Shown: positions 1 through 35,820 of the stretch, piece by piece
Layout: each line of letters opens with the position of its first letter
How positions within the stretch are numbered: the stretch's first letter is position 1
Assembly (NCBI GenBank): GCA_947648765.1
Contig: CANSOY010000009.1
Location: forward strand, 1 to 35,820
Reading direction: 5' to 3'
Origin: an uncultured Clostridium sp.
GTDB lineage: Bacteria; Bacillota; Clostridia; TANB77; CAG-508
Length of the DNA stretch: 35,820 bases
Notes under the pieces: generated by a model
Database searches by the model: none
What the model was told of the DNA's origin: nothing
The model's input: only the letters and a program-made list of their open reading frames with translations
Translations under genes and position numbers: made by a program

Positions 1-1
1 A

Positions 2-1145
2 AACAATGGAACAATCCAGATAGAGGCAGATGGAACATGGACAGTAACAGCATATATCTATGATAAATCTGGAAGAAGTAAGACAAGTAGTAATCTAGTA
101 TTTACAAGAGATACAGTAGGACCTACATTATCCGGATTTGAAATTGTCTATGTACCAACATCGAGAGCAGGAAATGCAACAGTAAGTGGAGCAAGCGATG
201 CTCTTTCTGGACTAGCAACAAAAAATGATGCTTATACATATTATCTGGCAAATGCAAGTGTAGGAGTGACAGCAAGTAATACGTACCAATATACGGGAAT
301 AGATACATCAAGTAATAGAGTATTCAAAGTAGCAGTAAAGGATAAGGCAGGAAATTTAGGAGAGAAAACAGCAAAGTGGACGTCAACTAATTTTGCATAT
401 ACAGGAAGTGCACAGTCTACAACATTAAATCCTGGAAAATATATCCTAGAAGTTTGGGGGGCTCAAGGCGGAAATCATGATAAGGGAGGCAAAGGAGCTT
501 ATGCAAAAACGACAACTAGTGTTGATTCTGTGAAAAATGTCCGAATTTTAGTTGGTGGATGTGGAGAAATAATGAATACAAATGCAACAAGGGGAAGCGG
601 AGGAGGAGGGAGCTTTATCTACTTTGATGCAAATGATCAATATCCGCTTTGTGTTGCTGGAGGCGGCGGCGGATTTAATGCATATTCTGGGGGAGGGGCA
701 GGTGGTTGTGGGTCTGGGACCAACCTCCCTACTCCTGGCGGCGCCGCTGGCTCGGCACCTCTGGCTAGAGTTGGTCATGGCGGGAACAGCAAGGGAAATG
801 GTGGAGGCGGCGGCGGTTGGTTAAGTGATGGAAAACCTGAAAATTCCTCTTTTGCCGGGAAGGCACCGCGAAACGGAGGAAGTGGAGGTACAGGGTCGGA
901 TAGTCAGTTCGGTAAGGGAGGTTTTGGAGGAGGCGGAATGGGCGAAGGTGGGTATGCGGGAGGGGGTGGCGGATACACTGGTGGTTCAGCTGCCATTTAT
1001 GGTTCGGTATGGCGGCAATGGTGGCGGAGGAGGCTCATTTGGTGATATAATGATAGCAGGAGACAAATCTTTCCCAGCACCAGGTGGAGGCAACGAAACG
1101 GGACATAGTGGTAATGGATATGCCCGTATTACATTAGTTGAGTAA
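2..1145 (+). CDS. Surface protein with Ig-like and glycine-rich domains, 5'-partial, frameshifted
   Basis: The gene enters from the left edge in frame 2 with no start in the window. The first ~130 residues look like bacterial Ig-like repeats (YDKSGRS, VKDKAGNLGE), separated by Thr/Ser/Asn-rich strands typical of secreted adhesins. From about base 400 the protein becomes a glycine-rich domain (LEVWGAQGG, then many GGGG stretches). It ends with GNGYARITLVE, the usual C-terminus of this domain type. The frame breaks near 1004-1010: frame 2 runs to a stop at 1045, while the expected glycine-rich tail continues in frame 3 to the stop at 1145. Removing one base in tcggtat (1004-1010) restores GSYGGNGGGGGSFGD, so this is a one-base insertion, either a real mutation or a sequencing error. 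Glycine codons make this stretch much more G-rich than the rest of the window. No sortase motif or membrane anchor is visible at the C-terminus. Confidence 0.8.
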
Positions 1146-1179
1146 CAACAGATAGAATGGAAAAGTGATATAAGTGATT

Positions 1180-1218
1180 GAAAGCGCAACCTTGCCAAGG
1201 TTGCGCTTTCGTCTTTTT
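1180..1218 (+). terminator. Intrinsic terminator of surface-protein gene
   Basis: A perfect 14-bp stem (1180-1193 with 1197-1210, GAAAGCGCAACCTT and its complement) has a 3-nt loop and is followed by GTCTTTTTC. It lies 34 bp after the stop at 1145 and separates this gene from the hydrogenase operon. Confidence 0.85.
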
Positions 1219-1312
1219 CAGGTATATTTTCGCCTTTGTTCACATACTCCTCTAGTGGAGTAGTTTTTGTTAAAAAAGATGTCGAAAAAATGGGACAAAT
1301 TTTCAAAATGCC

Positions 1313-1341
1313 TTGTATAATTTTTTGGTGGATAATATAAT
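1313..1341 (+). promoter_or_regulatory. Promoter of hydCBA
   Basis: TTGTAT (1313-1318), a 17-nt spacer and a perfect TATAAT (1336-1341) form a near-consensus housekeeping promoter. Transcription should start near 1348, giving a short leader that carries the ribosome binding site at 1361. This placement argues against starting hydC at the ATG at 1340, which lies inside the -10 box. Confidence 0.8.
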
Positions 1342-1369
1342 GAAGAAAAAAGGGGAAAAAGGAGATATT

Positions 1370-1861
1370 ATGTGTGATTGTGTAGAAAAGAAAGTACGTG
1401 AAGAAGTTGGACAAATTTTGGAGCAATACGTTGCTACCAAAGATAATCTTATTCAGATTTTGAATGAGGTGCAAGAAAAATATGGTTACATCCCAAAGCC
1501 AGCACAGTTTGCTATTTCCGAATATTTAGATATTCCAATGGCAGAGATTTACGGCGTGATTACCTTCTATTCCAGATTTACGTTAGAGCCAAAAGGAAAG
1601 TACCATATCTCTGTTTGCTTAGGAACTGCGTGTTTTGTAAAAGGATCGGAAAAGATTTTAGACCGCTTAAAAGAGCGTTTGCAAATTGAAGAAGGCAAAA
1701 CCACACCAGATGGAAAGTTCTCCATTGATACCACACGTTGTGTTGGTGCTTGTGGTATTGCACCAGTTTTTACGGTCAACAAAGAGGTATATGGGCATGC
1801 AACGGTTAAGAAACTAGACGAGGTATTAGATAGCCTAGAAAAAGAAGAAGGAGGAAATTAG
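1370..1861 (+). CDS. hydC: NuoE-like [2Fe-2S] subunit of trimeric [FeFe] hydrogenase
   Basis: A 163-aa thioredoxin-like [2Fe-2S] protein of the NuoE/HydC/HndA family, which relays electrons between the NAD(H)-binding subunit and the hydrogenase. The cluster ligands are visible as CLGTAC (C-x4-C) and CVGAC (C-x3-C). The N-terminal helical part (VATKDNLIQILNEVQEKYGYIP) and YGVITFYSRF are typical of the family. I chose ATG 1370 because GGAG (1361-1364) sits 5 nt upstream and the promoter -10 overlaps the earlier ATG at 1340. It is the first gene of a three-gene operon and is followed 1 nt after its stop by hydB. The family role is well established; the gene name follows the Thermotoga HydABC scheme. 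Confidence 0.93.
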   Translation: MCDCVEKKVREEVGQILEQYVATKDNLIQILNEVQEKYGYIPKPAQFAISEYLDIPMAEIYGVITFYSRFTLEPKGKYHISVCLGTACFVKGSEKILDRLKERLQIEEGKTTPDGKFSIDTTRCVGACGIAPVFTVNKEVYGHATVKKLDEVLDSLEKEEGGN

Positions 1862-1862
1862 G

Positions 1863-3734
1863 ATGAAGACATGGGAAGAAATTGAAGCCATTCGTACCAA
1901 AACTTACCAAGAAATTGAACTCCGCAAAAATACCAATGCAGATACCAGAGAAAAGCATATTTTAATCTGCCATGGAACCGGTTGTACATCGTCAAAATCT
2001 CCAGAAATTTTGCAAGAATTTCGCAAAATTCTAGAAGAAAAGCATATTGAAAACGTCAAAGTAATTATGACTGGATGTTTTGGACTTTGTGCCAAAGGTC
2101 CAATCGTTATCATCCGTCCAGAAGATGTATTCTATGCGATGGTTAAGCCAGAAGACGTGCGAGAAATTGTAGAAACACACATTGAACAAGGACAAATTGT
2201 TGACCGACTATTATGCCAAGATGTGGATGGCTCTAAGGTAAAAACATTGGACGAATTAAATTTCTATAAAAAGCAAAAGAGAATTGTTCTCAAAAACTGT
2301 GGTATGATAAACCCAGAAAACATTGACGAATATCTTGCCTTTGACGGATACAGAGCCTTAGAAAAAGTTTTGAAAGAAATGTCGCCAGAAGAAGTCATTG
2401 CACAAATGAGTGCATCTGGGCTTCGTGGTAGAGGCGGAGCAGGTTTCCCAACCGGCAAGAAATGGGAACTAACGGCACAAGAACAAGCAGACCAAAAGTA
2501 TGTGGTTTGTAACGCAGATGAGGGCGACCCAGGAGCCTTTATGGACCGTAGTATTCTAGAAGGTGATCCACATACTGTACTAGAAGCAATGACGATTGCA
2601 GGCTATGCTATTGGCGCAACCAAAGGATATATTTATGTTCGTGCTGAATATCCAATCGCTGTCCATAGACTTACCATTGCCATCCAACAAGCCAGAGAAT
2701 ATGGGCTATTAGGAGAAAATATCTTAGGAAGCAACCACTCCTTTGCTATTGAAATCCGTTTAGGAGCAGGAGCCTTTGTTTGTGGAGAAGAAACAGCCCT
2801 ACTCGAGTCCATTGAAGGAAGAAGAGGACAGCCAAGAGTAAAACCACCATTCCCAGCACAAAAGGGATTATGGGGAAAACCGACCTTAATCAATAATGTA
2901 GAAACCTATGCCAATGTAACACAAATTATCTTAAAAGGAGCCGAATGGTTTTCTTCCATCGGAACCGAAAATTCAAAAGGAACCAAGGTATTTGCCCTAG
3001 GAGGTAATGTGCAAAACATTGGACTTGTGGAAGTGCCAATGGGAACGACCCTTCGTGAAATTGTTTACGACATTGGTGGCGGAATACCAAACGGAAGAGC
3101 CTTCAAAGCAGCACAAACCGGAGGACCTTCTGGAGGTTGTATTCCAAAAGAGCATTTAGATACCCCAATCGACTATGAGTCCTTAAAACAAATTGGCTCT
3201 ATGATGGGGTCTGGTGGACTGATTGTAATGGACGATACCAAATGTATGGTAAACCTTGCTAAATTCTATATCGAATTTACGGTTGACGAGTCTTGCGGAA
3301 AATGTACGCCATGTCGTATTGGAACCAAAAGAATGCACGAAATGCTAGCCAAAATCTGTGAAGGAAAAGCAACGCTAGAAGAATTAGACGAACTTGAAGC
3401 ACTTGCCATCAATATTGCCAAAACCGCTATTTGTGGACTTGGACAAAGTGCACCAAACCCAGTCTTATCTACTCTAAAATATTTCCGTGAAGAATATTTG
3501 GAGCATATTAAATACAAACAATGCTCAGCAGGAGAATGTAAAGCATTAACGAATATTTGGATTGACCCAGAATTATGTAGAGGTTGTGGACTATGTAAGC
3601 GAAATTGTCCAGTAGGTGCCATTGAAGGCGAGCCAGCAAACAAGCACCGTATTGAAAAAGAAAAATGTATCAAATGTGGTACTTGTATTGCAAAATGTCC
3701 ATTCCATGCAATTAGTGCGAAAGGAGGAAAGTAG
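1863..3734 (+). CDS. hydB: NuoF-like NADH/FMN-binding subunit of trimeric [FeFe] hydrogenase
   Basis: A 623-aa HydB/HndC-type flavoprotein. In order: an N-terminal thioredoxin-like [2Fe-2S] domain (C36, C41, C72, C76); the NuoF core with the FMN/NADH site (GRGGAGFPTGKKW at 189-201; CNADEGDPGAFMDR at 216-229); the NuoF [4Fe-4S] motif SCGKCTPCR (from residue 477, with a further Cys in AICGLGQ); and two C-terminal ferredoxin-type [4Fe-4S] motifs (CRGCGLCKRNC from 572, then CIKCGTCIAKC). Length and domain order match the electron-bifurcating HydB/HndC type, which couples NADH and reduced ferredoxin oxidation to H2 formation. It starts 1 nt after hydC behind GAAGGAGG and is 3 nt upstream of hydA, so the three are translated together. 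Bifurcation is inferred from architecture. Confidence 0.95.
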   Translation: MKTWEEIEAIRTKTYQEIELRKNTNADTREKHILICHGTGCTSSKSPEILQEFRKILEEKHIENVKVIMTGCFGLCAKGPIVIIRPEDVFYAMVKPEDVREIVETHIEQGQIVDRLLCQDVDGSKVKTLDELNFYKKQKRIVLKNCGMINPENIDEYLAFDGYRALEKVLKEMSPEEVIAQMSASGLRGRGGAGFPTGKKWELTAQEQADQKYVVCNADEGDPGAFMDRSILEGDPHTVLEAMTIAGYAIGATKGYIYVRAEYPIAVHRLTIAIQQAREYGLLGENILGSNHSFAIEIRLGAGAFVCGEETALLESIEGRRGQPRVKPPFPAQKGLWGKPTLINNVETYANVTQIILKGAEWFSSIGTENSKGTKVFALGGNVQNIGLVEVPMGTTLREIVYDIGGGIPNGRAFKAAQTGGPSGGCIPKEHLDTPIDYESLKQIGSMMGSGGLIVMDDTKCMVNLAKFYIEFTVDESCGKCTPCRIGTKRMHEMLAKICEGKATLEELDELEALAINIAKTAICGLGQSAPNPVLSTLKYFREEYLEHIKYKQCSAGECKALTNIWIDPELCRGCGLCKRNCPVGAIEGEPANKHRIEKEKCIKCGTCIAKCPFHAISAKGGK

Positions 3735-3737
3735 CAG

Positions 3738-5465
3738 ATGGTTCATTTGAAAATTGATCAAAAAGAGGTAGAAGTTCCAGAAGGAACCACCATACTAGAA
3801 GCGGCTAGAAGTGTCGGGATAGATATTCCAACCCTATGCTTTTTGAAAGAAATTAACGAAATTGGAGATTGCCGTATCTGTATTACCAAAGTAGAAGGAA
3901 GAAGAGGATTTGCTACTTCCTGTATCACGAAAGTAGAGGAAGGAATGGTCATTTCCACCAATTCGCCAGAGGTTATTGAAGGTAGAAAAATGATACTAGA
4001 TCTCATTTTGTCCAACCACAATCGTGAATGTCTAACCTGTACGAGAAATGGAAACTGCGAGTTGCAAAACCTAGCCCATAAATATAACGTAACGAATATT
4101 ACTTACCAAGGCGAAAGAAGCCCAGATACCATCGATGATGTATCGCCTTGCATTGTGCGCGACTCGAGCAAATGTATCTTATGCCGTAGATGTATTGGTG
4201 CTTGTAAAAATATGCAAAAAATTGGAGCCATTGATACCGCACAAAGAGGATTTTCTTCTAAGATTGAAACGGTTGGAGGACATAGTCTAAATGACGTAAA
4301 CTGTACGTTCTGTGGACAATGTATTGAAGCCTGTCCAGTTGGAGCCTTGAAAGAAAAAGAGTCTAGCGATGTCGTTTGGGAGAAGTTACAAGACCCAGAC
4401 ACTTATGTCATTGTTCAAACAGCACCAGCGGTTCGTGTTGGATTAGGAGAAGAGTTTGGACTTCCGATTGGAACCAATGTAACCGGAAAAATGGTCAATG
4501 CCCTAAAACGTCTAGGCTTTGACAAAGTCTTTGATACCAACACAGGAGCAGATTTTACCATCATGGAAGAAGGAACCGAGTTTATCCATCGTTTCCAAGC
4601 CAATGATAACCTTCCAATGATAACTTCTTGCTGTCCTGCTTGGGTGAAATATATTGAAGGAAATTATCCAGAGTTATTACCACATCTATCCAGTTGTAAA
4701 TCTCCGCATCAAATGTTTGGAGCACTTTTGAAATCTTACTATGCAGAAAAAATGGGATTCAATCCGGAGCATATTTTTGTGGTATCTGTTATGCCATGTA
4801 TTGCCAAGAAATATGAAAGACAAAGAGAAGAAATGACGGAAGATGTAGATGCAGTTCTTACCACACGTGAACTTGCTCGTATGATAAAACAAGCCAACAT
4901 TGAGTTTGTGGAATTAGAGGACGAAGCCTTTGATGACCCAATGGGCGAAGCATCTGGTGCAGCAGCCATCTTTGGTGTAACCGGTGGTGTCATGGAAGCT
5001 GCTCTTCGTAGTGTATCCGAACTTATGACAGGACAGGAACTTGCCAAAGTGGAATTTGAAGCAGTCCGTGGAAAAGAAGGAATTAAAGAAGCAACTGTTA
5101 CAATCGCTGGAAAAGAAGTAAAAGTAGCGGTAGCACATGGCCTTGCCAATGCACAAACCATTATGAACCAAATTCGTGATGGAAAAAGTGATTACCAATT
5201 TGTTGAGATTATGGCATGTCCAGGCGGATGTGTAATGGGAGGCGGTCAACCGATTAAAACCTCCAAAGTTCGTGCTACCATTGATGTAAGAGCAAAGCGA
5301 ACCGAGTCGATGTATTCAATTGACGAAAAAAGTGTGGTTCGTAAATCTCACGAAAACCCAGTTTTGAAAAAGATTTATGCAGAATATTTAGGAGAAGCGG
5401 GTGGCGAAAAAGCACATCATTTGCTACATACCCACTATTCTGAAAAGAAGAAATACAATATCTAA
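3738..5465 (+). CDS. hydA: [FeFe] hydrogenase catalytic subunit
   Basis: A 575-aa catalytic subunit (HydA/HndD type, trimeric group A). The domains are: plant-type [2Fe-2S] ferredoxin (C34, C45, C48, C62); His-Cys [4Fe-4S] (H94, C98, C101, C107); two [4Fe-4S] ferredoxin motifs (C146/149/152/156 and C189/192/195/199); then the H-cluster domain. H-cluster signatures are L1 TSCCPAWV (T296-V303), L2 MPCIAKK (C354) and L3 MACPGGCVMGGGQP (C494, C498). The ligands expected by analogy with Clostridium CpI are therefore all present, including the extra Cys (C298) of the proton path. The small-subunit-like tail is intact. Maturases HydE/F/G are not in the window. A terminator follows directly, so hydCBA is a complete operon. 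Confidence 0.96.
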   Translation: MVHLKIDQKEVEVPEGTTILEAARSVGIDIPTLCFLKEINEIGDCRICITKVEGRRGFATSCITKVEEGMVISTNSPEVIEGRKMILDLILSNHNRECLTCTRNGNCELQNLAHKYNVTNITYQGERSPDTIDDVSPCIVRDSSKCILCRRCIGACKNMQKIGAIDTAQRGFSSKIETVGGHSLNDVNCTFCGQCIEACPVGALKEKESSDVVWEKLQDPDTYVIVQTAPAVRVGLGEEFGLPIGTNVTGKMVNALKRLGFDKVFDTNTGADFTIMEEGTEFIHRFQANDNLPMITSCCPAWVKYIEGNYPELLPHLSSCKSPHQMFGALLKSYYAEKMGFNPEHIFVVSVMPCIAKKYERQREEMTEDVDAVLTTRELARMIKQANIEFVELEDEAFDDPMGEASGAAAIFGVTGGVMEAALRSVSELMTGQELAKVEFEAVRGKEGIKEATVTIAGKEVKVAVAHGLANAQTIMNQIRDGKSDYQFVEIMACPGGCVMGGGQPIKTSKVRATIDVRAKRTESMYSIDEKSVVRKSHENPVLKKIYAEYLGEAGGEKAHHLLHTHYSEKKKYNI

Positions 5466-5471
5466 ACATAG

Positions 5472-5501
5472 AAAAGTTAGTCGAAATTGACTAACTTTTT
5501 T
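5472..5501 (+). terminator. Intrinsic terminator of hydCBA
   Basis: An 11-bp stem (5472-5482 with 5489-5499, AAAAGTTAGTC) has a 6-nt loop and ends in a run of seven T. It starts 7 bp after the hydA stop. Confidence 0.9.
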
Positions 5502-5574
5502 CGTTAAATACATTGGATTGGGATAGCAATGTTTTTCTCGTCTAGTGGTAGGATTTTTTCAATCATACAGACAA

Positions 5575-5613
5575 TTTATGCAAATATGGACTACGACTCC
5601 AGATTTGCATAAA
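5575..5613. repeat. Inverted repeat between convergent transcription units
   Basis: Perfect 11-bp arms TTTATGCAAAT (5575-5585) and ATTTGCATAAA (5603-5613) are separated by 17 nt. It lies between the end of hydA and the end of the leftward gene at 5660. No strong T-run follows on either strand, so a terminator role is uncertain. Confidence 0.5.
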
Positions 5614-5634
5614 AATGAAAATAAGCCAAGAACA

Positions 5635-5657
5635 AGCAGGCATTTACATGCACTGCT
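5635..5657 (-). terminator. Possible terminator hairpin of the leftward membrane genes
   Basis: The stem pairs AGCAG with CTGCT and GCAT with ATGC (5635-5643 with 5648-5657, one bulged A at 5652) around a TTAC loop. It sits 2 bp beyond the stop of the leftward gene at 5660. Only a weak T-rich tail follows on the minus strand, so this is a tentative call. Confidence 0.35.
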
Positions 5658-5659
5658 TT

Positions 5660-6004
5660 TTATGGAATACCATTCAGTATATTTTGAAGCGGAACCAATT
5701 CATTGGTAAGTGGTAGAGGACCCATAACCGGAAATGGTCCGCCACCATCTAAATTGTTGTCATATGCTAAAAACCATGTACCAATATGTGCTTTTTCATA
5801 GCAATTTACTTTGTGGTAATCGATAATCTTGTAGCCGAGTCCTAAATATTCCTTTGTTCCACCATCTTTATAAACTGCAATACAGAACGAAAACAGTGGG
5901 AATTTTCCTTGTTGCACACGTGAAAAATCAATCCAAGCAAAAAGAAGTGCGAACAAGAGTAAAATTCCAAGCGTAATGGCCAGTATTTTTATGCCCTTTT
6001 TCAT
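5660..6004 (-). CDS. Small membrane-anchored protein of unknown function
   Basis: A 114-aa protein with one N-terminal hydrophobic segment (KILAITLGILLLFALLFAWI) and then an extracytoplasmic domain containing DFSRVQQGKFPLFSF and YKDGGTKEYLGLGYKIIDYHK. The YKDGGTxxYxGLGYK pattern occurs in short conserved Firmicute membrane proteins and lipoproteins without known function (recalled, not searched). I prefer the ATG at 6004 over the one at 6010, because AGGAGGAG abuts the earlier ATG with almost no spacing but stands about 7 nt from the later one. It is the second gene of a leftward pair, 27 bp after the polytopic membrane protein. Confidence 0.7.
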   Translation of the reverse strand: MKKGIKILAITLGILLLFALLFAWIDFSRVQQGKFPLFSFCIAVYKDGGTKEYLGLGYKIIDYHKVNCYEKAHIGTWFLAYDNNLDGGGPFPVMGPLPLTNELVPLQNILNGIP

Positions 6005-6031
6005 AGACATCTCCTCCTTTCCAATAAAAAG

Positions 6032-7387
6032 TTATTTTTCTGGTAATTGCTTCGGTTCCATACAGGTATAATATCCTGTAAAATGTAAGATAAGAACATA
6101 GAACTGAATGATTGAAATACTAAACAAGCGGTAAGTAAAGAATGGGTGGAAAAACGAGTGATTACGAATGATAACACACCATAAAAACGGAATGAGAAAA
6201 CTCATCAAAAATGGCAAACTGGTAAGGCAAATTCTAGCATAGGGAATACTGTTTTTACGGTTACGGATAAGCTGTATTATTCCTAAAATAGCGCAAATGA
6301 CGCCATTTACCACAAGTGTTGTCGTACCAAGTAAGAAAGATACACGGTCGAAAACAACTAAAAGTGGGAAACTGCCTCCTTCGCTACGAAGCCCAATTTG
6401 CCCAAAGGCTTGCAAGGTAAGGTTTCGACCAAAGAATACATCAACGAAAAGCCATTTGGTAAGCCAAGTAAAGCCATACCCAGCGAGCCATAAAAGCCCA
6501 CAAGAAAGGTACGTCTGCAATAACTCTTTTCCATTTGCATTTTCTTCTTTTATCTTGCACAATAACAGTAAGGTAAGAGGAAGCAAGCAACCTAGAATTG
6601 GCGAAGTAAGCAAGTCAAAAAAGTTAATGATAGACCCCATGATAAAAAAGAATATCCCAGCTTTTTTTCCTTTGGTGTAACGACAAAGAAGAAAAATCAT
6701 ACTAGCAAGCGTAAACAGGAATAAAAGGGACTCATTGATGGAACGTGTTAAGGTAAAAATGGAAGCACTAAGAAGACCCATCGCAAATGCTAAAGCTGTG
6801 CAGATACCAAGTCTTTTTCCTGCTACGATACAAAAGGCAACAAAGAGGATTGCCATGGCGAGCAAAAGGAAAATACGAATACCGTGTAAATCTAGGAAGA
6901 GCAAAAGTGGTCGTAGTAATACTTGGTGCCCATGCCAATAACGGGCATACTCGGACGAGTGAGTAAGGGTATCTCCATGCATCATGCCATAGAACTCGCG
7001 AATTAAGCAGTTTTTGTTTGGCTCTAAGTATTGTTCATTGGCTGGGATGGACTCGGTTGGTGTAGTATCAAGGGTTTGCTCTTGTTCTGGCAAATAACTT
7101 TTGCGAGAAAGTAGAGTGGACTCAAAAGGATGGGAGGCATCCACAGAAGCAATTAGATTTAACATTAAAACATCCGAGTAATTAAATAAAACTTCTGTCT
7201 TATGTGGTAAGGGAATAATTTGCTTTTCGTTTTCTTGGATTAAAACCTCGGAAGATTTTTGCAAATTCTTTGCAATCCAATTCTTTGGAATACAATTCAC
7301 ACATGTTAATACAATTAGGTAGGCACACATACAAGCAAAAAACATACCGAGATAGGTAAGAAATGGTTTGAAAAATGATGGTTTCAT
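6032..7387 (-). CDS. Polytopic membrane protein, unknown, possibly glycosyltransferase-like
   Basis: A 451-aa integral membrane protein. It has one N-terminal TM segment (about residues 9-31), a soluble extracytoplasmic loop of roughly 130 residues containing a YARYWHGHQVLLRPLL segment, then about eight hydrophobic segments to the C-terminus. The layout (large first external loop followed by a TM bundle) resembles GT-C glycosyltransferases and related cell-envelope polymer proteins. I see no convincing catalytic DxD/ED pair, so I do not assign a reaction. A ribosome binding site (AAAAAGGAG) lies about 12 nt before the ATG. It is divergent from the GT-C-like gene at 7476, and the two share a short promoter region, which hints at a linked role. 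Confidence 0.6.
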   Translation of the reverse strand: MKPSFFKPFLTYLGMFFACMCAYLIVLTCVNCIPKNWIAKNLQKSSEVLIQENEKQIIPLPHKTEVLFNYSDVLMLNLIASVDASHPFESTLLSRKSYLPEQEQTLDTTPTESIPANEQYLEPNKNCLIREFYGMMHGDTLTHSSEYARYWHGHQVLLRPLLLFLDLHGIRIFLLLAMAILFVAFCIVAGKRLGICTALAFAMGLLSASIFTLTRSINESLLFLFTLASMIFLLCRYTKGKKAGIFFFIMGSIINFFDLLTSPILGCLLPLTLLLLCKIKEENANGKELLQTYLSCGLLWLAGYGFTWLTKWLFVDVFFGRNLTLQAFGQIGLRSEGGSFPLLVVFDRVSFLLGTTTLVVNGVICAILGIIQLIRNRKNSIPYARICLTSLPFLMSFLIPFLWCVIIRNHSFFHPFFTYRLFSISIIQFYVLILHFTGYYTCMEPKQLPEK

Positions 7388-7413
7388 TTGTCGAAATATC
7401 TCCTTTTTAGGTA

Positions 7414-7446
7414 TTGTTCACGATTTATTTTTATGGTAATATTATA
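7414..7446. promoter_or_regulatory. Overlapping divergent promoters
   Basis: Rightward: TTGTTC (7414-7419), 17 nt, TAATAT (7437-7442). Leftward: TATAAT on the minus strand (7446-7441), without a good -35. The two -10 elements overlap, so RNA polymerase binding for the two directions should be mutually exclusive. The rightward start near 7449 leaves almost no leader before ATG 7455, favouring the TTG at 7476. Confidence 0.6.
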
Positions 7447-7475
7447 ACGAAAAAATGAGCAAAGGGGAAGAAAAA

Positions 7476-8963
7476 TTGGAAAAAAACATGCAGCTAGTGA
7501 AGAAAAATGGTAAGACAAAACAAATACTATGGATTTTCGTTCGTAGCCTACTAATTGCTATTTTTATTGGTACTTCCATTTGGGGAAATATGACGCATGA
7601 GAGATGGGGGGATGAAGCACAAGCATGGCTTTTAGCAAGAGATGCTAGTGTCTCAGAGATTGTGTTCCAGTATGTAAAACCGGAAGGAAGCCCTGTTTTA
7701 TGGCACTTAATCTTAAAGTTTGCCATTACACTTGGGTTAGACTATTCCTTTTATGGGATAATTCCTCTTGTGTTTACTGTGATTGGCTTAATCCTTTTGG
7801 AATTCAAACTAAAAGTGCCATGGTATATCAAGATTTTACTGCCATTTACCTATTATATTTTTTATCAATATAACATCATAGCAAGAAGTTATTGTATGCT
7901 ATTCCCAACCTTATGCTATATCGCTCTAGTGTATCCTAACCGAGCCGAAAAGCCAATCCAATATGCACTTGGACTAGCGCTCCTAAGTAGTATTTGCTTG
8001 CATGGCTGTTTACTTTCGGGAACGTTATTCGTACTCTATTTATTAGAATATCTAAGCAAGAGATTAAAAGAAGAAAAAAGTATTCGTAGCATTTTGGCAG
8101 AAAAGAAGGTATGGGTTCCATTTCTAATCCTAGGATTGTATTATTGCTTCTTAATTTATACACTAATACCACAAGGAGAAATCCCGGTATTCACAAAAGG
8201 GAAAGACTTGAATTTCTGGGAGAAAACGGCAGAAACGATAGGAGAAGCAAGTATTAGTTCGAAAATAACAGAAAAATGGGTTAATGTAGTAGGCTGTATA
8301 TTGACCGGAGGAATTACCATCCTATTCCTAACCCGAGCCAAAAAAGAAGATCAAAAAATGATTTTCCTCTTGGTTCCAATCTTAGTCCTATTCTTAACGT
8401 ATTACTGCAATGCGTGGCACATTGGTATCTTAACCGAAGTCCTATTTTTTGTCTGGTATATCTTTTACCAAGGTATGTCAGAAAAGACCAAGTTGTGGGA
8501 AAAAACAGTGTTACTCGTTGGCATTTGTTTTATTTTAGTTATGCAAGTATTATGGAGTGGAAAGGCTTTCCTAGAGGAGAATAGAAAAATTTATTCCCAT
8601 GGACACACGATAGCAGAAGTATTAAAAGAGCCAGTTCAACAAGGCAAGAAAATTTATGGACTTCAGTATTCTGTAACTGCCATCTTACCATATTTTGAAA
8701 AGAATATTTTTGCGAATTTTCCGAACGAAGACGAGAGTTTTTACCACTGGATTGACCAAAGAGAAAATCCGCAAACAACAGAAGAAATATTAGAAGGGGA
8801 AGCAGACATTTATGTGATTTCAGAAGCCTACCTACCATATTATGTGGATTTAATGGAAAAATTAAGAGAAAAAGGATATACCTTAGTACGCTACAGTAGT
8901 GCTCTTTTAGTAAAAGGAAATACTTATGAATATTCTGGGTATGTGCTAGCAAGTAAAGAATGA
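7476..8963 (+). CDS. GT-C-like membrane glycosyltransferase (predicted)
   Basis: About 495 aa with roughly ten TM segments. The first external loop carries ERWGDEAQAWLLARDASVSEI, an acidic DE motif in the place where GT-C (dolichyl/undecaprenyl-phosphate sugar) transferases keep their catalytic aspartate. Later segments include YNIIARSYCMLFP and a C-terminal soluble part of about 120 residues. The likely job is transfer of a lipid-linked sugar to an external acceptor; donor and acceptor cannot be read from sequence. ATG 7455 has no ribosome binding site and lies only a few nt from the predicted RNA start. TTG 7476 has AAAGGGGA 8 nt upstream, and ATG 7488 is a further option. A hairpin follows the stop. 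Confidence 0.7.
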   Translation: MEKNMQLVKKNGKTKQILWIFVRSLLIAIFIGTSIWGNMTHERWGDEAQAWLLARDASVSEIVFQYVKPEGSPVLWHLILKFAITLGLDYSFYGIIPLVFTVIGLILLEFKLKVPWYIKILLPFTYYIFYQYNIIARSYCMLFPTLCYIALVYPNRAEKPIQYALGLALLSSICLHGCLLSGTLFVLYLLEYLSKRLKEEKSIRSILAEKKVWVPFLILGLYYCFLIYTLIPQGEIPVFTKGKDLNFWEKTAETIGEASISSKITEKWVNVVGCILTGGITILFLTRAKKEDQKMIFLLVPILVLFLTYYCNAWHIGILTEVLFFVWYIFYQGMSEKTKLWEKTVLLVGICFILVMQVLWSGKAFLEENRKIYSHGHTIAEVLKEPVQQGKKIYGLQYSVTAILPYFEKNIFANFPNEDESFYHWIDQRENPQTTEEILEGEADIYVISEAYLPYYVDLMEKLREKGYTLVRYSSALLVKGNTYEYSGYVLASKE

Positions 8964-8964
8964 G

Positions 8965-9003
8965 AAAACGGCAATTTTTCTAAGACAGGAAGATTGCCGT
9001 TTT
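8965..9003 (+). terminator. Hairpin after GT-C-like gene
   Basis: Perfect 11-bp arms AAAACGGCAAT (8965-8975) and ATTGCCGTTTT (8993-9003) have a 17-nt loop. The only T-run on the plus strand is the TTTT that closes the stem. A terminator is likely, since it starts 2 bp after the stop. Confidence 0.6.
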
Positions 9004-9100
9004 GAAATTCAGGAAATAGACAAAAGATAGCAGAAAAAATCGGGTAAACCACTAAGAAATGAGATAGAATACAGTTACAAACAGAAAGGAAAGTAAGCCA

Positions 9101-9952
9101 ATGGAATGGGTAGAAAGAATTTGTGAGGCTATTGACTATATCGAAGAAAATATATTGGAGGAATTGACGATTGCAGAAATTGCAAAACAAGTTGGGATTT
9201 CTCCTTTCTATTTTCAAAAAGGATTTTCAATGCTTTGTGGTATTACAGTTGGCGAGTATATCAGAAAGCGTAGATTATCTCTTGCTGGACAAGACTTAAT
9301 GAGTACGGACCAGAAAATTATTGATTTAGCAATGCAATATGGTTACGAATCGCCAGATAGTTTTACAAAAGCCTTTCTTCGCTTTCATGGCGTTACACCA
9401 CTTGCTGTTCGCAAAGAAGGTGCTATGATTAAAAATTATGCACCGTTTCAAATTTGTATGGAAAGGAAAGGTGGTTATACCATGGATTACAAAGTAGAAG
9501 AAAAAGAAGCCTTTACCGTGATTGGGTTTGCCAAAACATTCCCGTATGAAAAGGCTTTCACCGAAGTACCGAAATTATGGGGAGAATTTTTGAAAAAAGG
9601 AAGCACAATTTGTGGCAAGTATGGCATTAACAATGATAAGGATATGAAAGGCAACGAGTTTGAATATATGATTGCAGACGATTTTAAGCCAGGAATGGAA
9701 ATTCCAGAAGGCTTTACTACCAAAACAATTTCGAAGCATACTTGGGCAATCTTCCCATGTATTGGCGATACGAAAAAGACCATCCAAGCAACCAATCAAA
9801 AAATCTTTCAAGAATGGCTACCAAATGAGAAGAATTATCAGATTGCAGAAGGATATTTTATTGAAATGTATAGCAATCCAGCAGATTTCCCAAAAGGCGT
9901 GCAAGACGAAAAATATTATTGTGAAGTTTGGATACCAGTTCAGAAAAAATAA
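9101..9952 (+). CDS. AraC-family regulator with GyrI-like effector domain
   Basis: 283 aa. Residues 1-~108 form an AraC-type double helix-turn-helix (ELTIAEIAKQVGISPFYFQKGF; QKIIDLAMQYGYESPDSFTKAFLRFHGVTPLAVRK). Residues ~125-283 form a GyrI-like/integron-associated effector-binding domain (YKVEEKEAFTVIGFAKTF ... WIPVQ). This Rob/BmrR-like layout is used by regulators that sense hydrophobic cations or other small toxic molecules. GAAAGGAAAG precedes the ATG. The gene is monocistronic, between a hairpin and a strong terminator, just upstream of a WYL/GyrI operon whose products share its effector fold. The ligand is unknown. Confidence 0.9.
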   Translation: MEWVERICEAIDYIEENILEELTIAEIAKQVGISPFYFQKGFSMLCGITVGEYIRKRRLSLAGQDLMSTDQKIIDLAMQYGYESPDSFTKAFLRFHGVTPLAVRKEGAMIKNYAPFQICMERKGGYTMDYKVEEKEAFTVIGFAKTFPYEKAFTEVPKLWGEFLKKGSTICGKYGINNDKDMKGNEFEYMIADDFKPGMEIPEGFTTKTISKHTWAIFPCIGDTKKTIQATNQKIFQEWLPNEKNYQIAEGYFIEMYSNPADFPKGVQDEKYYCEVWIPVQKK

Positions 9953-9958
9953 AAATAG

Positions 9959-9991
9959 AAAAAAGATACGAATTTTTTTCGTATCTTTTTT
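9959..9991 (+). terminator. Intrinsic terminator of araC-like gene
   Basis: GATACGAA pairs with TTCGTATC around a T5 loop, extended by A5/T6 (arms about 9959-9972 and 9978-9991). The stem ends in TTTTTT. Confidence 0.9.
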
Positions 9992-9996
9992 CGAAT

Positions 9997-10030
9997 ATGA
10001 CATCTAGTTGTCGTATTTTTATGCTATACT
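9997..10030 (+). promoter_or_regulatory. Promoter and operator of WYL regulator gene
   Basis: ATGACA (9997-10002) is a 5/6 match to a -35 box, with TATGCT 17 nt downstream (10020-10025) and an overlapping TATACT (10025-10030). The -35 is half of a palindrome GACA-N6-TGTC (9999-10012). The pattern ATGACANNNAGTTGTC recurs in front of the next gene at 10949, so this looks like an operator bound by the WYL protein itself. Confidence 0.6.
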
Positions 10031-10047
10031 AATCCTAGGAGGAAAAA

Positions 10048-10947
10048 ATGCAAGTCAATAGCAGATTATTTGAAATTGTGTATCTTTTGTTAGAAAAGAA
10101 AAAAGTAACAGCCAAAGAATTAGCAGAAAGATTTGAAGTATCCACTAGAACGATTTACCGAGATATTGAGGTACTAAGTAGAGCTAATATTCCCATTTAT
10201 GCGACCAAAGGAAAAGATGGCGGAATTGGTCTATTAGAGGAGTTTGTCTTAAACAAAACCGTTCTTTCGGAAGAAGAACAAAACCAAATTCTATTTGCTT
10301 TACAAGGAATGGACAAAGTAACTGGACAAGCAGGAAACGACATTGTTGCCAAACTCAGCACTATTTTCCAAAAAGAAGCAGATGACTGGCTCAAAATAGA
10401 CTTTTCAAATTGGGGAAAAGAAGGCTCACAAAAAGAATGGTTTGCTATTTTGAAAAAAGCCATTTTGCAGAAGAAATTAGTTCAATTTATCTACTTTAAC
10501 ACGGATGGACAGAAAACAAAAAGAACCGTAGAGCCATTGCAAATTTGGTTCAAGGATAAATCTTGGTATCTTGTCAGTTATTGCAGGCAAAAGGAAGATT
10601 ACCGAATTTTCAAAATTGCTCGTATGAAGGAGGTAGAAGTGCTAAATGAGCATTTTGAAAGAACACTACCAGAACCATCAACCGAGCAAAAAAGGTCGTT
10701 TCCTACCATCACACTCCAACTAGAAATTAGCAAGGAAATGGCTTACCGTGTCTATGACGAGTTTGAGCCAAACGAGATTACACCAAAAGAAAATGGTGAT
10801 TTTGTAGTAACAGTAGAATATCCAGAAAATGATTGGGTGTATGGATATATTCTATCTTTTGGAGAAGCGGCAAAAGTCTTGGCGCCAAAAACGGCAAAAA
10901 TGAGAATAAAAGAAAGTCTGAAAAAAATGCTAAAAAAATATGAGTAA
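10048..10947 (+). CDS. YafY/WYL-domain transcriptional regulator
   Basis: 299 aa. An N-terminal DeoR-like winged HTH (VTAKELAERFEVSTRTIYRDIEVLSRANIPI) is followed by GGIGLLEEFVLNKTVLSEEE, a WYL domain with PLQIWFKDKSWYLVSYCR, and a C-terminal WCX-type extension (WVYGYILSFGEAAKVL). WYL regulators bind a small ligand or nucleic acid through this domain and often control their own promoter. CTAGGAGGAAAAA precedes the ATG. The gene lies 56 bp upstream of the GyrI-like operon, and both start regions carry the same operator-like sequence. I infer it regulates itself and genes 11004-12869; whether as repressor or activator cannot be told. Confidence 0.92.
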   Translation: MQVNSRLFEIVYLLLEKKKVTAKELAERFEVSTRTIYRDIEVLSRANIPIYATKGKDGGIGLLEEFVLNKTVLSEEEQNQILFALQGMDKVTGQAGNDIVAKLSTIFQKEADDWLKIDFSNWGKEGSQKEWFAILKKAILQKKLVQFIYFNTDGQKTKRTVEPLQIWFKDKSWYLVSYCRQKEDYRIFKIARMKEVEVLNEHFERTLPEPSTEQKRSFPTITLQLEISKEMAYRVYDEFEPNEITPKENGDFVVTVEYPENDWVYGYILSFGEAAKVLAPKTAKMRIKESLKKMLKKYE

Positions 10948-10948
10948 T

Positions 10949-10983
10949 ATGACAAGCAGTTGTCAAGTTAAGTAAGATATACT
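10949..10983 (+). promoter_or_regulatory. Promoter and operator of GyrI-like operon
   Basis: A perfect palindrome TGACAA-N4-TTGTCA (10950-10965) begins within a -35-like ATGACA (10949-10954). TAAGAT (10973-10978) or TATACT (10978-10983) may serve as -10. It aligns with the site upstream of the WYL gene (shared ATGACA, AGTTGTC and downstream TATACT at 12-13 nt). Confidence 0.6.
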
Positions 10984-11003
10984 TCCGGTTAGGAGGTAGC
11001 AAT

Positions 11004-11459
11004 ATGAAATATGAAATTGTAGAATTAGAAGAAAAAATGGTAGTAGGAGTTAGTATCCGAACCAGCAATCAAAATGGAAAGGCAATCCAAGACATTGGAC
11101 TTACGTGGCAGAAACTTTTTCAGAAGGGAAATTATGACCAAATTCCGAATAAGGTAAACGGAAAAACGATTGGACTTTATACAGATTATGAAGGAGATTA
11201 CACAAAACCATATCGATTTTTGGCAGGTGCAGAGGTTCGTAAAAAGAGCGAAGATAGAGGAAGTGCAATCATTCCAAAAGGGAAATATGCCAAATTTCAT
11301 ATCGTCGGCGATGTGCAAAATTCTGTTGGACAAGCATGGCAAGAAATCTGGAGGATGAACTTGAAAAGAACCTATCGATGTGATTTTGAGGAATACCAAA
11401 ATAATACAGAGGATATGACAAAACAAGAAATTGACATTTATATCGGAATAGAAGGATAG
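11004..11459 (+). CDS. GyrI-like small-molecule-binding protein (stand-alone effector domain)
   Basis: A 151-aa protein made of a single GyrI-like/AraC-E effector-binding domain. It opens with YEIVELEEKMVVGVSIRT, contains IGLYTDYEGDYTKPYRFLAGAEV and IPKGKYAKFHIVG, and ends in DIYIGIEG, the usual last strand. No DNA-binding region is present. Such stand-alone domains bind, and in some families modify, small toxic molecules. TTAGGAGG lies 8 nt before the ATG. It is first in an operon with a second GyrI-like protein and a YoaP-type protein. Confidence 0.85.
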   Translation: MKYEIVELEEKMVVGVSIRTSNQNGKAIQDIGLTWQKLFQKGNYDQIPNKVNGKTIGLYTDYEGDYTKPYRFLAGAEVRKKSEDRGSAIIPKGKYAKFHIVGDVQNSVGQAWQEIWRMNLKRTYRCDFEEYQNNTEDMTKQEIDIYIGIEG

Positions 11460-11471
11460 AAAGGAGAAAAA

Positions 11472-12110
11472 ATGCCATTTGATTATAAAAAAGAATATAA
11501 GGAATTTTATCTACCACCACGAGAGCCAAGCATTGTAGAAATTCCAAAAATGAATTATCTTGCCATACGAGGAAAGGGCAATCCCAATGAGGAAAACGGG
11601 GAATATAAGGCAACGATTGAATTATTATACACGATTGCTTTTACGATTAAAATGAGTTACAAAGGAGACCACAAAATACAGGGATATTTCGAGTATGTGG
11701 TACCACCATTAGAAGGATTATGGTGGCAAGAGGGCAAAAACGATGGGATCGATTATACACAAAAAGACCAGTTCCACTTTATTTCGATGATGCGTTTACC
11801 AGACTTTGTAACCAAAGAAGAATTTGATTGGGCGATACAAGAAGCCACGCAGAAGAAAAAGAAAGATTTTTCCAAAGTAGAGTTTTTAACCTATGACGAA
11901 GGTGTTTGCGTTCAGTGTATGCACATTGGATCATATGATACCGAACCAGAAACCATTGAAAAAATGGAAGAAATCATACAAGAAAACGGATATGAACTAG
12001 ATTTTAACCAAGGCAGATACCATCATGAAATCTATTTGAGCGACCCAAGAAGATGTGAAGCCAGTAAGTTAAAAACCGTAATCCGACATCCCATCCAAAA
12101 AAGGAGATAG
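11472..12110 (+). CDS. GyrI-like domain protein, COG4832-type
   Basis: 212 aa. Motifs FYLPPREPSIVEIPKMNYLAIRGKG, MSYKGDHKIQGYFEYVVPPLEGLWW and VQCMHIGSYDTEP mark the larger GyrI-like family (COG4832). Published work on GyrI-like proteins showed that some members hydrolyse cyclopropanoid natural products; whether this one does is unknown. The invariant-looking E, W and Y residues around PPLEGLWW are the likely pocket. It follows the previous gene by 12 bp behind AGAAAGGAG and is itself 3 bp upstream of the YoaP-like gene, so co-translation is expected. Confidence 0.88.
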   Translation: MPFDYKKEYKEFYLPPREPSIVEIPKMNYLAIRGKGNPNEENGEYKATIELLYTIAFTIKMSYKGDHKIQGYFEYVVPPLEGLWWQEGKNDGIDYTQKDQFHFISMMRLPDFVTKEEFDWAIQEATQKKKKDFSKVEFLTYDEGVCVQCMHIGSYDTEPETIEKMEEIIQENGYELDFNQGRYHHEIYLSDPRRCEASKLKTVIRHPIQKRR

Positions 12111-12113
12111 AAA

Positions 12114-12869
12114 ATGAACGAATATAGCAACTTAACACAGGAAAATATCGAAAAGGAGCACATTTGTTGTGCTATTGGAGATCCAAAACATCAACTGGGA
12201 GTGGAACGAAAAAAAGAATGGATGAAAAGTAAATTAAAAGATGGTCATGTGTTTCGCAAACTAAATGCGAGAGGAAAAATATTCATTGAATATGAACCAA
12301 TCGAAACCGCATGGGTTCCAATCGATGGTAAAAATTACGAATATATCTATTGCTTATGGGTGGCAGGAAGTTTCAAAGGAAAAGGAATTGCCAAAGAACT
12401 ATTAGAATATGCCATTCAAGACGCCAAAGAAAAAGGAATGAGTGGACTTTGTACCCTTAGCTCCAAAAAGAAGAAACCTTTCTTAGGGGAAAAGAAATTC
12501 TTTGAACATTATGGCTTTCAAGTAGTGGACACGATTGCAGATTATGAATTGTTAGCTCTATCCTTTGCCAATGGTGATACACCTAAATTTAGAGATACAG
12601 CAAGAAAAATGCACATTGATTGCCAAGATTTTACGATATACTACACGCCAGAATGTCCATATGTAGAGTATGAGGTAAAAGAGTTAAGCGAATATGCAAA
12701 AGAAAAGCAAATACCGCTCCACTTTGTGAAAATTGACACATTGGAAAAAGCAAAAAATGCTCCTTGCGTGCTAAATAACTGGGCAAACTTTCAGAATGGA
12801 AAGTTTGTGTCCAATACCATCTTAAATGCAAATTCTTTTGCAAAATTAGTAAACGAGAAAAAAGACTAA
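12114..12869 (+). CDS. GNAT acetyltransferase with C-terminal YoaP-like domain
   Basis: 251 aa. The N-terminal GNAT fold shows the acetyl-CoA loop in VAGSFKGKGIAKELLEYAIQDAKEKG (about residues 83-108), then SSKKKKPFLGEKKFFEHYGF. From about residue 165 a thioredoxin-like YoaP domain follows: YYTPECPYVEYEVKELSEYAK, with a single Cys, and NNWANFQNGKFVSN. The substrate of YoaP-type acetyltransferases is not known. It is last in the operon begun at 11004. GGAGATAGAAA precedes the start, and the previous stop is 3 bp upstream. Confidence 0.88.
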   Translation: MNEYSNLTQENIEKEHICCAIGDPKHQLGVERKKEWMKSKLKDGHVFRKLNARGKIFIEYEPIETAWVPIDGKNYEYIYCLWVAGSFKGKGIAKELLEYAIQDAKEKGMSGLCTLSSKKKKPFLGEKKFFEHYGFQVVDTIADYELLALSFANGDTPKFRDTARKMHIDCQDFTIYYTPECPYVEYEVKELSEYAKEKQIPLHFVKIDTLEKAKNAPCVLNNWANFQNGKFVSNTILNANSFAKLVNEKKD

Positions 12870-12946
12870 TTTTTGTCCACTCTCAGCCTCTGTCCTGTAC
12901 TTTTGAGGAAGAGAAATATACAATGACGGCATAGGAGGTAAAAAAG

Positions 12947-13459
12947 ATGGAACAAGAAAAAATCGGAAAGTTTATCAGTACATTAAGAAAAGAAAAAGGC
13001 ATGACACAAGAGCAGTTGGCAGAAAAAATGGGAGTAACAGACAAATCCATTAGCCGTTGGGAAAATGGAAAAACATTGCCAGATATCTCCATATTAGTAG
13101 CATTAGCAGAAGAATTAAATGTAGAAATATCGGAACTTTTGAATGGTAGAAAAATGACGCAAGAAGAACTAATCCAATTAAAAGGAACGATTGAAAGTTT
13201 GATTGAATATCAAACCAATCAGCAGATAAAAAATAACCGAAAAACGAGTAAATATAATATCATTGGCAGTATTGCTTTGCTGTTAGCAGTAGGAAATAAT
13301 GTGCTTGGCTATTGGAACTATATCTTCACACCAAATGCGGTAGAGTTTGTGCAAGGAGCCTTATATGCAACTTGCATTTGTGCGAATATGATTAGCTTAT
13401 ACAACCGTTCTCACGAGATATCCATTTGCGAAAAGAAAAAGAAATGGCTAGGCAAGTGA
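12947..13459 (+). CDS. Membrane-anchored XRE-family regulator
   Basis: 170 aa. An N-terminal Cro/CI-type HTH (IGKFISTLRKEKGMTQEQLAEKMGVTDKSISRWENGKTLPDISILVALAEELNVEISELLNG, residues about 6-66) is followed by a linker and two hydrophobic segments (IIGSIALLLAVGNNVLGYW; FVQGALYATCICANMISLY). HTH-plus-TM proteins of this form are common in Firmicutes near drug or peptide response genes. CATAGGAGG precedes the ATG by 8 nt. The 77 bp upstream contain a TATACA (12917-12922) but no convincing -35. It is followed by a terminator. Confidence 0.88.
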   Translation: MEQEKIGKFISTLRKEKGMTQEQLAEKMGVTDKSISRWENGKTLPDISILVALAEELNVEISELLNGRKMTQEELIQLKGTIESLIEYQTNQQIKNNRKTSKYNIIGSIALLLAVGNNVLGYWNYIFTPNAVEFVQGALYATCICANMISLYNRSHEISICEKKKKWLGK

Positions 13460-13468
13460 AAGAAAAGA

Positions 13469-13519
13469 AGAAAGGAGCAAATTGAAAAGTTTGCTTCTTT
13501 TTCTGATGTGGGATATAAT
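13469..13519 (+). promoter_or_regulatory. Composite terminator/promoter before ydeI-like gene
   Basis: An 11-13 bp hairpin (13469-13481 with 13490-13502, loop TTGAAAAG) ends in CTTTTTC and terminates the XRE gene. Its 3' arm contains TTGCTT (13491-13496), which with a 17-nt spacer and TATAAT (13514-13519) forms a promoter for the next gene. The same arrangement, with similar sequence, recurs at 14511-14559. Confidence 0.7.
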
Positions 13520-13557
13520 CTTCTTGAAAAATCGTAATTTGTAGAGGGGAATATGCA

Positions 13558-14118
13558 ATGAATAGTATATTAGAATTTGCTAATAGAGAAGAATTTAGAA
13601 ACTGGTTATCTGAAAATTGTTTATCCAATCATGGTGTTTGGCTTTTATTTAGAAAATCTGGAGAACCAAAGACAATAAAAGCAAGTGAAGCACTTGAAGA
13701 AGCACTATGTTTTGGTTGGATTGACGGTCAGATTGTGAGTATAGATGATAAAACCTATAAAAAATATTTTTCTATGCGTAGAGATAAAAGCAAATGGTCT
13801 GAAAAAAATAAAAACTTAACTAAAGTTCTTGAAGAAAGAGGAATTATGACTGAATACGGTAGAAAGAAAATAGAAGAAGCAAAATCTAATGGACAATGGA
13901 ATGCTTCAAAATCCTTAGAAATTACAGAGGAACATATCAGAGAATTATCTGTTATATTAAAAAAATACGAACTTGCATATAAAAATTTTCAGTCAATGTC
14001 CCCATCCGTAAAGAAAACCTATGCCAAAGCATACTTTGATGCTAAAACAGAAGATGGAAGAAAAAATAGAATTGCTTGGATGGTAGATAGACTTAACAAA
14101 AATTTGAAACCAATGTAA
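13558..14118 (+). CDS. YdeI/OmpD-associated (OmdA) family protein
   Basis: 186 aa. Family motifs: FANREEFRNWLSENCLSNHGVWLLFRK, ALCFGWIDGQ, YFSMRRDKSKWSEKNKNL and the C-terminal MSPSVKKTYAKAYFDAKTEDGRKNRIAWMVDRL. Members are cytoplasmic, usually named YdeI/OmdA, and some are linked to stress or bacteriocin/antimicrobial peptide tolerance; the molecular function is unknown. AGAGGGGA lies 7 nt before the ATG. Its last 37 codons lie inside the 1079-bp tandem duplication, so a 3' fragment is repeated at 15086. Confidence 0.88.
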   Translation: MNSILEFANREEFRNWLSENCLSNHGVWLLFRKSGEPKTIKASEALEEALCFGWIDGQIVSIDDKTYKKYFSMRRDKSKWSEKNKNLTKVLEERGIMTEYGRKKIEEAKSNGQWNASKSLEITEEHIRELSVILKKYELAYKNFQSMSPSVKKTYAKAYFDAKTEDGRKNRIAWMVDRLNKNLKPM

Positions 14119-14156
14119 TAATAGATGAATTATATGTAAAGGAAAGGAGTTCCCAA

Positions 14157-14414
14157 ATGGCAGAATTAAGTTCATTAAAAAATATTGGAAAAGAAATAGA
14201 AAGAAAACTAAAAACAATTGGGATAAATTCAGCAGAGGAATTAAAAAAAATTGGAAGTAAAGATACGTGGTTTCGATTAAAATTAAAATATCCAGAAATA
14301 TGCTTAGTACACTTATACACTCTGGAAGGTGCAATTCGTGATATCGAATATAATCAGTTATCGGAAGAAACAAAAAGAGAGTTAAAGGCATTTACAGACC
14401 AATGGAAAGACTAA
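14157..14414 (+). CDS. TfoX C-terminal-domain protein, copy 1
   Basis: An 85-aa protein resembling the TfoX/Sxy C-terminal domain: LSSLKNIGKEIERKLKTIGINSAEELKKIGSKDTWFRLKLKYPEICLVHLYTLEGAI. The LxxLxNIGxxxExxLxxxGI start is a helix-hairpin-helix-like element. Full TfoX regulates competence in gamma-proteobacteria; stand-alone C-terminal domains in Firmicutes have no proven role. GGAAAGGAG precedes the ATG by 8-9 nt. It lies 38 bp after the ydeI-like gene, so the two are probably cotranscribed. Confidence 0.82.
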   Translation: MAELSSLKNIGKEIERKLKTIGINSAEELKKIGSKDTWFRLKLKYPEICLVHLYTLEGAIRDIEYNQLSEETKRELKAFTDQWKD

Positions 14415-14510
14415 AAACTACAATCTGAAATGAGTTGCATTACGGAAGAAAAAATAATTGTTATTATAAAAATTATTTTTATTTTATATATTCCATACGT
14501 AGCAATTCAA

Positions 14511-14559
14511 AGAGAAGTAAATTCAAAGATTTGCTTCTTTTTTCGATGTAGGATATAAT
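14511..14559 (+). promoter_or_regulatory. Composite terminator/promoter before Nudix gene, copy 1
   Basis: A 12-bp hairpin (14511-14522 with 14529-14540, one G-T pair at 14518/14533, loop TCAAAG) ends in T6. TTGCTT within the 3' arm (14531-14536), 17 nt and TATAAT (14554-14559) make the Nudix promoter. ATG 14558 falls in this -10 box, so translation starts later, at 14588. Confidence 0.75.
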
Positions 14560-14587
14560 GAGTAGCAACAAAAGGGAGGAAATGAAG

Positions 14588-15034
14588 ATGGGATACATTT
14601 CAGAAATGAGAAAATACATTGGACATAGTCCAATCATGGCAACCGCTACAACTGCTATTATATATGATAACGAAAAAGGAATTTTATTTGAAAAACGTAC
14701 AGACAATGGCTTGTGGTGTGTTCCAGGAGGTGCGATTGAACTTGGAGAAAGGCTGGAACAAGCACTAGTAAGAGAAATAAAAGAGGAAACAGGGCTCGTG
14801 ATAGCAAACCCACAATTATATGATGTGATTGCCAATGTGCATATGATTTATCCCAACCAAGACGAGGTATACTATACCGATGTAGTCTATGTCGTTACTG
14901 ACTATACGGGAACATTGAGCCATGATGCAGAAAGTACAGAACTCAAATGGTTTCCGATTAACGAATTACCAGAAAATATCATGCAAACACAGATTGCCTA
15001 TATTACAAGATTTGTTCAACCACTGATTAAATAA
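14588..15034 (+). CDS. Nudix hydrolase, copy 1
   Basis: 148 aa. Complete Nudix box GGAIELGERLEQALVREIKEETGL (fits GX5EX7REUXEEXGU), so the Mg-binding glutamates are intact. The N-terminal YISEMRKYIGHSPIMATATTAIIYD and later YYTDVVYVVTDYTG resemble Bacillus-type NUDIX proteins acting on nucleoside diphosphate derivatives; the substrate is undetermined. The start is ATG 14588, 8 nt after GGGAGG (14574-14579). A TTGACA/TAAAAT promoter begins 14 bp after the stop. Confidence 0.92.
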   Translation: MGYISEMRKYIGHSPIMATATTAIIYDNEKGILFEKRTDNGLWCVPGGAIELGERLEQALVREIKEETGLVIANPQLYDVIANVHMIYPNQDEVYYTDVVYVVTDYTGTLSHDAESTELKWFPINELPENIMQTQIAYITRFVQPLIK

Positions 15035-15047
15035 ACCGAAAATGCGA

Positions 15048-15077
15048 TTGACAAACTGCTCTCGTTTATGGTAAAAT
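15048..15077 (+). promoter_or_regulatory. Promoter created at duplication junction (copy of GNAT promoter)
   Basis: TTGACA (15048-15053), 18 nt, TAAAAT (15072-15077). It is the copy-1 version of the promoter at 16127. Because the duplication junction lies 8 bp after the -10, this promoter now reads into the ydeI fragment and copy 2 of tfoX-C, without the structured leader. Confidence 0.7.
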
Positions 15078-15085
15078 ATACCTAT

Positions 15086-15197
15086 CGTAAAGAAAACCTA
15101 TGCCAAAGCATACTTTGATGCTAAAACAGAAGATGGAAGAAAAAATAGAATTGCTTGGATGGTAGATAGACTTAACAAAAATTTGAAACCAATGTAA
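15086..15197 (+). pseudogene. 3' fragment of ydeI-like gene
   Basis: It repeats the last 36 codons plus stop of the gene at 13558-14118 (VKKTYAKAYFDAKTEDG ... NLKPM). It has no start codon or ribosome binding site of its own and is a by-product of the tandem duplication. Confidence 0.9.
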
Positions 15198-15235
15198 TAA
15201 TAGATGAATTATATGTAAAGGAAAGGAGTTCCCAA

Positions 15236-15493
15236 ATGGCAGAATTAAGTTCATTAAAAAATATTGGAAAAGAAATAGAAAGAAAACTAAAAACAATTGG
15301 GATAAATTCAGCAGAGGAATTAAAAAAAATTGGAAGTAAAGATACGTGGTTTCGATTAAAATTAAAATATCCAGAAATATGCTTAGTACACTTATACACT
15401 CTGGAAGGTGCAATTCGTGATATCGAATATAATCAGTTATCGGAAGAAACAAAAAGAGAGTTAAAGGCATTTACAGACCAATGGAAAGACTAA
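15236..15493 (+). CDS. TfoX C-terminal-domain protein, copy 2
   Basis: Identical to the 85-aa protein at 14157-14414, with the same ribosome binding site. It differs only in context: instead of following an intact ydeI-like gene it is downstream of the promoter at 15048 and a ydeI fragment. Confidence 0.82.
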   Translation: MAELSSLKNIGKEIERKLKTIGINSAEELKKIGSKDTWFRLKLKYPEICLVHLYTLEGAIRDIEYNQLSEETKRELKAFTDQWKD

Positions 15494-15589
15494 AAACTAC
15501 AATCTGAAATGAGTTGCATTACGGAAGAAAAAATAATTGTTATTATAAAAATTATTTTTATTTTATATATTCCATACGTAGCAATTCAA

Positions 15590-15638
15590 AGAGAAGTAAA
15601 TTCAAAGATTTGCTTCTTTTTTCGATGTAGGATATAAT
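15590..15638 (+). promoter_or_regulatory. Composite terminator/promoter before Nudix gene, copy 2
   Basis: Exact copy of 14511-14559: a 12-bp hairpin with T6, TTGCTT (15610-15615), 17 nt, TATAAT (15633-15638). Confidence 0.75.
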
Positions 15639-15666
15639 GAGTAGCAACAAAAGGGAGGAAATGAAG

Positions 15667-16113
15667 ATGGGATACATTTCAGAAATGAGAAAATACATTG
15701 GACATAGTCCAATCATGGCAACCGCTACAACTGCTATTATATATGATAACGAAAAAGGAATTTTATTTGAAAAACGTACAGACAATGGCTTGTGGTGTGT
15801 TCCAGGAGGTGCGATTGAACTTGGAGAAAGGCTGGAACAAGCACTAGTAAGAGAAATAAAAGAGGAAACAGGGCTCGTGATAGCAAACCCACAATTATAT
15901 GATGTGATTGCCAATGTGCATATGATTTATCCCAACCAAGACGAGGTATACTATACCGATGTAGTCTATGTCGTTACTGACTATACGGGAACATTGAGCC
16001 ATGATGCAGAAAGTACAGAACTCAAATGGTTTCCGATTAACGAATTACCAGAAAATATCATGCAAACACAGATTGCCTATATTACAAGATTTGTTCAACC
16101 ACTGATTAAATAA
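15667..16113 (+). CDS. Nudix hydrolase, copy 2
   Basis: Identical in protein sequence to 14588-15034 (148 aa, intact Nudix box). The cell therefore carries two identical, separately promoted copies if the assembly is right. The start is chosen as in copy 1. Confidence 0.92.
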   Translation: MGYISEMRKYIGHSPIMATATTAIIYDNEKGILFEKRTDNGLWCVPGGAIELGERLEQALVREIKEETGLVIANPQLYDVIANVHMIYPNQDEVYYTDVVYVVTDYTGTLSHDAESTELKWFPINELPENIMQTQIAYITRFVQPLIK

Positions 16114-16126
16114 ACCGAAAATGCGA

Positions 16127-16156
16127 TTGACAAACTGCTCTCGTTTATGGTAAAAT
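16127..16156 (+). promoter_or_regulatory. Promoter of GNAT gene and its leader
   Basis: A consensus TTGACA (16127-16132), an 18-nt spacer and TAAAAT (16151-16156). The expected start, about 16163-16165, coincides with the first base of the predicted leader helix P1. Confidence 0.75.
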
Positions 16157-16162
16157 ATACCT

Positions 16163-16298
16163 ATGTTTTAAGAGTATGTCTAATAGCATTTTGCTAGAGC
16201 GACATAGGATAACAGGCGTTATCTACACGAATAAAGTAAGAAATAAACCTTACAAGGAGTCTTAAACCAAGATTTCTTTGTGAGGTATTTTTTATTTC
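16163..16298 (+). promoter_or_regulatory. Structured leader RNA with switchable terminator (riboswitch or attenuator candidate)
   Basis: Reading the RNA by eye gives: P1 (16165-16173 with 16260-16267, 8 bp, one bulged U at 16169) closing a junction; P2 (16175-16180 with 16201-16206, 6 bp, topped by UAGC/GCUA at 16184-16187/16193-16196); P3 (GAUAAC 16208-16213 with GUUAUC 16218-16223, loop AGGC); P4 (GUAAG 16236-16240 with CUUAC 16249-16253). The 3' strand of P4 is also the 5' arm of an 11-bp terminator stem (16247-16257 with 16276-16286, two G-U pairs), followed by A and six U. P4 and the terminator therefore exclude each other. A 29-codon reading frame (16176-16265) also crosses the leader, but only an AAGAG, far too close to the ATG, could act as ribosome binding site. 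I do not recognise the RNA class. Confidence 0.7.
16247..16298 (+). terminator. Conditional terminator in GNAT leader
   Basis: The stem 16247-16257/16276-16286 with an 18-nt loop is followed by ATTTTTTATTT. It ends 18 bp before the GNAT start codon (its U-tract abuts the AAGGAGG), so read-through is needed for expression. Confidence 0.75.
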
Positions 16299-16315
16299 AA
16301 AAGGAGGAAAGAAAA

Positions 16316-16876
16316 ATGAATTATGTGAAAAAATTAGTCGGAGATAATATCTATCTTGCACCGATCCGAACCGAAGACGCAGAGCAATTTGTGGAGTGGC
16401 TAAACGATTTTTCCACCACCGACTATATTGGTCGTAGTGGAGCCATTGTAGGGCTAGAAGGAGAAGTCGAATTCTTAAAGAAAATGCAAGCAGAAGAAGC
16501 CAATTTCAGTATCGTACGTTTAGCAGACGATAAACTAATTGGTACCGTTTCACTCAATCGAGTAGACCATATTCGTAGAATTGCATCGCTTGGTATTTTC
16601 ATAGGAGACAAGGAAAGTAGAGAAAAAGGTTATGGGACAGAAGCGGTACGTCTAATTTTAGATTATGGTTTTTCGTACCTAAACTTAAACAATATTGAAT
16701 TATCTTGCCTTGCTTGCAATGAAAGAGCACATCGTTGCTATCTAAAATGTGGTTTCAAGGAATATGGTAGAAGAAGACAAGCAGCCTTTACCAATGGTAA
16801 ATATTATGACCTCATTTTTATGGATATTCTAGCAAAAGAGTGGACAGAGAGTTATATCCGCAATAAAGAGGTTTAA
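16316..16876 (+). CDS. GNAT-family N-acetyltransferase (RimJ/RimL-like)
   Basis: 186 aa. Starts LVGDNIYLAPIRTEDAEQFVEWLND, as in RimJ/RimL-type acetyltransferases. It contains IGTVSLNRVDHIRRIASLGIFIGD and the acetyl-CoA motif EKGYGTEAVRLILDYGF (about residues 103-119), then NIELSCLACNERAHRCYLKCGFKEYGRRRQAAFTNGKYYD. Homologues acetylate protein N-termini or small molecules including antibiotics; the substrate here is unknown. ATG 16316 is chosen because AAGGAGG (16301-16307) stands 8 nt upstream, whereas the earlier GTG at 16280 lies within the leader terminator. Expression is probably controlled by that leader. Confidence 0.9.
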   Translation: MNYVKKLVGDNIYLAPIRTEDAEQFVEWLNDFSTTDYIGRSGAIVGLEGEVEFLKKMQAEEANFSIVRLADDKLIGTVSLNRVDHIRRIASLGIFIGDKESREKGYGTEAVRLILDYGFSYLNLNNIELSCLACNERAHRCYLKCGFKEYGRRRQAAFTNGKYYDLIFMDILAKEWTESYIRNKEV

Positions 16877-16884
16877 GACAAAAT

Positions 16885-16934
16885 GAGAAAAAATCTCTCT
16901 TTCAATTGCTTTTTTCTCCTCTCTGTGATATATA
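16885..16934 (+). promoter_or_regulatory. Terminator/promoter region between GNAT and csaA
   Basis: GAGAAAAAA (16885-16893) pairs with TTTTTTCTC (16910-16918) to make a weak terminator. TTGCTT (16906-16911), 17 nt and TATATA (16929-16934) make a promoter for csaA. This is a third case in which a terminator arm overlaps a TTGCTT -35 box. Confidence 0.55.
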
Positions 16935-16991
16935 TTAGGGTGAATATATTTTGGGCGAAAAGAAAAATACAAAAGGCAAAGGAGGAGAAAA

Positions 16992-17321
16992 ATGGCAACC
17001 ATTGAAGAGTTTGAAAAAATAGACATTCGTGTTGGAACCATTATTGATGCACGCGAAAATGAAAAAGCAAGAAAGCCAGCCTATCAACTAAAAATAGACT
17101 TTGGTCCGGAAATTGGTATCAAAACTTCGTCAGCACAAATTACACAATGCTATCAACCAAAAGATCTAATTGATATGCAAATTATTGCAGTGGTAAACTT
17201 CCCACCAAGAAAAGTAGCAGATGTAGTCAGCGAAGTGTTGGTTCTTGGTACAGACTCGGAACAAGGAATTGTCCTCTTGAACCCAAATGAAAGAGTAGAA
17301 AATGGGGATATTGTTTGTTAG
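16992..17321 (+). CDS. csaA: CsaA-like tRNA-binding domain protein
   Basis: 109 aa, the length of Bacillus CsaA (about 110). It is an EMAP-II/tRNA-binding OB fold: FEKIDIRVGTIIDARENEKARKPAYQLKIDFGPEIGIKTSSAQI, then VVNFPPRKVADVVSEVLVLG and GIVLLNPNERVENG. CsaA is described as a secretion-related chaperone, and the fold binds tRNA. AAAGGAGG lies 8 nt before the ATG. It appears to head a cluster csaA - cyclophilin - DUF308 with 9- and 20-bp gaps. Confidence 0.92.
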   Translation: MATIEEFEKIDIRVGTIIDARENEKARKPAYQLKIDFGPEIGIKTSSAQITQCYQPKDLIDMQIIAVVNFPPRKVADVVSEVLVLGTDSEQGIVLLNPNERVENGDIVC

Positions 17322-17330
17322 GAGGAGTGT

Positions 17331-18002
17331 ATGAAAAAATGGATTTGGATTGCCCTTGCAGCCGTTGTTGTCATATTATTGCTAATGGCTTGTGGCAAGC
17401 TCATGAAAAAGAACAACGAACCTACTTTGGTAAGCAATCATGTAAATGATGTACCAAAGGAAGTCCAAAAAGAGGAGGAACCAAAAGTGGAAAACGAATA
17501 CTTGAGTGGAACTTATGACATTACAATCGAAATAAAAGATTATGGAACGATCGAAGCAACCTTAGATGCAGACTTAGCACCAATTACGGTTACAAACTTT
17601 GTAAACCTTGCTAAACAAGGTTTCTACGATGGCTTAACATTCCACCGTATCATAGACGGATTTATGATACAAGGTGGAGATCCAGAAGGTACCGGATTTG
17701 GTGGTGCTGGCAAGAATATTAAGGGAGAATTTGCACAAAATGGCGTTTCCAATAACCTTTCCCATCAAAGAGGTGTTATTTCAATGGCAAGAAGTTCTTC
17801 ACCAAACAGTGCAAGTTCACAATTCTTCATTGTGCATCAAGATGCTACATACTTAGACGGAGCCTATGCAGCCTTTGGAAAAGTAACATCTGGAATGGAA
17901 ATTGTAGACCACATTTGCGAAGAAACCAAAGTCGAAGATGATAATGGAACTGTTTTGAAAGCCAATCAACCAGTGATTACGAAAATTACGGTAAAAGAAT
18001 AA
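17331..18002 (+). CDS. Lipoprotein peptidyl-prolyl cis-trans isomerase, cyclophilin type
   Basis: 223 aa. A signal sequence of about 20 residues ends in a lipobox-like LMAC (Cys21), so the protein should be anchored outside the membrane. After a charged linker the cyclophilin domain runs from about residue 58 to the end: ITVTNFVNLAKQGFYDGLTFHRIIDGFMIQGGDPEGTG, SMARSSSPNSASSQFFIVH, and DGAYAAFGKVTSGMEIVD. The Arg of FHRII and the Gln of FMIQGG, both key active-site residues, are present. It probably folds secreted proteins. GGAGGAGTGT precedes the ATG. Confidence 0.95.
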   Translation: MKKWIWIALAAVVVILLLMACGKLMKKNNEPTLVSNHVNDVPKEVQKEEEPKVENEYLSGTYDITIEIKDYGTIEATLDADLAPITVTNFVNLAKQGFYDGLTFHRIIDGFMIQGGDPEGTGFGGAGKNIKGEFAQNGVSNNLSHQRGVISMARSSSPNSASSQFFIVHQDATYLDGAYAAFGKVTSGMEIVDHICEETKVEDDNGTVLKANQPVITKITVKE

Positions 18003-18022
18003 AACAAAAGAGGAGGAAAAGA

Positions 18023-18571
18023 ATGATTATTGAATATTTGAAAAAACACGAAAGAGCATCGGTTCTAATTTCAATTCTTATGATAATCACAGCTATTTTG
18101 CTCATTTGTAAACCAAGCGCATTTTTAACACTTGTGATTGTCCTATTTGGAATTGGAACAGTTATTGAAGGACTTGCTCATATCATTAACTATATTTTCT
18201 TATCCAAAGAAGAAAAAATCTATAGTTATGAAATCTTAGAAGGAATTTTCTCAATTATAGCAGGAATTTTAATCCTTGCTTGGAAAGAAAGAGTAATTTC
18301 CATTTTCCCATTATTGGTTAGTTTTTGGATTATGATGAAAAGTTTAGTTCGTATCCAATTTGCTTTCCAACTAAAATATTTGGAAGAAAAAAATTGGGTT
18401 GTTGTACTCATTTTAGGAGTTTTATCCTTCCTATTAGGCTTACTCATTTTCTTCAATCCATGGCAAACCGTTCTTACTATTACGGTTCTAGCAGGTATTA
18501 TGCTACTTATTAGTGAGGTTATGGAACTTGCGGGAAGTGTATACTGGCTATGGCGTTATCGAAAAGTATAG
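18023..18571 (+). CDS. DUF308 (HdeD-like) membrane protein
   Basis: 182 aa with six hydrophobic segments in three helical pairs, the DUF308 layout: ASVLISILMIITAILLICKPSAFL, LVIVLFGIGTVIEGLAHI, IAGILILAWKE, VSFWIMMKSL, LILGVLSFLLGLLIFFNPWQT and AGIMLLISEVMELAGSVYW. HdeD of enterobacteria is linked to acid resistance; Firmicute members are uncharacterised. GGAGGAAAAGA precedes the ATG, 20 bp after the cyclophilin gene. Confidence 0.88.
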   Translation: MIIEYLKKHERASVLISILMIITAILLICKPSAFLTLVIVLFGIGTVIEGLAHIINYIFLSKEEKIYSYEILEGIFSIIAGILILAWKERVISIFPLLVSFWIMMKSLVRIQFAFQLKYLEEKNWVVVLILGVLSFLLGLLIFFNPWQTVLTITVLAGIMLLISEVMELAGSVYWLWRYRKV

Positions 18572-18627
18572 AACTCCCTGCATAAAACAAGGAAAACTCC
18601 ATACAATGAAAGAAGAAAGGAATATCC

Positions 18628-18810
18628 ATGAAAGGTTATCGTTTTAATCCAGACCGTGAATATGTTGAAAAAATATTAGAAGGAATTCGCCGTAAAGAAG
18701 GACATTGTCCTTGTCGTTTGCACGCAGACGAAACAACCTTATGTCCTTGCGACGAATTTGTGCAAGAAGGAATTTGCAAATGCAACCTATTTGTAAAAGA
18801 CCCAGAGTAA
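18628..18810 (+). CDS. Mini ferredoxin-thioredoxin reductase catalytic-subunit-like protein
   Basis: 60 aa with six cysteines in three CxC pairs: CPC-x9-CPC-x8-CKC. The catalytic subunit of ferredoxin:thioredoxin reductase (FTR) has CPC-x16-CPC-x8-CHC, holding a [4Fe-4S] cluster next to a redox disulfide. The CPCR start, the 8-residue second spacing and the final C-x-C-NLF match FTR, but the first loop is shorter and the protein is about half the usual length. It ends 10 bp before trxA, with AAAGGAGG in the gap, so electrons may pass from ferredoxin to thioredoxin through it. Length aside, all cluster and disulfide cysteines expected of FTR can be matched. Confidence 0.75.
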   Translation: MKGYRFNPDREYVEKILEGIRRKEGHCPCRLHADETTLCPCDEFVQEGICKCNLFVKDPE

Positions 18811-18820
18811 AGGAGGAAAC

Positions 18821-19129
18821 ATGGCAGTTATTCAATTAACCCAAGAAAATTTTGCAGAGAAGACAAGCCAAGGCTTGCTATTATTAGACTTTTGGGCAAC
18901 TTGGTGTGGACCTTGCCAAATGATAGGTCCAATGTTAGACCAAGTGGCAGAAGAAGAAAACATAACAGTTGGAAAAATCAATGTAGATGAGCAAAGAGAA
19001 CTTGCAATGCAATATGAAATTGAAGCAATTCCAACGCTTATTGTTATGAAAGACGGAAAAGAAGTAGACCGCAGTGTCGGTATGCTAGATAAGACAGAAA
19101 TAAAAGCGTTCTATGCAAAATATGCCTAA
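18821..19129 (+). CDS. trxA: Thioredoxin
   Basis: 102 aa, normal thioredoxin length. Active site FWATWCGPCQMIGP (WCGPC at about residues 28-32), conserved cis-Pro loop IEAIPTLIVMKDGKEVDRSVG, and VGKINVDEQRELAMQY. Cytoplasmic dithiol-disulfide reductant. It follows the FTR-like gene by 10 bp and is followed by a long hairpin. No NADPH-thioredoxin reductase is in this window, and the FTR-like neighbour suggests ferredoxin-linked reduction. Confidence 0.97.
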   Translation: MAVIQLTQENFAEKTSQGLLLLDFWATWCGPCQMIGPMLDQVAEEENITVGKINVDEQRELAMQYEIEAIPTLIVMKDGKEVDRSVGMLDKTEIKAFYAKYA

Positions 19130-19133
19130 AAAG

Positions 19134-19176
19134 ATGCACCTCAAGTGAGAACATTTCTCATTTGAGGTGCATTTCT
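19134..19176 (+). terminator. Hairpin terminator after trxA
   Basis: An 18-bp stem (19134-19151 with 19155-19172, one G-T pair, loop CAT) is followed by TTCT. The stem is long but the T-tail is short. Confidence 0.7.
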
Positions 19177-19199
19177 AAGAAAGGCAAAGGAGCAAAAAT

Positions 19200-19661
19200 A
19201 TGAAAGAAACGTGGCTTAAAACAGAAATTGGACCAATCCATATCGCAGAAGAAAATGGAAAGCTTGTAGCTTGTAACTTTTGCCAAACCGTAGGAGAAAA
19301 GCAGGAAAGTTCGCCACTTTTAGAAGAAGCGAAAAAACAAATACAAGAATATTTTGCTGGAAAACGAGAACAGTTCTCGCTTCCAATTCAAACCAAAGGA
19401 ACTGCTTTTCAAGAAAGTGTATGGCAAGAATTGCAAAAAATCCCTTATGGGACAAGTATTTCATATAGCGAACTTGCCAAGAGAATTGGAAATCCAAAGG
19501 CAGCAAGAGCAGTTGGGATGGCAAATCATAATAACCCGATTGGAATTATCATACCATGCCATCGTGTGATTGGAAAAAACGGAAAATTAATAGGATATGC
19601 AGGAGGAATGGATAAGAAGGAATATTTGTTGGAATTTGAAAAAAAGAAAAAAGTAAGGTAA
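19200..19661 (+). CDS. ogt: Methylated-DNA--protein-cysteine methyltransferase
   Basis: 153 aa. Removes alkyl groups from O6-alkylguanine by suicide transfer to Cys. The active site IIIPCHRVIGKNGKLIGYAGG is intact, preceded by the DNA-binding helix region YGTSISYSELAKRIGNPKAARAVGMANHNNP. The N-terminal ribonuclease-H-like domain is short, as in Ogt. AAAGGAGC precedes the ATG. It lies after the trxA hairpin and 25 bp before a hypothetical gene. Confidence 0.96.
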   Translation: MKETWLKTEIGPIHIAEENGKLVACNFCQTVGEKQESSPLLEEAKKQIQEYFAGKREQFSLPIQTKGTAFQESVWQELQKIPYGTSISYSELAKRIGNPKAARAVGMANHNNPIGIIIPCHRVIGKNGKLIGYAGGMDKKEYLLEFEKKKKVR

Positions 19662-19686
19662 GATAAACAAAAAAAGGAGAGAATAA

Positions 19687-20163
19687 ATGAAAGATAGTAC
19701 CCTATATTGTATACTTTGTGTAATCGTAGCTATATTTTGCATTTTTCTTGGCTGGAAAATGATATTCTCAAAATCAGATATAACAGCTGAGCCAGAGCCA
19801 AGCATTGAAAACCAAGTAGAAGAAACGAAAAACCAGATTGTAGAAGCACCGAAAAACGAAGTAACTGCACCGAAGAATGAAACAGCAACTAGTTCAGATA
19901 CGAAAAGGGAAGATAATGTATTCTATACACAAGTTCGCAAATATGAAGGAAAACGAAAAGCAAGTGAAATCCACAATCTATTAGAAAGCATCCGAAACAG
20001 TAATTTAGTAGCAGATTTCAAAATCCACGTTGAATATAAGGGAGAAGACCGTACGGAAGATGTATATGAACTAAAAAGTGAAATCGAAAACGGAAAAACG
20101 TATGAGGTACAATTTGAATATCAAGACAATGGACAAGAAATTACCAAAGTAATCATTCGTTAA
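19687..20163 (+). CDS. Hypothetical single-pass membrane protein
   Basis: 158 aa. One N-terminal TM segment (YCILCVIVAIFCIFLGWKMIF), a low-complexity linker with repeated APKNE units (EAPKNEVTAPKNETAT, about residues 54-69), then a small soluble domain of about 80 residues (FYTQVRKYEGKRKASEIHNLLESIRNSN ... YEVQFEYQDNGQEITKVIIR). The domain is predicted to lie outside the cell. No family recognised. AAAAAGGAGAG precedes the ATG. Confidence 0.7.
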   Translation: MKDSTLYCILCVIVAIFCIFLGWKMIFSKSDITAEPEPSIENQVEETKNQIVEAPKNEVTAPKNETATSSDTKREDNVFYTQVRKYEGKRKASEIHNLLESIRNSNLVADFKIHVEYKGEDRTEDVYELKSEIENGKTYEVQFEYQDNGQEITKVIIR

Positions 20164-20195
20164 AAGGTTTTTATGTGAAAGTTTTGTGAAAAGCA

Positions 20196-20257
20196 TTTAC
20201 AAAAAAATGGAAGGATACTATACTAAGATAGCATGCTATCTTAGTATAGTATTTTTT
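20196..20257 (+). promoter_or_regulatory. MarR-operon promoter with 38-bp perfect palindrome operator
   Basis: TTTACA (20196-20201), 17 nt and TATACT (20219-20224) form the promoter. A perfect 38-bp palindrome (20215-20252, centre GCATGC) covers the -10 and the expected start. Its core AAGATAGCATGCTATCTT resembles MarR-type operators. It is followed by TTTTTT, so it could also act as a terminator for the upstream gene. Confidence 0.75.
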
Positions 20258-20273
20258 ATGCAGGAGGAGAAGC

Positions 20274-20747
20274 ATGGAAGATAGAATTCGTTTTTTTAAT
20301 CTGGTCAAACAAATTCAAAAAGAAGGAAGAAGACAGTGTGATAAAGATATGAAAGGACAAGAAGCGTGGCTCACAAAAGCACAGTTAGATCTACTGATTT
20401 ATATTAAAGAACATGCAGACAAAGAAGTGCATGCTAAAGACTTAGAGGAATATTTTAATCTAAGTAATCCAACGATTGCAGGAATTTTGAGCCGATTGGA
20501 ACAAAAACAGATGATTTTGCGTAAGAAAAGTAAAGAAGGTTCAAGATATAAAGCAATTACCATTACGCCAATCGGAGAAGCAATATTGCGAGATATGCAA
20601 AAAATTGGCGACCAGTTTGGGGCACAAGCCTTAAAAGGGATTGAACCAACGGAATTAAAAAAGGTATTAGACACCTTAGAAAAAGTGCTAAAAAATATAC
20701 AGGAAAGGGAAGAGAAAAATGTTAAAGATACTAAAACGAATGGATAA
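20274..20747 (+). CDS. MarR-family transcriptional regulator
   Basis: 157 aa. Winged HTH of MarR type: TKAQLDLLIYIKEHADKEVHAKDLEEYFNLSNPTIAGILSRLEQKQMILRKKSKEGSRYKAITITPIG, with flanking dimer helices. It probably represses its own operon through the palindrome 22 bp upstream and is relieved by a drug-like ligand of the exporter encoded next. GCAGGAGGAG precedes the ATG. The 3' end overlaps the first ABC gene by 29 bp. Confidence 0.93.
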   Translation: MEDRIRFFNLVKQIQKEGRRQCDKDMKGQEAWLTKAQLDLLIYIKEHADKEVHAKDLEEYFNLSNPTIAGILSRLEQKQMILRKKSKEGSRYKAITITPIGEAILRDMQKIGDQFGAQALKGIEPTELKKVLDTLEKVLKNIQEREEKNVKDTKTNG

Positions 20748-22476
20748 AAAATCAATCGGACTGGTCTTAGTTTGTCTTGTATTTGTTGTATTTCAAGTAT
20801 GGCTAGACCTAAAGTTACCAGACTATATGTCCAGTATTACCAAATTAGTACAAACCGAAGGGAGCACGATGGGAGAAATTTTAGAACAAGGAGCATATAT
20901 GCTACTTTGTGCTTTTGGCAGTTTAACAGCCGCCATCATCACAGGATTTTTTGCCTCCTATGTAGGGTCTAACTTTTCCAAAAATCTCAGAAGAGATGTG
21001 TTTTATCAAGTAGAAAGTTTTGGGATGGAAGAACTAAAAAAGTTCTCCACCAGTAGTTTAATTACCAGAACTACCAATGATGTAACACAAATTCAAATGC
21101 TCGTAGCGATGGGCTTGCAATTAACCATGAAAGCACCAATTACTGCTGTGTGGGCAATTAGCAAGATTGCAGGAAAGAACTTTGAATGGACGGTATTAAC
21201 AGGGGGAGCAGTATTAGTGGTAATTATGCTCATTTCTATTTTGATTGCTATAACTCTACCAAAGAACCGTAAAATCCAAACTTTAACAGATAACCTAAAC
21301 CGTGTTACAAGAGAAAATCTAAAAGGAATTCGTGTTGTAAGAGCATTTAATGCAGAAGAATACCAAAAAGAAAAATTTAATGACGCCAATGAAGAACTAA
21401 CCAAAACCAACCTATTTGTTCACCGTATGTCAGGCCTAATGTCGCCAATTATGCAGTTCGTAATGTCTGGCATTAGTTTAGGAATTTATATTATAGGAGC
21501 ATATTTAATCAATGCAGCAGCTTTGCCAGACCGATTGGGGCTATTCAGTGATATGGTTGTATTCTCTTCGTATTCCATGCAAGTGATTATGGCATTTATG
21601 ATGCTCATTATGATATTCATTATGCTACCAAGAGCACAAGTTTCTGCTAAACGTATCTTAGAAGTATTAGAAACAGAGGCACATATTAAAGATGGAACCG
21701 TAACCAAGGGAAAGAGCAAAGGAACCGTTGAGTTTCGCAATGTATCTTTCCAATATCCAGACGCAGACGAGCCAATTTTGGAACACATTAGTTTTACCGC
21801 GGAACAAGGGCAAACCATTGCCTTTATTGGGTCAACCGGTTCTGGAAAATCTACACTCATTAACTTAGTACCAAGATTTTATGATGTAACCGAAGGAGAA
21901 GTTTTGGTCGATGGCGTAAATGTAAAAGATTATACCCTAGAAGCATTACATAACAAATTAGGATATATCCCACAAAAGGCAGTGCTTTTCCGTGGAACTG
22001 TGGAGTCAAATGTAACCTATGGAAAAACAGACAAGGAAAAGCCAACTGAAACCAAAATGCAAGAGGCAATCCGTGTGGCACAAGCCAGTGAATTTGTCGA
22101 AAAATTACCAGAAACCTACCAAGCACCGATTGCGCAAGGTGGAACCAATGTCAGTGGAGGGCAAAAGCAAAGACTTGCCATTGCAAGGGCAATCGCAAGA
22201 GACCCAGAAATCTATATTTTTGACGATAGTTTTTCTGCCTTAGACTACAAAACAGACTTTGTGCTTCGTAAAGAATTAAAAGAATACACCAAAGACGCAA
22301 CGACTTTAATTGTAGCACAAAGAATTGGAACGATTAAAAATGCAGATAAAATTATTGTATTAGAAGAAGGCAAGATGGTAGGATGCGGAACGCATAAAGA
22401 GTTGATGAAAAATTGCCAAGTTTACCAAGAAATTGCATTATCTCAATTAAGTAAGGAGGAGTTGGAAAATGGATAA
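20719..22476 (+). CDS. Heterodimeric ABC exporter, subunit with degenerate catalytic site
   Basis: 585 aa: an exporter-type TM domain with about six helices (residues ~1-310), then an ATPase domain. Walker A GSTGSGKST (about 371-379), signature VSGGQKQRLAIARA, Walker B IYIFDDSFSALD. The catalytic Glu after Walker B is Asp here (D503), the hallmark of the noncanonical half of heterodimeric multidrug exporters (BmrC, TM287 type). AGGAAAGGGAAGAG supports ATG 20719, so it overlaps the MarR gene by 29 bp. It overlaps the partner gene by 8 bp. Confidence 0.94.
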   Translation: MLKILKRMDKKSIGLVLVCLVFVVFQVWLDLKLPDYMSSITKLVQTEGSTMGEILEQGAYMLLCAFGSLTAAIITGFFASYVGSNFSKNLRRDVFYQVESFGMEELKKFSTSSLITRTTNDVTQIQMLVAMGLQLTMKAPITAVWAISKIAGKNFEWTVLTGGAVLVVIMLISILIAITLPKNRKIQTLTDNLNRVTRENLKGIRVVRAFNAEEYQKEKFNDANEELTKTNLFVHRMSGLMSPIMQFVMSGISLGIYIIGAYLINAAALPDRLGLFSDMVVFSSYSMQVIMAFMMLIMIFIMLPRAQVSAKRILEVLETEAHIKDGTVTKGKSKGTVEFRNVSFQYPDADEPILEHISFTAEQGQTIAFIGSTGSGKSTLINLVPRFYDVTEGEVLVDGVNVKDYTLEALHNKLGYIPQKAVLFRGTVESNVTYGKTDKEKPTETKMQEAIRVAQASEFVEKLPETYQAPIAQGGTNVSGGQKQRLAIARAIARDPEIYIFDDSFSALDYKTDFVLRKELKEYTKDATTLIVAQRIGTIKNADKIIVLEEGKMVGCGTHKELMKNCQVYQEIALSQLSKEELENG

Positions 22477-24292
22477 TCAAAACAATCGACCAAGACCCAT
22501 GCGACGTGGACCAATGCGCGGCGCAGCAGAAAAACCAAAAGATTTCAAAACCGCCATTAAAAAACTAATCCGATACAGCAAAACTTTCTGGCCAGCTATT
22601 CTAGTTGCTGTTATTTTAGCAGCGATTAGTTCGGTTATGACGATTGCAGGGCCAGACCAAATTAGTAAAATTACAGATGAGATAACCAAAGGACTTACCT
22701 CACAAACTAACTTGGAGCGAGTAACACAAATTGCCATTTTTGTTGGTTCGCTATATATCACAAGTGGACTATTAGGCTATGCACAAAGTTTTATTATGGC
22801 AACGATTACCCAAAAATTTAGCAAGAAAATGCGTAATGAGATTTCTAGCAAAATCAATAAATTGCCACTTAAATATTTTGATAACCATAGTTACGGCGAT
22901 ACACTATCCCGTGTAACCAATGACGTAGACACCATTGGACAGTCTATGAACCAAAGTATTGGTAGTTTAGTTTCTGCCATTACTACATTAGTTGGTGTCA
23001 TTTTCATGATGGTGATTACAAACTGGCAGATGGCATTAACAGCAGTGCTTGCAAGTTTGTTTGGATTTTCATTTATGTTCCAAATCTTAAAGAAATCTCA
23101 AAAATATTTTGACCGTCAACAAAGGGAACTAGGAGAACTAAATGGACACATTGAAGAAATGTATTCAGGTCATAATGTGGTACAGGTATATAACGGAGTA
23201 GAAGAGTCTAAGCGTGTGTTTGATGAGAATAATCAAAGATTGTTTACGAGTCTTCGAAAAAGCCAGTTCCTATCTGGCATGATGCACCCACTTATGAACT
23301 TTGTTGGTAATTTTGGCTATGTAGCAGTGTGTATCGTTGGTGCCTTGCTAACCATGAACCATGTGATTTCCTTTGGTGTAATTGTTGCGTTTATGATTTA
23401 CGTTCGACTATTTACCAATCCGCTTACCACGATTGCACAAGGAACCAGTAGTCTTCAATCAGCAGCAGCGGCAGCAGAGCGTCTGTTTGAATTTATTGAA
23501 GAAGCAGAACTTGCGGAAGAAAGTCACAAAACAAAAAGATTAGACCCGAAAGAAGTAAAAGGAGAAATTGAATTTGACCATGTTAAATTCTCCTATGACC
23601 CAGAAAAGGAAATTATTAAGGACTTTTCTGCGAAAGCAAAACCAGGGCAAAAGATTGCCATTGTAGGACCAACTGGCGCTGGTAAAACAACCATGGTAAA
23701 CCTACTTATGAGATTTTATGAGATAAATTCTGGTGAAATCCGTGTCGATGGAGTACCAATTCAAGAGATTACCAGAGAAAACGTCCATCAGCTATTTTGT
23801 ATGGTGTTACAAGATACTTGGCTTTTTGAAGGAACCATCAAAGAGAATATCCGCTACAACAAAAAGGATGTTTCAGATGAGCAAATTCAAGAAGCGTGCA
23901 AGGTAGTTGGAGTGGACCACTTTATCCGAAGCCTGCCAAAAGGATACGACTCCGTCATTGGAGATAATGACTCTATGTCAGCTGGGCAGAAGCAGTTGCT
24001 AACGATTGCCAGAGGTATGATTGAAGATGCACCATTCCTAATTTTAGATGAGGCAACTTCATCCGTTGATACCAGAACCGAGGAATTAGTACAAAAAGCA
24101 ATGGATAAACTAACCGAAGGTAGAACATCTTTCATTATTGCACACCGTCTTTCAACCATTAAAAATGCAGATTTAATTTTGGTAATGAAAGAGGGAAATA
24201 TTATTGAACAAGGAAACCACGAGGAGTTAATTGCACAAAATGGATTTTATGCAGATTTATATAACTCGCAGTTCGAAAGTATTATGGAGTAG
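22469..24292 (+). CDS. Heterodimeric ABC exporter, second subunit
   Basis: 607 aa. An Arg/Pro-rich N-terminal tail (NNRPRPMRRGPMRGAAEKP) precedes the exporter TM domain (six helices) and the ATPase domain. Walker A GPTGAGKTT, signature MSAGQKQLLTIARG (SAGQ in place of SGGQ), Walker B FLILDEATSSVD with catalytic E528. It thus supplies the intact Walker B while its partner supplies the consensus signature, as in BmrCD/TM287-288-like pairs. The start ATG overlaps the end of the first subunit. Substrate probably a lipophilic drug or lipid; not determinable. A terminator follows. Confidence 0.94.
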   Translation: MDNQNNRPRPMRRGPMRGAAEKPKDFKTAIKKLIRYSKTFWPAILVAVILAAISSVMTIAGPDQISKITDEITKGLTSQTNLERVTQIAIFVGSLYITSGLLGYAQSFIMATITQKFSKKMRNEISSKINKLPLKYFDNHSYGDTLSRVTNDVDTIGQSMNQSIGSLVSAITTLVGVIFMMVITNWQMALTAVLASLFGFSFMFQILKKSQKYFDRQQRELGELNGHIEEMYSGHNVVQVYNGVEESKRVFDENNQRLFTSLRKSQFLSGMMHPLMNFVGNFGYVAVCIVGALLTMNHVISFGVIVAFMIYVRLFTNPLTTIAQGTSSLQSAAAAAERLFEFIEEAELAEESHKTKRLDPKEVKGEIEFDHVKFSYDPEKEIIKDFSAKAKPGQKIAIVGPTGAGKTTMVNLLMRFYEINSGEIRVDGVPIQEITRENVHQLFCMVLQDTWLFEGTIKENIRYNKKDVSDEQIQEACKVVGVDHFIRSLPKGYDSVIGDNDSMSAGQKQLLTIARGMIEDAPFLILDEATSSVDTRTEELVQKAMDKLTEGRTSFIIAHRLSTIKNADLILVMKEGNIIEQGNHEELIAQNGFYADLYNSQFESIME

Positions 24293-24295
24293 AGG

Positions 24296-24322
24296 AAAGC
24301 AAGTAGGAATACTTGCTTTTTT
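24296..24322 (+). terminator. Intrinsic terminator of ABC operon
   Basis: A 10-bp stem AAAGCAAGTA (24296-24305) with TACTTGCTTT (24310-24319), loop GGAA, ends in T6. Confidence 0.9.
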
Positions 24323-24326
24323 CGAT

Positions 24327-24355
24327 TTGCTCATTTCTCAAAAATATGATATAGT
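24327..24355 (+). promoter_or_regulatory. Promoter of envelope/lipid operon
   Basis: TTGCTC (24327-24332), 17 nt, TATAGT (24350-24355), with a TG one base before the -10. It lies 5 bp after the terminator tail and 27 bp before the next start codon. Confidence 0.65.
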
Positions 24356-24382
24356 AAAAGGTATCATAATAAAGGAGTTTAT

Positions 24383-25255
24383 ATGGAAATCAAAAACTGG
24401 CTAAAGAATTACCGTAAGCGAGATGTAACGGTATATTTGGTGCTAAGAGCACTCGTTATTTTAACCATTATTGTACAGGCGTTTCGAGGAAATTGGGAAA
24501 ACGTGTTTCTCGGTATCCTAACCCTCGTGTTATTTTTAATTCCAAGTTTTATCGAGCATCGACTTAAAATTAAACTACCAGATACTTTGGAAATTATTAT
24601 TTTGCTCTTTATTTTTTCAGCAGAAATCTTGGGAGAAATCCAGAACTTTTATGGAATTTTCCGCCAATGGGACACCATCTTACATACGATTAACGGATTT
24701 CTATGTGCAGCAATTGGCTTTTCCTTAATCGATATTCTCAACCGCTCCAAAAGATTTCATACCCAAATGAGCCCAATTTTTGTGGCATTAGTGGCTTTTT
24801 GCTTCTCTATGACGATTGGTGTACTATGGGAATTCTTTGAATTTGGTATGGACGAAGTTTTCAAAACGGATATGCAAAAAGATCGAATGGTAAGTATGGT
24901 ATCTTCGGTAGAACTAAACGAAAATAAAGAAAATGTACCAGTCGTGATTCAAAAAATTGAAGAAACCAAAATCTTGGGAGAAATCAATGGAGAAAAGAAA
25001 GAACTTGTCCTATCTGGGGGATATTTAGATATTGGACTAAAAGACACCATGAAAGACTTATTGGTTAACTTTGTGGGAGCAGTTGTCTTTTCTTGTATTG
25101 GATTGTTATATATCAAAGATCGAGATGAATATAAATTTGCAGAGAATTTTATTCCAATTATGAAAACAGAAGAAGAAATTGAGGAAACAAAAAAAGAACT
25201 CGAAAGACTAGAAGCAGTACTAAAAGCGAAAAAAGAGAAGAAAAAGAAAAAATGA
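24383..25255 (+). CDS. Polytopic membrane protein, DUF2238/YjdF-like
   Basis: 290 aa with about five to six TM segments and a highly charged C-terminal tail (EEEIEETKKELERLEAVLKAKKEKKKKK, likely coiled coil). Conserved-looking polar motifs sit within the membrane part: WDTILHTINGFLCAAIGFSLID, GVLWEFFEFGMDEVF and IGLKDTMKDLLVNFVGA. These His/Asp/Glu positions recall DUF2238-like proteins and could bind a metal; function unknown. AAAGGAG precedes the ATG. It is 24 bp upstream of the UgtP-like gene and probably cotranscribed. Confidence 0.65.
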   Translation: MEIKNWLKNYRKRDVTVYLVLRALVILTIIVQAFRGNWENVFLGILTLVLFLIPSFIEHRLKIKLPDTLEIIILLFIFSAEILGEIQNFYGIFRQWDTILHTINGFLCAAIGFSLIDILNRSKRFHTQMSPIFVALVAFCFSMTIGVLWEFFEFGMDEVFKTDMQKDRMVSMVSSVELNENKENVPVVIQKIEETKILGEINGEKKELVLSGGYLDIGLKDTMKDLLVNFVGAVVFSCIGLLYIKDRDEYKFAENFIPIMKTEEEIEETKKELERLEAVLKAKKEKKKKK

Positions 25256-25279
25256 CAGAAGAAAAAGTGGGGAAAAAAT

Positions 25280-26416
25280 ATGGAAGAGAACAAGGAAAAA
25301 ATACTCGTACTATCCTGTGGAACTGGTGGGGGACACAATTCGGCAGGAAAAGCGATTGCAGAGGCGTTTCAAAAACGTGGTATTTGGTGTGACTTCAAAG
25401 AATATTTAGACATTATTAACCCAAAGGTAAAAAACTGTGTGAATAGCCTATATATTCGTTCAACGATTGGCAAAGGAAAAATCTTTAAAGTAACCTATCG
25501 CTTAGGAGAACTCTACCAAAAAACAAAGATAAAATCGCCAGTGTATGGCTTAAATAGCCTCAGCAAGCGAAAATTACAGCAATATATGATTGAGAACCAT
25601 TATCAATATGTGATAACCACCCATCTATTTGCAGCACAAGCCTTAACTACAATTAAGAGAAAATATCCCATCCATTTTTTAGCGGTTGCAACAGACTATG
25701 TGAGTATTCCGTTTTGGGAAGAAACCAATCCAGACTATTTTGTAATACCAAATGAAGAGCTAAAAGAAAGTTTTTGCAAAAGAGGCATCCCAGAAGAAAA
25801 ACTACTTCCATTTGGTATTCCCGTTTCCTTGCAAGTTGGCGAGAAAATAGATGTCAAAAAGCAAAAAGAAGAATTAGGACTTGCTCCAGAAAAACGACAT
25901 ATTCTAGTAGCAACAGGAAGTATGGGCTTTGGAAAAAATGAAGAAATGGTACAAGGGCTATTAACCCATAAAAAGCCAGAAGATATTCTAATTGTTGCTT
26001 GTGGTAGTAACGAGAAAATGAAGCAAGAATTAGAGGCAAAATTTGCAGGCAGAAAAGATTTTGTGCTATTATCCTACACCAATGAACTGATCCGCTATAT
26101 GCAAATTGCAGATGTCATCCTAACCAAACCAGGAGGGCTTACTACAACCGAAGTAGCAGCTATGCGAAAACCACTCGTACATACCATGCCAATTCCAGGT
26201 TGTGAAAACTTTAATGCAGAATATTTTGCACAAAAGGGAATGTCCTTGAAAAGTGAAAATGCAGAAGAAGTATGGCAAAATACCATTCGATTATTAGAAG
26301 ACAAAGCCCTACAAGAGCAAATGCTAGAAAACCAGAGAAAAGTAATCAATCCACAGGCAAGTGAAAAAATTGTGGATTTCGTGCAAAAAGAAATAAAGGA
26401 GTTTGAATTAGCATGA
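25280..26416 (+). CDS. UgtP/MGDG-synthase-like glycolipid glycosyltransferase
   Basis: 378 aa, GT28-type. N-terminal MGDG_synth domain: ILVLSCGTGGGHNSAGKAIAEAF, and YVITTHLFAAQALTTIKRKYP. C-terminal UDP-sugar domain: ILVATGSMGFGKNEEMVQGLL, ADVILTKPGGLTTTEVAAMRKPLVHTMPIPGCENFNAEYF. UgtP-like enzymes add glucose (or galactose) to diacylglycerol at the inner membrane face, giving glycolipids and the lipoteichoic acid anchor. The PGGLTTTE motif marks the nucleotide-sugar site. The 4-bp ATGA overlap with the PlsC-like gene supports a joint lipid role. Confidence 0.9.
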   Translation: MEENKEKILVLSCGTGGGHNSAGKAIAEAFQKRGIWCDFKEYLDIINPKVKNCVNSLYIRSTIGKGKIFKVTYRLGELYQKTKIKSPVYGLNSLSKRKLQQYMIENHYQYVITTHLFAAQALTTIKRKYPIHFLAVATDYVSIPFWEETNPDYFVIPNEELKESFCKRGIPEEKLLPFGIPVSLQVGEKIDVKKQKEELGLAPEKRHILVATGSMGFGKNEEMVQGLLTHKKPEDILIVACGSNEKMKQELEAKFAGRKDFVLLSYTNELIRYMQIADVILTKPGGLTTTEVAAMRKPLVHTMPIPGCENFNAEYFAQKGMSLKSENAEEVWQNTIRLLEDKALQEQMLENQRKVINPQASEKIVDFVQKEIKEFELA

Positions 26417-27168
26417 AAGAAATGACGGAAGAACTTTCCGAAAATGAAAATGTAATTGAATTATGGACTCCACTCGAAGCAAGCATTGACGAACATTATG
26501 AATATGAGCCGAGTAATCCGCTATTTCAGCTATGTTCTAACTTGTTATATTATGGTATTGCATTTCCGATTCTGACCATCTTAACGAAACTGCTATTTCA
26601 CTTGAAAATAGAGGGGAAAGAAAACTTAAAACAAGTGCAAGGAGGAGCCGTTAGTATTTCCAATCATGTGCATTTTTTAGATTGTGCCATGGTAGGCTTG
26701 GCTTGGGGAAAACGAAAAGTAGTCTATACCACGCAAGAGGAAAGCTTTCAAATCCCATTTGTACGAAAGTTAATCAAACTCTTAAATGCGATTCCAATTC
26801 CCAAAAGTTTGAAAAGCAAGAAAGCATTTATTCAGGCAGTTCATCATATATTAGGACAAGGAAAAGTCGTGCATTTTTATCCAGAAGCGGCTCTGTGGCC
26901 ATATTGCACGAAAATCCGAAAATTCAAAAATGGTGCTTTTGATTTCGCTATCAAAAACCAAATACCAGTGGTACCAATGGTATTCCATTTCCGCGAGGTA
27001 CAAGGTATCCGCAAAATGTGGAAGAAAAAGCCAGATATTACCTTAACCATTTTAGAGCCAATTTGGGAAAATGAACTTTCCCATATAGATGGTTTCAAAC
27101 AAACCATACAAGAGAAAATGAAAGAAGTAGTTTCAGAAGTAGAAGGGAGAAAAACAAGTAAAGTATGA
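26413..27168 (+). CDS. PlsC-like 1-acyl-glycerol-3-phosphate acyltransferase
   Basis: 251 aa. The catalytic NHxxxxD motif is NHVHFLD (about residue 79), following VSISNH. The second acyltransferase motif is FYPEAALWPYCTKIRKFKNGAFDFA, where EGTR is replaced by EAAL, an unusual variant seen in distant PlsC-like proteins. An N-terminal hydrophobic segment (LLYYGIAFPILTILTKLLF) would hold it at the membrane. It may acylate a glycolipid precursor rather than lysophosphatidate. It overlaps both neighbours by 4 bp. Confidence 0.85.
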   Translation: MKEMTEELSENENVIELWTPLEASIDEHYEYEPSNPLFQLCSNLLYYGIAFPILTILTKLLFHLKIEGKENLKQVQGGAVSISNHVHFLDCAMVGLAWGKRKVVYTTQEESFQIPFVRKLIKLLNAIPIPKSLKSKKAFIQAVHHILGQGKVVHFYPEAALWPYCTKIRKFKNGAFDFAIKNQIPVVPMVFHFREVQGIRKMWKKKPDITLTILEPIWENELSHIDGFKQTIQEKMKEVVSEVEGRKTSKV

Positions 27169-27746
27169 AAAAGATTTATCTTGTTTTAACATATACAGGC
27201 ACATGGCTTGCCAAAATCATTCGCCAGTATACTAAAAAGGAATATTCCCATATTTCCATTTCCTTGGATGAAAACTTACAAAGAATGTATTCTTTTGGAA
27301 GACACCACCCATATATCTTCTTTTGGGGAGGGTTTGTTCATGAGTCTGTTCATTACGGAACATTCAAACGCTTTTCCAAAACCAAAGCAGCCATTTATGA
27401 AATGCAAGTAACAGAAGAACAATATGAAAGAATGGCAGAGGAAATCAATGCATTCAAAAAGCAAAAAATGCTTTATCACTTCAACATCTTAGGACTTTTT
27501 GGAGTTGCCTTTCATAAAAGGCGTATCAAGAAAAACTACTATTACTGTGCGGAATTTATCCGCCATTTATTTGAAAAAGCAGGGGTTTTACAAGAACCAA
27601 TGCCGGAGGTTATTAAACCAGAAGACTTTCAGAAATTGCCAGGACTTCACCAAGTATATGAAGGAAATCTCAAGGTATACCAAGGGAGAAAAGACGAAGA
27701 AAGAAGCATCAAAAGGAAAAAAAGAAAAGATAACGGAACTGTCTAA
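27165..27746 (+). CDS. Permuted papain-like (YiiX/NlpC-P60 superfamily) protein
   Basis: 193 aa. Candidate catalytic residues are the His in YSHISISLD and the Cys in YYYCAEFIRHLFEKAG, with the His before the Cys as in circularly permuted NlpC/P60-like amidases (YiiX/YaeF). FVHESVHYGTF and ITGLFGVAF-like stretches support this fold. No signal peptide is visible. Permuted members often act on lipid or peptide amide bonds, which would fit an operon with UgtP- and PlsC-like enzymes. The Lys/Arg-rich C-terminus lies inside a terminator hairpin and overlaps the convergent gene by 4 bp. Confidence 0.7.
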   Translation: MKKIYLVLTYTGTWLAKIIRQYTKKEYSHISISLDENLQRMYSFGRHHPYIFFWGGFVHESVHYGTFKRFSKTKAAIYEMQVTEEQYERMAEEINAFKKQKMLYHFNILGLFGVAFHKRRIKKNYYYCAEFIRHLFEKAGVLQEPMPEVIKPEDFQKLPGLHQVYEGNLKVYQGRKDEERSIKRKKRKDNGTV

Positions 27747-27767
27747 GAGTTTCCGTTATCTTTTTTT
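27725..27767. terminator. Terminator shared by convergent genes
   Basis: AAAAGATAACGGAA (27725-27738) pairs with its complement (27751-27764) around a 12-nt loop, with a T-run on the plus strand and an A4 block on the left giving a shorter T-run leftward. The stop codons of both converging genes lie in the loop (27743-27746). Confidence 0.88.
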
Positions 27768-28249
27768 AAGTAATGATAGTATACATACAATTTATTTAGG
27801 AACGATTGAGCTACATTTTTCATAAGATATTGTTCTTCAGTCAAATCTTGTGAAGTGGTATATTCTTCTCCTGAAAAAGTGGATACAAAAGAGTCTTCCA
27901 ATACATCACAAAAATGGTTATAGGCAATATCTTCTGGTGAAGTGTCAAGTGCCAATCGAATTAACTTTTGAATATCGCTAATGGTATAAACTTGCTTCAA
28001 AAAGGTAATTACAAAAAGTTCAGCAATATGCAAGCGGGTATATTTTTTCTTAACTGGTGCTGCCATAATTTCATGTTTGACATAGTTGTTAATCATGGTT
28101 TTGGTAATGCACGGTTCTTCTAAAACAGGACGAAAAGTCTCTGGGATGGTTTCATTCATATAATTCAAAACTTGGTCCATATATAAATCAATATTCGGTA
28201 GTTCACTCCAACGAGGGATGTGAACCTTTGGAACAGATAATTCTAGCAT
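27743..28249 (-). CDS. DUF1836 protein (MerR-like HTH)
   Basis: 168 aa. DUF1836 signature: CITKTMINNYVKHEIMAAPVKKKYTRLHIAELFVITFLKQVYTISDIQKLI, a MerR-like DNA-binding fold found in Firmicutes and of unknown role. It opens with LELSVPKVHIPRWSELPNIDLYMDQVLNYMNE. I prefer the ATG at 28249: AGAGGTG lies 7 nt upstream, and the predicted RNA start (about 28273) leaves no leader for ATG 28267. It is divergent from the acyl-CoA synthetase, and an inverted repeat brackets its own promoter. Confidence 0.85.
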   Translation of the reverse strand: MLELSVPKVHIPRWSELPNIDLYMDQVLNYMNETIPETFRPVLEEPCITKTMINNYVKHEIMAAPVKKKYTRLHIAELFVITFLKQVYTISDIQKLIRLALDTSPEDIAYNHFCDVLEDSFVSTFSGEEYTTSQDLTEEQYLMKNVAQSFLNKLYVYYHYLKKDNGNS

Positions 28250-28269
28250 TGGTTTCACCTCTAGCATAA

Positions 28270-28310
28270 ATTTGACATTATCATAACATTTTTTGAACTA
28301 TGAGTCAAAT
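28270..28310 (-). promoter_or_regulatory. Promoter and inverted-repeat operator of DUF1836 gene
   Basis: On the minus strand: TTGACT (28308-28303), 17 nt, TATGAT (28285-28280). The repeat ATTTGAC (28270-28276) and GTCAAAT (28304-28310) places one arm over the -35 box and the other near +1, as expected for autoregulation with looping or a wide dimer. Confidence 0.6.
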
Positions 28311-28313
28311 CTA

Positions 28314-28342
28314 TTGCAGTTATTTCTGTCTTTTGATAACAT
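28314..28342 (+). promoter_or_regulatory. Promoter of acyl-CoA synthetase gene
   Basis: TTGCAG (28314-28319), 17 nt, TAACAT (28337-28342), with TATAGA just downstream (28345-28350) as an alternative -10. It begins 4 bp from the inverted repeat of the divergent DUF1836 promoter. Confidence 0.45.
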
Positions 28343-28373
28343 AGTATAGAAGACTAGATTGTGGGAGGATGAA

Positions 28374-30101
28374 ATGGAGAAAAGAAAGCCGAGACGAATC
28401 AAAGAAGTCGCAAATGTAAAGGAATTGTTAAAAGAGGCTGTAGAAAATTATGGCAACGAAGATGTATTTCAAATTAAACTGTCGCCAGTTACACAAAAAA
28501 AGGATATCCAATATCGAACCGTAACTTACCAAACGTTATGGGATGAAGTAATGGCATATGGAACCAAGTTATATGACCTAGGACTCAAAGAAAAGCGTGT
28601 TGCAATTCTAGGAAGAAACCAATACGGTTGGGTCGTAGCGCATCTTGCTAATTTATTAGGAGGAATGGTATCCATTCCATTGGATAAAGACTTGCAAGAC
28701 GAGGAGTTAGAAAGTTCCCTTGTACGAAGCAAAGCAGAGGTTTTTGTGTTTGATGCCAAATACATGGATAAAGTCCAAAAAATCCAACAAGAAAAGAAAA
28801 CGCAAGTGAAAACGTTTATCTGTATGACACCGCTAGAAGGATATATCGACTTGCCAAGTTTGATTGAGCAAGGAAAAGAATTGGTGGCAAAAGGCAAAAC
28901 AGAATTCTTAGATTATGAACCAGATGGAAAGAATATGAGTATCTTATTATTCACTTCTGGAACGACTTCAAAATCCAAAGCCGTTATGCTTTCTCAATAT
29001 GGAATTGTAACCAATATTTATGATATGCTTTTAGTGGAAAACTTTTATGAAGGAGATGTCAACATTGCCTTCTTACCATTTCACCACATTTTCGGCTCAA
29101 CCTGTATGCTGGTCATGCTAGCAGCAGGCGTCAAAACGGTATTCCCAGATGGACTTCGATATATTCAAACCAATTTGAAAGAATATGGTGTTAGTGTATT
29201 TGTTGGAGTACCAGTCTTAATCGACAAAATGTATAAAACGATTGAAAAAGAGATTGAAAGACAAGGAAAAACAAAACTCATTCAAGTAGCAACCAAAGTG
29301 AGCAATTTCCTTCTAAAACTCCATATCGATATTCGACGCAAGCTATTCAAGCAAATTTTAGATGCACTCGGTGGAAGATTAAGGTTTGTGGTATCTGGTG
29401 GAGCACCATTGGATAAACGAACAGCCGAAAAATTTGGCGAGTTTGGTATCTATATTGTACAAGGTTATGGCTTAACCGAAACTTCTCCAGTGCTTGCAGC
29501 AGAAGACGAGAAGCATCACAAAAGTGGTTCGATTGGAATTCCAATGAAACATGTTACCATTGAGATTGTCAATCCAGACGACAAAGGAATTGGAGAAATG
29601 CGTGCCAAAGGTCCAAATGTGATGTTGGGATATTATGAAAACGAAGAATTAACGAACGAAGTGCTAAAAGATGGCTGGTTCTATACAGGCGACTTGGCTT
29701 ACCGCGACAAAGATGGCGTTATCTTTATCACAGGTCGTAAAAAAGATATGATTGTACTTCGTAATGGAAAAAAAGTATTTCCAGAAGAATTAGAACTCTT
29801 AATTGGCCGCATCAAGGGTATAGAGGAGTCCATGGTATTTGGTATGCCAGAAGAGGATGATGAAAATGATGTGAAGGTATATGCAAAAGTGGTATACTTG
29901 CCAGAAGTTATGAAGGAAGCCTATGGACTAGAAGATGAGGATGCTATCCATCAAAAAATCTGGGAAGAGATTAAAAAAATTAACCAGACCTTGCCACCAT
30001 ACAAGTATATGAAAGGGCTTATCACAACCAAAGAGCCATTGATTAAAACAACAACCAATAAAGTAAAAAGACAAGAAGAAATGAAACTAATTTTGAAATA
30101 G
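28374..30101 (+). CDS. Long-chain acyl-CoA synthetase (AMP-binding)
   Basis: 575 aa. An ANL-superfamily enzyme: fatty acid + ATP + CoA gives acyl-CoA. The P-loop-like motif SILLFTSGTTSKSKAVMLS, the motif YGLTETSPVLA, and GWFYTGDLAYRDKDGVIFITGRKKDMIVLRNGKKVFPEELE are intact. The C-terminal catalytic lysine is in the TTTNKVKRQEEMK stretch. GGGAGG (28363-28368) fits ATG 28374 rather than the upstream in-frame TTG. It may supply acyl-CoA or acyl-ACP for the lipid genes at 24-27 kb. A terminator follows. Confidence 0.93.
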   Translation: MEKRKPRRIKEVANVKELLKEAVENYGNEDVFQIKLSPVTQKKDIQYRTVTYQTLWDEVMAYGTKLYDLGLKEKRVAILGRNQYGWVVAHLANLLGGMVSIPLDKDLQDEELESSLVRSKAEVFVFDAKYMDKVQKIQQEKKTQVKTFICMTPLEGYIDLPSLIEQGKELVAKGKTEFLDYEPDGKNMSILLFTSGTTSKSKAVMLSQYGIVTNIYDMLLVENFYEGDVNIAFLPFHHIFGSTCMLVMLAAGVKTVFPDGLRYIQTNLKEYGVSVFVGVPVLIDKMYKTIEKEIERQGKTKLIQVATKVSNFLLKLHIDIRRKLFKQILDALGGRLRFVVSGGAPLDKRTAEKFGEFGIYIVQGYGLTETSPVLAAEDEKHHKSGSIGIPMKHVTIEIVNPDDKGIGEMRAKGPNVMLGYYENEELTNEVLKDGWFYTGDLAYRDKDGVIFITGRKKDMIVLRNGKKVFPEELELLIGRIKGIEESMVFGMPEEDDENDVKVYAKVVYLPEVMKEAYGLEDEDAIHQKIWEEIKKINQTLPPYKYMKGLITTKEPLIKTTTNKVKRQEEMKLILK

Positions 30102-30106
30102 AGAGG

Positions 30107-30137
30107 AAAAGTAGATGGAAAGCCATCTACTTTTTTT
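30107..30137 (+). terminator. Intrinsic terminator of acyl-CoA synthetase gene
   Basis: A 12-bp stem AAAAGTAGATGG (30107-30118) with CCATCTACTTTT (30123-30134), loop AAAG, ends in T7. Confidence 0.92.
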
Positions 30138-30182
30138 CTTGTAAAAATTTCTAGCGGAATAGGAGAAAAAAAGAAAAACCTA

Positions 30183-30191
30183 TGATATAAT
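30183..30191 (+). promoter_or_regulatory. Extended -10 promoter of DUF2142 gene
   Basis: TGATATAAT (30183-30191) is a perfect extended -10 (TGnTATAAT). No -35 is recognisable at the right distance. Confidence 0.6.
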
Positions 30192-30235
30192 CTTGCTAAT
30201 AAAAAAGTGAATTTTGAGAAAAGGAGAAAAACACT

Positions 30236-32245
30236 GTGAAATTAAATGAAAACATACCACTTGATTTCAAGAAAAACTGGAAATTCTTTACGATTTTAGT
30301 CGTTTCCGTATTGCTCATGCTACTATTTACAACCTATATTGTATCCGTAACGAATAAACTCTATGATATAACAGATGTAAAAAAGGCAACAGGGGTTGTA
30401 GAAGAAGTAACAATAGGAACTGTACTAGAAGAACAATTTTTAGCAATCGAAGATAATTTAGAAAAAGTAATTGTGCACTTTGAACCATATGCTGACGATT
30501 TATCCTGTGGTGGAGAGGTAACCATCGGAATAAAAGACGAAAGCGGAATGGTTCTAAAAGAAGAAAAGATAACGAGAAACCATATCAAAAACAAAACCAA
30601 TTATGAAATGAAATTCCAAAAACAAGCCAAATCTTTTGGCAAGCAATATACCATTTTTATTCGTTTTGAGGAATTGCAAGGAAAAGAGAAATTTTATACA
30701 CTTGCCATGACCGATAAAAATGAAGCCAAAACAGATAAATTCTATTATAACGGGGAACTACAAGAAAACCAGGCGATAATTTATCAAAGCCTTTATCGTA
30801 ACCAAGATAAGGTAACGCTTCTTGGTATTACACTTTTCCTACTCATCTCATTTGTTAGTATTTTATCCGGTATCCTGCACTATAAGAAAAATTGGAAAGT
30901 AGAAAATATATTCTTGTTAGTAGTTCCAGCCATTTCGGTAATGTTTATGCTAACGATGCCAACCTTGAAAAATCATGATGAAAGATGGCATTGGTTACGA
31001 GCTTATGAAGTAGCAGAAGGACACTTGATGACACCAATTGACGAAAATGGGGTACAGGGTTCCGAAGCTCCACAAGGGGTAAATGCTTTTGCAAACTTGA
31101 GTTGGAGAAAAATTACTTATGACCGCCTAAGATTAATTGCAGAAATGCGTTTATCTAAAACGGAAACCGAAAGAATTGACCCATACACGGAAGCTTTTTA
31201 CTCCTTTGTTTCCTATATTCCACAAGCAGTGGGCATTAAATTAGGAAGTTTGGTTACCAAACGAGTGTATTTCATTACCTATGCGGGAAGAATGATGAAT
31301 TTAGCAGCAGCAATGGCAATGCTTTACTTTGCAATAAAACTAATGCCGTTTGGAAAAAAGTTATTGCTCGTTCCTGCCATGATACCGATTGCAATTGAGG
31401 GATTTTCTTCGTTATCCCCAGACGCCATTACAATCTCAATGTCCTTCTTATTTATTGCTTATATATTCCATTTGGCATTTGGAGAAAAGACAAAAGTAGA
31501 GTGGAAAGAAAAGGCAATTTTACTGGTGATGTCCATTGTAATTGCCCTAAGCAAGATTGTGTATTTGCCATTAGTAGGATTGATTTTAATCATACCAAAA
31601 GAAAAATTTAAGCAAGGTAGCCAAAAATGGAAGGTAATCGATTTTGCTATCATTGCTGTTCTTGCCACTATCGTAAATCTCATTTGGCTTGCGATTGCGG
31701 GAAAATATCTAGCCGTTTTCCAAGAGGGGGCTTCAAGTGTCAAGATTATGCAAGCAATCCAAAATCCAATTCAGTTTGGGCAAATGATTTTATTTAGCAT
31801 TATTTATGGACAAAGTACCAATACCCTTTCTTTATTTGGAACCGAACTAGGCTATTTTGAATTTGTGAAAACCTATGCTATCGTACCATATGTTCTCATT
31901 GGGCTATATCTATTTATAGCGGTAACAGATAGCAAGTTGAAAGACAAACTAAAAAGATATCAAGTGGTATGGATTTTATTGGTTATTCTTGCCACCATAT
32001 TACTTCTCTTCATGAGTCTCTATGTGCACTGGACAGCAAGTGGTTCCGCATATATCCAAGGAATTCAAGGAAGATACTTCCTACCAATTCTTCCACTTGT
32101 TATGCTACTCATAGGACATCGTTTCAAAAAAGTACAATCCACGTATCCAGAAGAGAAAATTAACAAAGTGGTTGGAATAACAGGATTACTAATCAACCTA
32201 TTTGCTATTATGCAAATTGTAATTTCCAACGTTAGTGTTACGTAA
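30236..32245 (+). CDS. DUF2142 membrane protein (GT-C-like)
   Basis: 669 aa. An N-terminal TM segment, an external beta-rich domain of about 150 residues, then roughly ten TM segments. The family-typical external motif KNHDERWHWLRAYEVAEGHL follows the second TM segment; the DE there is placed like the GT-C catalytic acid. DUF2142 proteins often accompany surface polysaccharide genes and probably act on lipid-linked sugars; no activity is proven. The start is GTG, because AAAAGGAG stands about 9 nt upstream and no in-frame ATG is near. A bidirectional terminator follows the stop. Confidence 0.85.
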   Translation: MKLNENIPLDFKKNWKFFTILVVSVLLMLLFTTYIVSVTNKLYDITDVKKATGVVEEVTIGTVLEEQFLAIEDNLEKVIVHFEPYADDLSCGGEVTIGIKDESGMVLKEEKITRNHIKNKTNYEMKFQKQAKSFGKQYTIFIRFEELQGKEKFYTLAMTDKNEAKTDKFYYNGELQENQAIIYQSLYRNQDKVTLLGITLFLLISFVSILSGILHYKKNWKVENIFLLVVPAISVMFMLTMPTLKNHDERWHWLRAYEVAEGHLMTPIDENGVQGSEAPQGVNAFANLSWRKITYDRLRLIAEMRLSKTETERIDPYTEAFYSFVSYIPQAVGIKLGSLVTKRVYFITYAGRMMNLAAAMAMLYFAIKLMPFGKKLLLVPAMIPIAIEGFSSLSPDAITISMSFLFIAYIFHLAFGEKTKVEWKEKAILLVMSIVIALSKIVYLPLVGLILIIPKEKFKQGSQKWKVIDFAIIAVLATIVNLIWLAIAGKYLAVFQEGASSVKIMQAIQNPIQFGQMILFSIIYGQSTNTLSLFGTELGYFEFVKTYAIVPYVLIGLYLFIAVTDSKLKDKLKRYQVVWILLVILATILLLFMSLYVHWTASGSAYIQGIQGRYFLPILPLVMLLIGHRFKKVQSTYPEEKINKVVGITGLLINLFAIMQIVISNVSVT

Positions 32246-32254
32246 TCAAAAAGA

Positions 32255-32380
32255 TAAAAAGGGCTATGTAGCATAGCCCTTTTTTGCTGGTTATTTGGTA
32301 GGAGTGCCAAGGTTTCCTACATCTCTTGTTAACCTATTACTAGGTGCGTGGAAGGCACGAAAATTTTCCACCTCAAATGT
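32255..32380 (-). ncRNA. Predicted small RNA (about 125 nt), unclassified
   Basis: This stretch has no gene but, read leftward, it lies between a strong promoter (32387-32415) and the terminator at 32256-32285. The RNA would fold into successive hairpins: GUGGAA/UUCCAC near the 5' end, ACCUA-guaa-UAGGU in the middle, and GUAGGA/UCCUAC enclosed by GGUUA/UAACC before the terminator. There is no start codon with a ribosome binding site, and no same-strand gene downstream to act as a leader for. It does not match SRP RNA, tmRNA or 6S by length or by motifs I know. Confidence 0.6.
32256..32285. terminator. Bidirectional intrinsic terminator
   Basis: GGGCTATG (32261-32268) pairs with CATAGCCC (32272-32279), loop TAG, flanked by A5 and T6. 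It ends the DUF2142 transcript rightward and the predicted small RNA leftward. Confidence 0.92.
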
Positions 32381-32386
32381 ATTCTA

Positions 32387-32415
32387 ATTATAGCATTTTT
32401 ATTCATTTTTGTAAA
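32387..32415 (-). promoter_or_regulatory. Promoter of predicted small RNA
   Basis: On the minus strand: TTTACA (32415-32410), 17 nt, TATAAT (32392-32387), preceded by TGC, so it also has an extended -10. It is among the best promoters in the window, yet no coding gene follows. Confidence 0.75.
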
Positions 32416-32472
32416 TGAACGAATGACAAAAGTATTCCCAAGAAAAAAATAAAAAAATTTCAAAAAACTACT

Positions 32473-32500
32473 TTGTATTTTTATTCTGTTGTGGTAGAAT
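32473..32500 (+). promoter_or_regulatory. Promoter of the 1042-aa repeat-protein gene
   Basis: TTGTAT (32473-32478), 16 nt, TAGAAT (32495-32500). RNA would start near 32507, leaving a leader of about 103 nt before the start codon. Confidence 0.65.
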
Positions 32501-32506
32501 AGCCAT

Positions 32507-32609
32507 AGAATGAAAAAGAAAACCATCCCAATGGGGATTTTACAAAAGAAGTTATTGGAGAATTTCCATATAACTTCTTTTTGCCATTTATACCAATGGA
32601 GGAAATACC
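32507..32609 (+). promoter_or_regulatory. Leader with internal terminator (attenuator candidate)
   Basis: After a small hairpin (AUCCC 32525-32529 with GGGAU 32534-32538) comes a strong terminator-like hairpin: 32544-32555 with 32570-32581 (12 bp), topped by UGGA/UCCA (32556-32559/32565-32568), ending in U5. A further hairpin CCAUU (32584-32588)/AAUGG (32595-32599) covers the first two G of the ribosome binding site GGAGG (32598-32602). CCAAUGG occurs twice (32528 and 32593), offering alternative pairings for CCAUU. Alternatively the first ~75 nt are a separate small RNA. Confidence 0.6.
32544..32582 (+). terminator. Terminator hairpin within the leader
   Basis: A 16-bp interrupted stem (one bulged U at 32569) with loop GAAUU and a U5 tail. 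It lies between the promoter and the start codon of the downstream gene, with no gene upstream on the same transcript. Confidence 0.8.
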
Positions 32610-35600
32610 ATGAAAAAAGAAGAGAGAACTGAGATTAAAAGCCGTATGTTAGCAGGAGAAACGGTAGAAGAAATTTTGCAAGATGCCAAATTCCAAGGAA
32701 GAGAGGAAGAGTTACGAAAAGTAGCGAGTAATTACCAAAGACTTAGCCTTGTCGCAAAAGGTATGCCATATACCGAAATTGCAAGACAAGAACTCTTAGC
32801 CAAAGGGATTACAAACCCAGACGAACAGCAAATAAAAGGAATATATAAAGCGGTAGCAGTAATCGCAAGTGTTGGAAAATTAGTAGAACCAGTAAGAGCC
32901 AAAAGAGAAGAAGTAAAACGAAGATTAGCAGAAGGGCAAAGTGTGCAAGAAATTGTGGCCGACCGAACGCTTAATGTATGTGAAGAAGCCGTAAAAGCAT
33001 GGCAAGAAAAGGACAAGAAAGCGAAACCACAAAAGAAAGAAAGAGCAAAAAAAGCAGAGAAACAAGTCAAGAAAAGAACGCGTCCAACCAAAGAAGAAAG
33101 AGAACACATCATTACACAAATTTTGCTTGGTAAATCCCCAGAAGAGATAAGCAAAATGGAGGAATTGAAAGAACTTTCACAAGAAGGTATCCAGCAAGTT
33201 TGCCAAGAGGAAAACTGGGTAATCGATGCCATATGCTTAGTAGATTATGAAACGATTGCAAACGATACAGGAAGAAGCAAAGATAGTGTCCGAAACTCTG
33301 CACAAAATAAGAGTTTTCAAGGAGAAACGATTGCCCAAATTCGAGCACGAAAAAAAGAACAACTAGAGGAACGTATCCAAAAAGAGGGAAAAGAAAAGAT
33401 TGAAACAATCGCACAAGAATTAGAAATTGACCTTGCAGTAGCCCAAAGAATAGCAAGCCAGTGGCAGCCAACAGAAGAAAAGGGGAAAAAGAAAATTCGC
33501 CGAAGAGAAGATAGCTTAGCGGTTGTCGAACAAATGCTAAAGGGGAAAACACCAGAAGAAATTGGACAAATGGATGAATTTCGAGGATTTTCATTCGCCA
33601 GTATTCAAGCCCTTTGCCAAGAAAAAGCATGGATGAAAGATGCGTTAAGATTGGTGCCATATACTAGAATTGCACAGGAAATTTCGGTCCGTAATGCACA
33701 AGTTTACAAAGACGGGAGAGAATACACCATAGATGGAAAAAGTCTGACCCAAATCCGTATGGAAAAAGAAGCAGAAGTACAACTAGCCTTGCAAGAGGAA
33801 AACGATGTAGAAAAAATCGCTACACAGTTCCAAGTAGATCTAGCAGTTGTTTTGGAATATCAACAAATGCAAGCAAAGAAAACAGAACAAAAAAGCCAGC
33901 AATCCATACGAGCAAGTAGCCAAGAAGTAAGAGATAAAGTATTGGACCAACTATTAGATGGAAAAACGCCAAAAGAAATTAGTGAGATGGAAGAATTTCA
34001 GCACTATACCCTAGAAAGTCTAGAGGCATTTTGCCAAAACAAAACTTGGATGATACTAGCCCTACAGTTGGTATCTTATGACCAAATTGCGGAACAAATG
34101 GGGATAAAAAAGAACAGTGTAAAGGCTGCCGGTTTTTCAACGACTTATCAAGGAAAAAGCATCAATCAAATGAGAAAAGAAAAGACACAAAAACTAAAAG
34201 AGGGCATCGAAAAAAGAGAAAAATCAATCGAAACTTTGGCACAAGAACTGGGCATTGATTTAGAAGTAGCAAGAGAGGCACTACGAAAAGCGGAACAAAA
34301 ACAGAAAAAAGCAGAGCGTGCAGGAAGAGGCAAAAGACCTGTAGCAGAAAAGAAAGAAGAAAGCCCAGAACCACAATTTCAGCTAAAACTAGAACCAGAG
34401 CTAGAATTAAAGCCAGCACCGAAACCAGAACCAGTAGTAGTATCAGCACCAGTACCAACCCAAAGACCGATACCGAAACCAACCCCAACTCCAGTGCAAC
34501 AATCTACACAGCCAACCGTAAGTAGAGAAGAAAGAAAACAAGCCGTACAAAAAAATTCAGCCTATCTACGTATGCGTATTATGCAAGGAAAATATGAGCG
34601 TAAAAAACAAGGTGAAGATAAGCAAAAGAAGGAACAAACGGTGGCAGGGGCAGTTCAAAGCGAAAAAGAAAGAGAACTTATTGAAAAAACATTAGCAAGT
34701 ATGGAAGCAAGAATAGCAGAAGCGGAGCAAGAAATAAGCAGACTCGAAAGAAAAACAATCATGCAAGCCTTGTACCAAGAAATAAAGGTGCTAGAACAAC
34801 ATACCCTTGTTTCCGCTCAAGCAGAGAGATTTCGCAAAATCATGTATAGTAATGCAATGGATTTATATATGCATGCCTGCGGACCAGAACCACATGCTCG
34901 AATGGAACGTATGCAAAGAGCAGCAGACCGTAAAATGATTGGTGCGATTGAAGCGGAAATTGAAAAGACTCGCGACCTAGAAAAACTACAAAGTTTCTCT
35001 AGCCAGTTGTATGAAATAAAAGGTCAAAATATATTTGCAAGAGATAGATTAACCAGCCTTGTTAGTAACAAAATGACAAGAATACGTAGTGAACAAGCCG
35101 TTTATCGCTTGTATCATGAAGTGCCACCAGAAATTGAGCAAATTATTGCAGGAGTTGCTTCCGGAAATTTAGATGTCGAAAAGGCAAATGAAACCATAGA
35201 GGCTCTTGCAGAACAAAAAGTAGCCAATCATCCAGCAAAGGGACGTTTTGCTTTAACCAAAGAACAACAAAGACGACAAATTCAAATGCAAATCCGAGGA
35301 GTGCTTTCCAAACAAGCAGAGCGTTTTCCAATTCAGGCTCCAGAGGTAACCTATCGATTGCTACAACAGATTGGAATTCAAGAAACGATGCTGAACGTAA
35401 AAGCGATTGTAGATAATCAAGTTGAACGAAAAAGATTTACAGAGGCTAAGGCATTTTGCAATGTATATGGAAGAGCAGATAATGGTTCGACAAAAGTAGA
35501 TTTTTATGGAATTCGCAATCAAATTCGTAACGCAGAAATTGGAGATTTAGTGCTACGTGGCATACAAAAACAAATTTCACCAGAAGGAGCAGCCAAGTTC

Positions 35601-35738
35601 TGGGAAACCCTAGAAACAGGAATACGAATGGGAAATGTGAAGTTATCTCAAGTTGTTTTAGGAAAAACAGCAGATGGCACAACAGACATTACCCTTGCAG
35701 ATATATGGCCAGATAATCTAAGACAACAAAATCGATAA
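32610..35738 (+). CDS. Large protein with three HTH-like tandem repeats, function unknown
   Basis: 1042 aa, cytoplasmic (no signal or TM). Three units of 138-139 residues occupy about 161-284, 297-420 and 436-563. Each unit holds three HTH-like segments: LLxGKxPEEIxxMxEF with xxLxxxCQxxxW (171, 309, 448); VxYxxIAxxxxxxxxxV; and IExIAQELxIDLxVAxxI. Two shorter related pieces (MLAGETVEEI at 13, LAEGQSVQEI at 106) precede them. A Pro/Glu-rich hinge (about 585-635, KPAPKPEPV, PKPTPTPV) leads to a coiled-coil stretch (about 680-740) and a helical C-terminal domain of about 280 residues. GGAGG lies 7 nt before the ATG. I recognise no family. A DNA- or RNA-binding scaffold is an inference from the HTH-like repeats. 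The gene is followed by 82 bp to the window edge with nothing recognisable. Confidence 0.85.
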   Translation: MKKEERTEIKSRMLAGETVEEILQDAKFQGREEELRKVASNYQRLSLVAKGMPYTEIARQELLAKGITNPDEQQIKGIYKAVAVIASVGKLVEPVRAKREEVKRRLAEGQSVQEIVADRTLNVCEEAVKAWQEKDKKAKPQKKERAKKAEKQVKKRTRPTKEEREHIITQILLGKSPEEISKMEELKELSQEGIQQVCQEENWVIDAICLVDYETIANDTGRSKDSVRNSAQNKSFQGETIAQIRARKKEQLEERIQKEGKEKIETIAQELEIDLAVAQRIASQWQPTEEKGKKKIRRREDSLAVVEQMLKGKTPEEIGQMDEFRGFSFASIQALCQEKAWMKDALRLVPYTRIAQEISVRNAQVYKDGREYTIDGKSLTQIRMEKEAEVQLALQEENDVEKIATQFQVDLAVVLEYQQMQAKKTEQKSQQSIRASSQEVRDKVLDQLLDGKTPKEISEMEEFQHYTLESLEAFCQNKTWMILALQLVSYDQIAEQMGIKKNSVKAAGFSTTYQGKSINQMRKEKTQKLKEGIEKREKSIETLAQELGIDLEVAREALRKAEQKQKKAERAGRGKRPVAEKKEESPEPQFQLKLEPELELKPAPKPEPVVVSAPVPTQRPIPKPTPTPVQQSTQPTVSREERKQAVQKNSAYLRMRIMQGKYERKKQGEDKQKKEQTVAGAVQSEKERELIEKTLASMEARIAEAEQEISRLERKTIMQALYQEIKVLEQHTLVSAQAERFRKIMYSNAMDLYMHACGPEPHARMERMQRAADRKMIGAIEAEIEKTRDLEKLQSFSSQLYEIKGQNIFARDRLTSLVSNKMTRIRSEQAVYRLYHEVPPEIEQIIAGVASGNLDVEKANETIEALAEQKVANHPAKGRFALTKEQQRRQIQMQIRGVLSKQAERFPIQAPEVTYRLLQQIGIQETMLNVKAIVDNQVERKRFTEAKAFCNVYGRADNGSTKVDFYGIRNQIRNAEIGDLVLRGIQKQISPEGAAKFWETLETGIRMGNVKLSQVVLGKTADGTTDITLADIWPDNLRQQNR

Positions 35739-35820
35739 AAAAGAGAAGATACTTTCAAGCAAGAGATGAAGTTGTCAACAAAAAGTAGACACGAAAAAAG
35801 AATTTTAAGGAAACCCTGAT

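Follow-up and report, generated by a model that had tools for sequence, protein, structure and literature searches.

A compact ykkC-like leader RNA ahead of acetyltransferase and other resistance-type genes in Clostridia, a candidate orphan riboswitch

The leader RNA of a GNAT acetyltransferase gene, carried by a 35,820-nucleotide stretch of DNA from an uncultured Clostridium sp. (contig CANSOY010000009.1; hereafter the window), is probably an orphan riboswitch of the ykkC superfamily, with a compact, subtype-2-like aptamer, a predicted transcriptional ON mechanism and a ligand that would be phosphorylated, a reading to which we assign a probability of about 0.78. The standard case of a single RNA fold giving rise to sensors for very different ligands is that of ykkC, and the compact variant keeps most of the mapped pocket contacts, dispenses with a hairpin at the heart of the known fold, and occurs beside full-length forms that appear to control the same genes. 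It is common, being found in 43% of the sampled genomes of one order of small-genome Firmicutes, where it lies ahead of resistance-type genes, and knowing the ligand would show by what signal these bacteria choose to turn such genes on.

The elements of the leader are listed below, with helices named as in ykkC subtype 2 and the names used in an earlier note on this DNA given in brackets.

16127-16156, forward strand: promoter, TTGACA (16127-16132), 18-nt spacer and TG-extended TAAAAT (16151-16156); 11 of 12 matches, predicted start at about 16163
16166-16266, forward strand: aptamer, predicted compact ykkC-like four-way junction (fold; covariance model R2, 79.9 bits, E 4.8e-15, the window being among the R2 training sequences)
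16167-16173 (UUUAAGA) with 16260-16266 (UCUUAAA), forward strand: P0 (P1 of the note); fold, compensatory changes in 5 of 7 pairs in the diverse set
16175-16206, forward strand: P1 (P2 of the note), stem 16175-16180/16201-16206 with UA / GAGC internal loop; fold, 100% of cells paired, 6 of 6 pairs covary
16184-16188 with 16192-16196, forward strand: P1b, the inner hairpin of P1; fold
16207-16224, forward strand: P2 (P3 of the note), stem 16207-16213/16218-16224; fold and covariation
16224-16228, forward strand: UACAC at the end of P2, its last C equivalent to PRPP contact C77; invariant in 44 of 44 sequences
16236-16253, forward strand: hairpin in the place of P3 (P4 of the note), lacking the AUAAAAG loop, stem 16236-16240/16249-16253, with the 3' strand (16249-16253) doubling as terminator arm; fold and covariation
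16256-16260, forward strand: GGAGU joiner from P3 to the 3' strand of P0; invariant in 44 of 44 sequences
16247-16293, forward strand: predicted intrinsic terminator, 5' arm 16247-16263, loop 16264-16268, 3' arm 16269-16286, U6 16288-16293 (fold of 16243-16298, -18.9 kcal/mol); kept in homologues
16302-16307, forward strand: ribosome binding site, AGGAGG region 3' of the terminator, from the sequence
16316-16876, forward strand: GNAT acetyltransferase of 186 aa, the predicted regulated gene (Pfam Acetyltransf_3, E 4.9e-21)

Transcription is predicted to start at the base of P0, as the earlier note had proposed, since the TG-extended promoter ends at 16156 and start is expected near 16163. The promoter scan alone is weak, with two such sites in the region against a mean of 2.4 in shuffled sequences; -10-like boxes lie just upstream of the aptamer in 162 of 170 homologues. 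The promoter is part of a perfect tandem duplication of 1079 bp (14007-15085 and 15086-16164, 100% identical), either a recent event or an assembly artefact, which also carries an 85-aa gene and a NUDIX gene; it ends at 16164, so that the promoter is doubled (15048) and the aptamer is not. The NUDIX gene lies immediately 5' of the leader and is not one of the genes that the aptamer precedes.

When folded alone, positions 16163-16268 give the same arrangement that the note had drawn, in which P0 closes a junction of three hairpins (-23.7 kcal/mol, z -2.8), while the minimum for the full leader (16163-16298) is the terminator fold (-41.1 kcal/mol, z -6.6), with none of 200 shuffles as stable. 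Folding of the growing transcript suggests that the junction is complete at about 16267 and that the terminator wins by about 16287. The 5' arm of the terminator consists of the 3' strand of P3, GGAG and the 3' strand of P0, and junction and terminator therefore cannot coexist. The note's terminator, its U6 tail and its overlap with the 3' strand of P3 are all recovered, but the stem is of 17 bp with one bulge rather than of 11 bp, and the 3' strand of P0 is consumed as well (16260-16263 going into the stem and 16264-16266 into the loop). The transcriptional ON layout, in which by the predicted folds aptamer helices and an intrinsic terminator exclude each other, is upheld and recurs in more than 160 homologues; of 165 leaders, 95% allow at least 14 terminator pairs between the 3' part of the aptamer and the 50 nt that follow it, compared with 9% once this stretch is shuffled (a 7-pair cut-off was discarded for its weak control). 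In such a switch, a phosphorylated small molecule would bind in the junction and stabilise P0 and P3, the terminator could then not form, and RNA polymerase would read on into the gene.

A DNA search of 95 relatives revealed leaders of this kind in the genus, the family and the order. Two covariance models were built, from alignments A2 and A7, after first MAFFT alignments had misplaced P3 and the MFS subtype: R1 from 12 leaders, among them the window's, whose own match is thus by construction, and R2 from 44 diverse leaders, the window's again included. R1 has matches at E <= 0.001 in 167 of the 385 genomes sampled from the order (43%), with up to 5 copies per genome, the genomes other than the window's being the test of the model. 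R2 has matches in 16 of 398 genomes from across the phylum and in 27 of 391 from the class, known ykkC riboswitches counted in. Homologues are also present in other clostridial families, including named Clostridium, Caloramator and Alkaliphilus species, and the leader RNA is, as judged from these models, a widely conserved putative switch in many gut and environmental Clostridia. Pattern matches in an archaeon and in Nitrospinota (L245, L253) have no R2 match and are regarded as chance, and the GNAT relative in Acetoanaerobium has no such RNA upstream. A phage or plasmid origin was considered and set aside: exact patterns have no match in viral_contigs, nor the leader in plasmids.

In the 44 diverse leaders, aligned by fitting to the model and thus leaning towards structure, 91.8% of cells are paired, both partners have changed in a compensatory way at 26 of the 30 pairs, and the covariation score reaches 0.641, against 0.206 for shuffled sequences and at most 0.144 for slid partners. 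The result agrees in 95 distinct leaders from the order and in a set from other families that includes some known ykkC RNAs, and the size of the effect, together with the slid controls, leaves the covariation in little doubt. The homologue search ahead of GNAT genes that the earlier note had suggested has been successful, and neither of the findings that it held to be fatal to its proposal is made, all helices showing compensatory changes and the terminator persisting in relatives as described above.

Within the compact RNA the invariant core comprises A-G, UA, AGC, UACAC and GGAGU, and the smallest forms, L229 among them, measure 73 nt; that of Clostridium tagluense (L240) has 76 nt. Although trained without PRPP or ppGpp RNAs, R1 and R2 align those riboswitches end to end and in register, which identifies P1, P2, P3 and P4 of the note with P0, P1, P2 and P3 of ykkC subtype 2. 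Phylum-wide matches that are not compact are mostly PRPP riboswitches before purE or purC and ppGpp-type riboswitches before gltB and ilvB; among the sites inspected, two purE sites and one purC site carry a guanine aptamer in tandem upstream. It is also of note that two PRPP-type aptamers (L230 and L231, in G1042 and G932) share these genomes at a distance of about 890 bp from each other, with a purC gene behind the first.

The compact RNAs display, in the order expected of the superfamily, P1 with its UA / (G)AGC loop and P1b, then P2, UACAC and P3, with UA, AGC and UACAC in 44 of 44 sequences. In place of the GGGAUAAAAGCCC-type P3 hairpin that docks into P1, a variable hairpin is found in all 44 sequences of A7, the conserved hairpin being kept only in the full-length forms L198, L200 and L220 and in the known classes. 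As in subtype 2, a pyrimidine occupies position 49 (C in 44 of 44) and P0 shows compensatory changes, while A46 of guanidine-I (subtype 1) is replaced by C in 44 of 44. Mapped by hand onto the PRPP structure (PMC6031431), with the numbering of C77, G104 and G105 inferred from the alignment, the equivalents of contacts A5, G6, G48, C49, C77 and G105 show no variation among the 44 sequences, and C78 (replaced by U, G or A), G104 (replaced by A) and the whole P3 S-turn with its AUAAAAG loop are not kept; compact P3 has no alignable counterpart of G96 of that S-turn. The joiner from P3 to P0 is GAG in 44 of 44 compact sequences, against GUAGG in PRPP-type loci.

At both gathering and lax thresholds, Rfam 15 leaves the aptamer of the window leader and ten compact homologues unmatched; the strongest lax hit, caiA (E 0.0017), falls on the AT-rich stretch of terminator and Shine-Dalgarno sequence, misses the aptamer and was rejected. 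The guanidine-I model RF00442 does not match the window leader up to E 10, and the compact forms stay beyond its range even when thresholds are relaxed. Elsewhere in the window, Rfam places a skipping-rope RNA (RF02924, 32290-32381, reverse strand, 55.4 bits). The note's remark that the RNA matches none of the riboswitch classes it could recall, PRPP and guanidine-I among them, thus holds for Rfam, but overlooked that the RNA appears to be a relative of the ykkC scaffold which those two share, a kinship that rests on the models built here, the alignment and shared genes. A literature search, incomplete for subscription journals, returned no GNAT-associated ykkC variant; the compact RNA may thus be a new variant within the superfamily, with some chance remaining that it has been described before.

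Further indications of kinship come from L198, L200 and L220, which retain P1b and P3 of the full ykkC type, yet have ACGAGU as their last nucleotides, similar to the GAGU of compact forms, and which score 41-60 bits against RF00442, whose gathering threshold is 63 bits. The MFS transporter behind the full forms is 48% identical to that behind compact L199, and the GNAT behind them (L220) shares 65% identity with the GNATs that follow compact L224 and L229, and 35% with the window's GNAT. Since full and compact forms serve the same gene families, this suggests that the compact form derives from the full ykkC form, of which these three loci could represent the ancestral state. A pattern for full-length GNAT-type ykkC RNAs (GATAAAAGCC...GACGAGTC) has no match in 289 genomes, so that full forms should be rare or varied there. 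Separately, L202 (1501-1613) and L205 may represent a further orphan setting for ykkC: the full-type RNA there (P0 UUAGGA/UCCUAA) is followed by the gene of a membrane-like protein of 396 aa to which Pfam has no match.

The genes that directly follow the compact RNA are diverse. A non-redundant set of 140 first genes, drawn almost entirely from the order, contains at least 74 GNATs, falling into several unrelated clusters, 24 ABC ATPases, nearest to drrA, 7 MFS transporters, weakly similar to TetA(P), 7 methyltransferases and 11 P-loop kinase-like genes. Rarer partners include an HD-domain protein, a peptidase S51, a class-IV aminotransferase and a Nif3-like protein, as well as a glutaminyl-tRNA synthetase-type gene directly behind the compact RNA of L225, the sole translation gene seen, which could hint at the signal. 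The P-loop kinase-like family (GPQAVGKMTVGQEL), weakly similar to shikimate kinase, recurs behind the RNA (L044, L047, L056, L102, L106, L108, L116, L124, L147, L167, L193, L196). Genes for EamA or TauE/SafE transporters go with ykkC subtype 2d; both families lie outside the 25 commonest Pfam families of first genes here.

A ligand that is itself the substrate of the window's acetyltransferase, as the note had suggested, is difficult to reconcile with this distribution, in which the same RNA precedes unrelated GNAT clusters, ABC and MFS transporters, methyltransferases and the P-loop kinase, and different gene families even within one genome (G774). One aptamer before so many unrelated resistance-type genes makes a shared stress or nucleotide signal more likely than any one enzyme's substrate. 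With PRPP, the contacts that are kept here serve to bind phosphates and metal, which makes a phosphorylated, nucleotide-like ligand the most likely type, a guess from the remaining contacts that we hold at about one half. The AUAAAAG loop of P3 docks into P1 in known ykkC structures, and its absence implies that the pocket must differ from theirs. The broader proposal, namely that this is an unreported, abundant ykkC-derived class in which the docking hairpin has been replaced and a new ligand is sensed, allowing Clostridia to induce unrelated resistance and detoxification genes, seems to us an even bet.

Alternative explanations differ in how much of the structure they take into account. An ordinary terminator beside unrelated hairpins, kept by descent only, could be imagined for a leader that is AT-rich, terminators being common, but every helix covaries and unpaired nucleotides are invariant across 167 genomes and several clostridial families; covariation in three sequence sets already refutes this explanation, to which we give practically no credence. 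Ribosome-dependent attenuation through a leader peptide, or binding of the 30S subunit at the invariant GGAG, is quite improbable: the joiner reads AAGGAGU in the window's family and resembles a Shine-Dalgarno sequence, but outside that family it is CGGAG and closes P3, and helix covariation extends across the whole region. Of 167 leaders, only 18 combine a plausible start and a Shine-Dalgarno-like sequence with an open reading frame of at least 8 codons, at scattered positions, and as starts are not conserved, the leader-peptide version is considered unlikely.

Direct binding of toxic compounds by an antibiotic-like class of aptamer, with each gene detoxifying one of them, is unlikely, though more worthy of attention. 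The genes do resemble resistance determinants (GNATs, drrA-type ABC, MFS weakly similar to TetA(P), methyltransferases, P-loop kinase), and Gd4v, an orphan variant of guanidine-IV, likewise precedes GNAT and MATE genes (PMC9788692); the invariance of the core before unrelated GNAT clusters and transporters nevertheless argues against the binding of many different substrates, and the nucleotides that contact a polyanion are kept. Somewhat doubtful, yet to be taken seriously, is the explanation that a known nucleotide class, the ppGpp (2a) or nucleoside-diphosphate (2c) riboswitch, has been modified by degeneration of P3, so that only the gene set is new. Scaffold and pocket nucleotides are shared, full-length ykkC forms exist before the same MFS and GNAT genes, and some published 2a RNAs are also found before natA-type ABC transporters (PMC5912903), drug-type ABC ATPases accounting for 24 of the 140 first genes here. 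On the other side, the P3 loop and S-turn region is lost, the joiner differs from that of PRPP-type loci in all 44 compact sequences, and no NUDIX or HAD sequence motif, the mark of 2c, occurs among 194 downstream proteins. Biosynthesis operons for amino acids and purines, furthermore, are seen only behind RNAs with a full P3, and no amino-acid operon is among the listed first genes of compact forms. An orphan, compact ykkC-type ON switch remains the preferred reading.

Comparison with known systems places this candidate riboswitch among, and apart from, its presumed relatives. Guanidine-I (RF00442) offers the parent scaffold, with L198, L200 and L220 scoring below its gathering threshold, but compact forms are unmatched, the subtype-2 C replaces A46 and guanidine genes are absent. 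Gd4v is similarly gut-enriched, with GNAT and transporter genes, a terminator switch and an orphan ligand, but has the guanidine-IV fold rather than that of ykkC; the window leader has no match to it in Rfam. The NDP riboswitch (2c), associated with NUDIX and HAD genes (PMC7266159), is likewise a subtype-2 ykkC variant with a nucleotide ligand, and is distinguished from the compact RNA by gene context. The ppGpp riboswitch (2a) has the common scaffold, but 2a-like L206 (gltB) and L207 (ilvB) keep the GGGUUCCG P1b and the P3 loop, unlike the compact RNAs, which also precede other genes. The PRPP riboswitch (2b) differs in its AUAAAAG loop, C78 contact, GUAGG joiner and purine genes (PMC6031431), but shares with the window RNA the P0-P1-P2-P3 four-way junction, the AGUNUACCUAG / GAGCGGUA / UACAC core, the predicted ON switch via a terminator and the six invariant contacts listed above, among them the C at the equivalent of position 49 that is the published marker of subtype 2.

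Follow-up and report, generated by a model that had tools for sequence, protein, structure and literature searches.

The gene at the end of the window

The window (the whole stretch of 35,820 nt analysed) carries, close to the end of the contig, a gene for a protein of 1042 amino acids in which an array of HTH-containing units is followed by a helical domain. This domain defines a protein family, here called B, and the window protein is referred to as its array form. The following features were recognised (L numbers below designate loci, and G numbers genomes):

32610..35738, + strand: gene for array-form B, 1042 aa, ATG start; open reading frame, 82 bp from its end to the contig end
32610..33080, + strand: unit 0, degenerate (aa 1-157); unit profile i-E 0.011
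33081..33497, + strand: repeat unit 1 (aa 158-296); three HTH by homology to units 2 and 3
33498..33914, + strand: repeat unit 2 (aa 297-435); three HTH in the AF2 model
33915..34325, + strand: repeat unit 3 (aa 436-572); three HTH in the AF2 model
34326..34559, + strand: linker with Pro-rich hinge (aa 573-650), from the sequence
34527..35735, + strand: conserved helical C-terminal domain (aa 640-1042), which defines family B; alignment and AF2 model
35658..35735, + strand: terminal beta hairpin (aa 1017-1042) with motif LGKT.DG...ITLADIW; best-conserved segment; alignment and model

The three tandem units that a sequence-only reading had described, with spacings of 138 and 139 residues, were borne out by the positions of their anchors (LLGKSPEEI at aa 172, LKGKTPEEI at aa 310 and LDGKTPKEI at aa 449) and by their similarity. 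Pairwise identity among units 1-3 was 33-39% (45/137, 52/135 and 49/132 aligned columns), and the pair scores were 202-252, compared with a shuffle maximum of 74 (300 shuffles per pair). The two degenerate pieces noted at the N-terminus match a degenerate copy of the unit, to which the unit profile aligned at aa 2-145. By eye, this unit 0 resembles the units of L090, the unit of L100 and a remnant found in L106.

An AF2 model of units 2 and 3, based on a seven-row alignment that included units of relatives, reached a mean pLDDT of 86 and predicted three tri-helical HTHs per unit, with a small beta wing on the second; at a pTM of only 0.48, the model does not fix how the domains pack against each other. 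The modelled HTHs are tri-helical with a turn between helices 2 and 3, as in the HTH superfamily fold, in agreement with the three HTH-like segments per unit that had been read from the sequence. The earlier estimate of about ten HTH modules in one chain likewise stood, with nine predicted in units 1-3 and up to three more in unit 0. A spectrin-like bundle and a pure coiled coil, the outcomes named earlier as speaking against that reading, were ruled out for the units by this model, which predicted HTHs instead. The best structural matches of the units were mostly DNA-binding HTH proteins (Mos1 and Tc3 transposases, SNAPc and LiaR), at low VIA-align Z values of 5.0-5.6, and Foldseek gave no match to the unit model under E 0.001. 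Units 1-3 are near neutral (net charges of -5, -2 and +1) and unit 0 has a net charge of +11; unit 0 excepted, every other unit measured lies between -5 and +6. The helix-3 stretches taken from the window model are mostly not basic.

The window protein exceeded the Pfam cut-off for HTH_36 (30.1 vs 25 bits) over two stretches, the best being 22 residues at aa 209-230, and matched HTH_23, HTH_10 and Sigma70_r4_2 more weakly. In the family libraries searched, which included curated families, PHROGs and PADLOC, no characterised family spanning the protein was found, in line with the earlier remark that no family with such a layout was known. The PHROGs matches were short and weak (the best, 2.1e-4, covered aa 5-76), and PADLOC gave no match for the window protein.

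The Pro-rich hinge reported earlier is present at about aa 590-640, and the helical C-terminal domain beyond it was also recovered in a predicted structure (AF2 pLDDT 84, pTM 0.64), which ends in a beta hairpin carrying the motif LGKT.DG...ITLxDIW. A coiled coil had also been noted; the helices were confirmed, at about aa 685-730, but they were modelled as ordinary helices of the C-terminal domain rather than as a coiled coil. For this domain Foldseek gave no match under 0.001 and no clear match was seen among the PDB and viral structures listed; the best VIA-align Z, 11.6 at an rmsd of 19.9, is within the range for common helical arrangements. No enzyme domain was seen in B in a Pfam profile search.

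Family B and its partner protein A

Family B is defined by its C-terminal ~400 aa; the relatives align there, and only some of them align over the array. The array, which the sequence-only reading had treated as the main feature of the protein, is its variable part, while the conserved part is the C-terminal domain that this reading overlooked. Most relatives are about 450 aa long, with one N-terminal HTH (sequences such as GFDLELISFELDIP) and a gene for a separate, acidic partner, A, directly upstream. This arrangement had also escaped notice, together with the fact that the array form goes with loss of the partner.

The profile search for taxonomic spread that had been recommended was run on 390 genomes from the window's bacterial family and found B in 34 of them, representing 13 of 39 genera. 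Across 391 class-level genomes, the profile recovered the window's own genome and two marginal matches in other families (E 8.7e-5 and 5.8e-4); among the genomes searched, B is thus nearly confined to the window's bacterial family. The second genome of the window's genus gave no match to the profile. The named relatives are Clostridia MAGs, some of rabbit, sheep, goat or chicken origin according to their records. The phage, plasmid and viral contig sets searched contained no match to B, and its classification as a mobile-element or phage gene was dropped. Literature searches, which covered open PMC text, listed no description of the family.

Protein A is encoded directly upstream of B in 23 of 35 B loci, a set that excludes G180, where a piece of 41 aa lies at the edge of a contig, and L092, where A is accompanied by a remnant of B. 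The A proteins of paired loci have 277-577 aa and are usually acidic: 24 of the 26 A-profile matches are net negative, those of L034 and L098 being basic. By eye, A begins with a beta-alpha domain, followed by an acidic linker and then by two helical segments that look related; hhalign detected the mutual similarity of these segments (E 1.2e-4, probability 55%). Homology of these helical modules to the units of B was considered and rejected, as hhalign found none. Two A genes, L043 10480-11994 (- strand) and L145 2-1255 (- strand), appear by eye to carry an extra copy of the helical segment; A may therefore also grow by internal duplication. Terminator-like and promoter-like sequences were seen by eye between A and B. 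Operator repeats flanking the genes, sought by eye in the upstream and downstream stretches, were dropped as a candidate.

A was detected in 27 of the 390 genomes, 21 of which also have B; in one of the six genomes having A without B, the match was weak and broken. In three loci, a third protein, C, was found beside A. It consists of the HTH common to short-form B followed by TPR repeats:

L081, 6641-7558: HTH-TPR protein C
L142, 7032-7691: HTH-TPR protein C
L147, 668-1549, - strand: HTH-TPR protein C

In all three, C lies just upstream of A; L142 and L147 belong to the genomes with A and no B. The three copies show 53-63% identity to the first, which exceeds the usual identity between A or B proteins. 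C was found in seven of the 390 genomes, with several of the copies being fragments. None of A, B and the HTH-TPR protein C was found as a described family in the libraries searched.

Array forms lack the partner

A profile of the single HTH matched 24 of the 35 B loci, 22 of which have A, while 10 of the 11 non-matching loci lack it. Both features were present in 22 loci, the HTH only in two (L039 and L099), A only in one (L104) and neither in 10 (Fisher 3.7e-6, a value that ignores relatedness). A is thus associated with the single-HTH form of B, and the two proteins would probably be in direct contact. The nine array-bearing loci (window, L030, L041, L102, L107, L100, L090, L093 and L039, the latter with half a unit) all lack A. 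No A was found in any of the eight array-bearing genomes tested, the window's included and L090's outside the set, in a whole-genome search that scored a small number of candidates in each genome, was positive in five genomes known to have A and missed A in G756; the latter was recovered by an ORF search, so the presence counts given here are lower bounds. In family B, therefore, A is swapped for an array.

In a tree of the C-terminal domain (three short pieces were left out, and alignment A1 excluded L046), the lone array form L093 nests on short branches with the paired forms L081 and L094 (support 100/97); the window groups elsewhere with L039 and L100 (84/60), and the L030 group is also separate (98/98). 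The array of L093 is of another kind, with four units of ~100 aa. Because L093 nests with paired forms and has a different kind of array, partner loss and array gain appear, on this reading of the tree, to have occurred at least twice. L090 may be a third case of the swap, or may share its origin with unit 0 of the window protein.

In genus g2, a leuS-adhE neighbourhood is common to the paired locus L097 and to the lone array forms L030, L041, L102 and L100. Across genera, the neighbours of B are core genes (leuS, adhE, ytqA, coaD, an ABC-F gene and polC by profile, others by eye), and no common pathway was seen among the annotated neighbours. Among related genomes, A-B or B lies in differing intergenic gaps of one neighbourhood in L032, L038, L036, L040, L096 and L099, and also in L090 and L098; no transposase was recognised at these position-shifted loci. 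Decayed copies or pseudogenes were found in L104, L105, L106, L107 and L046. The L106 remnant (8223-8645) codes for 140 aa in which an array-type HTH is fused directly to a terminal ITLxDIW-like motif, as if the middle had been deleted; by eye, it sits between ileS-like and RNase-Y-like genes.

Variation within the arrays

The first 22 codons of units 1-3 of L093 are identical, while nine of the next 12 differ, all by non-synonymous changes. Only 16 of the 70 other codons differ (9/12 vs 16/70, Fisher 8e-4). When placed by eye, the variable codons fall at the third-helix position of an HTH. The changes in this relative are thus concentrated in one predicted helix. Pairwise NG86 dN/dS ratios among these three units were 4.1 (reflecting just 15 non-synonymous differences and one synonymous), 1.7 and 1.2, and 0.78-0.88 when compared with unit 4. 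For comparison, the ratio was 0.45-0.53 for B or its C-terminal domain in L081, L093 and L094, 0.20-0.32 for A pairs and 0.11 for leuS of L030 and L102. The recent units of L030 gave no sign of positive selection (NG86 ratio 0.43-0.52).

Among the diverged units of the window type, the third helices of the model vary more than the other segments of each HTH (mean 2.24 bits vs 1.70 for helices 1 and 2), a value equalled by one of 138 circular shifts. For the single HTH that the paired forms carry, variability was similar in helix 3 (1.99 bits) and helix 1 (2.06 bits), with helix limits set by eye and L039 left out.

A diversity-generating retroelement was considered and rejected for L093. In G700 (87% complete), the unit DNA matches its own array only and no template repeat was found; the next best match had E 1.7e-4, with 72% over about 90 bases. 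A reverse transcriptase of G700 is on a contig other than that of the array.

Comparison with known systems

RNPP regulators have a Cro/C1-type HTH followed by a helical repeat domain of TPR type. B resembles them in having HTH and then a helical domain, and C in joining HTH and TPR. However, neither B nor C matched HTH_3, and the C-terminal domain of B had no Pfam TPR match, while C has TPR. Single HTH segments of the units match Pfam HTH_36 and HTH_23, although only as 22-residue pieces and not as the architecture of B.

The TniQ/TnsD proteins of Tn7-like transposons, as described in PMC10293859, share a common core; a long form with a diverse multi-HTH extension reads the target site itself, and a short form depends on a further target selector. 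B is similar in being either long with HTH domains of its own or short with an additional partner. It differs in having no TniQ match (hmmscan of the window protein, E up to 10) and in that its HTHs are N-terminal and in tandem units; nor were TnsABC or transposon genes recognised among the annotated neighbours (10 + 10 proteins, a subset of all neighbours). TALE-like proteins also have tandem helical repeats differing at few positions, but these are of 30-43 aa according to PMC5472282, while the B units have 137-139 aa (~100 aa in L093) and contain tri-helical HTHs.

A possible role for family B

A chromosome-organising role, suggested earlier for the window protein, is disfavoured by the near-neutral charge of units 1-3 and by the patchy distribution and frequent decay of the gene. 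We tentatively propose that B is an adaptor combining a conserved tail with an exchangeable reader. The C-terminal helical domain, with its terminal ITLxDIW motif, would dock a common target or effector, and the N-terminal HTH part would place B at chosen sites, most likely on DNA to judge from the fold and its variation. In the usual form, one conserved HTH would work with, and probably bind, the acidic A encoded just upstream; in window-like forms, from which A and the single HTH are gone, the tandem array would supply the reading function within B. The array changes fast, by unit duplication and, in L093, also by amino acid changes concentrated in a predicted recognition helix, as would be expected if the reader repeatedly shifted to new targets. 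The patchy presence and the decayed copies would fit an accessory role under variable pressure, for example the control of foreign or fast-changing DNA. The core of this proposal, a tail docking a target or effector and a reader made of HTH plus A or of a built-in diversifying array, is a real possibility that still falls short of probable. More doubtful is its fuller form, in which the interchangeable readers include arrays that evolve by duplication and positive selection on recognition helices, perhaps tracking fast-changing foreign DNA. PRDM9 and the KRAB zinc-finger proteins are the comparison for array evolution by unit duplication and selection on recognition helices. Should the array read DNA, commensal Clostridia would possess a modular reader that evolves in nature and offers many natural variants for comparison; B would then also be an example of a protein that has dispensed with a partner by internalising its function, apparently more than once. 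The swap of array for partner also offers a simple test of the role of A.

DNA is the likeliest ligand of the units, with their near-neutral charge as a caution; for this reason a protein ligand stays a serious rival. The HTH array might be a protein-binding scaffold whose third helices grip a changing protein, such as one of phage or toxin origin, with A serving the same purpose and no nucleic acid being bound. The negative charge of most A-profile matches, the fast evolution and the patchiness suit this alternative as well, but the closest structural matches, mostly to DNA-binding HTHs, and the Pfam HTH families matched do not, and we regard it as unlikely. A somewhat smaller chance is given to B simply regulating a few genes of the chromosome, as an ordinary transcription factor or RNA-binding protein specific to the lineage, whose N-terminus drifts and whose array variation has no special role. 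Its chromosomal position among core genes and the ratios of 0.20-0.56 in the B and A pairs compared, which indicate purifying selection, are consistent with this, although the replacement of A by an array and the concentration of changes in one helix exceed what drift would give, and the decayed copies show that B is dispensable. Least probable is that A and B jointly form a selfish or defence module, resembling a toxin-antitoxin pair or acting against phages, of which the array forms would be self-contained versions. The patchy presence, the pseudogenes and the local changes of position are offset by annotated neighbours that are core and not defence genes, by the absence of an enzyme domain and of matches in the phage, plasmid and viral sets mentioned above, and by a sole PADLOC match, of L030 to mad1, that is at HTH level; assignment of B to a PADLOC defence family was dropped.

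An adaptor of the proposed kind remains the simplest account of B.

Other features of the window

A Skipping-rope RNA (RF02924) was found at 32290-32381 on the - strand, between a DUF2142 gene and B, with a score of 55.4 bits (cut-off 36.7); sites resembling a promoter and a terminator lie on the strand of this RNA. It was absent from the 36 other loci scanned, and its conservation beside B was dropped as a candidate feature, being seen in the window locus only. A promoter scan upstream of the window B gene gave no more matches than in shuffles. Elsewhere in the window, 1079 bp are exactly duplicated in tandem (14007-15085 and 15086-16164), with two NUDIX genes scoring alike, which reflects either a recent event or an assembly artefact.
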